Below, one piece after another: positions 1 to 64,000 of a DNA stretch of 64,000 nucleotides; within the stretch, counting starts at the first letter, position 1, and each line of letters opens with the position of its first letter. The notes under the pieces are model-generated. The model was not told the DNA's origin. It worked only from the letters and a program-made list of their open reading frames with translations, and did not search any database. The position numbers and the translations under genes are program-made. Source of the stretch: Xenophilus aerolatus (GTDB lineage Bacteria > Pseudomonadota > Gammaproteobacteria > Burkholderiales > Burkholderiaceae_C); assembly GCA_029968055.1 (NCBI GenBank), contig JASCNX010000002.1, positions 558,001 to 622,000 on the forward strand, read 5' to 3'.

Positions 1-180
1 GAAAGACATGGCGATTCGGTGGTGGCGCGAAAGATGCAGGGCAGTCTAGGAATCGACCCTCCGAATCCCATAGAGCCAGATGCTCCCGATCGTTCGAGCC
101 ACACGTGGCCAGCCATGCACCAACAGCGGGACCGCGCCCCGGCTGTGTGCGCATTCACGCATCGCCCGCAGGGGCAAGGC

Positions 181-1746
181 ATGAGCGCGCCCGACCGACC
201 CGACGCCGGGCTGCCGCTCTGGGCGCGGCTGTTCAAGCTGCCCGAGCATCCGGGGCTGCCGATCCAGGTCCGCCTGCGCGCGGTGGTGGTGCAGGCCATC
301 CTCGACGGACGCCTGGGGCCCGGCACGGCGCTGCCCTCCTCGCGCGACCTGGCGCAGGCGCTCTCGCTGAGCCGCAACACCGTCACCGCCGCCTACGAGC
401 AGCTGGTGGAAGAAGGCTTCCTGGAGGCGCGCCCGCGCCGCGGCGTGTTCGTCGCGGCCAATGCCGCGCCTGCGCGCGCCGACGTCGCGGTGCTGCCCGA
501 CGATCCCTTCCGCACCGCGAGCGCGCCGGCCACCCAGCGGCCGCCCGACTGGCGCCGCCGCGTGCTGCGCTCGCAGACGCAGCGGCCCACGCTGGCCAAG
601 CCCGAGCACTGGCACGACTACCCCTACCAGTTCGTCTACGGCACCTACGACCCCGAGCTGTTCCCCACCGACGACTTCCGCGAGTGCTGCGTGCGCAGCC
701 TGAGCCGCGTGCAGCTGCCGCAGTGGACGCCCGACTTCGAGAAGGTCGACGTCGAGGCGCTGGTCGAGCAGATCCGCCAGCGCCTGCTGCCGCAGCGCGG
801 CGTGTTCGCCCTGGCCGACGAGATCCTCATCACCGTGGGCTCGCAGCACGCCTGCTACCTGCTGGCGGAGGCGCTGTTCGACCGCGGCTCGCGCGTCGGC
901 TTCGAGGAGCCGGGCCATCCGCACGCGCGCAATTCCTTCTCGGTGCGCGGGCCGCAGATGGTCAACATCGCGGTCGACGACGAGGGCCTGGTGGTCGACG
1001 CCATGCCCGACATCGACTACGTCTTCGTCACGCCCTCGCACCAGAGCCCGACCACGCGCACGCTGAGCCTGGAGCGCCGACAGTGGCTGCTGCGCAAGGC
1101 CGAGCTGCACGACTTCGTCATCATCGAGGACGACTACGAGGCCGAGAACCTCTACGCCGGCGCACCGATGCCGGCGCTCAAGAGCCTGGACACGAGCGGC
1201 CGCGTCATCTACATCGGCTCGCTGTCCAAGAGCCTGTCGCCCGCGCTGCGGCTGGGCTACATCGTGGCGCCGCGCGAGCTGATCGCGGAGCTGCGGGTGC
1301 TGCGCCATGCGCAGGTGCGCCACCCCAGCGCCTTCCTGCAGCACGCGTATGCGATGTTCCTCTCGCTGGGCCACCACGAGTCGCATGCGCGGCGCGTCAA
1401 CGCCATCGTGCAGGAGCGCCTGGCGCGCGCGGCCGACGCGCTGCAACGCCACCTGCCCGACTTCCGCTTCACGCTGCCGCAGGGCGGTGCGTCGCTGTGG
1501 GTCGAGGGGCCCGACTGGCTCGACTCGGCCGAGCTGGCCGACGTGGCGCGCGGCCACGGCGTGCTGATCGAGGCGGGGCGCGTGTTCTACGACCAGCCGC
1601 CGTACCCGTGCCCGCAGTTCCGGCTGCGGCTGTCGTCCATCTCGGGCGCGCAGATCGACGCGGGCATCCGCGCGCTGGCGCTCGCGGTGCAGGAACTGGC
1701 GGCGGCGCGCGGCATCCGCCGCAGCGGCGCCGGGCTCGTGCACTGA
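181..1746 (+). CDS. MocR/PdxR-family transcriptional regulator, possibly TauR-like
   Basis: A 521-residue chimeric regulator. Residues about 20-90 form a GntR-type winged helix-turn-helix (the segment with SSRDLAQALSLSRNTVTAAY). The rest is a fold-type-I aminotransferase-like domain with a likely PLP lysine at K350 in GSLSKSLSPALRLGY and the acidic DDYEAE motif upstream of it. MocR proteins use this domain to sense PLP or an amino-compound, usually not to catalyse. The start at 181 is preferred because the domain begins about 20 residues later and a purine-rich stretch (caggggcaaggc) precedes it; the frame stays open to base 19, and a longer start is possible. It lies in the same orientation as tauABC. 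TauR, the known taurine regulator, belongs to this family, so control of the neighbouring importer is a reasonable inference, not a demonstrated one. Confidence 0.85.
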   Translation: MSAPDRPDAGLPLWARLFKLPEHPGLPIQVRLRAVVVQAILDGRLGPGTALPSSRDLAQALSLSRNTVTAAYEQLVEEGFLEARPRRGVFVAANAAPARADVAVLPDDPFRTASAPATQRPPDWRRRVLRSQTQRPTLAKPEHWHDYPYQFVYGTYDPELFPTDDFRECCVRSLSRVQLPQWTPDFEKVDVEALVEQIRQRLLPQRGVFALADEILITVGSQHACYLLAEALFDRGSRVGFEEPGHPHARNSFSVRGPQMVNIAVDDEGLVVDAMPDIDYVFVTPSHQSPTTRTLSLERRQWLLRKAELHDFVIIEDDYEAENLYAGAPMPALKSLDTSGRVIYIGSLSKSLSPALRLGYIVAPRELIAELRVLRHAQVRHPSAFLQHAYAMFLSLGHHESHARRVNAIVQERLARAADALQRHLPDFRFTLPQGGASLWVEGPDWLDSAELADVARGHGVLIEAGRVFYDQPPYPCPQFRLRLSSISGAQIDAGIRALALAVQELAAARGIRRSGAGLVH

Positions 1747-2048
1747 CGGCGCCCGCCCTTGCTCGGTAGGCGCATGAGCTTCTGAGGAACGCGTCCTTCG
1801 CGCCCGCGCGCTGGCCGCACAGAATGCGCCGGCCCTGCGCGCCGGCGGCCGCTGCAGGCCGGTCGCCCTGCGTGCCCAGCGCCGCCAGGCTGCGCCGAAG
1901 CGGTGCCGCGCAGCCGGCATCGCACCAGCCGGGTGCCGGCGCCGCGGTGCTGGCTCCAGCGATCGCGCATCGCTGGCACTTGGTGGCGCCCGGTCCGGGC
2001 CGCAGAGTGCGGGGCATCGATCCATCCACCCATTCGCAAGAGGTCTCC
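1747..2048. other. Intergenic region between the MocR gene and tauA
   Basis: About 300 bases with no convincing gene. The only clear structure is a perfect 8-bp inverted repeat at 1956-1976, listed separately. The last bases (aagaggtctcc) supply a modest ribosome binding site for tauA. No clear sigma-70 promoter could be picked. Confidence 0.6.
1956..1976. promoter_or_regulatory. Palindrome upstream of tauA, candidate operator
   Basis: CCAGCGAT (1956-1963), a 5-base spacer CGCGC, then ATCGCTGG (1969-1976) form a perfect 8-bp inverted repeat. It ends 72 bases before the tauA ATG, a position suited to a regulator site in the tauABC leader or promoter. The regulator is unknown: MocR proteins often use direct repeats, so a LysR- or other dimeric regulator could fit equally well. 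It could also act as an RNA hairpin. Confidence 0.35.
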
Positions 2049-3065
2049 ATGACGACATTCGCCCCCCGCCTCGCGGCCACCGCACTGCTCGCGGCCTTCG
2101 CTTTCGGTGTGCAGGCCCAGACCAAGGAGGTCACCATCGCCCACCAGGACATGGTGGTGCCCTGGCGCTATGCGCAGGTCACGGGCGAGATCGAGAAGAG
2201 CACGGGCTACAAGATCAACTTCCGCAAGTTCGCCGGCGGCGGCGACGTGATCCGCGCGATGGCCTCGGGCCAGGTGCAGATCGGCGAGGCCGGCTCGGCG
2301 CCGGTCGCCTCCGCGCTGTCGCAGGGCCTGCCGGTGGAACTGGTCTGGATCCTGGACAACATCAACGACGCCGAGGCCATGGTGGCGCGCAACGGTTCGG
2401 GCGTGAACAGCCTGGCCGACCTCAAGGGCAAGAAGATCGGCGTGCCCTTCACCTCGACCACGCACTTCCACACGCTGGTGGCGCTGGAGGCCGCCAAGGT
2501 CGACCCCGCGCAGGTCAAGATCCTCAACATGCGCCCGCCCGAGATCGCCGCCGCCTGGGAGCGCGGCGACATCGACGCCACCTTCGTCTGGGACCCGGTG
2601 CTGTCCAAGGTCAAGGCCAGCGGCAAGCAGATCATCAGCTCGGGCCAGATCGCGCAGCAGACCGGCAAGGCGACCTTCGACGGCATCATCGCCAACAAGG
2701 CCTGGGCGGCGTCCAACGTCGACTTCATGGTGAAGTTCCTGTCCGCCATCGCCAAGGCCGACGCCAGCTACATGGCGGGCAAGGCGCAATGGAGCGTGGG
2801 TTCGCCGCAGGTCAAGGCGGTGGCGCAGGTCACCGGCGCCGCCGAGGCCGACGTGCCGGCCGCCATGGCGCTGTACCGCTTCGTGCCGCCGGCCGAGCAG
2901 GCCTCGGCCACCTGGCTGGGCGGCGGCGCCAAGGGCGGCGCGGCGCAGTCGCTGTCCGCCACCGCCGCCTTCCTCAAGGCGCAGGGCACCATCGGCAACG
3001 TGCTGCCCGACTACGCCGTGGGCGTGAATCCGGCGTACGCGGCCAAGGCCGTGGCCACGCCCTGA
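2049..3065 (+). CDS. tauA: Taurine ABC transporter, periplasmic substrate-binding protein
   Basis: A 338-residue periplasmic binding protein that captures taurine (or a related sulfonate) for the TauBC membrane complex. The first ~23 residues are a signal peptide ([20 protein letters not shown] then VQAQ). Three segments match the TauA pattern well: [32 protein letters not shown] and [20 protein letters not shown]. It starts at 2049, where the signal peptide begins; the frame is open further upstream. It is first in a tauA-tauB-tauC run with gaps of 25 and 12 bases. No taurine dioxygenase (tauD) or taurine aminotransferase follows, so degradation must be encoded elsewhere, or the substrate is another sulfonate. 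Confidence 0.9.
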
Positions 3066-3090
3066 CGCATCGCGACGCGGAAGGACGCAC

Positions 3091-3885
3091 ATGCAGGGAT
3101 TGCGCATCGAGAACGTCGGCGTGACCTACGCCGGCGACAACGGGCAGGACGTGGTGGCGCTGCAGAAGGTCGACCTGGACTTCGCGCGCGGCGAGTTCGT
3201 GGTCGCCGTCGGCGCCTCGGGCTGCGGCAAGACCACGCTGCTGTCGTCCATCGCCGGCTTCATGGCGCCGAGCGAGGGCTACATCTTCGTCAACGGCCGG
3301 CAGGTCGAAGGGCCGGGTGCCGACCGGGGCGTGGTGTTCCAGAAGCATGCGCTCATGCCCTGGCTCAACGTGATCGACAACGTGGCCTTCGGGCTGAAGA
3401 TGCGCGGCGTGGGCAAGGCCGAGCGGCATGCCGAGGCGATGAAGCAGGTCCGCGCCGTGGGGCTGGAGCGCTACGCCACGCACGCGGTGTACCAGCTTTC
3501 CGGCGGACAGCAGCAGCGCGTGGGCATCGCGCGGGCGCTGGCCTCCAACCCGGCCATGCTGCTGATGGACGAGCCCTTCGGCGCGCTCGATTCGCTCACG
3601 CGCGAGCAGGTGCAGGAGTCGGTGCTGCAGATCTGGGCGCGCGAGCAGAAACTCGTCTTCTTCATCACGCACGACGTGGAGGAGGCGCTCTTCCTGGCCA
3701 CGCAGCTGATCGTGATGACGCCCTCGCCCGGCCGCGTGTCGCGGCGCTACGAGCTGGACTTCGGCCGCCAGTACGTGGCCGGCGGCAACGCGCGCGCCAT
3801 CAAGTCGCAGCCGGAATTCATCCGCCTGCGCGAAGAGGTGATCGATGCCATCCACGCGGGCGCCGGTGCGGCGGCCGCGCACTGA
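3091..3885 (+). CDS. tauB: Taurine ABC transporter, ATP-binding protein
   Basis: A 264-residue ABC ATPase that powers sulfonate uptake on the cytoplasmic face. Visible motifs in order: Walker [10 protein letters not shown] at residues 41-49, Q-loop in [11 protein letters not shown], signature [15 protein letters not shown], Walker [12 protein letters not shown], and the switch histidine in [10 protein letters not shown]. Length and motif order are normal for the TauB/SsuB/NrtD group. It sits between the binding protein and the permease genes of the same system, 25 bases after tauA and 12 before tauC, so one transcript is likely. Assignment to taurine rests on the better-conserved TauA neighbour. 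Confidence 0.9.
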
Positions 3886-3897
3886 GGGAGCCGTGCC

Positions 3898-4794
3898 ATG
3901 AGCAGTCCAGCCTCGCCGATGGCCGCCGGCCATGCGGCGCCCGACCTGTCCACCGCGTCGCATGCGCACCCGCCGGCCGGCGCGAAGCCGTCCGCGCGCA
4001 AGGTCCGCGGCCACCGGCGCCCCGGCGAAGGCAGCACCACGGCCATCAGCATTGCCACGGTCGTCGTGCTGTGCGTGCTCTGGTGGGCCGCCGCGGCGCT
4101 GGCCTGGCTGCCGCCGCTGGTGCTGCCCTCGCCCGCCTCGGTGTCGGACGCCTTCGTCGCCGCCGTGAAGGGCCAGGGGCAGGGCGGCAAGCCGCTGCTG
4201 GAGCACTTCCTGTGGAGCCTGGGCCGCGTGTTCGGCGCCTTCGGGCTGGCCTGCATCACGGCTATCCCGGTCGGCATCCTCATGGGCACCTCGCGCGTGA
4301 TGCGCGGCGTGTTCGACCCCATCATCGAGTTCTACCGCCCGCTGCCGCCGCTGGCCTACCTGCCGCTGGTCATCATCTGGTTCGGCATCGAGGAGACCTC
4401 CAAGGTGGTGCTGATCTACCTGGCCTGCTTCGCGCCCCTGGCCGTGGCGGCCCGCGCCGGCGTGAAGTCGGTGGGCAGCGAACAGATCAACGCGGCGCTG
4501 TCGCTGGGCGCGAGCCGCTGGCAGGTGGTGCGCCACGTCGTGCTGCCGGCCGCGCTGCCCGACATCCTCACCGGCATGCGCATCGCCATCGGCTTCGGCT
4601 GGACCACGCTGGTGGCGGCCGAGATGGTGGCGGCCACCGCGGGGCTGGGGCAGCTGGTGCTCAACGCCAGCAACTTCCTGCGCACCGACGTGGTGGTGAT
4701 GGGCATCATCGTGATCGGCATCGTGGCCCTGCTGTTCGACCTGCTGATGCGGCGCATCGAGGTGTGGCTGGTGCCGTGGAAGGGGCGGATGTAG
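3898..4794 (+). CDS. tauC: Taurine ABC transporter, permease
   Basis: A 298-residue BPD_transp_1-type inner-membrane permease. It has an unusually long Pro/Ala-rich hydrophilic N-terminus (~45 residues) before the first membrane segment (ISIATVVVLCVLWWAAAALA). About six membrane helices follow. The cytoplasmic EAA loop is visible as INAALSLGASRWQVVRHVVL followed by PAALPDILTG, and it contacts TauB. It closes the tauABC run. No obvious intrinsic terminator follows in the 90 bases before the next gene. Confidence 0.88.
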   Translation: MSSPASPMAAGHAAPDLSTASHAHPPAGAKPSARKVRGHRRPGEGSTTAISIATVVVLCVLWWAAAALAWLPPLVLPSPASVSDAFVAAVKGQGQGGKPLLEHFLWSLGRVFGAFGLACITAIPVGILMGTSRVMRGVFDPIIEFYRPLPPLAYLPLVIIWFGIEETSKVVLIYLACFAPLAVAARAGVKSVGSEQINAALSLGASRWQVVRHVVLPAALPDILTGMRIAIGFGWTTLVAAEMVAATAGLGQLVLNASNFLRTDVVVMGIIVIGIVALLFDLLMRRIEVWLVPWKGRM

Positions 4795-4885
4795 GCGCTC
4801 CGGCTTCACATAGTCGGGCTGGCAGTCGCAAGGCGCGCTGCCGATCCGATCGCATAATGGCTCACGCTCTGCAAAGTCGTTCGCC

Positions 4886-5176
4886 ATGAGACCGTCCGAA
4901 GCCCTCGCTCTTCACCGAAGCACCGTCAGGCGCGTCGTCGAATCGCATCGCGCGCGCAATGCGCGTGTGTTTGGGTCGGCGCTGCATGGCTCGGATTCAC
5001 CGAACAGTGACCTCGACATCCTGGTCGATCCGACGTCGGAGACCACGCTGTTCGACATCAGTGCAATTCGCCTCGAACTGCGCGGCCTGCTCGGCGTGCC
5101 CGTTGACGTGCTGACGCCTGAAGCGTTGCCCGACAAGTTCCGCGACAAGGTGCTCCGGGAAGCGCGGCCGATATGA
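4886..5176 (+). CDS. MntA-like minimal nucleotidyltransferase (antitoxin)
   Basis: A 96-residue minimal nucleotidyltransferase. The family motif GSX10DXD is intact: GSALHGSDSPNSDLD with the two catalytic aspartates, and a third carboxylate is likely in VPVDVLTP. In studied MntA/HepT systems, the MntA enzyme adds AMP to a tyrosine of the partner HEPN RNase and so silences it. Its stop overlaps the start of the next gene by 4 bases (ATGA), which implies translational coupling and fits a toxin-antitoxin pair. A -10-like cataat lies at 4853-4858, but no good -35 is seen. The exact target and the toxicity of the partner are inferred from the family. Confidence 0.8.
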   Translation: MRPSEALALHRSTVRRVVESHRARNARVFGSALHGSDSPNSDLDILVDPTSETTLFDISAIRLELRGLLGVPVDVLTPEALPDKFRDKVLREARPI

Positions 5177-5547
5177 CGGCGCATCCCCTGCGCGTCGCCG
5201 ACTACCTGGGCCATCTGGCGGAAGCGATCGACCGCATCCTGGGCTACGTGGCGGCCACGGACGAGAGCGGCTTCCGGCAGAACCCGATGCTTCAGGACGC
5301 GGTCATCCGCAACCTGGAAGTGATCGGCGAGGCGAGCCGCAACACACTGCGCGCCGATCCTACCTTCGCCGAGCGACACCCGCAGCTGCCGCTGGCACTG
5401 GCCTACGACATGCGCAACCAGCTGTCGCATGCCTATTTCAGGATCGATCTGAGCACCGTCTGGCGAACGGTGCACAACGACTTGCCAGCGCTGCGCCGGC
5501 AAGTCGAAGCCGTGCTCAGCGGTCTGCGGTCCGCGGGCGAGGCCTGA
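5173..5547 (+). CDS. HepT-like HEPN ribonuclease (toxin, DUF86)
   Basis: A 124-residue HEPN-fold protein. The RNase motif RX4HXY appears intact as RNQLSHAY near the C-terminal third (in YDMRNQLSHAYFRID); it carries the catalytic Arg and His plus the Tyr that MntA-type enzymes AMPylate. In characterised systems the HepT dimer cleaves tRNA or mRNA until modified. The order nucleotidyltransferase-then-HEPN and the 4-base overlap are the standard arrangement. The pair sits between tauABC and the convergent uvrA and looks like a small accessory insertion in an otherwise housekeeping stretch, although its base composition is close to that of its neighbours. Confidence 0.8.
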   Translation: MTAHPLRVADYLGHLAEAIDRILGYVAATDESGFRQNPMLQDAVIRNLEVIGEASRNTLRADPTFAERHPQLPLALAYDMRNQLSHAYFRIDLSTVWRTVHNDLPALRRQVEAVLSGLRSAGEA

Positions 5548-5562
5548 CGCGGTACACAGCGC

Positions 5563-8607
<3,045 letters not shown>

Positions 8608-8660
8608 GGGCGGGAGGCGGTCGGTGCGGGGCAACCGGCCATGATAGACCGCCGCGCTTT

Positions 8661-10052
8661 TCAGCGCACCGGCCCGGCTTCGGCGGCCGGCGGCGGCCCG
8701 GCCGGCGGCGCCTCGTGCACCACCGGCGGCGGCGCCGCCGGCGCGGCGATCGCGTTCGCCACCATGTGCTCCGCCAGCGCCTCGTACAGCGGCCGGCTGA
8801 TCATGCGCGACACCAGGCTGGCCAGCATGGCGCTGGCCATCAGGCTGAGCACCATCGAGTGGCCGTCGACCATTTCCATGACGATGATGAAGGCCGTGAG
8901 CGGCGCCTGCGTCACCGCGGCCAGGAAGCCGGCCATGCCCATCGCGATCAGGGCCGGGCCCAGGTCGGCGCTCACCAGGTGCGCCACGCCGTCGCCGATG
9001 CCCGCGCCGATCGACAGCGACGGCGCGAAGATGCCGCCCGGCACGCCGCACCAGGCGGTGACCCAGGTGGCGATGAACTTCAGCAGGGTGGAGAGCGGCG
9101 TGAGCTCGTCGTGGCCGGCCAGCATCTGCTTCACCGCCTCCGAGCCGGCGCCGAAGGTCACGCCGCCGGTGACCAGCCCGATCACCGCGATCAGCAGGCC
9201 GCCGGCCGCCGCGAAGCGCACCGGCCAGCGCGCCCGCCAGCGGTTGAGCCGCTCGGGCGCGCCGGTGAGCGAGGCGATCATGAGCCGCGCGAACAGGCCG
9301 CCGGCCACGCCCGCCACCAGGGCCACCAGCAGGCCGGGCGCCACGATGTCCCAGCCCAGGCGCGGCACCCGGATGACGCCGAAATAGCTGAGGTTGCCGA
9401 AGGCCGACACCGCCACCAGGCCGGCCAGCACGATGGCGGTGATGATCACGCCGCTGGCGCGCGCCTCCAGCCGGCCCGCCAGTTCCTCGATCGCGAAGAC
9501 CACGCCGGCCAGCGGCGCGTTGAAGGCCGCCGCGATGCCGGCCGCGCCGCCGGCGATCAGCAGCGCGCGCGTGTCCACGGTCGAATTGGGCGAGAGCCAC
9601 CGCCGGGCGTGCTGCATGACGCCGGCCGCCACCTGCACAGAGGGGCCCTCGCGGCCGATGGAAAGGCCCCCGGCGAAGCCCGCCACCCCCAGTCCCACCT
9701 TGGCCAGCGTGAGGCGCAGCGAGGCGAAGCGCCCGCGCCGCTCCGGCGGCAGCGCCGGATCGAGCGCGGCCTTGATCTGCGGAATGCCGGAGCCTGCCGC
9801 GCCCGGAAACCAGCGGCGCGTGATCCACACGATGCCGGCCGTGAGCGCGGGCGTCCACAGCAGGACCAGCCAGGCGTGGCTGCCGTGGATCGCGTGGAAG
9901 AGGCCGAAGGCCCAGTCCGCCGCCACCGTGAAGCCGACCACGAAGAGGCCCGCGAAGATGGCGTAGCCCAGCACGATCGCGCGGTCCAGCCACAGGCGCC
10001 AGCTCGACAGCTCGCTGCGCAGGTTCTCGAAGAAATCCGGTTCGTGGTTCAT
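8661..10052 (-). CDS. ClC-family chloride channel/transporter
   Basis: A 463-residue inner-membrane ClC protein. The three anion-selectivity segments are present: [20 protein letters not shown] and [13 protein letters not shown]. The gating glutamate of GREGP is kept. A second glutamate pair in AIEELAGR lies where the internal proton glutamate of bacterial H+/Cl- exchangers is found, so this is probably an antiporter and not a channel. There is no C-terminal CBS pair. The ATG at 10052 (MNHEPDFF) is chosen over an upstream in-frame start because the cytoplasmic helix typical of ClC begins there. It lies upstream of uvrA on the same strand (53 bases) and divergent from ssb. Confidence 0.88.
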
Positions 10053-10194
10053 CGGCGAAGAGGCGATTGTGCAGGGGTACGCGCCCGCCCCATGTCGGCC
10101 CGCGGCGCATCCGGCGGCGGCGGGCGCATCGGGCACAATCGCCGGTTCGTCTTCCGATTCCTTCCTCTTTTCTCACTTATCAGGGGCAGCGCAC

Positions 10195-10740
10195 ATGGCA
10201 TCCGTCAACAAAGTCATCCTCGTCGGCAACCTCGGCCGCGATCCCGAAACCCGTACCTTCCCCAGCGGCGACCAGGTCTGCAACGTGACCCTGGCGACCA
10301 CCGACAAGTGGAAGGACAAGCAGTCCGGCGAAATGCGCGAGGCCACCGAGTGGCACCGCCTGGTGTTCAACGGCCGCCTGGCCGAGATCGCCGCCCAGTA
10401 CCTGCGCAAGGGCTCGCAGATCTACGTCGAGGGCGCCATCCGCACCCGCAAGTACACCGACAAGGACGGCGTCGAGAAGTACGCCACCGACATCCGCGTC
10501 GACCAGATGCAGATGCTCGGCAGCCGCCAGGGCCAGGGCGCGCCTGGGGGCGGTGGCGACGACGACGGTTATGGCGGCGGCGGTGGTGGCGGCTACGGCG
10601 GCGGTGGTGGTGGTGGTGGTGGCGGCTACTCGCGCGCCCCGGCCGCAGCGCCGCGTGCCCCCGCGCCCCGCGCGCCCGCCCCGGCCCCGCAACGTTCGTC
10701 GACCGGCTTCGACGACATGGACGACGACATTCCGTTCTGA
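10195..10740 (+). CDS. ssb: Single-stranded DNA-binding protein
   Basis: A 181-residue SSB. The N-terminal ~110 residues are the OB-fold ([56 protein letters not shown]). A low-complexity linker follows, with three long glycine runs broken by Tyr or Asp, then an Ala/Pro/Arg stretch. The protein ends in the acidic tip [10 protein letters not shown], the docking site for repair and replication partners. It starts at 10195 because the OB-fold starts there; an open frame continues upstream. It is divergent from the ClC gene and is followed by a strong terminator. Its proximity to uvrA recalls the uvrA/ssb neighbourhood of enterobacteria, but here a ClC gene lies between them. Confidence 0.97.
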
Positions 10741-10773
10741 AGCCCGCGCCCGCGTCCGCACGCGCACGACAAG

Positions 10774-10803
10774 GCCTGCCATCGCCATGGCAGGCTTTTT
10801 TTT
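10774..10803 (+). terminator. Intrinsic terminator after ssb
   Basis: A perfect 9-bp stem, GCCTGCCAT (10774-10782) with ATGGCAGGC (10787-10795), closed by a CGCC tetraloop and followed by eight T (10796-10803). It lies 33 bases after the ssb stop and is a textbook Rho-independent terminator. Confidence 0.93.
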
Positions 10804-10965
10804 GGGCCGTCGCGGCCCCCGCGTGGTTGGCATCGTCCCCGGGGCCGGTCTGCACAGCGGCGCGGGCGGCCGCGGAGCCAAAGGCATAAGCACAAGCCGA
10901 TTGGTTCGTTGGCGCGCCACCCGGCCCTGCCGACAATGCCCGGCTCCCCCCGGCCGCCCCTTGCC

Positions 10966-11940
10966 ATGCCCTTCGTTCTCTCACTCGCCCGTGTGCTGCC
11001 CCTGCTGGTGGCAACGGCCTTCGCGATTCCTGCAGGAGCGCAGAGCTTTCCCACCCGGCCGGTCCGGCTCGTGGTGCACAACAACCCCGGCAGCGCGCTG
11101 GACGTGATCGCGCGGCAGGTGTCGCAGAAGCTGGGCGAGCAATGGAAGCAGCCGGTGGTGATCGACAACCGCCCGGGCGGCGGCGGCATCGTCGGCACCG
11201 AGTTCGTCGTCAAGTCGGCCCCCGACGGCCACACGCTGCTGGCCGCCGGCGACGGGCCGACCACCATCCTGCCGGCGCTGGGCGTGCCGCTTCCCTACAA
11301 CCTCAAGCGCGACCTGGCACCGATCGCCTCACTGGGCGAACTGGACTTCGTCCTGGTGGCGAACCCCCGGACCGGCTTCAAGACCCTGCGTGATTTCGTC
11401 GAGGCGGCGAAAAAGCAGCCGGGCAGGTTCAACTATGCGTCCGCCGGCAACGGCAGCCCGCAGCATTTCGCCGCCGAGCAGCTCAAGCAGGCCGCCGGCA
11501 TCTACGTGACCCACATTCCGTACAGCGGCGGTCCGGCGGGCATGACGGGCGTGATCGCACACGACGTGGACGTGATGTTCATCGCCATCGCCCCGTCCCT
11601 GCAGCACATCAAGGCCGGCCGCCTGGTGGCGCTGGCCACCGGCGGCGAACACGAACATCCGCTGCTGCCCGGCGTGCCCCCGGTCGGGCAGACCTACAAG
11701 GACTTCGTGGCGCGCACCTGGCTGGGCCTGTTCGCGCCGGTCGCCACGCCGCGCCCGGTGCTCGACCAGCTGACCGCCGACGCCGCGAAGGTGCTGGCGG
11801 ACCCCGGCCTGCGCACGCAGCTGGCCGCCCAAGGCGTCACCGTGACCGGCTACACCGGCGCGAAGTTCGAGCAGATCCTGGGGGCCGAGGCGCGCCGCTA
11901 CGAGAAGCTGGTCAAGACCGTGGGCATCCGCTCGGACTGA
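10966..11940 (+). CDS. Tripartite tricarboxylate transporter-type (Bug) substrate-binding protein
   Basis: A 324-residue periplasmic binding protein of the Bug/TctC family, which is expanded in Burkholderiales. Residues 1-~27 are a signal peptide (MPFVLSLARVLPLLVATAFA, then IPAGAQ). Family landmarks follow: FPTRPVRLVV, DVIARQVSQKL, VVIDNRPGGGGIVG and the late YKDFVARTWLGLFAPVATPR. The start at 10966 is chosen because it gives a compact signal peptide; upstream in-frame ATGs at 10909 and 10936 would add a Pro-rich lead. No TctA/TctB membrane genes are nearby, so this is an orphan receptor, as is common for Bug proteins. Ligand unknown (often carboxylates or aromatic acids). Confidence 0.88.
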   Translation: MPFVLSLARVLPLLVATAFAIPAGAQSFPTRPVRLVVHNNPGSALDVIARQVSQKLGEQWKQPVVIDNRPGGGGIVGTEFVVKSAPDGHTLLAAGDGPTTILPALGVPLPYNLKRDLAPIASLGELDFVLVANPRTGFKTLRDFVEAAKKQPGRFNYASAGNGSPQHFAAEQLKQAAGIYVTHIPYSGGPAGMTGVIAHDVDVMFIAIAPSLQHIKAGRLVALATGGEHEHPLLPGVPPVGQTYKDFVARTWLGLFAPVATPRPVLDQLTADAAKVLADPGLRTQLAAQGVTVTGYTGAKFEQILGAEARRYEKLVKTVGIRSD

Positions 11941-11949
11941 GCGCGGCGC

Positions 11950-12864
11950 TCAGCCGGGCGCATCGAAGCCGTGCCGCGCCAGCAGGGGCGCGGCGTCCGG
12001 CCCCAGCAGGAAGTCGCGCCAGGCTCGCGCAGCCGCGGGGCGCGGCGTGTCGCGCAGCAGCACGATCGACAGCTCGTCGCGGAAGTTGCCGGCTTCGGGG
12101 AGCACCACCACGTCGAAGATGTCCGGCATCGCCGCCGCGAGGTAGGTGGCGATGTGCAGGTAGACCGGCCCGGCATCGGCGCGGCCGTCGGCGATCAGCT
12201 GCGGCACCTCGCGGTGGTGGACGAACTGCGAATGCCGTGTCGTGCCCTTGCGCACCACGGCCTCGGTCAGGCCCGCGCCGCCCTGCGCGTCCAGCGTCGC
12301 GCTGTAGGAAGCGAAGGACGTGCCTTCACGTTCCTTCGTCGAGATGGCCACGCGCACGTCGTCGCGCGCCAGGTCCCGCGCCTGCGTGATGCCCAGGGGA
12401 TTGCCGGCCCGCACCAGCAGCGCCACGCCCCGGTTGCGGGCATAGGTCGCGGCGCTCGCCGCATCCTCGATGTGGCCCGCTGCCGCCAGGCGCTGGTGCT
12501 CGCGCGGACCGGCCATGAAGGCATCGGGCCACAGGCGTTGCGGGTCGATCTCGATCACGAAGTTGCCGCTGGCCAGGCGCCCGGACGCCATCGCGTCGAC
12601 CAGCCTGCCCGGGGGCGTGGTCGCATAGAAGATGCGGTCCACGCCGAGGTCGCGCGCGGGGGCGCTGTCCCGGAAGGCCTGCAGCAGCTGCGGCAGCGCG
12701 CGGAACTGGTTGCCCGCCATGAACAGCACCAGGTCCGGGTCCTGGAGGCTGCCGTGGAAATCCAGCAGCCAGTTGGCCTGCGGCACGTCGAAGCGCGTCG
12801 CATCGAGCGGGCCCGCGGGCTCCGGCGGCCAGGGCAGGGCGGGGAAATGCGTGGAGGACATCAT
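11950..12864 (-). CDS. Substrate-binding-domain protein without signal peptide
   Basis: A 304-residue protein with a type-2 periplasmic-binding-protein fold, akin to molybdate/anion-binding domains. Recognisable parts are [39 protein letters not shown] and [20 protein letters not shown], plus a C-terminal domain-closure part [20 protein letters not shown]. The N-terminus ([18 protein letters not shown]) shows no signal peptide or lipobox, so the protein appears cytoplasmic unless the true start is further upstream. ATG codons at 12864 and 12861 are both possible. It converges on the Bug gene (9 bases between stops) and is divergent from the HU gene. Function and ligand unknown. Confidence 0.7.
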
Positions 12865-13045
12865 TCCAGTCTGCCAGAGCGGGCATGCCATCCGGCACCG
12901 GAGCAACGGGCGAAATGCCGAATCCTTGGCACGCGGGACGAGGGCGTTGCGGCCGGGCCGGCGAAGGGCCGGTGCGGCGGCGACTACACTCGCGCCCCGC
13001 CCGCAGCGTTCCGCCTGCGGGCGTTCTTGCATCCAAGGAGCAATT

Positions 13046-13402
13046 TTGAATCGCGTTGAGTTCATCGAGAAGATCGTCGCCGCACACGGCGTGTCCAAGG
13101 CCGAAGCGGGCCGCATCCTGGAAACCGTGACCAGCACCATCGTCGGTGCGGTGAAGAAGGGCGACAGCGTGTCGCTGGTCGGCTTCGGCACCTTCAAGCA
13201 GGTGTCGCGTGCCGCGCGCACGGGCTTCAACCCCCAGGCCGGCGAGAAGATCAAGATCGCCGCGCAGAAGGTGCCGAAGTTCGTGGCCGGTGCCGCGTTC
13301 AAGGCCGCCGTCGACCCGAAGGCTGCCAAGCGCAAGGCCGACAAGGCCGCTGCCGCCAAACCTGCCAAGAAGGCACCGGCCAAGAAGGCCGCCAAGAAGT
13401 AA
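13046..13402 (+). CDS. HU-type nucleoid protein with lysine/alanine tail
   Basis: A 118-residue HU-family DNA-bending protein. The HU core covers residues 1-~92 ([45 protein letters not shown] turn). A short basic Ala/Lys/Pro tail follows ([15 protein letters not shown]), like the histone-H1-like extensions of some betaproteobacterial HU proteins. The start is a TTG at 13046: the ribosome site AAGGAG (13035-13040) is ideally spaced 5 bases before it and no ATG or GTG fits the conserved N-terminus. It is monocistronic, with a terminator 27 bases after its stop. A -10-like TACACT lies at 12985-12990. Confidence 0.92.
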
Positions 13403-13428
13403 CGCATCGGCCCGCGCCGAGCGTTTCG

Positions 13429-13452
13429 AAGGCCCCGTTCCGGGGCCTTTTT
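13429..13452 (+). terminator. Intrinsic terminator after the HU gene
   Basis: AAGGCCCCG (13429-13437), loop TTC, then CGGGGCCTT (13441-13449), running into a T-rich tail to 13452. A 9-bp perfect stem placed 26 bases past the stop codon. Confidence 0.88.
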
Positions 13453-13467
13453 CTTTGGGTACGGCAA

Positions 13468-13500
13468 AGAAAAAAGCCGGTGGCCTTTCGGCCACCGGCT
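13468..13500 (-). terminator. Intrinsic terminator after katG
   Basis: On the minus strand, AGCCGGTGGCC and GGCCACCGGCT (13475-13500) pair over 11 bp with a 4-base loop. They are followed by a T-rich run complementary to aaagaaaaaa (13468-13475). It lies 24 bases beyond the katG stop and back-to-back with the HU terminator. Confidence 0.9.
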
Positions 13501-13524
13501 CTGCGGCTGGATCCGGCGCCGGCC

Positions 13525-15903
<2,379 letters not shown>

Positions 15904-16779
15904 TCAGTCGCAGAAGCCCGCGAAGCCCTCGGCGGGCTCGAAGCGTCGGCCGCGCACGAACAGGCGCAGCGGGCCCGGCATGACGCGCGTCGCCTCGGCA
16001 TGCAGCGGGTCGCCCGGGTAGGCCATGGTGGTCACGCCATCGACCTGGCAGACATGGGGGCGCACCAGGTGCGGCGCGCGGGCATCGGTCTGCGCCAGCA
16101 GCGTGGCGACGTCGGGCGCGCGGCTGAGCTGAGCCAGGCTCATGATCTGGGGCGGCACGAGCACGATGACGCCGTCCCAGTAGCGCTGCAGCGCATCGCG
16201 CGGGCGCAGCCACGCGCTGTGCACGGCCTCGTGGTTGTCGTGCGTGGCGTTCTGGCCCTCGGGCAGCGCGGCGACGAAGAAGCGCGTGTCGAAGCGCTTG
16301 CCCGGCGACGAGACCGAGTTCTCCGGCGTGATCCAGCGCGAAAAGGGCCGCAGCGCGGCCGTGGCCAGCCGCAGGTCCAGGCGGGCGAGCAACGCGTCGA
16401 AGGCTTCGGCGGGCGGTGCCGCGAGTGCGCGGGCCCGTGTGCCCGCGTCGGCGTCGGCAAAGAGCACGCGGCATTCCTCGAAGGCCTCGCGCACGGCCGC
16501 GACGTGCAGGGCCGCCGCCGCGGTGGCGTCCAGGCCGGGCTCGTGCAGACGCACGCGCAAGGTCTCGGGCGGCAGGTCCAGCCGCGCGTGCAGCGCGGGG
16601 GCCGCATCGGCGGCATCGACCTTGCCGCCCGGGAAGACGTAGGAGCCGCCATGCACGTCGGAGCCGGCATGCCGCTGGATCATGAAGACCTCCAGCCCCG
16701 CGGGCCCGTCGCGCACCATCAGCACGGTGGCGGAGGCGCGGATGGCCACCGGGGGCGACGAGGGATCGGGGCTGGGCAT
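15904..16779 (-). CDS. Nudix hydrolase (NUDT19/CoA-type insertion in the Nudix box)
   Basis: A 291-residue Nudix protein. The N-terminal half has the strand ATVLMVRDGPAGLEVFMIQR and GGSYVFPGGKVDAAD. The metal-binding REAFEECRVLFA lies about 40 residues later; a spacer splits the Nudix box, as in NUDT19-like and CoA-diphosphatase-like relatives. The ATG at 16779 is supported by CAGGAG six bases upstream on the minus strand; the frame is open a further 45 bases. It lies upstream of katG on the same strand with 135 bases between, so katG probably has its own promoter. Substrate unknown. Confidence 0.82.
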   Translation of the reverse strand: MPSPDPSSPPVAIRASATVLMVRDGPAGLEVFMIQRHAGSDVHGGSYVFPGGKVDAADAAPALHARLDLPPETLRVRLHEPGLDATAAAALHVAAVREAFEECRVLFADADAGTRARALAAPPAEAFDALLARLDLRLATAALRPFSRWITPENSVSSPGKRFDTRFFVAALPEGQNATHDNHEAVHSAWLRPRDALQRYWDGVIVLVPPQIMSLAQLSRAPDVATLLAQTDARAPHLVRPHVCQVDGVTTMAYPGDPLHAEATRVMPGPLRLFVRGRRFEPAEGFAGFCD

Positions 16780-16974
16780 GCGGTCTCCTGGGCGGCCGAC
16801 GAGGGCAGCGGGGGCATTCTGCATGGCGTGCGCAGGGCGCCCTGACGCGTCGGCGTCTGCCGCCGGTGCGGCCCGCGCGCCGTCCTCGTGCGCGCTTCGC
16901 AGCGCCGTCCTACATGCTGCACCGCCGCATCCTTCTAAGTTCCTCCTATCACGCGCCCATCAGCCAAGGAACCC

Positions 16975-19101
<2,127 letters not shown>

Positions 19102-19291
19102 GCCGCCGCACGGGCGCCGGGGGCCGCCACGCCGCCGGCCCGCCGCGCCCGTGCGCGCTGCGCCGCGGCCCTGCGCCGGGCGCGTGCGCCGACCTGCCCA
19201 CCAGGGGCGTCGTCCGACAGGCCTCTCAGGCGAACCCCGCCGCGTGCCCGCGCGGCGGCGCCCTATAACCGGGTTCTGTCCCTTCCGTCCC

Positions 19292-21175
19292 ATGCCGATC
19301 AGCCACGCCCCTCTTTCGCCCGCCGACCTGCACCTCTTCCGGGAGGGCACGCACACGCGCCTGCACGAACGCCTGGGCGCGCACCTGCAGCCTCGCGGCG
19401 GCGTGCACTTCGCCGTCTGGGCGCCCAACGCGCGCCAGGTGCACGTGATCGGCGACTGGAACTACTGGAGCGACGCCGACCCGCTGCAGGCGCGCGAGGA
19501 CGGCAGCGGCATCTGGGAAGGCACGGTGGCCCAGGCCCAGCCGGGGCAGACCTACAAGTACCGCATCGTCGGCCCGCAGGGGCAGACGCTCGAGAAGGCC
19601 GACCCCTTCGCCTTCCAGACCGAGCTGCCGCCGGCCACCGCCTCGCGCATCTGGGGCGGTGCCCACGCCTGGACCGACGCCGAATGGATGGTGGGGCGGG
19701 CCGCGCGCAACGCGCTCGATGCGCCGATGGCCATCTACGAGGTGCACCCCGGCTCCTGGCAGCGGCAGGACGGCGAGTTCCTGGGCTGGCGCGAGCTGGC
19801 GACGCGGCTGGCCGCCTACGTGAAGGACATGGGCTTCACGCACGTCGAGCTGATGCCGGTCACCGAACACCCCTTCTACGGGTCGTGGGGCTACCAGACC
19901 ACCGGCTACTTCGCGCCCACCGCGCGCTATGGCACGCCCGAGGACTTCATGGCCTTCGTCGACCACCTGCACCGGCAGGACATCGGCGTGATCCTCGACT
20001 GGGTGCCCTCGCACTTTCCGACCGATGCCCATGGCCTGGCGCAGTTCGACGGCACGTACCTGTACGAGCATGCCGACCCGCGCCAGGGCTTCCACCCCGA
20101 ATGGAACTCGGCCATCTTCAACTACGGCCGGAACGAGGTGCGCAGCTTCCTGCTCTCTTCGGCGATGTACTGGCTGGAGCATTTCCACATCGACGGGCTG
20201 CGCGTGGACGCGGTGGCCTCGATGCTCTACCTCGACTACGCGCGCGGGCCGGGCCAGTGGATTCCCAACGTGCACGGTGGCCGCGAGAACCTGGAGGCGG
20301 TGCACTTCGTGCGCGAGCTCAACCGCGCCGTCTACCGCGACCATCCCGACACCTTCACCGTGGCCGAGGAGTCCACCGCCTGGCCGATGGTCTCGCGCCC
20401 CACCGAGATGGGCGGGCTGGGCTTCGGCATGAAGTGGAACATGGGCTGGATGCACGACACGCTGGCCTACCTCAAGGAGGAGCCGGTGCACCGGCGCTGG
20501 CACCACCACCGCATGACCTTCTCGCTGGTCTATGCCTTCAACGAGAACTTCGTGCTGCCGCTCTCGCACGACGAGGTGGTGCACGGCAAGGGCTCGCTGG
20601 TCAACAAGATGCCGGGCGACGACTGGCAGCAGTTCGCCAACCTGCGTGCCATGTTCGGCTACATGTGGGCGCATCCGGGCAAGAAGCTGCTCTTCATGGG
20701 CGGCGAGTTCGGCCAGCGCCGCGAGTGGACGCACGACGGCGAGCTCGAGTGGTGGGTCACCGGACTGCCGGGCCATGGCGGCACGCAGCGGCTGGTGCGG
20801 CAACTCAACGAGGCGCTGCGCAGCGAGCCGGCGCTCTACCAGCTCGACTTCTCGGGCGAGGGTTTCGAATGGATCGAGGCCGACGATGCCGAGCGCAGCG
20901 TCTACGCCTTCGTGCGCAAGGGCCGCGACGGCGCGCCGCCGGTGCTGGTGGTGAGCAACTTCACGCCCGTGCCGCGCGAGAACTACCGCCTGGGCGTGCC
21001 GCGCGCCGGCCGCTGGAGCGAGATCGTCAACAGCGACGCGCGCGAGTTCGACGGCTCCGGCTGGGGCAACCTGGGTGCCGTCGACACGGCGCCGGTGCCC
21101 TCGCACGGCCGACCGCAGTCGCTGGTGCTGTCGCTGCCGCCCCTGTCCACGCTGTACCTGAAAGGGCCGGCCTGA
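19292..21175 (+). CDS. glgB: 1,4-alpha-glucan branching enzyme
   Basis: A 627-residue GH13 branching enzyme that creates the alpha-1,6 branch points of glycogen. The CBM48 domain is near the N-terminus ([20 protein letters not shown]). The catalytic residues are D306 in [11 protein letters not shown]359 in TVAEEST and D427 in [12 protein letters not shown]. Compared with the ~730-residue E. coli enzyme it lacks the extra N1 domain and resembles the shorter ~630-residue forms. It starts at 19292 ([10 protein letters not shown]). It lies 81 bases upstream of glgE, its expected partner in the maltose-1-phosphate route. Confidence 0.95.
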
Positions 21176-21256
21176 GGCGCTTGGCACCGGCCCGGGCATC
21201 GTTCATGCTCCGGGGCGACCGTGCACCGGGGCGGCCCATCCACGAGACCTGATGAC

Positions 21257-23299
<2,043 letters not shown>

Positions 23300-23327
23300 A
23301 CGACAAGAACGAAGGATTGGAGGCCGC

Positions 23328-26677
<3,350 letters not shown>

Positions 26678-26681
<4 letters not shown>

Positions 26682-27550
26682 ACGATTTCGGCTTTCACCT
26701 GGAACCGGTGCGCGCGATGCTGTTCCAGATCGGCGCCTTCATTCCGCGCCTGCTGTTCGCGGCGCTCATCGTGGTGGCCGGCTGGCTCATCGCCAAGGTG
26801 GTGCGCTTCGCCGTGACGCGGGCCCTGCGCGCCATCAACTTCCCGGTGCTCACCGAGCGTGCGGGGCTCGACGGCTTCCTGCGCCAGGGCGGCATGAAGA
26901 TCGACACCACCGGCGTGGTGGGGGTGCTGGCGTACTGGGTCGTCATCCTGGCGGCGCTGATCGTCGCCTTCAACGGGCTGGGCCTGACCTACGTGACCGA
27001 CCTGCTGGGCCGGGTGGTCTGGTTCGTGCCCAACATCTTCGTGGCGCTGCTGGTGCTGGCCTTCGGCTCGTACTTCGCGCGCTTCGTCGGCGACGCGGTG
27101 CTCACCTACTGCCGCAACGTCGGCGTGCGCGACGCCTTCTTCTTCTCCAAGGTGGCGCAGTACGCGGTGCTGGTCTTCGTGATCCTGATCGCGCTGGACC
27201 AGGTCAAGGTGGGCGGCGACATCGTGCGCGAGAGCTTCATCGTGATCCTCGCCGGCTTCGTGTTCGCCATCGCGCTGGCCTTCGGCCTCGCGGGCAAGGA
27301 CTGGGCGGCGCGCCGCATCGACGAATGGCTGCCGCGCGACGGCCTGCCGGGCGACGGCGTGCCGCCGCCCGCGCCGACGCCCGGCGAGCGCGCCGCGCGG
27401 GCCGGCGAGAGCCTGGCCGAGGAAGCGGCCGCCGCCCCGGTGGACGCGCTGGCGGGCACCGACGAGTCGCTGCGCGCAGCCGCGCCGCGGCGCAGCGGTG
27501 GCGAGCCGCTGATTCCCCGGCGCCCGGGCGACCCGCCGCCACCCATCTGA
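26678..27550 (+). CDS. Small-conductance channel-like membrane protein (conserved TM helix family)
   Basis: A 290-residue inner-membrane protein with about five predicted helices (residues ~18-40, 78-100, 112-134, 156-174, 184-206). A hydrophilic C-terminal tail rich in Ala, Pro and Glu follows. Repeated elements such as [20 protein letters not shown] and [20 protein letters not shown] resemble the 'conserved TM helix' family related to MscS channels. The large MscS beta-domain is absent. It starts inside the treS stop codon (ATGA) and ends 30 bases before treZ, so it is co-expressed with trehalose enzymes. Ion or solute release during osmotic change is an inference from context. Confidence 0.72.
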
Positions 27551-27580
27551 TCCCCGTCCGTTTTTTTCCGAAAGTTCTCC

Positions 27581-29449
27581 ATGAAAACCCATGGCTCGGC
27601 CATGCGCTTCGGCCCGACCGTGCTCGACGGCGGCGGCGTGCGATTCGCCCTCTGGGCGCCCGGCATCGACGTGCTCGACGGCGTCCGCCTGGAACGCCGC
27701 CTGCCCGGCAGCGACGACGACGCGCGCTGGGACGCGCAGCCGATGGTGCCGCGCAGCGGCGGCTGGTACGAGCTCGATGCGCCCGACGCGCTGCCGGGCG
27801 AGCTGTACCGCTTCGCGCTGCCCGATGGCCTGCGCGTGCCCGACCCGGCTTCGCGCGCCAACCCCGACGACGTCCACGGCCCAAGCGAGGTCGTCGACCC
27901 GGCGGCCTACGCGTGGAAGGACGCGGCCTGGCGCGGCCGCCCCTGGTCCGAGGCCGTGATCTATGAACTGCACGTGGGCACCTTCACGCCCGAGGGCACC
28001 TTCGAGGCCGCGCGCCGGCGCCTGCCGGAGCTCGCCGCGCTGGGCATCACCGCGGTGGAACTGATGCCCGTGGCCGACTTTCCCGGCCGGCGCAACTGGG
28101 GCTACGACGGCGTGCTGCTCTTCGCGCCCGACAGCGCCTACGGCCGGCCCGACGAGCTGCGCGCCCTCGTCGACGAGGCGCACGCGCTCGGCCTCATGGT
28201 GCTGCTCGACGTGGTCTACAACCACTTCGGCCCCGAAGGCAACTACCTGCACGCCTACTGCCCGGCCTTCTTCAACCCGGCCCACAAGACGCCCTGGGGC
28301 GCGGCCATCAACTTCGACGGCGAAGGCCGCGAGGCGGTGCGCGCCTTCTTCATCCAGAACGCGCTGTACTGGATCGAGGAATTCCACTTCGACGGCCTGC
28401 GGCTCGATGCGGTGCACGCCATCCGCGACGACTCCGACGAGCACATCGTGGCGGCGATCTGCCGGGCGCTGCGCGAGGGCCCGGGGCGCGAGCGCGCGCT
28501 GCACATCGTGCTGGAGAACGACCTCAACCAGGCCCGCTTCCTCGGGCGCGATCCGCAAGGCATCGCCGAGGTCGCGACCGCGCAGTGGAACGACGACCTG
28601 CACCATGCGGCGCACGTGCTGCTCACCGGCGAGACCGACGGCTACTACCTCGACTTCGCCGAGGAGCCTGCCGAGCAGTTCGGCCGCGCGCTGGCGCAGG
28701 GCTTTCTCTACACCGGCCAGGCCTCGGCCTTCCGCAGCGGCGAGCGCCGCGGTGAAGACCCATCGGGCCTGCCGCACGGCGCCTTCGTCTCCTTCCTGCA
28801 GACGCACGACCAGGTCGGCAACCGGGCCTTCGGCGACCGCATCGACGCGCTGGCCGACTCGGCGCGCGTGCAGGGCGCGCGCGCCGCGGTGCTGCTGTCG
28901 CCCCACGCGCCGATGCTCTTCATGGGCGAGGAGTTCGCGGCGACTTCGCCCTTCCTGTACTTCTGCGATTTCGGGCCCGAGCTGGCCGAGGCGGTGTCGC
29001 GCGGCCGGCGCGAGGAGTTCGGCCGCTTCGCCGCCTTCGAGAACGAGGCCGCACTGGCGCAGATCCCCGACCCGAATGCGCCGTCCACCTTCGAGGCCTC
29101 GCGGCTGAACGCCGGCGAGGCGCAGGGCGGCATGCACGCCCGGGCCCTGGAAGACACCCGCGCCGTGCTCGCCGTGCGTGCAAGAGAGATCGCGCCGCGG
29201 CTGCCCTCGCGGCCGGGCAGCGGGCGCTGGCACACGCAAGGGCAGGTGCTGTACCTGCAGTGGCTGCTCGACGGCGGCAGCGCACCGGCGCACCTGCAGC
29301 TGGTGCTCAACCTCGGCACCGAGCCTGCGCACGCTGCGGCGCCCCCCGGCCGCGCCATCTACGAGCGCGCCTGCCAGGTGGAGGCCGGTGGCCTGCACCT
29401 CGGCCCGGGCGGACTGCGCGTGGCCATCGAGGACGCTGCGCATGCTTGA
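27581..29449 (+). CDS. treZ: Malto-oligosyltrehalose trehalohydrolase
   Basis: A 622-residue GH13 enzyme that releases trehalose from the end of maltooligosyl-trehalose made by TreY. After an N-terminal beta domain (RFGPTVLDGGGVRFALWAPG) comes the barrel: D276 in DGLRLDAVHAI, E312 in HIVLENDLNQ and D410 in LQTHDQVGN. The segment YNHFGPEGNYL and IYELHVGTFTPEGTF are characteristic of TreZ. It starts at 27581; a second ATG at 27602 (MRFGPT) is a close alternative. Its end overlaps the malQ-treY start by 8 bases, so the two steps of the TreYZ route are coupled. Confidence 0.94.
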   Translation: MKTHGSAMRFGPTVLDGGGVRFALWAPGIDVLDGVRLERRLPGSDDDARWDAQPMVPRSGGWYELDAPDALPGELYRFALPDGLRVPDPASRANPDDVHGPSEVVDPAAYAWKDAAWRGRPWSEAVIYELHVGTFTPEGTFEAARRRLPELAALGITAVELMPVADFPGRRNWGYDGVLLFAPDSAYGRPDELRALVDEAHALGLMVLLDVVYNHFGPEGNYLHAYCPAFFNPAHKTPWGAAINFDGEGREAVRAFFIQNALYWIEEFHFDGLRLDAVHAIRDDSDEHIVAAICRALREGPGRERALHIVLENDLNQARFLGRDPQGIAEVATAQWNDDLHHAAHVLLTGETDGYYLDFAEEPAEQFGRALAQGFLYTGQASAFRSGERRGEDPSGLPHGAFVSFLQTHDQVGNRAFGDRIDALADSARVQGARAAVLLSPHAPMLFMGEEFAATSPFLYFCDFGPELAEAVSRGRREEFGRFAAFENEAALAQIPDPNAPSTFEASRLNAGEAQGGMHARALEDTRAVLAVRAREIAPRLPSRPGSGRWHTQGQVLYLQWLLDGGSAPAHLQLVLNLGTEPAHAAAPPGRAIYERACQVEAGGLHLGPGGLRVAIEDAAHA

Positions 29450-32400
29450 GGCCCTGCACCGCGCCTGCCTGCGGGCCGGCATCGCCACCTACTACCACGA
29501 CGTCTGGGGCCGGCGGGTCGAGGTCGCGCCGGACCGGCTGGCCGTGCTGCTGGCCGAATTCGGCTTCGGCAGCCACGCGCCGGACGATGCGCCGGCCTGG
29601 GAGGCCGAGCTCGCCGCCCGCGAGGCCGCGCAGTGGCGGCGTGCGCTGCCACCCGTGCAGCTCGTGCACGCCGGCGAGCCGCTGCGGCTGCCGCTGCGCC
29701 TGCCGGCCGACCTGGCGCACGCCGACTGGTCGCTGACCGACGAGCAGGGCGGGGTCTTGCGCGGCAGCCTCGCCCTCGGCGGCATGGAGGAGCGCGAGCG
29801 CCGCGAGCTGGACGGGCAATGGATCACCGAGCGCGTGGCGACGATCGCCGACGCGCTGCCCATGGGCTACCACCGGCTGCGCATCGAGGGCCGGCCGGAA
29901 GAGGCCCTGGTCATCGCCGCGCCGGCGCGCTGCTACGTGCCCGGCCAGGACGAGGGCGGCGCGCCCGAGCCGCGCCACTGGGGCATCGCGGTGCAGCTGT
30001 ACGGCCTGCGGTCCGCGCGGCAGTGGGGCATCGGCGACTTCGGCGACCTGGCCGCGCTGGCGGCGCCCGCCGCGCGGCTGGGTGCGCAGGCGATCGGGCT
30101 CAACCCGCTGCACGCCCTGTTCCCGCACGAGCCGGGCAAGCGCAGCCCCTACAGCCCCTCGTCGCGCCTGCACCTGAACCTGCTGTACATCGACGTCGAG
30201 GCGGCGCCGGGCTACCGGCGCAGCGCGGCAGCGCAGCAGCGCGTGGCGTCGCCCGAATTCCAGGCCCGGCTGGCGGCCCTGCGGGAGGCGGCGCTGGTCG
30301 ACCATGACGGCGTGGCGGCGGCCAAGCTGGAGGTGCTGGCCCTGGTGCATGCCGACTTCGCCGCCGCTTCGCCGGCCGCGGGCGATCCGGCCCAGGCCGA
30401 GCGCGAGGACTACCGCGCCTTCGTCGCGTCGCGCGGCGAGGCGCTGCAGCGGCATGCGCTCTTCGACGCCCTGCAGACGCATTTCCATGCGCTGGACCCC
30501 GAAGCCTGGGGCTGGCCCGTGTGGCCCGAGGGCTTCCAGTCGCCCGGGACGGCGCAGGTGCGCGCCTTCGCCGCCGAGCATGGAGCGCGCGTGGATTTCT
30601 TCGCCTGGCTGCAGTGGGTGGCCGACGCGCAACTGCAGGCGGCCGCGGCCCGCTGCCGCGCGGAGGGCCTGGGCATCGGCCTGTACCTCGACCAGGCGGT
30701 GTCGGTCGACCGCTACGGCTCCGACGCCTGGGGCGCGCGCACGGTGCTGGCCACCGGTGCCAGCGTGGGTGCGCCGCCGGACGAATTCAACCCGCTCGGC
30801 CAGGACTGGGGGCTGCCGCCGCTGAAACCCGTGGCACTGCGCGAGACGGGCTATGCGCTCTTCATCGACACCCTGCGTGCCGGCATGCGGGGCGCGGGCG
30901 CGTTGCGCATCGACCATGTGATGGGCCTCACCCGCCTGTTCTGCATGCCGCCCGGCGCCACGCCCGCCGAGGGCGCGTACGTGCACTACCCGGCCGAGGA
31001 AATGCTGGCCATCGTCGCGCTGGAGAGCCAGCGCCACCGGTGCATGGTGATCGGCGAGGACCTGGGCACGGTGTCCGACGAGACGCGGCATTTGCTGCAG
31101 CGCTTCGGGCTGCTGTCGTACCGGCTGCTGTACTTCGAGCGCGACGGCGCGGCCTTCAAGCCGCCGCAGGCATACCCGCGCGAAGCGCTCGCCGCGGTGA
31201 GCACCCACGACCTGGCCACGCTGCAGGGCTGGTGGAGCTCGACCGACCTGCAGGAGCGCATCCGGCTGGGCCTGTTCCCGCGCGAGGCGCTGGCCCTGCA
31301 GCAGCTGGCGGACCGCGCGGCGGAGCGCGCCCAGCTCGTGCTGGCGCTGCAGCAGGCCGGCTTGCTCGACGCCGAGGCGGTGGCCCGCGCGCTCGGCGCG
31401 GGCGTGCTGGATGCCGAGGCCTGCGCGGCGGTGCACCGCTACCTGGCGCAGACCCCCGCCCGGCTGATGATGGTGCAGGCCGAGGACCTGCTGGGCGAGC
31501 GCGAGCAGGCCAACATGCCGGGAACGCTCGACGCCCATCCCAACTGGCGCCGCCGCCTGTCGCTGCCGGCCGAACGCTGGCCCGCCGACGAGCGCGCGTG
31601 CGCCATGGCCGCCGCCGTGGCGCAGGAGCGGCCCACGCGCACGGATGCGGCGGGCGCGGCCGAACGCACGCGCATCCCGCGGGCGACCTACCGCCTGCAG
31701 TTCCACGAGGAGTTCACCTTCGACGACGCCATCGCCGTGCTGCCGTATCTCGCGCGGTTGGGCATCAGCCACGTGTACTGCTCGCCGATCCAGCGCGCCC
31801 GGCCGGGCAGCCGGCACGGCTACGACGTGGTGGCGCACGACGAGATCAATCCCGAGCTCGGCGGCTTCGAGGGCTTCGCGCGCTTCACCCGCGCGCTGCA
31901 GGACCTCGGCATGGGCCAGCTGCTCGACCTCGTGCCCAACCACATGGGCGTGCTGGGCGCCGACAACCCCTGGTGGCTCGACGTGCTGGAGAACGGCGAG
32001 GACTCGGCCTACGCCCGCTACTTCGACATCGAGTGGCAGCCGCTGGACGCCGACCTGGCGGGCAAGGTGTTGCTGCCCGTGCTGGGCGACGGCTACGGCG
32101 CCATCCTCGACCGCGGCGAGCTGAAGCTCGCCCTTGACGACACGCGCGGTGCGCTGTCGATCCGCTACCACGAGCACCGCTTCCCCCTGGCGCCGGCCAG
32201 CTACGCCGAGGTGCTGCGCTGGGCCGAAGGGCTGGTCGACGACGCGCAGGTGCAGGCCGCCTTCGCCAGCATCGGCCACGCCTTCGCGCACCTGCCGCGC
32301 GGCGACGCGGCGCGCGAGGTGCGCGCCCGCGAGCAGGCGATGGCGCACGCGCGGCTGGTGGAACTGCTGGACGGCCAGGCCGCCGCCGCGCCGGCGCTGC

Positions 32401-34562
32401 ACGCGGCCCTCGAGGCCTGGAACCGGCCGCGCGCACGCGACGCGCTGCATGCGCTGCTGGAGGCGCAGCACTACCGCCTGGCCTTCTGGCGCGTGGCCTC
32501 CGATGAAATCAACTACCGCCGCTTCTTCGACGTCAACGAACTGGCGGCCCTGCGCATGGAGCTGCCCGAGGTCTTCGAGGCCACGCAGGGCCTGGCGCTG
32601 GACCTGGCCGCGCGCGGCTGGGTCGACGGCCTGCGCATCGACCACCCCGACGGCATGCGCGACCCGGCCGAGTACTTCGAGCGGCTGCAGGACGGCTATG
32701 CGCAGCGCGTCGGCCGCCCACGCGCCGGCGCGGATGCGCAGGGGCGCCCCGACCGGCCGCTGTACGTCGTGGCCGAGAAGATCGCCGCCGGCCACGAGGA
32801 CGTGCCCGAGTCCTGGGCCATCCATGGCACCACCGGCTACCGATTCGCCAACGTGGCCAACGGCGTGCTCATCGACACCACGGCCGAGACCGCCTTCGGG
32901 CGCATCTGGCGCAGCTTCACCGGCATCGACACGCCGTACGAGGACGTGGTGCTGCAGTGCAAGCGCGCCGTCACCACCAACGCCCTGGCCTCGGACATGA
33001 CCGCGCTGGCCTCGATGCTGCTGCGCATCGCGCGGGCCGACCGGCACACGCGCGACCACACGCTCAACAACCTGCGGCGCGCGCTGGCCGAGGTGGTGGC
33101 CTGCATGAGCGTGTACCGCACCTACGTGACCGACGATGCGAGCGCGAGTGCGCAGGACCGGCGCTTCATCGACGAGGCCGTCGACGCCGCGAAGGCGCGC
33201 AGCGAGCTGGCCGACGCCTCGGTCTTCGACTTCATCCGCAGCGCGATGCTCGGCCAGGCCGGCGCCACCGAGGGCGCGCGTGCGCTGGTGCGCCGTTTCG
33301 CCGCGCGCTTCCAGCAGTTCAGCGCGCCGGTGGCGGCCAAGGGCGTGGAGGACACGGCCTTCTACCGCCACTTTCCGCTGGTGGCACTCAACGAGGTGGG
33401 CGGCGAGCCGGCGGTGTTCGGCTTCACGCTCGAGGCCTTCCATGCCGCCAGCCGCGACCGCGCCGAACGCTGGCCGCACACGCTGCTGGCCACGTCCACG
33501 CACGACAACAAGCGCGCCGAGGATGTGCGCACGCGCATCGACGTGCTGTCCGAGATGCCGGCCACCTGGCGCCTGGCGCTGCGGCGCTGGCGTGCGCTGC
33601 AGGCGCCGCTGCGCCGCCAGTTGCGCGCGGCGCACGGCATGGAGCCGTCGGCTGCGGACGAATACCTGCTCTACCAGACGCTGCTGGGCACCTGGGAGGC
33701 CGATGCCGAAGGCCGCCCGCCGGCCGACTACGCCGACCGCCTCGTCGCCTACCTGCGCAAGGCGGCGCGCGAGGCCAAGGTGCACACCAGCTGGCTGCAG
33801 CCCGACGAGGCCTACGAGGCGACGCAGGAGGCCTTCGTGCGGGCGCTGGTCGACCCGGCCCGCTCGCCGCGCTTCCTGGAGGACTTCCGGCCGCTGGCCG
33901 AGCGCCTGGCCTGGTACGGCGGCCTGAACAGCCTGGTGCTGATGGCGCTGAAGTTCACCTCGGCGGGCGTGCCCGACGTCTACCAGGGCAGCGAGTGGAT
34001 CGACCTGAGCCTGGTCGACCCGGACAACCGCCGCCCGGTCGACTACGCCCTGCGCGCGCAGACGCTGGACGCGCTCGACGCGATGGCGGCATCGGCCGGC
34101 GACGGACTGCCCGAACGGGTGGGCGAGCTGCTCGCGCCCGCGCGCCTGCCGCAGGCCAAGCTGTGGGCCGTGTCGCGGCTGCTGCGTCTGCGCGCGGCGC
34201 ACTGGCCGGTGCTGCGCGACGCCGCGCACGAGGTGCTGGCGGTGGCGGGCCCGGCCGCGGGCGCCACCGTGGCCTACCGCCGGGCGACGCCGCAGGGCCA
34301 GGTGTGCGTGGTGGCGGGCCGGTTCTTCTCTCAGCAGGACGATGCGGCCGGGCGCGAGGCCGGGCAGGCGCCCGGCACCTGGCGCTCCACGGCCTGGCAG
34401 GGCACGCAGGTGGTGGCCGGCCCGGCGGCGCCCGATGGCACCGTGTGGACGGACGTGATGACCGGCCGGACCTGGGACGCGGGCCAGGCCTGGGAGGTCG
34501 ATGCGCTGCTGCGCCACTGGCCCTGCGCGGTGCTCGTGTCACGCCCTGTCAGCGGCGGCTGA
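29442..34562 (+). CDS. malQ-treY: 4-alpha-glucanotransferase / malto-oligosyltrehalose synthase fusion
   Basis: A 1706-residue two-enzyme polypeptide in one uninterrupted frame. Residues 1-~725 are a GH77 amylomaltase (MalQ) that shuffles maltodextrins: D491 in LRIDHVMGL, E539 in VIGEDLGTV and D590 in VSTHDLATL. A ~20-residue linker follows. From ~743 the protein is TreY, starting RIPRATYRLQFHEEFTFDDA. TreY isomerises the reducing end of a maltodextrin into a trehalose unit: D1067 in LRIDHPDGM, E1112 in VVAEKIAAG and D1355 in TSTHDNKRAED. Both active sites look complete. The start at 29442 overlaps the treZ end. The fusion would deliver chains from MalQ to TreY, with TreZ made from the same message. 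Confidence 0.93.
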   Translation: MLEALHRACLRAGIATYYHDVWGRRVEVAPDRLAVLLAEFGFGSHAPDDAPAWEAELAAREAAQWRRALPPVQLVHAGEPLRLPLRLPADLAHADWSLTDEQGGVLRGSLALGGMEERERRELDGQWITERVATIADALPMGYHRLRIEGRPEEALVIAAPARCYVPGQDEGGAPEPRHWGIAVQLYGLRSARQWGIGDFGDLAALAAPAARLGAQAIGLNPLHALFPHEPGKRSPYSPSSRLHLNLLYIDVEAAPGYRRSAAAQQRVASPEFQARLAALREAALVDHDGVAAAKLEVLALVHADFAAASPAAGDPAQAEREDYRAFVASRGEALQRHALFDALQTHFHALDPEAWGWPVWPEGFQSPGTAQVRAFAAEHGARVDFFAWLQWVADAQLQAAAARCRAEGLGIGLYLDQAVSVDRYGSDAWGARTVLATGASVGAPPDEFNPLGQDWGLPPLKPVALRETGYALFIDTLRAGMRGAGALRIDHVMGLTRLFCMPPGATPAEGAYVHYPAEEMLAIVALESQRHRCMVIGEDLGTVSDETRHLLQRFGLLSYRLLYFERDGAAFKPPQAYPREALAAVSTHDLATLQGWWSSTDLQERIRLGLFPREALALQQLADRAAERAQLVLALQQAGLLDAEAVARALGAGVLDAEACAAVHRYLAQTPARLMMVQAEDLLGEREQANMPGTLDAHPNWRRRLSLPAERWPADERACAMAAAVAQERPTRTDAAGAAERTRIPRATYRLQFHEEFTFDDAIAVLPYLARLGISHVYCSPIQRARPGSRHGYDVVAHDEINPELGGFEGFARFTRALQDLGMGQLLDLVPNHMGVLGADNPWWLDVLENGEDSAYARYFDIEWQPLDADLAGKVLLPVLGDGYGAILDRGELKLALDDTRGALSIRYHEHRFPLAPASYAEVLRWAEGLVDDAQVQAAFASIGHAFAHLPRGDAAREVRAREQAMAHARLVELLDGQAAAAPALHAALEAWNRPRARDALHALLEAQHYRLAFWRVASDEINYRRFFDVNELAALRMELPEVFEATQGLALDLAARGWVDGLRIDHPDGMRDPAEYFERLQDGYAQRVGRPRAGADAQGRPDRPLYVVAEKIAAGHEDVPESWAIHGTTGYRFANVANGVLIDTTAETAFGRIWRSFTGIDTPYEDVVLQCKRAVTTNALASDMTALASMLLRIARADRHTRDHTLNNLRRALAEVVACMSVYRTYVTDDASASAQDRRFIDEAVDAAKARSELADASVFDFIRSAMLGQAGATEGARALVRRFAARFQQFSAPVAAKGVEDTAFYRHFPLVALNEVGGEPAVFGFTLEAFHAASRDRAERWPHTLLATSTHDNKRAEDVRTRIDVLSEMPATWRLALRRWRALQAPLRRQLRAAHGMEPSAADEYLLYQTLLGTWEADAEGRPPADYADRLVAYLRKAAREAKVHTSWLQPDEAYEATQEAFVRALVDPARSPRFLEDFRPLAERLAWYGGLNSLVLMALKFTSAGVPDVYQGSEWIDLSLVDPDNRRPVDYALRAQTLDALDAMAASAGDGLPERVGELLAPARLPQAKLWAVSRLLRLRAAHWPVLRDAAHEVLAVAGPAAGATVAYRRATPQGQVCVVAGRFFSQQDDAAGREAGQAPGTWRSTAWQGTQVVAGPAAPDGTVWTDVMTGRTWDAGQAWEVDALLRHWPCAVLVSRPVSGG

Positions 34563-34665
34563 CACGCGCGTGGCGCGGGCGCTTCGGCGCGCGAGGGGGG
34601 CGGCGCACCATGATGCGGCGTCGCGCCACCTCCGTGGTGCATTCCCTTTCGCACCGAGGTCTGCC

Positions 34666-34887
34666 ATGAGTCCACCTGTCTTCCCCCACATCATCCTGAG
34701 CCAGCCCGCGTGGATCGATCTGGACTCGCACGACGACGTCAGCGTGTGGATGGGTGAATTCGGCGTCACCGAAACGGTGCTGCGCCAGGCGGTGCAGCAG
34801 GTCGGGCGTTCGCCGCATGCGGTGCGCGGGCTGCTGTGCAGCCGCATCGGTGCGCGGACCGAACCCGCGGCGGACTGCCCCGTCTAG
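34666..34887 (+). CDS. DUF3606 domain protein
   Basis: A 73-residue small protein. The middle part (IDLDSHDDVSVWMGEFGV, then TETVLRQAVQQVGRSPHAV) fits the DUF3606 pattern of a short acidic strand followed by a helix pair with the VGxSxxAVR turn. Function is unknown; similar proteins are small cytoplasmic, and many genomes carry several copies. ATG 34666 is preferred, preceded by cgaggtctgcc. It lies 103 bases after malQ-treY and could be a separate unit. The tail (ARTEPAADCPV) has no recognised motif. Confidence 0.7.
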   Translation: MSPPVFPHIILSQPAWIDLDSHDDVSVWMGEFGVTETVLRQAVQQVGRSPHAVRGLLCSRIGARTEPAADCPV

Positions 34888-34899
34888 CTGCCGCGCCTG

Positions 34900-35145
34900 G
34901 TCGTCGGTGCACTGAGCCGGGATCGCCGGTGACGGCGAGTGCCCTGCCGCAGGCCCGGTGCGCCAGGTTCTCGGCCTGATCGACCAGCAATCGATGCGCT
35001 GCCCGCGATCGGCCGTGCTCAATTCGGTCGTGCCGTTGAGCAGCCCTTCGTACAGCGTCAGCAGGTCGTTCACCGGTGCCAGGCGATGGCGCAGTGCGGC
35101 CTGTTCCGCCGGCACTTCGGGTGGGCGAGGGTCGTAGGACACCAC
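34900..35145 (-). pseudogene. Possible frameshifted gene remnant
   Basis: From 35145 downward the minus strand encodes a plausible amphipathic segment that loses sense near 34985. The adjacent frame then picks up a fitting continuation (VDQAENLAHRACGRALAV). A single-base indel near 34985 would join them. No family is recognised, and the boundaries are approximate. Confidence 0.25.
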
Positions 35146-35279
35146 GCGCCGCGCAGCCCCGGAAAGCGGAACCTTTTCACGCAGAAATGCGACAGGACTA
35201 CAAAAGGCGGTCGAATGTCTTACGTCTTCATGTGGTGCTGCAACGCATCATTTTTCGTTCTTTGATCGAGGGCTTCGCG

Positions 35280-35465
35280 GTGTACATGCTGATGTTGTTG
35301 GTGATGGGCGGAGCGGCTGCCGGCTTCCTGATGTGGTGGCGCTCGCCGATGGAAGCCCTCAGCGCCGAAATGGCGGAGCGGGTCATTACCACCCGGGCCA
35401 CCCTGGAAGAACTGTCGCCGCGGCGTTCCGCACTCCCGCTCGCGCGGCCCCGAGAACGGGGCTGA
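35280..35465 (+). CDS. Possible small single-helix membrane protein
   Basis: A 61-codon frame beginning with GTG at 35280, preceded by GAGGG (35268-35272) at 7 bases' distance. It encodes a single strongly hydrophobic segment (YMLMLLVMGGAAAGFLMWW) followed by an amphipathic tail (SPMEALSAEMAERVITTRAT). The hydrophobic run and the ribosome site are the only evidence. No family is recognised. A 16-codon frame at 35215-35265 (MSYVFMWCCNASFFVL), with AAGGCGG upstream, ends 15 bases before and could be a leader peptide. Confidence 0.3.
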   Translation: MYMLMLLVMGGAAAGFLMWWRSPMEALSAEMAERVITTRATLEELSPRRSALPLARPRERG

Positions 35466-35525
35466 ACGCGCTGGCGCCATGCCCCTGTTGCGGCAGGGGC
35501 GCGGCATTGGCGCGATCATCCGGCG

Positions 35526-36533
35526 ATGCATTCCGTCGCCCTCTCCATCCTCGACCTGTCCCCCATCTGCGAAGGCGGTGACGCCGGCCAGTCCTTCCGC
35601 AATTCGCTGGCCCTGGCCCAGCATGGCGAGCGGCTGGGCTACCGACGCTACTGGCTGGCCGAGCACCACGGCATGCCGGGCATCGCCAGCGCTGCCACGG
35701 CCGTGCTGCTGGCCTACGTGGGGGCGGGCACGTCGACCATCCGCATCGGCTCCGGCGGCATCATGCTGCCCAACCACTCGCCGCTGGTCATCGCCGAGCA
35801 GTTCGGCACCCTGGCATCGCTCTACCCCGGCCGCATCGACCTCGGCCTGGGCCGCGCGCCGGGCTCGGACCAGCGCACGGCCCAGGCCCTGCGGCGCGAC
35901 CTGCAGTCCGACGCCGACCAGTTCCCGCAGGACGTGCTCGAACTCATCGACTACATGAGCAAGACGCCACGCCAGCCGGTGATGGCCGTGCCCGGCCGCG
36001 GCACCGAGGTGCCGGTGTGGATCCTGGGCAGCAGCACCTTCGGCGCGCAGCTCGCCGCGCACCTGGGCCTGCCCTATGCCTTCGCCTCGCACTTCGCGCC
36101 GCAGCAGCTCATGCAGGCGATCCGCATCTACCGCGAGACCTTCAAGCCCTCGGCCCAGCTCGAGCGGCCTCACGTGATGGCCGGCTTCAACGTGTTCGCG
36201 GCCGACGACGAGGGCCAAGCGCATCTGCTGGCGAGCTCCTGGCAGCAGTCCTTCGTGAACCTGCGCAGCGGCCGCCCGGGCCGGCTGCCGCCGCCGGTGG
36301 AGAACTACCGCAGCCGCGTGGGCCCGGGCGAGAACGCGCTGCTGGATTCGGTGCTCTCGTGTGCCGCCATCGGGACGCGCGACGGCGTGCGCGCCGGGCT
36401 GCAGGCCTTCGCCGACCGCACCGGCGTGGACGAGATCATCGTGGCCAGCGGCATCTACGACCATGCCGCCCGGCTGCGCTCGTACGAGATCGCGGCCGAG
36501 GCCGCCGAGAGCCTGCAGACCGCCACCGCCTGA
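35526..36533 (+). CDS. LLM-class flavin-dependent oxidoreductase
   Basis: A 335-residue luciferase-like monooxygenase-fold enzyme. The N-terminus ([20 protein letters not shown]) and the block [14 protein letters not shown] place it with the YhbW-like group that uses FMN. Further landmarks are [36 protein letters not shown] and, near the C-terminus, [20 protein letters not shown]. Substrate is unknown, and such proteins are often over-annotated as alkanal monooxygenases. The ATG at 35526 is close to the conserved start. The next gene (DUF427) begins 20 bases downstream in the same direction. Confidence 0.88.
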
Positions 36534-36553
36534 CGACGGTCCGCGACGCCAGC

Positions 36554-37132
36554 GTGGAGAAGACGGTGGACCGCGACGATTCCGAGGAACGCGCCCGCCT
36601 GCAGCAGGCCCGCGCGCAGTGGCGCCACGTGGGCGATGCGCGCCCATCCTTCGCCCCGGCGCCGGGTCCCGGCCAGGAGTCGGTCTGGGACTATCCGCGC
36701 CCGCCGCGCGTCGAGCGCGACCGGCGCGAGATCGTCGTGCGCAGCGGCGATGTCGAGATCGCGCGGACCGTCAGCGCGCTGCGGCTTCTGGAGACTGCCA
36801 GCCCGCCGACCTTCTACCTGCCGCGGTCCGACGTGCGGGCCGATGCGCTGATCGCCGCCGCAGGAAGCTCGTACTGCGAGTGGAAGGGCGAGGCCCGCTA
36901 CCTGACGGTCGTGGCCGGCGCGCGCCGGTTCGAAGCGGCTGCCTGGTACTACCCGGAGCCGGCGCCCACGTATGCCGCATTGCGCGACCACGTCGCCTTC
37001 TACCCGCACGAACTCGACTGCCGGGTCGACGGCGTGCGCGTGCAGCCCCAGCCGGGGCGTTTCTACGCCGGCTGGATCACGCCCGAGCTCGTGGGCCCGT
37101 TCAAGGGCGAGCCGGGATCGGCCGGGTGGTGA
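36554..37132 (+). CDS. DUF427 domain protein
   Basis: A 192-residue protein with a DUF427 core: [53 protein letters not shown], then [21 protein letters not shown]. These are the usual landmarks of this beta-rich family. Function is unknown; members are widespread in soil bacteria. No ATG is in frame, so a GTG is needed: 36554 is used here, and 36566 is equally possible. Neither has a strong ribosome site, which suggests coupling to the upstream flavin enzyme 20 bases away. Confidence 0.72.
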
Positions 37133-37159
37133 GCCCCGGGCCGCCTCCCGGCGGCGCCG

Positions 37160-38035
37160 TCAGAAGCGGCCCTTGACGGCCAGCACCGGACCCTGGAACT
37201 TCAGCCGCAGGCGCTGCACCCCGGCATCGCCGCGCTTGAGGTCGACGTCGGTGACGGCGTAGGCGAGCGACACGCCGATGTTGCGCACCGGGAACCACTC
37301 GACGCCGGCCGAGGCGTTGTAGATGCTGCCGCGCACGCCGCTGCCGCCGCCCTTGTGGATGCCCGAGCCGTCGAAGAACAGGCGCAGGTCGGGCGTGATG
37401 GCATGCCGCACGCCCACTTCCAGCATCGGCGCCACGGCGTCGTCGCTGTCGTGCCGGCTGAAGGTGCCGTTGTAGCCCGCGAAGCCCAGGCCCGCGAGGC
37501 CCGCACTGGCCGCGCCGTAGGCGTTGGTGTCCAGGCTCACCCGGTAGTAGCCCAGGCCCGCGCCGACGCCGAAGACCGTGTTGCCGCTGCCGAACCAGTA
37601 GCGGTAGCCCAGCCGCGCGACGTCGAGGTCGAAGTTCAGGTTCACGCCCGTCGAGATGCCGGCGCTGAAGGGGCCGGTGTTGTAGATGCCGTTGTACGAA
37701 TTGGCGTAGCCCTGGCTGTAGCGGAAGGCATCGAAGGAGATGCCGTGGTTGGCGCCGAGCAGGAGTTCGCCGCTGATGCGCGGCATGGTCTTGCGCTCGC
37801 CGTCGATCTGCCCCGAATCGAGCGAGCCGAAGCTGTTGCCGACGGCGGCATTGATCTCGGGCTTGGCGCTGAAGGCGCCGACGGAAATGCTGAAGCGGTC
37901 CAGCGCCGGCGACATCGTGGTCGGCATCGGCGCGTCGGTCGTCGACTGGGCCAGGGCGGACAGGGGAGCAGCGGCGGCGAAGACGACGGCCAGCGGCAAA
38001 CAGCGCGCGGCGGGACGGAAGGAAAGGGGAAGCAT
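37160..38035 (-). CDS. Outer-membrane beta-barrel protein
   Basis: A 291-residue exported protein. It has a signal peptide (MLPLSFRPAARCLPLAVVFA, then AAAPLSALAQ) followed by alternating strands rich in Gly, Tyr and aromatic residues (LARLGYRYWFGSGNTVFGVG-type patterns). It ends in phenylalanine (GPVLAVKGRF), the usual C-terminal signal for Bam-dependent insertion. About 12 strand-like repeats fit a small barrel of the OmpW/opacity type, but no specific family is certain. The start at 38035 is chosen for the signal peptide; the frame stays open to 38191. It is the last gene of the minus-strand run and lies 28 bases from the end of the DUF427 gene. Confidence 0.7.
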   Translation of the reverse strand: MLPLSFRPAARCLPLAVVFAAAAPLSALAQSTTDAPMPTTMSPALDRFSISVGAFSAKPEINAAVGNSFGSLDSGQIDGERKTMPRISGELLLGANHGISFDAFRYSQGYANSYNGIYNTGPFSAGISTGVNLNFDLDVARLGYRYWFGSGNTVFGVGAGLGYYRVSLDTNAYGAASAGLAGLGFAGYNGTFSRHDSDDAVAPMLEVGVRHAITPDLRLFFDGSGIHKGGGSGVRGSIYNASAGVEWFPVRNIGVSLAYAVTDVDLKRGDAGVQRLRLKFQGPVLAVKGRF

Positions 38036-38233
38036 CGACCGAGGTCCTTGGAAAGCGATAGACGGGCACGGCGGCCCGGCGCTCCCGCTCGTGGCGGTGC
38101 AGCCGGTGTCGGACGGGATGGCGCCGCGGAACTCCCTGAGTGACCGAACGTACCGGCCGGCGCGCACCCGCGCAGCCGGACGGCGGCGCATGCCGTGTAG
38201 GAGACGGCTGCCAGCCGAAAGTACCTGCGGCCC

Positions 38234-39043
38234 TCAGCGGCGCGTGGGGCCGTCGCGCAGGGCCCCACGGAGCACTGCCGCGCTGTAGTGCCGCGCCACC
38301 TCGGCCACGAAGCGGGTGAAGTCGGCGTGTGCGGCGTCGTCGGCGCGGTCGGAGACGGTGCGCACCGCCGCGAAGGGAACGCCCCAGTCGTGGCAGACCT
38401 GCGCCATCGCGGCGCCTTCCATCTCCACCGCCAGCGCATCCGGCAGCGCGGCGCGCAGGCTCGCGCTCTCGGCCGCGGTCGCCACGAAGCGGTCGCCGCT
38501 CACGATCAGGCCGCGGTGCACGCGCGGTCGCTGCAGCGCGAAGTCGGCCACGGCCGCCTCGCCCACCAGCGCCAGCGGGTCGGCCAGCACCCGCGATGCC
38601 GCATCGGCCAGGGCTGCGGCCCAGCCGGCGTCGGCCGGGAAGCGGGCCCGCCCGTACAGCGGCACCTCGTGGCGCGGAAAGAGCGGCGAGGCGTCCATGT
38701 CGTGCTGCAGCAGCTCGGTCGCCACCACCACGTCGCCCACCGCGACGCCCGGCGCCAGCCCGCCGGCCACGCCGGTGAACAGCACCGCCTGCACGCCGAA
38801 GCGCTCCAGCAGCACGGCCGCCGTGGTCGCCGCGGCCACCTTGCCGATGCGCGAGAGCACCGCCACCACCGGCCGGCCCTCGAGGTGCCCCTGCCAGAAC
38901 TCGCGGCCCGCCACGCGCACCGGCTGCTCGTCGGGCATGGCCTCGAGCACGGCGGCGAGTTCCTCGTGCAGGGCGCCGACCACGGCGATGGGCGCCATGG
39001 CAGCGATCGGGGCGGCAGGGGCTGTGGCGGCGGGCGTGTGCAT
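38234..39043 (-). CDS. mtnN: 5'-methylthioadenosine/S-adenosylhomocysteine nucleosidase
   Basis: A 269-residue nucleosidase that cleaves adenine from MTA and SAH in SAM recycling. Catalytic landmarks: the glutamate in VVGALHEELAAVLEAM, LFTGVAGGLAPGVAVGD with the GVAGG turn, the substrate-binding VEMEGAAMAQVC, and the catalytic aspartate in VRTVSDRAD. The C-terminal helix is standard. The start at 39043 gives a 15-residue Ala/Pro lead; the ATG at 38998 (MAPIAVVG) corresponds better to the family's usual start and may be the real one. It lies 44 bases after the acyl-CoA ligase on the same strand. Confidence 0.9.
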   Translation of the reverse strand: MHTPAATAPAAPIAAMAPIAVVGALHEELAAVLEAMPDEQPVRVAGREFWQGHLEGRPVVAVLSRIGKVAAATTAAVLLERFGVQAVLFTGVAGGLAPGVAVGDVVVATELLQHDMDASPLFPRHEVPLYGRARFPADAGWAAALADAASRVLADPLALVGEAAVADFALQRPRVHRGLIVSGDRFVATAAESASLRAALPDALAVEMEGAAMAQVCHDWGVPFAAVRTVSDRADDAAHADFTRFVAEVARHYSAAVLRGALRDGPTRR

Positions 39044-39087
39044 GGGCGCATTGTCCGCAGCGCCGCGCACCGCCGCGCCCAGCGGCG

Positions 39088-40803
<1,716 letters not shown>

Positions 40804-40984
40804 GTGTGTGTCTCCGTTCGATCAGAAAAAAGGGCAGGCGGGCCGCCTTCTTGAACGAGGCGGGTCCCGGGCGCGGGGCGCCTCGCGCATTCTGGCCGGC
40901 CGGCGTGCGCCCGGGGCTCGGGGCTCACCCGGTGCGTTGACGCACGCGCGACACCCCGGCCTTCGATGGCCGTCGAACGGGCAG

Positions 40985-41004
40985 CGCCCGGCGAACGCCG
41001 GGCG
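40985..41004 (-). terminator. Hairpin without T-run after the molybdenum subunit gene
   Basis: CGCCCGGCG, AA, CGCCGGGCG: a perfect 9-bp stem with a 2-base gap, 33 bases beyond the stop of the CoxL-like gene on the minus strand. No T-run follows, so it is a weak terminator at best, or an mRNA-stabilising hairpin. Confidence 0.35.
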
Positions 41005-41037
41005 CGGGCTTCGGCCCGGGGCGGCCCGGGCGGTGGC

Positions 41038-43389
41038 TCAGGCGGCCTGCAGGGCCTGCCACATGCGGGTGGGCGTCAGCGGCATCTGCAGCCGCGGCGA
41101 GACGGCGCCGCGGCCCTGGCGCGCCAGCGCGTCGGCCACCGCGTTGACCACCGAGGGCGTGGCGCCGATGGTGCCCAGTTCGCCCACGCCCTTCACGCCC
41201 AGCGGGTTGTTCTTGCAGGGCGTGGACTCGTCCATCTCGGTCTTGAAGTCCGGCGCGGTGCCCGCCACGGGCAGCGCGTAGTCCATCAGGCTGCCGGTGA
41301 CGGGCTGGCCGGTCTCGCGGTCGTACACCACCTGTTCGAGCAGCGCCTGGCCGATGCCCTGCACCGCGCCGCCGTCGAGCTGGCCGCGCACGATCATCGG
41401 GTTGACGACGCGGCCCACGTCGTTGACCGAGGCATAGGCCACCACGGCCACGTCGCCCGTGAGCGGATCGAGCTCGACCTCGCTGACGTGGCAGCCGTTG
41501 GGCCAGGTGGGGCCGTCCACGCTGCTGGTGGAGTCGACGAAGATGCGTTGCTCGCTCTGCCTGCCGGCCAGCGCGAAGAGGTCGATGCCCAGGTCGGTGC
41601 CCTTCACCGTGAAGCGGCCCTGTGCATAGTCGATGTCGGCGGCTGCGGCCTCGAGTTCCTGCGCGGCCAGTTCCTTGCCCTTGTCGATGGTGCGCTGCGC
41701 GCCGATGCGCATGGCCGAGCCGCCGGTGAAGAGCGAGCGCGAGCCCGCGCTGCCGAAGCCGTCGCCGCGGTCGGTGTCGCCCAGCACCACGCGCACCTGC
41801 CCGATCGGCACGCCGAAGGCATCGACCACCAGCTGCGCCAGCGTGGTCGCGATGCCCTGGCCCATGGCGTTGACGGCGGAGAAGACCTCGATGATGCCGT
41901 CGGCCTTCACGTCGACCGTCACGCGCTCCTCGAACACGTTGCCGCCGGTCCATTCCAGGAAGGTGGCGATGCCCAGGCCGCGCCACTTGCCGCGCGCCTG
42001 CGACGCTTTCGCCCGCGCCTCGAAGCCGGCCCAGTCGGCCAGCTGCAGGCCCTGGTCCATCACCTTCTCGAAGGCGCCGGTGTCGTAGACCTGGCCCATC
42101 GGGTTCTTGTAGGGCATCTGCTCGGGGCGGATGAAGTTGCGCCGGCGCAGCGCGATGCGGTCGATGCCGGTCTGGCGTGCGGCCTCGTCCATCAGCCGCT
42201 CCATGGTGTAGATGGCCTCGGGGCGGCCGGCACCGCGGTAGGCGCCGGTGGGGGCGGTGTTGGTCATCACCGCCTTGAAGTGGAAGTCGATGACCGGGAT
42301 GTCGTACACGCTGGTCTGCACCCAGGGGCCGATCAGCAGCTGGATCGCGACGCCGGTGCCCGTGGCGTAGGCGCCCACGTTGGCGTGCGTGCGGATGCGC
42401 AGCGCGAGGACCTTGCCGTCGGTCGCCAGCGCGAGCTCGGCTTGCGCCTCGATGTCGCGGCCGTGCGTGGTGGCGAGGAATTCCTCGCTGCGCTCGGCGA
42501 TCCACTTCACCGGCCGCTTCAGCGCGCGCGCCGCGAAGGCCACGGCCGCGTCCTCCGGATAGATGCCCGTCTTCATGCCGAAGCCGCCGCCGACGTCGCC
42601 GACCACCACGCGCACCTCGTCCCGGGCAATGCCCAGCACCGCGTCGCACAGCGTGTTGCGCACGCCCGAAGGCATCTGCGTGCTCATGCGCAGCGTGAGG
42701 CGGCCCTGGCCGTCGCGTGCCGCGGGATCGAACTCCCCCAGCACCGCGCGCGGTTCGATCGTCACCGCCGCCACGCGCTGGTTGGTGACGGCGAGCTTCA
42801 CCACGTGGGCGGCCTGCGCGAACGCCGAGGCGGCCGCCTCGGCGTCGCCATGGCGCATCTCGGCCGAGATGTTGTCGGGCGCGTCGTCGCACAGCACCGG
42901 CGCACCGGGCGCGATGGCGTCGGCGATGGCCACCGCCATGGGCAGCTCCTCGTACTCGACCATCACCGCCTCGGCCGCATCGCGGGCCTGCTGCAGCGTC
43001 TCGGCCACCACGGCCACCACCGGTTCGCCGACGAAGCGCACGCGCTCGTGCGCCAGCACGCGACGCGGCGCCGTGGCGCCGTTGCTGCCATCGGCGCGCT
43101 TGAAGCCGGCGACGCCGGGAATCGGCTTGACCCCTGCGGCGACCAGGTCCGCGCCGGTGTAGACCGCCAGCACGCCCGGCATCCCCCGCGCCGCTTCGGC
43201 ATCGACCGACACGATGCGCGCGTGAGGGTAGGGCGAGCGCTGGAAGGTGAGCTGTGCCTGCCCGTCGGGCCGCACGTCGTCGGTGTAGCGGCCGGTGCCC
43301 GCGAGCAGGGCATCGTCTTCGAGCCGGCGCACGGCCTGGCCGCTGCCGAATCGGCCGGCACCGGCCACGGGGGAGCTTGCTGCGTTCAT
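41038..43389 (-). CDS. Xanthine dehydrogenase/CoxL-family molybdopterin-binding subunit (orphan)
   Basis: A 783-residue large subunit of a molybdenum hydroxylase. Residues 1-~160 hold the Ald_Xan_dh_C-type domain (RRLEDDALLAGTGRYTDDVR). Cofactor-binding blocks follow: VVGDVGGGFGMKTGIYPED, TGAYRGAGRPEAIYTMER (the AYRGAGR pattern of form-II CoxL/xanthine-type enzymes, not the AYXCSFR of true CO dehydrogenase), and the catalytic glutamate region VKGVGELGTIGATPSVVNAV. The start at 43389 is the ATG of MNAASSPVAG. These enzymes normally need FAD and 2Fe-2S partners, but no coxM/coxS-like gene adjoins. Acyl-CoA ligases flank it on both sides. Substrate unknown. Confidence 0.88.
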   Translation of the reverse strand: MNAASSPVAGAGRFGSGQAVRRLEDDALLAGTGRYTDDVRPDGQAQLTFQRSPYPHARIVSVDAEAARGMPGVLAVYTGADLVAAGVKPIPGVAGFKRADGSNGATAPRRVLAHERVRFVGEPVVAVVAETLQQARDAAEAVMVEYEELPMAVAIADAIAPGAPVLCDDAPDNISAEMRHGDAEAAASAFAQAAHVVKLAVTNQRVAAVTIEPRAVLGEFDPAARDGQGRLTLRMSTQMPSGVRNTLCDAVLGIARDEVRVVVGDVGGGFGMKTGIYPEDAAVAFAARALKRPVKWIAERSEEFLATTHGRDIEAQAELALATDGKVLALRIRTHANVGAYATGTGVAIQLLIGPWVQTSVYDIPVIDFHFKAVMTNTAPTGAYRGAGRPEAIYTMERLMDEAARQTGIDRIALRRRNFIRPEQMPYKNPMGQVYDTGAFEKVMDQGLQLADWAGFEARAKASQARGKWRGLGIATFLEWTGGNVFEERVTVDVKADGIIEVFSAVNAMGQGIATTLAQLVVDAFGVPIGQVRVVLGDTDRGDGFGSAGSRSLFTGGSAMRIGAQRTIDKGKELAAQELEAAAADIDYAQGRFTVKGTDLGIDLFALAGRQSEQRIFVDSTSSVDGPTWPNGCHVSEVELDPLTGDVAVVAYASVNDVGRVVNPMIVRGQLDGGAVQGIGQALLEQVVYDRETGQPVTGSLMDYALPVAGTAPDFKTEMDESTPCKNNPLGVKGVGELGTIGATPSVVNAVADALARQGRGAVSPRLQMPLTPTRMWQALQAA

Positions 43390-43451
43390 CTCGTGTCTTC
43401 TTTCGTGGGCGGAACAACCGGACGACTGTGCCACGGATCGCAGTCGCTATG

Positions 43452-43488
43452 AAAAAAAGAGCGCCCTGCGCAGATGGCGCGGGCGCTC
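43452..43488 (-). terminator. Intrinsic terminator after fadD
   Basis: On the minus strand, GAGCGCCC/GGGCGCTC (outer 8 bp) and an inner GCGC/GCGC pair surround a 5-base loop (43459-43488). A run of seven T follows (complement of 43452-43458). It lies 27 bases after the fadD stop, so the CoxL-like gene downstream likely has its own promoter. Confidence 0.85.
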
Positions 43489-43515
43489 CGGGCGATGCGG
43501 CTTGGCGCCGCAGGG

Positions 43516-45192
43516 CTACTTCTTGTCGCGCAGCTCGCGCCGCAGGATCTTGCCCACGGGCGTCTTGGGCATCTCGGTGCGGAACTCGACCACCCTGGGC
43601 TGCTTGTAGCCGGTGAGGTTGGCGCGGCAGAAGGCGCGGACCTGCTCTTCGGTGAGCTCGGGGTTCTTCTTCACGATCACCAGCTTCACGGCCTCGCCGG
43701 TCTTCTCGTCGGGCACGCCGACCACGGCGCACTCGAGCACGCCGTCGAGCGTGGCGACCACGTCCTCGACCTCGTTCGGGTAGACGTTGAAGCCGCTGAC
43801 CAGCACCATGTCCTTCTTGCGGTCGACGATCTTGAAGAAGCCGCGCTCGTCGACGGTGCCGACGTCGCCGGTCTTGAACCAGCCGTCGGCGGTCATGACC
43901 TTGGCCGTCTCGTCGGGGCGCTGCCAGTAGCCGGCCATGACCTGCGGGCCCTTGATGGCGATCTCGCCGCGCTCGCCCATCGGCACCTCGTGGCCGTCGT
44001 CGTCGAGCAGCTTGAACCAGGTGCTGGGCAGCGGCACGCCGATGGTGCCGGTGTATTCCTTGCTCGTGGTCGGATTGCAACTGGCCGAGGGCGAGGTCTC
44101 CGACAGGCCGTAGCCCTCGCACACCGGGCAGCCGGTCTTCTCCAGCCACAGCTTGGCCACGGCGCCCTGCACCGCCATGCCGCCGCCGACCGAGATCTTC
44201 AGGTGGCTCCAGTCGACGGTGTTGAAGTCGGGATGGTTGGCCAGCCCGTTGAACAGCGTGTTCACGGCCGGGAAGCTGTGGATGGTGTGCTTGCTCAGCT
44301 CCTTGAGCGTGGCGGCCAGGTCGCGCGGGTTGGGGATGAGGATGAGCTTGCCGCCCGTGCGCATGCACAGCATCATGCCCACCGTGAACGCGAAGATGTG
44401 GTACAGCGGCAGGGCGCACACGCTGGTGGGCTGCTCGCCCTGCGGCACGCGGTCCATCACGGGCTGGTTCCAGGCCTCGGACTGCAGCACGTTGGCGATC
44501 ACGTTGCGGTGCAGGAGCACGGCGCCCTTGCTCACGCCGGTGGTGCCGCCGGTGTACTGCAGCACGGCCACGTCGTCGGGGCCGATGGCCGGCGCCTTCA
44601 GCTCGCGGTTCGCTCCCTGCGAGAGCGCGTCGTTGAAGCGCACGGCACCCGGCAGCGAATAGGCCGGCACCATCTTCTTCACGTTGCGCAGCACGTAGTT
44701 GACGATCGCGCCCTTCACGAGGCCCAGGCGGTCGCCCATCGCGGCCAGCACCACGTGCTTGACCTGCGAATGCCCGATGGCCTGCTGCAGCGTCGTCGCG
44801 AAGTTCTCCATGATGACGATCGCCTTGGCGCCAGAGTCCTTGAGCTGGTGCTCCAGCTCGCGGGCGGTGTACAGCGGGTTCACGTTCACCAGGATCAGGC
44901 CCGCGCGCAGGATGGCGGCCACCGCCACCGGGTACTGCGGGCAGTTGGGCATCATGACCGCCACGCGGTCGCCCTTCACCAGGCCCAGGCCCTGCAGGTA
45001 GGCGCCGAAGGCGCGGCTCTGGCGGTCGGTCTCGCCGAAGCTGACGTCCTTGCCCATGAAGGCGTAGGCCGTGCGGTCGGCGTACTTGCGGAAGCTTTCC
45101 TCCATCAGCGCCACCAGCGAGCCGTACTTGCCGGGATCGATGTCGGCGGGGACGCCAGGGGGGTAGCTGCTGAGCCAGGGGCGGTCGGTCAT
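43516..45192 (-). CDS. fadD: Long-chain-fatty-acid--CoA ligase
   Basis: A 558-residue AMP-forming fatty-acyl-CoA synthetase that starts beta-oxidation. The adenylation motif is VLQYTGGTTGVSKGAVLLH. The FACS signature region includes EGYGLSETSPSASCNPT and WFKTGDVGTVDERGFFKIVD. The terminal lysine motif is EMPKTPVGKILRRELRDKK. The N-terminus MTDRPWLSSYPPGVPADI is close to the betaproteobacterial FadD pattern, so the ATG at 45192 is preferred over 45207. The 97 bases to pntB show no strong signal. The gene ends at an intrinsic terminator. Confidence 0.94.
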   Translation of the reverse strand: MTDRPWLSSYPPGVPADIDPGKYGSLVALMEESFRKYADRTAYAFMGKDVSFGETDRQSRAFGAYLQGLGLVKGDRVAVMMPNCPQYPVAVAAILRAGLILVNVNPLYTARELEHQLKDSGAKAIVIMENFATTLQQAIGHSQVKHVVLAAMGDRLGLVKGAIVNYVLRNVKKMVPAYSLPGAVRFNDALSQGANRELKAPAIGPDDVAVLQYTGGTTGVSKGAVLLHRNVIANVLQSEAWNQPVMDRVPQGEQPTSVCALPLYHIFAFTVGMMLCMRTGGKLILIPNPRDLAATLKELSKHTIHSFPAVNTLFNGLANHPDFNTVDWSHLKISVGGGMAVQGAVAKLWLEKTGCPVCEGYGLSETSPSASCNPTTSKEYTGTIGVPLPSTWFKLLDDDGHEVPMGERGEIAIKGPQVMAGYWQRPDETAKVMTADGWFKTGDVGTVDERGFFKIVDRKKDMVLVSGFNVYPNEVEDVVATLDGVLECAVVGVPDEKTGEAVKLVIVKKNPELTEEQVRAFCRANLTGYKQPRVVEFRTEMPKTPVGKILRRELRDKK

Positions 45193-45289
45193 CTTCTCTG
45201 TCTCCATCTTGGAAATCGGACTGCAGCGCCCGTCGGACGGGCGCCGCAGCTCGCAAACGATAGCGAATCTCTCTGCGTGCCTCTGCGCG

Positions 45290-46705
45290 TCAGCCCTTGA
45301 GCGCGCCGAGGACTTCGTCCAGCATCTTCTTGGCGTCGCCGAACAGCATCCGGTTGTTCTCCTTGTAGAACAGCGGGTTGTCCACGCCGGCGTAGCCCGA
45401 GGCCATGGAGCGCTTCATCACGATCGAGGTCTTGGCCTTCCACACCTCCAGCACCGGCATGCCGGCGATGGGGCTGGTGGGGTCGTCCTGGGCGGCCGGG
45501 TTCACGATGTCGTTGGCGCCGATGACCATGGCCACGTCGGTGTCGGGGAAGTCGTCGTTGATCTCGTCCATCTCCATCACGATGTCGTAGGGCACCTTGG
45601 CCTCGGCCAGCAGCACGTTCATGTGGCCCGGCATGCGGCCCGCCACCGGGTGGATGGCGAAGCGCACTTCCACGTTCTTCTCGCGCAGGGTCTTCACGAT
45701 CTCGTTGACGGTGTGCTGGGCCTGCGCCACCGCCATGCCGTAGCCCGGCACGATCACCACGCTCCTGGCGTCCCGCAGCAGCTCGGCGGTCTCGCCCGCG
45801 CTGATGGGCGTGACCTCCCCCTGCGGCTCGGCCGACGCCGCATCGCCGCTCTTCTTGGCCGGTGCGCCGGAGCCGAAGCCGCCGGCGATCACGCTGATGA
45901 AGTTGCGGTTCATCGCCTGGCACATGATGTAGCTCAGGATCGCGCCCGAGGAACCCACCAGCGCACCGGTGACGATGAGCAGGTCGTTGCTCAGCATGAA
46001 GCCGGTGGCGGCCGCGGCCCACCCGGAGTAACTGTTGAGCATCGACACCACGACCGGCATGTCGGCGCCGCCGATGGCCATCACCATGTGCACGCCGAAG
46101 AGCAGCGCGATGGCGGTCATCACGACCAGCGGCAGCATGCCGGCCTGCACGTCATGCGCCGCGAGAAACATGCGGCCGAGCCAGATCACAACCACCAGCG
46201 CGACCAGGTTGAGCCAGTGGCGCCCCGGCAGCAGCAGCGGCTTGCCACCGATGCGGCCGTTGAGCTTGCCGAAGGCGACGAGCGAGCCGCTGAAGGTGAC
46301 GGCACCGATCAGGATGCCGACGTAGATCTCGACCTCGTGGATGATCTTCTCGGCGCCCGCGAGCTGGATCGACGTATCGACGTAGCTGGCGAATCCCACC
46401 AGGCAGGCGGCGAGGCCCACCAGGCTGTGCATCAGCGCCACGAGCTCGGGCATCTGCGTCATCTTCACGACCTTGGCCGCGTACAGGCCGATGCCGCCGC
46501 CGATGACCAGCGCGATCACGATCCAGGCGATGCCGCCCGAGCCCACGCGCGGCCCGAACACCGTGGCCAGCACGGCCAGCGCCATGCCGACCATGCCAAA
46601 GACGTTGCCGCGGCGCGAGGTCTCTGGATTGGAGAGCCCGCCCAGGCTCAGGATGAACAGGATGGCGGCGCCCAGGTAGGCGACCGTGGCGAGACTTGGG
46701 GACAT
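45290..46705 (-). CDS. pntB: NAD(P) transhydrogenase subunit beta
   Basis: A 471-residue membrane subunit of the proton-translocating transhydrogenase. About nine helices occupy the first two thirds ([60 protein letters not shown]). The C-terminal NADP(H)-binding domain has [39 protein letters not shown] and the tail [20 protein letters not shown]. With PntA it couples the proton gradient to NADPH formation. The ATG at 46705 lies 33 bases after pntA, so the two share a transcript. Confidence 0.96.
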
Positions 46706-46738
46706 GATGGTCCGTGCTCCTCGGGTTTCTTGTTGTCG

Positions 46739-48379
46739 TTATTTGCGGAACATGGCCAGCATGCGGCGCGTGACCGCGAAGCCACCGAACATGTTGACGG
46801 CCGTGAGCACCAGCGCGGCGAAGGCCAGCCACTGGATCAGCCCGTCGGGCCGGCCGTTGACGCCCAGGGCCGGCGGCGCGATCTGCACCAGCGCGCCGAT
46901 GGCGATGATGCTGGAGATGGCATTGGTCACGCTCATCAGCGGCGTGTGCAGCGCGGGCGTGACGTTCCACACCACCATGTAGCCGATGAAGCAGGCCAGC
47001 ACGAAGACCGTGAGGTGGCCCAGGAAGGCCGCGGGCGCGAAGGCGCCGATGAACCAGAAGGCCACGGCCGCGACGGCGAAGAGGATGGCCAGCGTCTTCG
47101 CGGGCATCGGCCCGGCGCTGCCATGGCCGTGGCCGCCCTTCTTCTGCTCGACCGGGGCAGCGGCCGCCTTGGGCGCCGGGGCCGCCGCCTGCTTCAGCGG
47201 CGGGGCGGGCCACGTGATGGCGCCGTCCTTGACGACGGTGAGGCCGCGGATCGCGTCGTCTTCCATGTTGACGACCGCCACGCCGTCCTTGGCCTTGCAC
47301 AGCTCCTCGGTCAGGCGCAGCAGGTTGGTCGCGTAGAGCGTGGACGACTGCTTGGCCAGGCGCGAGGCGAGGTCGGTGTAGCCGACGATCGTCACGCCGT
47401 GGCGCACCACGGCCTCGCCGGGCACGGTGAGCTCGCAGTTGCCGCCCTGTTCGGCCGCCATGTCGACGATCACGCTGCCGGGCTTCATCGACTGCACCAT
47501 CTCGGCCGTGATGAGCTTGGGCGCCGGCTTGCCGGGGATCAGGGCCGTGGTGATGATGATGTCGGCGTCCTTCGCCTGCTCCGCATACATCTTGCGCTGC
47601 GCGGCCTGGAAGCCTTCGCTCATGACCTTGGCGTAGCCGCCGCCGCCCGAGCCTTCCTCCTCGTAGTCGACCTTGACGAACTCGCCGCCCAGCGACTTGA
47701 CCTGGTCGGCCACCTCGGCGCGGGTGTCGTTGGCGCGCACGATGGCGCCCAGGTTGGCGGCCGTGCCGATGGCCGCCAGGCCCGCCACGCCGGCGCCCGC
47801 GATGAACACCTTCGCGGGCGGCACCTTGCCCGCGGCCGTGATCTGGCCGTTGAAGAAGCGGCCGAAGGCGTTGGCCGCCTCGATCACCGCGCGGTAGCCC
47901 GACACGCCGGCGGTGGAGGTCAGCGCGTCCATCTTCTGCGCCCGGCTCAGCGTGCGCGGCAGGCAGTCGATGGCCAGGACGGTGGCGTGGCGCGCCGCCA
48001 GCTGCTGCATGAGCTCGGGGTTCTGCGCCGGCCAGATGAAGTCGATGAGCGTGCCGCCCTCGCGCATCAGCGCCACTTCGTTGGCCGTGGGCGGCCGGAC
48101 CTTGAAGACGATGTCGGCGCTGGCCCAGAGCGTGGCCGCGTCGGGGACGATCTCGGCGCCCGCGGCGCGATATGCCTCGTCGCTGAAATTCGCCGCCTCG
48201 CCGGCGCCCGTTTCCACGGCGACGCGAAAGCCCAGCTTGATGAGTTTCTCGACCACGTCGGGCACCGTCGCCACGCGCTTCTCGCCGGCGAAGATCTCGC
48301 GCGGCACGCCGATGCGTTGCGGGGGGACGGCAACACGGGATTCACCCGCCGTCGTCGCGGCAGGGTTGTCTGTCTGCAT
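46739..48379 (-). CDS. pntA: NAD(P) transhydrogenase subunit alpha (fused alpha1-alpha2)
   Basis: A 546-residue protein with both alpha parts in one chain, as in E. coli. Residues ~20-390 are the cytoplasmic NAD(H)-binding domain, like alanine dehydrogenase (FIAGAGVAGLAAIGTAANLG, RANDTRAEVADQVKSLGGEF). A linker (KQAAAPAPKAAAAPVEQKKG) precedes a C-terminal membrane part of four helices from ~440 (ILFAVAAVAFWFIGAFAPAA; LTVFVLACFIGYMVVWNVTP). The start at 48379 has GAGGAG in good position. A perfect palindrome lies 58 bases upstream. Confidence 0.96.
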   Translation of the reverse strand: MQTDNPAATTAGESRVAVPPQRIGVPREIFAGEKRVATVPDVVEKLIKLGFRVAVETGAGEAANFSDEAYRAAGAEIVPDAATLWASADIVFKVRPPTANEVALMREGGTLIDFIWPAQNPELMQQLAARHATVLAIDCLPRTLSRAQKMDALTSTAGVSGYRAVIEAANAFGRFFNGQITAAGKVPPAKVFIAGAGVAGLAAIGTAANLGAIVRANDTRAEVADQVKSLGGEFVKVDYEEEGSGGGGYAKVMSEGFQAAQRKMYAEQAKDADIIITTALIPGKPAPKLITAEMVQSMKPGSVIVDMAAEQGGNCELTVPGEAVVRHGVTIVGYTDLASRLAKQSSTLYATNLLRLTEELCKAKDGVAVVNMEDDAIRGLTVVKDGAITWPAPPLKQAAAPAPKAAAAPVEQKKGGHGHGSAGPMPAKTLAILFAVAAVAFWFIGAFAPAAFLGHLTVFVLACFIGYMVVWNVTPALHTPLMSVTNAISSIIAIGALVQIAPPALGVNGRPDGLIQWLAFAALVLTAVNMFGGFAVTRRMLAMFRK

Positions 48380-48436
48380 GGAAGTCTCCTCGAGGCGACG
48401 GGCTGTCGCGAACTCGGCGCGAGCTTACATGAAGAT

Positions 48437-48453
48437 GACAAGGGCTCCTTGTC
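48437..48453. promoter_or_regulatory. Palindrome upstream of pntA, candidate operator
   Basis: GACAAGG, spacer GCT, CCTTGTC: a perfect 7-bp inverted repeat ending 58 bases upstream of the pntA ATG. This is a normal operator position, but no regulator is recognised. Confidence 0.35.
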
Positions 48454-48731
48454 GCGTGTTTGCGCGCGTGCGATCGGCTGCAGAGCCCATCGGCCGAGCC
48501 GAAGAAGCTATGGATTTCATAGCGGCGGGCGACGGCATCGACGGCGCCCGCAGTGCCGGCCGTCATGCCGATCCGCTGCATTTGCACGCTCTCGGGCCGG
48601 GAGCACGTGTAGTAAGCAAGTTGTCACTTCAAAAGGACCTATGCCACGCCTGGTCCATATTTCGTCGTCGTTCGCCTCGCTTTGCCTCTGATTTCGTGCA
48701 GAAGTTGGCGGTTACAAACGTCGATGGATTG

Positions 48732-48758
48732 TTGACACCCGTGGCCGACCCCTAGACT
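48732..48758 (+). promoter_or_regulatory. Putative sigma-70 promoter of the response regulator operon
   Basis: A consensus -35 TTGACA at 48732-48737 and a -10-like TAGACT at 48753-48758 with a short 15-base spacer. The response regulator ATG lies 30 bases after the -10. The short spacing lowers confidence. Confidence 0.45.
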
Positions 48759-48788
48759 CCGGAGCTTACAAAGTCAGGGGGAAACGGT

Positions 48789-49517
48789 ATGCGCATTGCC
48801 GCGCTCGACGACGAGCCGAGCCAGCTCGAATTGATTCGGCTCACGATGGAGGGCCTGGGGCACGAGTGCCATGGTTTCGCCGAGGGAAAGGCCCTGCTGA
48901 GGGCGCTGCGCCAGGAGACTTTCGACCTCCTCGTGCTCGACTGGAGCCTGCCCGACATGGCCGGCCCGGAGGTGGTCCGCGCGATCCGGGAGGAACTGCT
49001 CAACCGCATCCCCATCCTGTTCGTGACTAACCGCCGCGAAGAGGCCGACATGGTCGAGGGCCTGGGCGTGGGGGCCGACGATTTCATGCCCAAGCCCATC
49101 CGCGTGGGCGAACTCTCGGCGCGCACGCGGGCGCTGCTGCGCCGCGCCTATCCGGCCCAGCACGAGACCGAGGTGGTGTTCGGCCCCTACCACTTCTTTC
49201 CGCACTCGCGCACGCTGCACGTCGACGGCGAGCCGCTCGAACTGAAGCACCGCGAGTACGAGCTCGCCCTGTTCCTGTTCCAGAACATGGGGCGGCTGCT
49301 CTCGCGCGAACACCTGCGCGAAGCGGTGTGGGGCCAGGGGCCGGAAGCGCCCTCGCGCTCGCTCGACACCCACATCTCGCGCCTGCGCACCAAGCTCGAC
49401 CTGCGGCCGAGCAACGGTTTCCTGCTGTCTGCCATCTACGGCCTGGGCTATCGGCTCGAGGCCTTCGACGGCGAGGTGCTGAACGCCCGGATGGACCTGC
49501 TCAACGCCTCGCCATGA
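48789..49517 (+). CDS. OmpR/PhoB-family response regulator
   Basis: A 242-residue two-component regulator. The receiver domain has the acidic pair D7-D8, phospho-acceptor D51 in LLVLDWSLPD, and the lysine of DFMPKPIRVGE. The C-terminal winged helix (from ~140; EPLELKHREYELALFLFQNM, then SRSLDTHISRLRTKLDL) binds DNA. The ATG at 48789 follows an AGGGGG ribosome site. It is followed after 138 bases by the CHASE2 sensor kinase, its presumed partner. Target genes are not visible. Confidence 0.93.
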   Translation: MRIAALDDEPSQLELIRLTMEGLGHECHGFAEGKALLRALRQETFDLLVLDWSLPDMAGPEVVRAIREELLNRIPILFVTNRREEADMVEGLGVGADDFMPKPIRVGELSARTRALLRRAYPAQHETEVVFGPYHFFPHSRTLHVDGEPLELKHREYELALFLFQNMGRLLSREHLREAVWGQGPEAPSRSLDTHISRLRTKLDLRPSNGFLLSAIYGLGYRLEAFDGEVLNARMDLLNASP

Positions 49518-49655
49518 GCCCCGACTGCCTGCGCGGCCTGCTGCGGCGGGTGGCGGCCGGCGGCCGTGGTTCCGCGGCGCCGGTGCAGTGCCCCTGAATC
49601 GGTGCGGCTGCCGTCCGATCCGCACCGTCCCGCGCCCGCGCCTGGGAGCCCCAAC

Positions 49656-52031
49656 GTGCGCGAACCGGGAGCGCCGCCCTCGTGGGCCTGGCGGGCAACG
49701 CGCCTGTGGCGTGATCGCGGCCCGTGGCTGCTGCTGTCCGCAGCGTTGCTGTGCGTCACCGGCATCCTCACACTGGTGCAGCCATTTCCGAGCGTGGACC
49801 GCATGCTGCTGGACAACGCCCGTGCGGCGATGGGGCAGCGCAACACGGGCGATGTGGTGATCGTCGCCATCGACGACGCCTCGCTGGAGGCCTTGGGCCG
49901 CTGGCCCTGGCGGCGCGCGTTGCATGCCGAGGTGCTGCGCCACATCGCGGCGCAGTCGCCGCGCTGCATCGGGCTGGACCTGCTGTTGACCGAGCAGGAC
50001 GCCACCGACCGCGAGGACGACCTCGTGCTGGCCGAGGCGATGCGCGACAGCGGGTGCGTGGTGCTGGCGATGGCGCCACCCTCGGCCGGCGGCGTGCCCC
50101 GGATGGAGCGCGTCCCGGCGCCCGTGCTGGCGGCAGCGGCCGCCGGCATCGGCCATGCCCACATCGCGCTCGATCCGGACGGCGTGGCACGCAGTGCCTA
50201 TCTGACCGAAGGCTTCGCCGGCCGTCCCTGGCCGCATTTCGTCAAGGCCTTGTACGAAGCGGGCCAGGCTCGGGGTCGCGAGGCCGGGCCGCCCGCCCTT
50301 CCGGCACCGCCGCCGGGTGCATCGGGCCCATGGCTGCGCAGCGACCATGAACTGATCGTTTTCGGGATCGGCGAGCCGCCCGTGACCAGCGTGTCCTACG
50401 TCGACGTCCTGCGCGACAAGGTGCCACCCGGGCTCTTTCGCGACCGCTACGTGCTGGTGGGCCCGACCGCCCTAGGCATGGGCGATGCCTATGCCACCGC
50501 GGCACCCGGCACGACCGGCCTGATGGCCGGCGTCCAGATCCTTGCGCATCTGCTGCAGGGCTTCATCGCCGGGCGTCACGTCGTGATCGCTTCGCCCTGG
50601 CAGGACCTGGCTTTCAACCTGCTGCCGCTCGCGGTCGCCCTGCTGGGCCTGCTGTGGCTGCGGCCGACCGGCATCCTGCTGCTCGTCGTGGCCATGCTCG
50701 GCGTGCGACTGGGCCTGCACGTCCTGCGGCCGTGGGTGGGCGTGCAGTTCACGCCTGCCGCGGGCTTCATGGGGCTGCTGGCCGTGTATCCGGCCTGGAG
50801 CCTTCTTCGCCTCACGGCGGCATCACGTTTCCTGCGCACCGGTTCGGCCCAGCTCAATGCCGAGCTCGAAGGCTTCCCGGCCCCCAGGTCGCCGGACGCG
50901 AGCGGCGACTTCCTCGATCGCCAGATGGCCGCGACCTCGGCCGCCGCCCTGCGCGTGCGCGACCTGCAGCGCTTCGTGCGCGACGGCATCAACCACCTGC
51001 CCGACGCCACGATGGTGCTGGACACGCAGGGCCGGGTGCTGATCGCCAACCTCGCCGCACTGCGGCACTGGCGAGCGGACCGGACAGGGCTGGCGGGACG
51101 CGACGCGCACGAGCTTCTGGCCGACGTGCGGCGCCGCGGCAAGGGCATGCCGATGATGCCGCCCGGCGCGCTGCGCCGCAGCCTGCAGCCCGTCACCGAC
51201 GAGGGCGAGGACGCGCAGGGGCGGGTGCTGCTGGTGCGCTGCGTGCCCTTCTTCGACGCGGCCAACGCCCATGCCGGCTGGCTCATCGCGCTGGTCGACA
51301 TCACCCGCATGCGCCAGGCGCAGAGCCAGCGGGACGAGGCGCTGCGCTTCATCTCGCACGACATCCGCGAGCCCAGCGCGTCGATCTTGACGATCCTGGA
51401 GCTGGCGCGCGCCCGGCCGCAGCAGTTCACGCAGCGCGAGCTGTTCGCTCGCATCGAGCGCCATGCGCAGACCGGCCTCGAACTGGCCGACGGCTTCGTC
51501 GGGCTGGCACGCGCCGAGGCACAGCCCTTCCGGCCCGAGCCGCTGGACCTGGTCGCGCTGCTGTACCAGTCTGCCGACGACGCCTGGGCCGCAGCCCGGC
51601 AGCGGCAGGTGCGCCTGCTGGTGGCTGACGGACCCGAACAGGCGCTGTGCGTGGGCGACCGGGCCCTGATCACCCGCGCGCTCGGCAACGTGCTAAGCAA
51701 TGCGCTGAAGTACTCGCTGCCGGGATGCGACGTGCACTGCGCCGTGGCCGAGCGCCCGGAGCACTGGGCCGTGAGCGTGCGCGACCAGGGGCCGGGCATC
51801 GCGCCGGAGCTACAGTTGCAGCTGTTCCGGCCCTTCCATCGCCTGCACCGCGACACGCATCCCGACGTGCACGGCGTCGGGTTGGGCCTGCTGCTGGTGC
51901 GCACCGTGGTGCAGCGCCATGGGGGCGCGGTCGAGATCGACAGCGCCGTCGACGCGGGGAGCACCGTGACCCTGGTGCTGCCCAAACCTGCCCAGGCCGA
52001 ACTGGCCGCCATGAACGCCGAACTCGAATGA
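49656..52031 (+). CDS. CHASE2 sensor histidine kinase
   Basis: A 791-residue membrane kinase. One N-terminal helix (WLLLSAALLCVTGILTLVQP) anchors a large periplasmic CHASE2 domain (VVIVAIDDASLEALGRWPWR; KVPPGLFRDRYVLVGPTALG). Three helices return to the cytoplasm (WQDLAFNLLPLAVALLGLLW and the two after it). A PAS-like segment precedes the H-box FISHDIREP with the phospho-acceptor H568, then the ATPase boxes (N: NVLSNALKYS; G1: DQGPGIAP; G2: GVGLGLLLV). The GTG at 49656 has GGGAG upstream; a GTG at 49566 would give 821 residues. The stop overlaps the next start by 4 bases. Confidence 0.9.
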   Translation: MREPGAPPSWAWRATRLWRDRGPWLLLSAALLCVTGILTLVQPFPSVDRMLLDNARAAMGQRNTGDVVIVAIDDASLEALGRWPWRRALHAEVLRHIAAQSPRCIGLDLLLTEQDATDREDDLVLAEAMRDSGCVVLAMAPPSAGGVPRMERVPAPVLAAAAAGIGHAHIALDPDGVARSAYLTEGFAGRPWPHFVKALYEAGQARGREAGPPALPAPPPGASGPWLRSDHELIVFGIGEPPVTSVSYVDVLRDKVPPGLFRDRYVLVGPTALGMGDAYATAAPGTTGLMAGVQILAHLLQGFIAGRHVVIASPWQDLAFNLLPLAVALLGLLWLRPTGILLLVVAMLGVRLGLHVLRPWVGVQFTPAAGFMGLLAVYPAWSLLRLTAASRFLRTGSAQLNAELEGFPAPRSPDASGDFLDRQMAATSAAALRVRDLQRFVRDGINHLPDATMVLDTQGRVLIANLAALRHWRADRTGLAGRDAHELLADVRRRGKGMPMMPPGALRRSLQPVTDEGEDAQGRVLLVRCVPFFDAANAHAGWLIALVDITRMRQAQSQRDEALRFISHDIREPSASILTILELARARPQQFTQRELFARIERHAQTGLELADGFVGLARAEAQPFRPEPLDLVALLYQSADDAWAAARQRQVRLLVADGPEQALCVGDRALITRALGNVLSNALKYSLPGCDVHCAVAERPEHWAVSVRDQGPGIAPELQLQLFRPFHRLHRDTHPDVHGVGLGLLLVRTVVQRHGGAVEIDSAVDAGSTVTLVLPKPAQAELAAMNAELE

Positions 52032-52483
52032 ACACGCCGATGAACTTGGCCCTTTCCTGCAGACGCCTGTGCTGGGCCGCCGGCCTGCTGCTCGTGCTCG
52101 CCGGTGTCGCCCGGGCGCAGGACATCGACGCCACGTCGATGATCCAGGGCGGCCTGGAAGTCATCCGGATGATCGACACCGGCAACACCGGCGAGCTCTG
52201 GGACGGTGCGGCACCCGGTGCCAAGAAGCGTGTGACGCGGGCCGACTTCATCCGCCAGATCACGCAGGCGCGGGCGCCGCTGGGCAACCCGCAGCTGCGC
52301 ACCTGGGTGACCGTCGAGCGCGTGGCCATGAACGACCAGGACCCCGAGCTTGCCGGCCAGTATGTCAACGTGTTCTACGAGACGCGTTTCGCCGGCCGCA
52401 CCAGCGGCAGCGCCCGCGAACAGATCACCTTCCACCTGGACCGCGACGGCACCTGGCGCTTCAGTGGCTACACGATCCGATGA
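52028..52483 (+). CDS. DUF4019 exported protein
   Basis: A 151-residue protein with a signal peptide (LCWAAGLLLVLAGVARAQ) and a DUF4019 core. Landmarks are GELWDGAAPGAKKRVTRADF, ARAPLGNPQLRTWVTVERV and the closing WRFSGYTIR. Family function is unknown. It overlaps the kinase gene by 4 bases (ATGA) at its start and the Nudix gene by 4 bases at its end, so translation of all three should be coupled. A periplasmic protein made together with a CHASE2 sensor may serve as its ligand-binding or accessory partner; this is an inference. Confidence 0.75.
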   Translation: MNTPMNLALSCRRLCWAAGLLLVLAGVARAQDIDATSMIQGGLEVIRMIDTGNTGELWDGAAPGAKKRVTRADFIRQITQARAPLGNPQLRTWVTVERVAMNDQDPELAGQYVNVFYETRFAGRTSGSAREQITFHLDRDGTWRFSGYTIR

Positions 52484-52995
52484 AGACGCCCGCATCCGCG
52501 CCGCGCTGGCGCCCCAATGTCACCGTCGCCGCCATCATCGAGCGGGGCGGCCGCTTCCTGCTGGTGGAAGAGCACACCGACCATGGCCTGAAGCTCAACA
52601 CGCCGGCCGGCCACCTCGACCCCGGCGAATCGCCGGCCGAGGGTTGCGCACGGGAGGCGCTGGAAGAGACGGCCCACCACTTCAGGCCCACGGCACTGGT
52701 CGGCGTGTACATGGCGCGCTTCGAGCGCTCCACGCCAGGCGACGCGGGCGACACCGACATCACCTACCTGCGCTTCGCCTTCACCGGCGAGCTGGGGCAC
52801 GAGGAGCCGGGCCGTGCGCTCGACGAGGGCATCGTCCGCACGCTGTGGATGACGCCCGACGAGATCCGCGCCAGCACCGAGCGCCACCGCAGCCCGCTGC
52901 TGCTGCAGTGCGTCGAGGACCACCTGGCCGGCCAGCGCTACCCGCTGGACCTCTTCCACGTCGACGCATCGGTGGCGTTGCTGCAAAAAAGATAG
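52480..52995 (+). CDS. nudJ: NudJ-like Nudix hydrolase
   Basis: A 171-residue Nudix phosphohydrolase. The Nudix box is GHLDPGESPAEGCAREALEE followed by T-A, with the metal-binding glutamates in place and an Ala where the usual Gly stands, as in NudJ/YmfB-type proteins. The upstream strand NVTVAAIIERGGRFLLVEEH is typical. In enterobacteria nudJ lies beside mnmA, and here mnmA also follows immediately but on the opposite strand, 95 bases away. Members dephosphorylate (deoxy)nucleoside di- and triphosphates or thiamin pyrophosphate precursors. It overlaps the DUF4019 gene by 4 bases. Confidence 0.85.
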   Translation: MKTPASAPRWRPNVTVAAIIERGGRFLLVEEHTDHGLKLNTPAGHLDPGESPAEGCAREALEETAHHFRPTALVGVYMARFERSTPGDAGDTDITYLRFAFTGELGHEEPGRALDEGIVRTLWMTPDEIRASTERHRSPLLLQCVEDHLAGQRYPLDLFHVDASVALLQKR

Positions 52996-53090
52996 CCGCT
53001 CGCGGCCGCCTCGGGGCGCCAGCCGCCGGCGCGGCGCTGCGGCAAGCCCGCGGCATGGCGGGCGGCGAGATGTCGCGATGCGCCGACCGT

Positions 53091-54230
53091 TCAGGCTGCC
53101 GAGGCGATGACCCCGCCGCCGAGGCACACCTCGCCGTCGTACAGCACGGCCGACTGGCCCGGTGTCACGGCCCACTGCGGCTGCGGGAAATCGAGCCGGA
53201 AGGTCTGCGCACCGTCGGCCCCGAGCGTGCCGGGCGCATCGGCCTGGCGGTAACGCGTTTTGGTGCCATAGCTGCCGGCGGCGGGCGGCGCGCCTGCCAC
53301 CCAGCTCGCATCCTGCGCCGACAGCGCGTTCGACAGCAGCCAGGGATGGTCGTGGCCCTGCACCACCCACAGCGTGTTCTTCTCCATGTCCTTGCGCGCC
53401 ACGTACCACGGGGCGTGCTCGCCCGCGCCGCGCGGCGGCGCGGCGCCTGCCGGGTTCCCGCGTTGCGCACCCTTCTCCTTCACCCCGCCGATGCCCAGCC
53501 CCTGGCGCTGGCCCAGCGTGTAGAACGACAGCCCGTGGTGCTCGCCCAGCACGCGGCCACGCTCGTCCTTGATCGGCCCCGGCGTCTTCTGGATGTAGCG
53601 GTTGAGGAACTCGCGAAACGGCCGCTCGCCGATGAAGCAGATGCCGGTCGAGTCCTTCTTGGCCGCCACCGGCAAGCCGATCTCGGTGGCGATGCGGCGC
53701 ACCTCGCTCTTGTGCAGCTCGCCCACGGGGAACAACGCCTTCGACAACTGCGCCTGGTTCAGGCGGTGCAGGAAGTAGCTCTGGTCCTTGGAAGCGTCCA
53801 GCCCCTTGAGGAGTTCGTGCCGTCCCGTGGCGGGATTGAAGCGCACCCGCGCATAGTGGCCCGTGGCGATCCTGTCGGCGCCCAGGCGCATCGCGTGGTC
53901 GAGGAAGGCCTTGAACTTGATCTCGGCGTTGCACAGCACGTCGGGGTTGGGCGTGCGGCCGGCCTGGTATTCGCGCAGGAACTCGGCGAAGACGCGGTCC
54001 TTGTAGTCGGCCGCGAAATTGACGTGCTCGATCTCGATGCCCAGCACGTCGGCGACGCTGGCGGCGTCGACGAAGTCGATGTTGGACGAGCAGTACTCGC
54101 TGTCGTCGTCATCTTCCCAGTTCTTCATGAAGATGCCGACGACCTCGTGGCCCTGTTGCTTGAGCAGGTGCGCCGTGACGGCCGAATCCACGCCGCCCGA
54201 CAGCCCCACCACCACGCGCTGTTTGGTCAT
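53091..54230 (-). CDS. mnmA: tRNA-specific 2-thiouridylase
   Basis: A 379-residue enzyme that installs sulfur on U34 of Lys, Glu and Gln tRNAs. The PP-loop [13 protein letters not shown] activates U34 with ATP. The two catalytic cysteines are in [12 protein letters not shown] and [11 protein letters not shown]. The tRNA-binding central and C-terminal domains follow ([32 protein letters not shown]). The central domain has a Gly/Ala/Pro-rich insert after [11 protein letters not shown]. The ATG at 54230 ([13 protein letters not shown]) is preferred; the frame is open further upstream. It follows corA on the same strand after 165 bases. Confidence 0.95.
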
Positions 54231-54355
54231 AAGGCGCCGATTGTCGGCGCTCGTCGATGAGTCAGTCGGCGCTGCGGGATTGGCGGGTGGCAGCCAGTGC
54301 GCAGGCCCCAACCCGGAACCGCGCGGAACCGGCCTTGCCGGGCCACTGGAGGTTG

Positions 54356-54392
54356 CCCCCTCGAGCGGCAGGCGCCCAAGGCGCCATGGGGG
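54356..54392. repeat. Intergenic palindromic element after corA
   Basis: GGCGCC-CAA-GGCGCC (54371-54385) inside outer CCCCC (54356-54360) and GGGGG (54388-54392), 4 bases beyond the corA stop on the minus strand. It looks like the GC-rich intergenic hairpins common in Comamonadaceae (from memory, not searched). It has no T-run, so termination is uncertain. Confidence 0.4.
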
Positions 54393-54395
54393 TGG

Positions 54396-55382
54396 TCACT
54401 TCAACCAGCCCCGCTTGCGGAAATACAGCATGGGCCCCACGGCGCTGAGCACCATCAGCGCCAGCACGTAGGGATAGCCGAAGCCCCACTCCAGCTCGGG
54501 CATGAACTTGAAGTTCATGCCGTAGATGCTGGCGATCAGCGTCGGTGGCAGCAGCGCCACGCTGGCCACCGAGAAGATCTTGATGATCTTGTTCTGGTTG
54601 ATGTTGATGAAGCCGACGGTGGCGTCCATCAGGAAGTTGATCTTGTCGAAGAGGAAGGCGGTGTGGCTGTCCAGCGATTCGATGTCGCGCAGGATCTGGC
54701 GCGCCTCCTCGAACTGCTCGGCGTTGAGCATCTTGCTGCGCATCATGAAACTCACCGCGCGGCGCGTGTCCATCACGTTGCGGCGGATGCGGCCGTTCAA
54801 GTCTTCCTGCCGCGCGATCAGCCCGAGCACCTCGCCGGCGATCTCGTCGCTCACGTTGCCCTGGAGCACCTTCGCGCCGGCCTGCTCGAGCTCGTCGTAG
54901 ATGCCTTCGAGCGTATCGGCCGAGTACTCCGCATCGGCATCGAAGAGCTTGAGCAGCACCTCCTTGGCATCCTCGATGAGGCCCGGCGCCCGGCGCGCGC
55001 GCATGCGCAGCAGGCGGAACACGGGCACGTCCTCGTCGTGGATCGAGAACAGCACGCCGCGGCTCTTGAGCTCGGCGTTGTGCTGGTTGAGGATGAAGGC
55101 CACGCGCACGGCACGCGGCTCGTCGGCGTCGGCGATCAAGAAGTCGCTGCGCACATGCAGATCGCCGTTGTCCTCTTCGTAGAAGCGGGCCGACTCCTCG
55201 ATGTCGTCGTCGGTCACGTCCTCGGGGATCGAGAGCCCGTAGTACTGCTTGACCCAGCGCTTCTCTTCGAGCGTGGGCGACTCGAGGTCGACCCAGATGG
55301 GCTGGAACTTCGACAGTTCCTCCAGGGCCTCGATCTCTTCCTGGACGAGGCGGCCGTTGGCGAGCGTGAAGATGTTGAGCAT
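54396..55382 (-). CDS. corA: CorA magnesium/cobalt transporter
   Basis: A 328-residue pentameric Mg2+/Co2+ channel. The large cytoplasmic N-terminal funnel (to ~265) is followed by two C-terminal helices. The YGMN selectivity signature sits at the end of the first (GMN at 288-290), and the chain ends in a basic tail (YFRKRGWLK). The start at 55382 gives MLNIFTLANGRLVQEE, a normal CorA N-terminus. Upstream (55428-55479) the minus strand can fold into a long hairpin, possibly a leader structure. It is divergent from the UvrD-like helicase. Confidence 0.94.
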   Translation of the reverse strand: MLNIFTLANGRLVQEEIEALEELSKFQPIWVDLESPTLEEKRWVKQYYGLSIPEDVTDDDIEESARFYEEDNGDLHVRSDFLIADADEPRAVRVAFILNQHNAELKSRGVLFSIHDEDVPVFRLLRMRARRAPGLIEDAKEVLLKLFDADAEYSADTLEGIYDELEQAGAKVLQGNVSDEIAGEVLGLIARQEDLNGRIRRNVMDTRRAVSFMMRSKMLNAEQFEEARQILRDIESLDSHTAFLFDKINFLMDATVGFININQNKIIKIFSVASVALLPPTLIASIYGMNFKFMPELEWGFGYPYVLALMVLSAVGPMLYFRKRGWLK

Positions 55383-55427
55383 GGCGTGCTCCCGGTTGGG
55401 CTGGACGGTGGGCGGGAAGAAAGGGGC

Positions 55428-55479
55428 GCTTTCAAGCTCCGCGCCGACCGCAGGCCGGGCTCAGGCCGGAGTTGAAAGC
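55428..55479 (-). promoter_or_regulatory. Hairpin in the corA leader
   Basis: On the corA strand, GCTTTCAACTCCG (from 55479) and CGGAGCTTGAAAGC (ending 55428) pair over 13 bp with one bulged C. They enclose a GC-rich loop of about 25 bases. It starts about 45 bases before the corA ATG. It could be an RNA leader or a DNA site; the known Mg2+ riboswitches are not recognised here. Confidence 0.35.
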
Positions 55480-55568
55480 TGCCAAGACGGGTCGGGTTCC
55501 AAGGTGAACACTCCGGTGGTTGCAGCGGGCGGATTATGGCACCGCAGCATCGGCCGATCCCGCCTGAT

Positions 55569-55584
55569 CTGGATGGATATCCAG
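55569..55584. promoter_or_regulatory. LexA (SOS) box upstream of the UvrD-like helicase
   Basis: CTGGATGGATATCCAG is CTG-N10-CAG, the spacing and ends of the LexA consensus. It has a perfect 6-bp inverted repeat (CTGGAT/ATCCAG) and is followed by TA, as in the extended consensus. It ends 13 bases before the ATG of a UvrD-type helicase gene, a common target class. Prediction only. Confidence 0.6.
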
Positions 55585-55597
55585 TACATTTCATGCC

Positions 55598-57709
55598 ATG
55601 TCCGCCCTTGCGTCCGACGTCTTCGCGCCCGCTGCGGGCACGCCCGCCGAGCGCCTGGCGCAGGCCCTGGGCACGCTCAACGAGGCGCAGCGCGCCGCGG
55701 TCGACCACGGGGTCGGCGAGCAGGCCGCCGACAACGGTCCGCTGCTCGTCATCGCCGGCGCGGGTTCGGGCAAGACCAGCACGCTGGCCCACCGCGTGGC
55801 GCACCTCATCGCGCAGGGTGCCGACCCGCAGCGCATCCTGTTGTTGACCTTCTCGCGCCGTGCGGCACAGGAGATGTCGCGCCGCGCCGGCCAGGTCGCC
55901 GCGCGCGTGCTGGGCCTGCGCGCCGACGCCGCGCCCGCGCTGCCCTGGGCAGGCACCTTCCACGGCATCGGCGCGCGGCTGCTGCGCGAGTACGCCCCGC
56001 AGATCGGGCTGGACCCCGACTTCACCATCCACGACCGTGGCGATGCCGAGGACCTGATGGGCCTGGTGCGCAACGACCTGGGTTTCTCGCGCACCGAGAA
56101 GCGCTTCCCCATGAAGGGCACCTGCCTGTCGATCTACTCGCGCACCGTCAACACGCGCGAGCCGCTGGCCGCGGTGCTGGCGCAGGCCTTTCCGTGGTGC
56201 GCCGAGTGGGCGGTGCAATTGCCGCGCCTCTTCGGCGCCTATGTCGAAGCCAAGCAGCAGCAGAACGTGCTCGACTACGACGACCTGCTCGTGGCCTGGT
56301 GCGAGATGATGGGCGAGCCGTCGATCGCTGCCCATGTGGGCGCGCGCTTCGACCATGTGCTGGTCGACGAGTACCAGGACACCAACCGCCTGCAGGCCGA
56401 GATCCTGCTGCGCCTGAAGCCCGACGGCGCGGGCGTCACCGCGGTGGGCGACGACGCGCAGTCGATCTATTCCTTCCGTGGCGCGACGGTGCGCAACATC
56501 CTCGACTTCCCCTCGCAGTTCGCGCGGCCCGCGCGGGTGGTCACGCTGGAGCGCAACTACCGGTCGACGCAGCCCATCCTGGATGCCTCCAACGCCGTCA
56601 TGGCGCATGCGGCGCAGCGCTACGCCAAGCGCCTGTGGACCGACAAGCCCTCGGCGGGCCGTCCGCAGATCGTGTTGGTGCCCGACGAGGCGCAGCAGGC
56701 CGTGTGGGTCGCCGACCGCGTGCTGGCGCAGCGCGAGAACGGCCTCGCGCTCAAGCAGCAGGCGGTGCTGTTCCGCACCTCCAGCCACAGCGCCGCGCTC
56801 GAGCTGGAACTCGCACGGCGCAACATTCCTTTCGTGAAGTACGGCGGACTCAAGTTTCTCGAGGCCACGCATGTGAAGGACCTGCTCGCGCTGCTGCGTT
56901 TCGTGCAGAACCCGCGCAGCCGGCTGGCGGGTTTCCGCGTGGTGCAGCTCATCCCGGGCATCGGTCCGGCCACCGCCACGCGCCTGCTCGATGGCATGGA
57001 CGAGGCCGCCGACCCGGCGGTGGGGCTGCAGGCCTTCGTTGCGCCGGCAGCGGCGCGCGACGAATGGGCACGTTTCGCCGAAGCCTGGGGCGCACTGCGT
57101 GCGGGCCAGGCGGGGTGGCCCGCGGAGATGGAACTGGCCATCGCGTGGTACCTGCCGCACCTGGACCGGCTGCACGACGATGCGCTGGTGCGCCGCGGCG
57201 ACATCGAGCAGCTCGCGCAGCTGGCCGCGGGCTACGCCTCGCGCGAGCGCTTCATCACCGAGCTCACGCTCGACCCCCCGGAGGCGACCAGCGACCGGCC
57301 CGGGCCGCCGTTGCTCGACGAGGACTACCTCATCCTCTCGACCATCCACTCGGCCAAGGGCCAGGAATGGAATGCGGTGCACGTGCTCAACGTGGTCGAC
57401 GGCTGCATGCCGGCCGACGTGGTGCAGGGGACGCACGAGCTCGAGGAGGAACGGCGCCTGCTCTACGTCGCGATGACGCGGGCCAAGGACCACCTGCACC
57501 TCATGGTGCCGCAGCGGTTCTATGTCACGCAGCAGAGCGCGCGCGGCGACCGTCATATGTACGCGGGCCGCACCCGCTTCCTGCCCGAGTCCGACCTGCA
57601 TGGCTTCGAGCGCGTCACCTGGCCGCCGCCGCCTCCGCAACCGGCCTTCGTGCCACCGCCAGCGGCCGTGATGGACCTGCGTGCGCGGCTGCGTGCCAGT
57701 TGGCGCTGA
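55598..57709 (+). CDS. UvrD/Rep-family DNA helicase
   Basis: A 703-residue SF1A helicase for 3'-5' unwinding in repair or replication restart. Motifs in order: I GAGSGKTSTLAHRV, Ia TFSRRAAQEM, Ib TFHGIGARLLREY, II VDEYQDTN, III GDDAQSIYSFRGA, IV ERNYRSTQPILD, V STIHSAKGQEWNAVHV, VI LYVAMTRAKD. It is shorter than UvrD (~720-750) and has a Pro-rich C-terminus, so the uvrD name is not certain. A LexA-like box lies 13 bases upstream of the ATG. It is divergent from corA. Confidence 0.92.
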   Translation: MSALASDVFAPAAGTPAERLAQALGTLNEAQRAAVDHGVGEQAADNGPLLVIAGAGSGKTSTLAHRVAHLIAQGADPQRILLLTFSRRAAQEMSRRAGQVAARVLGLRADAAPALPWAGTFHGIGARLLREYAPQIGLDPDFTIHDRGDAEDLMGLVRNDLGFSRTEKRFPMKGTCLSIYSRTVNTREPLAAVLAQAFPWCAEWAVQLPRLFGAYVEAKQQQNVLDYDDLLVAWCEMMGEPSIAAHVGARFDHVLVDEYQDTNRLQAEILLRLKPDGAGVTAVGDDAQSIYSFRGATVRNILDFPSQFARPARVVTLERNYRSTQPILDASNAVMAHAAQRYAKRLWTDKPSAGRPQIVLVPDEAQQAVWVADRVLAQRENGLALKQQAVLFRTSSHSAALELELARRNIPFVKYGGLKFLEATHVKDLLALLRFVQNPRSRLAGFRVVQLIPGIGPATATRLLDGMDEAADPAVGLQAFVAPAAARDEWARFAEAWGALRAGQAGWPAEMELAIAWYLPHLDRLHDDALVRRGDIEQLAQLAAGYASRERFITELTLDPPEATSDRPGPPLLDEDYLILSTIHSAKGQEWNAVHVLNVVDGCMPADVVQGTHELEEERRLLYVAMTRAKDHLHLMVPQRFYVTQQSARGDRHMYAGRTRFLPESDLHGFERVTWPPPPPQPAFVPPPAAVMDLRARLRASWR

Positions 57710-57962
57710 ATGTCAGCCATAGGGCCTCAGATGCCTGGGCACGCGTGCCAGATCGGGGTGGTCTGCTATCGATCCGGGAGCGCTTTTCGCCTGCATTGAC
57801 CCTGGGCAACTGCGGGGTTTGCAATTCGATGACGCCGCGGGCATAGTGAATCGACCGTCTCCTATAAAACAACGACAAGCCCTTTCCCAACGTCCCTTTT
57901 CCCGCCGGCCTGCGCCACCCGGCGCGTGCCGTTTTCCAACCGTCAATTCCAGGAGGTCATTC

Positions 57963-58292
57963 ATGAACTTGACGATCAGCGGTCATCACCTCGACGTCAC
58001 CCCCGCGCTTCGAAGCTATGTCACGAACAAGCTCGATCGGATCACGCGTCATTTCGACCAGGTGGTCGATGTGCGGGTGATCCTCACGGTGGAAAAGCAG
58101 AAGGAAAAGGAACGCCGGCAGCGCGCCGAGTGCAACATCCACGTCAAGGGCAATGACATGTTTGCCGAGTGCAGCCACGCTGATCTGTACGCCGCGGTGG
58201 ACGAACTGGTCGACAAGCTCGACCGGCAGGTGGTGCGCCACAAGGACCGCCTTCAGGACCACCACCACGCCGCGCCCAAGCGCGTGATGTGA
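57963..58292 (+). CDS. hpf: Ribosome hibernation-promoting factor (short form)
   Basis: A 109-residue ribosome-associated protein that promotes hibernating 100S ribosomes in slow growth. The fold is visible from [20 protein letters not shown] through [16 protein letters not shown], the basic [17 protein letters not shown] and [20 protein letters not shown]. It lacks the long-form C-terminal domain. The ribosome site AGGAGG precedes the ATG at 57963. A hairpin terminator lies about 80 bases downstream, before ptsN. Confidence 0.93.
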
Positions 58293-58321
58293 GAGCCGGC
58301 CCACCCTGCGCTTAACACTTT

Positions 58322-58400
58322 TTTTGTAGAATTTTGTTGAGACAGCGCGGGCACCCCCGGGCAAATCCTCTTGCAAGCCGCCTTCGGGCGGCTTTGACAT
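58322..58400 (+). ncRNA. Candidate small RNA between hpf and ptsN
   Basis: An extended -10-like TGTAGAAT (58325-58332) would start a transcript near 58338. That transcript would end at the hairpin AAGCCGCC-TTCG-GGCGGCTT (58375-58394), giving about 60 bases. It holds a single-stranded, pyrimidine-rich ATCCTCTTG that could pair with a ribosome binding site. There is no good -35, so it may instead be the 3' end of hpf. Confidence 0.3.
58375..58397 (+). terminator. UUCG hairpin, probable terminator
   Basis: AAGCCGCC (58375-58382), loop TTCG, GGCGGCTT (58387-58394): an 8-bp perfect stem with the extra-stable UUCG loop. A short T tail follows (TTG, then TTT five bases later). It separates hpf from ptsN. 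Confidence 0.6.
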
Positions 58401-58449
58401 TTCTGGTGCAGACTGGGCGGGAGGTGCATAATCGCGCCCCGATCCCACC

Positions 58450-58917
58450 ATGAACCGCCTCGCGTCCATCCTGCCGCCCGCTCAAGTTCTCGTGAGCGTC
58501 GACGCTACCAGCAAGAAGCGGGCCTTCGAAGAGGCAGGCTTGTTGTTCGAGAACCTCCATGGTCTGGGCCGCGCCCTGATCACCGACAGCCTGTTCGCCC
58601 GCGAGCGCCTCGGCTCCACCGGGCTCGGCCATGGCGTGGCCATTCCGCACGGCCGGATCAAGGGCCTGAAGGCGCCCATGGCGGCGGTCTTCCAGCTGGC
58701 CAACCCCATCGGCTTCGACGCGCCGGACGAGCAGCCGGTCATGCTGCTGATCTTCCTGCTGGTGCCCGAGGCCGCCACGCAGAAGCACCTGGAAATCCTC
58801 TCCGAGATCGCCGAAATGCTCAGCGACGCGGTGCTGCGCGAAAAGATCAAGACCAGCGGCGACGCCACCGAGCTGCACGCGCTGATCGCCGGCTGGCGCT
58901 CCACGCAGGTCGCCTGA
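58450..58917 (+). CDS. ptsN: PTS IIA-like nitrogen-regulatory protein
   Basis: A 155-residue EIIA-Ntr regulator. The phosphorylated histidine is H67 in [12 protein letters not shown]. Surrounding conserved segments are [18 protein letters not shown] and [20 protein letters not shown]. It receives phosphate from NPr/HPr and controls potassium uptake, carbon and nitrogen responses. It lies next to hprK, as in many betaproteobacteria; no HPr gene is in the window. ATG 58450 follows directly on a -10-like cataat (58427-58432), which would leave a very short leader. Confidence 0.93.
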
Positions 58918-58975
58918 CGGCAGCTCGCGCCCGGCTGCGCGGGGTGCGGCCGGTCGTCCTCGTCACAATGCACCC

Positions 58976-59926
58976 ATGAAACCGACGGTCATCAGCGCGG
59001 ACGCGATGTTCGAGGAGTTCCGCGGCTCCCTGCGCTGGGAGTGGCTCGCGGGCCTGGGTGCCTCGGAGCGCCAGTTCGACCCCGACGTCATCAGCCGCGC
59101 CCAATCGGCGGCCGACCTGGTCGGCTACCTCAACTACATCCATCCGTACCGGGTGCAGATCCTGGGGGCGCGCGAGATCGCGTACCTCACGCGCGGCACG
59201 GCCGAGGACTGCGCCCGCCGCATCGCCCGCATCGTCACGCTGGAGCCCCCGATGCTCGTGCTGGCCGACGGGCAGGCCGCGCCGGACGAACTGCTGTCCA
59301 TCTGCGAGCGGGCCCAGCTGCCGCTCTTCGCCACGCGCGAATCGTCGGCCTTCGTGATCGACGTGCTGCGGGCCTACCTGTCCAAGCACTTCGCCGAGCG
59401 CACCTCGATGCACGGCGTGTTCATGGACATCCTGGGCATGGGCGTGATGATCACGGGCGAGTCCGGCCTGGGCAAGAGCGAACTGGGCCTGGAGCTCATC
59501 TCGCGCGGCAACGGCCTGGTGGCCGACGACGCGGTCGACCTGTACCGCATCAACCAGGCCACCATCGTGGGCCGCTGCCCGGACCTGCTGCAGAACCTGC
59601 TGGAGGTGCGCGGCATCGGCCTGCTCGACATCAAGGCCATCTTCGGCGAGACGGCCGTGCGCAGGAAGATGCGCCTGAACCTCATCGTGCACCTGGTGCG
59701 GCGCGACTCCTTCGAGCGCGACTACGAGCGCCTGCCGGCCGAGCCGCTCACGCAGGACGTGCTCGGCGTGCCGGTGCGCAAGGCGGTGATCCAGGTGGTG
59801 GCCGGCCGCAACATCGCCGTGCTGGTGGAGGCGGCGGTGCGCAATTCGATCCTGCAGCTGCGGGGCATCGACACCTACGCCGACTTCGTCGCGCGGCACC
59901 ACAAGGCCATGGAGCAGGGCGACTGA
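58976..59926 (+). CDS. hprK: HPr kinase/phosphorylase
   Basis: A 316-residue enzyme that phosphorylates or dephosphorylates a serine of HPr. The N-terminal half has [20 protein letters not shown]. The P-loop is [10 protein letters not shown] at residues 161-170, after the conserved [15 protein letters not shown]. The HPrK signature [15 protein letters not shown] and the tail [18 protein letters not shown] complete the kinase domain. In proteobacteria it couples the phosphotransferase system to metabolism without sugar import. It follows ptsN after 58 bases in the same orientation. Confidence 0.95.
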
Positions 59927-59948
59927 GCGCCGCGCCGACGCCGAGCGC

Positions 59949-60377
59949 TCAGCGCTGCTTGGCCTGGCACTCGGCGCACACGCCGTACAGCGACATGGCG
60001 TGGTCCTGCAGGTGCCAGCCCTTGTCCTTGGCGATCAGTTGCTGGCGACGCTCGATCTCGGCGTCGTAGAACTCCTCGACCCTGCCGCACGAGGTGCACA
60101 CCAGGTGGTCGTGGTGCGTGCCCTCGTTGAGCTCGTACACCGCCTTGCCGCTCTCGAAGTGGCTGCGCGAGAGGATGCCCGCCTGCTCGAACTGCGTGAG
60201 CACGCGGTAGACGGTGGCCAGGCCGATGTCGGAGTGTTCGTTGAGCAGCACCCGGAACACGTCTTCGGCCGTCATGTGCCGCAGCCCGCCGGCCTGGAAG
60301 ATTTCCAGGATCTTGAGGCGGGGGAGGGTGGCCTTCAGGCCGGTGCTCTTGAGGTTGTCGATGTTGCCCATGGTCAT
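59949..60377 (-). CDS. fur: Ferric uptake regulator
   Basis: A 142-residue Fe(II)-sensing repressor. The N-terminal winged helix ([20 protein letters not shown], then [20 protein letters not shown]) binds DNA. The metal sites are in [19 protein letters not shown], with a second CXXC near the C-terminus ([11 protein letters not shown]). The start is ATG 60377 or 60371 ([10 protein letters not shown]); neither has a strong ribosome site, so the choice is open. It is divergent from bamE with 80 bases between. Confidence 0.95.
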
Positions 60378-60457
60378 CTCGGCAGCAGGACCGCGGCGAA
60401 GGCCCGGCAAGGGCCTGCCGCTACAATCTTCGGATCATATCGCTACGCCTTTTTCCC

Positions 60458-61012
60458 ATGCTTGGTTCAACCCGACGCCGGCCGCTGCTGCTGGCTGCCG
60501 CCCTGCTCGCAGGCATCGGTGTGGCTGGGTGCAGCAGCACCAGCGATCGCATGCGCAACGCGCTGTACGCCGTCACGCCCTACAAGGTCGAGGTCGTCCA
60601 GGGCAACGTGGTCACCAAGGAACAGGTCGAGGCGCTCAAGCCCGGCATGACGCGCCAGCAGGTGCGCGACATCCTCGGCACCTCGCTGCTGACCGACGTG
60701 TTCCACGCCGACCGCTGGGACTACGTCTTCACCATCAAGCGCCAGGGCGTCGATCCGCAGCAGCGCCGCCTGACGCTGATGTTCAACGGCGACACGCTGG
60801 CCAGCTTCGAGGGCGACCCCATGCCCAGCGAGCAGGAGTTCGTCTCCACCATCGACACCCGCAAGAAGCCGGGCAAGGTGCCCGTGCTCGAGGCCACCGA
60901 CGACCAGCTCAAGAAGTTCGATGCGCCGGCCGACGCGAAGTCGACCGAAGCCTCGGCGCGCGCGCTGACGCCGCTGCCGCCGACCTACCCGCCGCTCGAG
61001 TCGCCGCGCTGA
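60458..61012 (+). CDS. bamE: Outer membrane protein assembly factor BamE (SmpA lipoprotein)
   Basis: A 184-residue outer-membrane lipoprotein of the Bam complex. A signal peptide with lipobox (LAGIGVAGC) gives a lipid-anchored Cys25. The SmpA/OmlA domain is recognisable in [20 protein letters not shown] and [18 protein letters not shown]-terminal disordered extension (after ~140) is longer than in E. coli. A -10-like TACAAT lies at 60422-60427. It is divergent from fur, an arrangement found widely in proteobacteria. Confidence 0.92.
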
Positions 61013-61100
61013 GCGGCGGCCCTCGCGCCCCGGGGGCGCCCCCAGCCGCAGCGGGTGGCGTCCTCCTCCTCCCGATACGACGCCTCCAGGCCTGCCGCGC

Positions 61101-61934
61101 GTGACCTCCCCGACCTCCTCTTCGTCTTCTTCCTTGCGCCGCGTTGCCATCGCCGGCGCGTCCGGCCGCATGGGCCGCATGCTGGTCGAGGCCGTGCACC
61201 AGGCCGACGACCTGCAACTGGCCGGTGCACTCGACATCCCCGGCAGCCCCGAGCTGGGCCGCGATGCCGCGGCCTTCCTCGGCCAGCCGGCCGGTGTCCC
61301 GATCACCGACGACGTGCGCGCCGGACTTGCGAATGCGCAGGTGCTGATCGACTTCACGCGTCCTGAAGGCACGCTGGCGCACCTGGCCGTGTGCCGCGCG
61401 CTCGGCGTGCAGGCCGTGATCGGCACCACCGGCTTCTCCGAAGCACAGAAGGCCGAGGTCGCCGCCTTCGCGCAGGACATCGCCATCGTCATGGCACCCA
61501 ACATGAGCGTGGGTGTGAACGTGACCTTCAAGCTGCTGGAGATGGCGGCCAAGGCGCTGTCGACCGGCTACGACATCGAGGTCATCGAGGCGCACCACCG
61601 CCACAAGGTCGACGCGCCCTCGGGCACCGCGCTCAAGATGGGCGAGGTCATCGCCGACGCGCTGGGCCGCGACCTCCAGGACTGCGCCGTCTACGCCCGC
61701 GAAGGCGTGACGGGCGAGCGTGACCCGTCCACCATCGGCTTTGCCACCATCCGCGGCGGCGACATCGTGGGCGACCACACCGTGCTCTTCGCCGGCACCG
61801 GCGAACGCATCGAGATCTCGCACAAGTCGTCCAGCCGCGCGGGGTACGCACAGGGCAGCCTGCGCGCCGCGCGCTTCCTGGCGACGAAGAAGGCCGGCCT
61901 GTTCGACATGTTCGACGTGCTGGGCCTGCGCTGA
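61101..61934 (+). CDS. dapB: 4-hydroxy-tetrahydrodipicolinate reductase
   Basis: A 277-residue lysine/diaminopimelate pathway reductase. The NAD(P)-binding loop is [14 protein letters not shown]. The catalytic signature is [16 protein letters not shown] with the catalytic His pair and Lys. The conserved GTTGFSEAQ and the closing [20 protein letters not shown] follow. It uses a GTG start at 61101; the first ten codons are a Ser-rich lead. It lies 88 bases after bamE; a perfect GCGCCCC/GGGGCGC hairpin (61025-61039) sits between them. Confidence 0.95.
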
Positions 61935-61957
61935 GCACGCCCGACGCGCCAGCCGAC

Positions 61958-62662
61958 ATGTCCGCCCTCGACCTCCTGACCCAGGGCGACGCCGTCAGCC
62001 GCGCCGTCGCGGCGCTGTTGCTCGCGATGTCGGTCGCGAGCTGGGTCGTGATCCTCTGGAAGGCCTGGCTGCTGCGCGGCGGCACGCGCGACGTGCTGCG
62101 CAGCATCGCCGCCTTCTGGCAGTCGCCAGGGCTCGACGAGGCGGCGCAGCGCCTGCAGGGCTTCGACCGTGCCGCCCTGGTGCGGCCCGCGGTGCTTGCA
62201 TTGCAGCAGGTGGCCCTGGACACGCAGGCCGCCCGTGGCGACCTGGCCGCACAGGGCAGCCTGGCCCAGCGCCTGACCCGCGCGCTGCGCGACGCGCTGC
62301 ACGGTGCGCTGCGCCGCCTGCAGGCGGGCCAGATCCTCCTCGCCACGGTGGGCGCCACGGCCCCCTTCGTCGGCCTGCTGGGCACCGTGTGGGGCATCCA
62401 CCGCGCGCTGGCCACCATCGCGGCACAGACCGGCGGCTTCACCATCGACAAGGTGGCCGGCCCGGTCGGCGAGGCGCTGGTGATGACGGCTTTCGGCCTG
62501 GCGGTCGCGATCCCGGCCGTGCTGGCCTACAACGTGTTCGGCCGCGTCGTCGGCCGCATCGAGGCCGAGCTGGAAGGCTTCGCGCACGACCTGCTCGCCA
62601 CCTTCGCGCCCGCGGCGCCCGCCGTGCCGCCGGCGCGGCCGATGCCGGTCGCCACCGCCTGA
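61958..62662 (+). CDS. exbB: MotA/TolQ/ExbB proton channel family protein
   Basis: A 234-residue inner-membrane protein that forms a proton channel with the ExbD-like product of the next gene. Three membrane segments are visible: residues ~15-35 (AVAALLLAMSVASWVVILWK), ~125-150 (ILLATVGATAPFVGLLGTVW) and ~165-190 (GEALVMTAFGLAVAIPAVLA). The TolQ/ExbB signature with the Gly-Thr pairs is intact. It starts 24 bases after dapB and ends 13 before exbD. Whether it powers a TonB or a Tol-like system is not shown; no tonB is nearby. Confidence 0.88.
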   Translation: MSALDLLTQGDAVSRAVAALLLAMSVASWVVILWKAWLLRGGTRDVLRSIAAFWQSPGLDEAAQRLQGFDRAALVRPAVLALQQVALDTQAARGDLAAQGSLAQRLTRALRDALHGALRRLQAGQILLATVGATAPFVGLLGTVWGIHRALATIAAQTGGFTIDKVAGPVGEALVMTAFGLAVAIPAVLAYNVFGRVVGRIEAELEGFAHDLLATFAPAAPAVPPARPMPVATA

Positions 62663-62675
62663 GGCGAGGCAAGCG

Positions 62676-63140
62676 ATGGCGTTCGGCCGCAGCTCCCTCG
62701 GCAGCGCCAGCGGCGCCGGCGGCCGCTCGATGGGGGGCGGCGGCCAGCGCCCGCTGTCCGACATCAACGTCACGCCGCTGGTGGACGTGATGCTGGTGCT
62801 CTTGGTGATCTTCATCATCACCGCGCCGCTCATGGCCAGCAGCATCAAGCTCGACCTGCCGCGCACCGACGCCGGCCAGCCCGCCGACACGCCGCGCTTC
62901 GTCACGCTCTCGGTCGACGCGGGCGGCAATGTCTTCCTCGACGAGCAGCGCATCGCCAGCAACGAAGACCTCGCCGCCAAGCTCCAGGCCGCCGCCGAGC
63001 GCAGCCGCGACACCGAACTCCAGCTGCGCGCCGACCATACCGTGCCCTACGGCAAGGTCGTCGAACTCATGGGCATCGCGAACCAGGCGGGGCTGAACCG
63101 CATCGGCTTCGTGACGGAGGCGCCGGAGGTGCCGCGCTGA
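62676..63140 (+). CDS. exbD: ExbD/TolR-family biopolymer transport protein
   Basis: A 154-residue single-helix partner of ExbB. The essential aspartate is D37 in VTPLVDVMLVLLVIFII. A Gly-rich cytoplasmic lead precedes it, and the periplasmic domain ends in VMGIANQAGLNRIGFVTEA-like sequence, normal for ExbD/TolR. It lies 13 bases after exbB. A large inverted repeat starts 27 bases after its stop. Confidence 0.88.
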   Translation: MAFGRSSLGSASGAGGRSMGGGGQRPLSDINVTPLVDVMLVLLVIFIITAPLMASSIKLDLPRTDAGQPADTPRFVTLSVDAGGNVFLDEQRIASNEDLAAKLQAAAERSRDTELQLRADHTVPYGKVVELMGIANQAGLNRIGFVTEAPEVPR

Positions 63141-63166
63141 GTAGCTGAGGTCGGGCATACGGAATA

Positions 63167-63358
63167 CGGACTTCCGGACGCAGAGGACGCAAAGGTTTCG
63201 CAGAGGACGCAAAAAATAAAAAAGGCGCTGATTTCGCTGTGAAGCGGTCGCTCCTTCATTGATAGCTTCAGCGCCCGTCCAACGAGCGCTCAAATCATTT
63301 TTTTCGAATCTTTTGCGCCCTCTGCGGAATCTTTGCGTCCTCTGCGTCCGGATGTCCG
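63167..63358. repeat. Nested intergenic inverted repeat between exbD and glgP
   Basis: Two 48-base arms (63167-63214 and 63311-63358) are inverted copies that match at 44 of 48 positions. Each arm is itself a tandem of a ~16-base unit (CGCAGAGGACGCAAAG and a variant) with a 20-base period. Inside, GGCGCTGA (63224-63231) pairs with TCAGCGCC (63268-63275). Next to this is a stretch (gatagcttcagcgcc...gagcgct, 63261-63290) like a dispersed intergenic repeat of Comamonadaceae. The convergent position between two stops suits a bidirectional terminator or a REP-like mobile repeat. Confidence 0.7.
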
Positions 63359-63365
63359 AATCGCG

Positions 63366-64000
63366 TCAGCCCAGCACCACCGGCTTCGTCCGCCAGATCT
63401 CGTGCGCGTACTCGGCGATGGTGCGGTCGGACGAGAAGGCGCCCATGCCGGCGACGTTGAGGATGGCCTTGCGGGTCCAGGCGTCGGGGTCGCGGTAGAG
63501 CGCATCGACCTGGGCTTGCATCTCGATGTAGCTCGCGTAGTCGGCCAGCAGCAGGTAGTGGTCGCCCCAGTTCACCAGGGCGTCGAAGATGCCCTGGTAG
63601 CGGTTGGGCTCGCCGGGCGAGAAGACGCCGGACTGGATGGCGTCGAGCACGCGCTTGAGTTCCGGGTTGCCTTCGTAGTAGTTGCGCGGCTGGTAGCCGC
63701 TGGCGCGGATGTCGGCCACCTGCGGCGTGGTGTTGCCGAAGATGAAGATGTTGTCCTCGCCCACGTTCTCGCGCATCTCGACGTTGGCGCCGTCCAGCGT
63801 GCCGATGGTCAGCGCGCCGTTGAGCGCGAACTTCATGTTGCCGGTGCCCGAGGCCTCGGTGCCGGCGGTGGAGATCTGCTCCGACAGGTCGGCCGCCGGC
63901 ATGATGATTTCGGCCAGGCTCACCGAGTAGTTGGGCAGGAACACCACCTTCAGAAGCTTGCCCACGCGCTCGTCGGCGTTGATGACCGCGCCCACGTCGT
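63366..64000 (-). CDS. glgP: Glycogen/maltodextrin phosphorylase, C-terminal part (runs off window)
   Basis: Only the last 211 codons are in the window; the 5' part lies beyond base 64000. The PLP-binding lysine motif [19 protein letters not shown] is intact. The preceding [20 protein letters not shown] and the C-terminal [20 protein letters not shown], then IW, are typical of GlgP/MalP. It releases glucose-1-phosphate from glycogen ends and is the degradative partner of the glucan cluster 29 kb away. It is convergent with exbD across the inverted repeat. Confidence 0.93.

Follow-up and report, generated by a model that had tools for sequence, protein, structure and literature searches.

The window (the whole stretch of 64,000 nucleotides of Xenophilus aerolatus DNA analyzed here) contains a single open reading frame in which a complete amylomaltase (MalQ) is followed by a complete maltooligosyltrehalose synthase (TreY), the architecture of the catalogued MalQ-TreY family PRK14507. 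We think it probable that this protein arose when neighboring genes merged, that both of its domains are active, and that MalQ recycles short chains for TreY by way of a common pool. Judging from the sequence, the enzyme is most likely bifunctional, and it probably turns short starch-like chains into the protective sugar trehalose.

Translation from the ATG at 29442 to the stop codon at 34560-34562 runs for 1706 residues with no internal stop; the longest frame opens further upstream, at a GTG (29178), and the ATG is the putative protein start. The treZ stop codon (TGA, 29447-29449) overlaps this ATG by 8 bases. Each half exceeds the cut-off of its own family model: TIGR00217 (malQ) covers residues 138-713 at 468 bits against 205.65, and the TIGR02401 (TreY) score (Table 1) compares with a cut-off of 498.65, while Pfam recognizes the beginning of a GH13 catalytic domain over residues 765-862. 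Among solved structures, the nearest in sequence are the 4-alpha-glucanotransferase 4s3p (E 1.4e-140), which we take to be E. coli MalQ, and the MTSase 6lcv (E 3.3e-116). Motifs that align to solved 4-alpha-glucanotransferases and MTSases predict the catalytic Asp, Glu, and Asp of the GH77 domain as D491, E539, and D590, and those of the TreY domain as D1067, E1112, and D1355, each presumably with the chemical role customary in its family; the first three are present in all 40 fused MalQ rows and the second three in all 41 fused TreY rows, near-copies included in both alignments. The first-pass annotation, which had described a complete amylomaltase and a complete TreY in one 1706-residue frame, three catalytic carboxylates in each, and a treZ gene overlapping the start, was right on all of these points.

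Table 1. Genes of the glgX to malQ-treY run and domains of the fused protein (positions in the window)
Feature	Position	Strand	Model matches
glgX	16975..19101	+	TIGR02100, 1038 bits
glgB (longest frame)	19151..21175	+	TIGR01515, 892 bits; NF003811, 967 bits
glgE	21221..23299	+	PF11896, 162.5 bits; PF21702, 96.5 bits
treS-mak fused gene, 1117 aa	23328..26681	+	TIGR02456, 933 bits; TIGR02457, 448 bits; both above cut-off
MscS-like mechanosensitive channel gene (provisional start codon)	26696..27550	+	PF05552, 72.8 bits
treZ, 622 aa	27581..29449	+	TIGR02402, 682 bits (cut-off 538.8)
malQ-treY fused gene, 1706 aa	29442..34562	+	open frame; NF011077/PRK14507.1 over residues 3-1700
MalQ N-terminal beta-sandwich domain (MalQ_N), residues 69-161	29646..29924	+	PF21226, 58.5 bits
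GH77 amylomaltase catalytic domain, residues 184-707	29991..31562	+	PF02446, 387 bits
Interdomain linker, ~residues 706-745 (~40 residues), Ala/Arg/Pro-rich	31557..31676	+	
TreY (maltooligosyltrehalose synthase) domain, residues 746-1699	31677..34538	+	TIGR02401, 938 bits

The MalQ-TreY fusion is already known from many proteobacteria and is largely ordinary: NF011077.0/PRK14507.1 ('malto-oligosyltrehalose synthase'), a curated NCBIfam model of 1693 positions, holds both halves and spans the whole fusion, so the novelty implied by the first-pass annotation was mistaken. The protein is co-linear with model positions 6-1690 in one frame, a full-length match, and scores 2109.2 bits, 39 bits short of the curated cut-off of 2148; because this threshold is narrowly missed, the protein has the architecture of the family but is not a formal equivalog. 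The 12 one-frame copies in the genus, this one included, score 2038-2129, all below the cut-off; separate MalQ genes match approximately positions 4-730 of the model, and separate TreY genes approximately 730-1691. Our searches of the open-access full-text literature turned up neither a paper on the MalQ-TreY fusion nor a characterized member. According to the available part of PMC8084333, the glgA-treZ-malQ-treY-glgX operon of Pseudomonas aeruginosa PAO1 has the same enzymes and the same treZ-malQ-treY order, but malQ and treY are separate genes there, and glgE-treS/pep2-glgB form another operon. The bifunctional GlgX/MalQ of NF011082/PRK14510, a model that matches the MalQ half of our protein at 501 bits, likewise fuses MalQ to an enzyme of the same pathway, but the partner is a debranching enzyme and lies on the N side of MalQ. 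TreS-Mak (TreS-Pep2), characterized as a fused enzyme in P. aeruginosa and Estrella (PMC11046441, in excerpt) and encoded in the same cluster as malQ-treY, also unites steps, but other enzymes are involved and the steps are two consecutive ones of a single route. MalQ-TreY is one more case of fused steps in bacterial alpha-glucan and trehalose metabolism.

The plus-strand order is glgX-glgB-glgE-treS/mak-msc-treZ-malQ/treY, and since all these genes lie on one strand with intergenic gaps below 50 bases (genes called by longest frames), it is natural to infer that they form one operon. Within this run, the best glgB family matches start at residues 57-70 of the longest frame, glgE has no NCBIfam match at E 1e-10, and the channel gene scores 77 bits with NF033912 (msc), below the cut-off of 100. 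An MscS-like gene adjoins treS-mak in 21 of 136 scanned loci, many of which do not reach that far; a channel of this kind in a trehalose/GlgE cluster may link osmolyte synthesis with osmotic release. About 1 kb before glgX, a catalase-peroxidase gene (KatG, 13525-15903) lies on the minus strand. Elsewhere in this 5.12 Mb genome, the tail of glgP occupies positions 63390-64000 of the window, with glgA just past its end, the two forming another glycogen cluster some 29 kb away from malQ-treY, and OtsA is encoded on another contig. The fused MalQ and TreY are probably the cell's only copies, because no second full GH77 or TreY was found in the genome.

The first-pass annotation had proposed that proteins with GH77 followed by TreY be sought and their taxa tabulated. 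Within the genus, NF011077 matches over its full length in one frame in 12 of 15 genomes, including this one; the match is split over two contigs in G009 and G012, and parted into two genes in G005. Genomes from other genera of the family gave no full-length match (0 of 9), those from other families of the order gave two (2 of 16), and none of 14 control genomes passed the model cut-off. In an evenly drawn sample of 281 genomes of the class, matched at E 1e-80 with at most two candidates scored per genome, so that second genes may be missed, 35 genomes matched: 8 with a full fused frame (this one included), 1 with a fused gene broken over two contigs, 18 with TreY outside a fused frame (8 of them with a separate MalQ match), and 8 with MalQ only; in many genomes of this sample the two halves are separate genes. 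The window protein was also used to retrieve 75 named loci, a sample weighted toward close relatives; in 32 of them MalQ and TreY sequence share one frame. Three of the 32 are not complete, L014 and L015 being truncated by the ends of their contigs and L034 having an interruption in its MalQ part. Another three (L064, L082, and L083), whose sequence runs out at a contig edge within MalQ or shortly after it, were left out of the 32. The fused loci belong to Xenophilus, Pseudacidovorax, Variovorax, Sterolibacterium, Gallionellaceae, Rhodocyclaceae, Halochromatium, Lamprobacter, Thiohalocapsa, and less closely named Pseudomonadota; most are betaproteobacterial, and the fusion is patchy in both Beta- and Gammaproteobacteria.

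To judge by gene order, the fusion looks like a co-linear merger of neighboring genes of a treZ-malQ-treY operon, because five loci (L119-L123) keep unfused treZ, malQ, and treY in the order of the fused gene, as does P. aeruginosa (PMC8084333, in excerpt). A single origin was rejected in both domain trees, where the fused rows do not form one clade (TreY, 36 fused versus 30 other rows, p-AU 3.6e-139; MalQ, 36 versus 23, p-AU 2.8e-4), which implies more than one event of fusion, parting, or transfer; the trees are quick and unrooted, and do not tell repeated fusion, parting, and gene transfer apart. Before the trees were built we discarded 25 loci that we took to duplicate longer ones, as well as L012, the locus of this genome itself, and domain pieces that were too short; L015, L019, L025, L047, and L063 were dropped from the TreY tree, and the MalQ tree omits 13 Actinomycetota loci along with L019, L025, and L047. 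Another eight loci, whose state is uncertain (L034, L038, L039, L042, L064, L082, L094, and L107), were removed, where present, before the p-AU tests: with these loci kept, the fused label changes 12 times on the TreY tree and 9 times on the MalQ tree, and with them removed, 7 and 6 times.

The congener G005 (L117:2955-7686 and L118:3352-16244) has malQ next to the channel gene in its GlgE cluster, and treZ-treY on another contig. Its separate MalQ and TreY group with the fused copies of the genus in both trees (support 100, nine fused rows and G005), although their places differ, TreY lying beside the subgroup of the window protein and MalQ beside Pseudacidovorax; for a position inside versus beside the fused copies of the genus, p-AU is 0.476 in the TreY tree and 0.321 in the MalQ tree. 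Since fused relatives also fall outside its group, the simpler reading would be that G005 has parted a once-fused gene, and it offers a natural control for the fusion.

MalQ is joined to different partners elsewhere. Mak, TreZ, and MalQ share one stop-free frame of 1818-1909 residues at five Azospirillum loci (five species) and in a Rubritepida MAG (L046:6443-12166, plus strand; L045, L047, L054, L057, and L059), and four of the five Azospirillum loci have a separate treY immediately downstream. All six triples carry the kinase HGD and DFE motifs, two MalQ catalytic motifs, and the TreZ QNHDQ motif; three carry the TreZ GLRLDAVH pattern, and no credible match to the TreZ Glu pattern was found in any of the six. 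The pattern for the third MalQ motif matches none of them; in the alignment, however, all of the 40 non-fused rows, triples included, have Asp in that column except the cut row L064. In L046, the one member scanned, Mak, TreZ, and MalQ each score above their NCBIfam cut-offs, and no listed NCBIfam model spans the whole. The Mak part exceeds its cut-off in five of the six genomes (Rubritepida has 342 bits against 375), and all six genomes have a second Mak match above the cut-off, located in a different frame whose length (1063-1293 residues) would suit TreS-Mak. Our literature search found no paper naming a Mak-TreZ-MalQ triple, which may be less familiar than MalQ-TreY. In genomes outside Azospirillum and Rubritepida, TreZ-MalQ hits in G458 and G491 and a Mak-TreZ hit in G604 cross stop codons, and were not counted; further MalQ hits of that genome search occupy open frames whose lengths, about 1400-1520 or 1670-1725 residues, would fit GlgX-MalQ and MalQ-TreY.

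Why should MalQ be joined to TreY? TreY requires a chain of some length and each round of TreY and TreZ takes off two glucoses, so short dextrins accumulate. We favor recycling through a common pool, in which i) GlgX and GlgP would provide linear maltodextrins; ii) TreY would convert the reducing-end alpha-1,4 bond to alpha,alpha-1,1; iii) TreZ would free trehalose, leaving a chain two glucoses shorter; iv) MalQ would disproportionate chains that are too short into longer chains and glucose (for example, G3 + G3 to G5 + G1), making short dextrins usable again so that TreY and TreZ could continue; and v) the covalent link would keep the two domains in equal amounts and in one place on a flexible tether, while substrates pass between them through the pool and not by a channel. 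By simple arithmetic, a G5 chain would give one trehalose if MalQ were absent and as many as two if it were present. In the available part of PMC11611815, short chains limit the trehalose yield, CGTase added to TreY and TreZ raises it by reusing maltose and short dextrins, and a disproportionating enzyme better at using maltose gives more trehalose and less residual maltose. The first-pass proposal that MalQ feeds TreY is chemically sound insofar as it concerns the lengthening of short chains; direct transfer between the domains is unsupported. Because unused short chains limit yield in PMC11611815, a natural MalQ-TreY enzyme could be useful for producing trehalose from maltodextrins.

The main rival, to which we give a rather low probability, is that MalQ acts chiefly as a branch valve supplying maltose to the maltokinase/GlgE pathway and by-passing TreY, TreZ, and TreS, the fusion serving only to fix the ratio of competing uses of glucan. 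In the accessible portion of PMC8084333, P. aeruginosa MalQ together with TreS/Pep2 converted maltohexaose to maltose-1-phosphate, and MalQ there can supply maltose to the kinase. A strain without the separate malQ had 0.32% trehalose in place of 0.13%, which tells against a simple feeding role and implies that MalQ can compete with TreY in that organism. The presence of glgE and treS-mak in the same cluster as malQ-treY, and the fusion of Azospirillum MalQ to maltokinase and TreZ, point the same way. In the window, however, MalQ is joined to TreY and Mak to TreS, and since the P. aeruginosa proteins are separate, the result may not carry over.

A more doubtful extension places MalQ where the pathway divides toward trehalose (TreY/TreZ) or maltose-1-phosphate (Mak/GlgE), and supposes that lineages fix the direction by choice of covalent partner. 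If so, a TreY partner would mean chains recycled to trehalose, and a Mak-TreZ partner, as in Azospirillum, diversion to or balance with maltose-1-phosphate, other lineages having a GlgX partner; the fusion partner would then predict the direction of flux, a testable link that the Azospirillum triple suggests.

We regard as quite improbable the direct channeling put forward in the first-pass annotation, whereby a chain made by MalQ would go straight to the TreY site within one molecule, and onward from TreY to TreZ. The covalent fusion itself and the treZ overlap, which would allow translational coupling, speak for it; but neither the length nor the composition of the linker is conserved, the halves lie on two contigs in G005, both substrates are small and soluble, and the rise in trehalose upon loss of malQ in P. 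aeruginosa (PMC8084333, in excerpt) also counts against it. Among the 34 of 42 fused rows in which both edges matched, linkers range from 35 to 146 residues, all within 35-52 except in four Chromatiaceae rows (65, 77, 126, and 146). The two longest, from Lamprobacter (L056:11338-17289, 146 residues) and Halochromatium (L058:9956-15679, 126 residues), have a high content of Q, N, and G and contain Q/N/G-F repeats.

It is very improbable that either domain is without catalytic function and acts as a scaffold or regulator, as occurs in other fused trehalose enzymes such as the yeast TPS subunits (PMC1769515, in excerpt): we found no support for this here, and the six carboxylates are invariant in every fused row examined. 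Nor is chance or sequencing error a credible source of the fused frame: in L034 and L038 the malQ and treY sequences do fall in separate frames that overlap, but orthologues in independent assemblies share the fused frame. The open frame, its conservation in 12 of 15 genomes of the genus, an even GC3 of 0.89-0.98 all along it, and the absence from residues 691-775 of any in-frame ATG, GTG, TTG, or CTG with any of the Shine-Dalgarno-like motifs searched for leave almost no room for an artefact or for a reading as two proteins, and lead us to reject a frameshift or two genes. Candidate internal starts for a separate TreY (ATG or GTG at 692, 722, and 726; other GTG, TTG, or CTG codons to 775) lack such a motif and are unlikely.

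In both domain trees the fused rows lie scattered, so fusion, parting, or transfer has recurred; the fused, adjacent, parted, and alternatively fused forms provide natural controls for asking whether covalent linkage changes flux. Two further arrangements were observed: TreZ-TreY in one frame in a betaproteobacterial MAG (L040:8189-12919, plus strand), and GlgX with TreY in one open frame cut by the end of the locus (L106:1492-5673, minus strand), possibly a TreX-TreY fusion.
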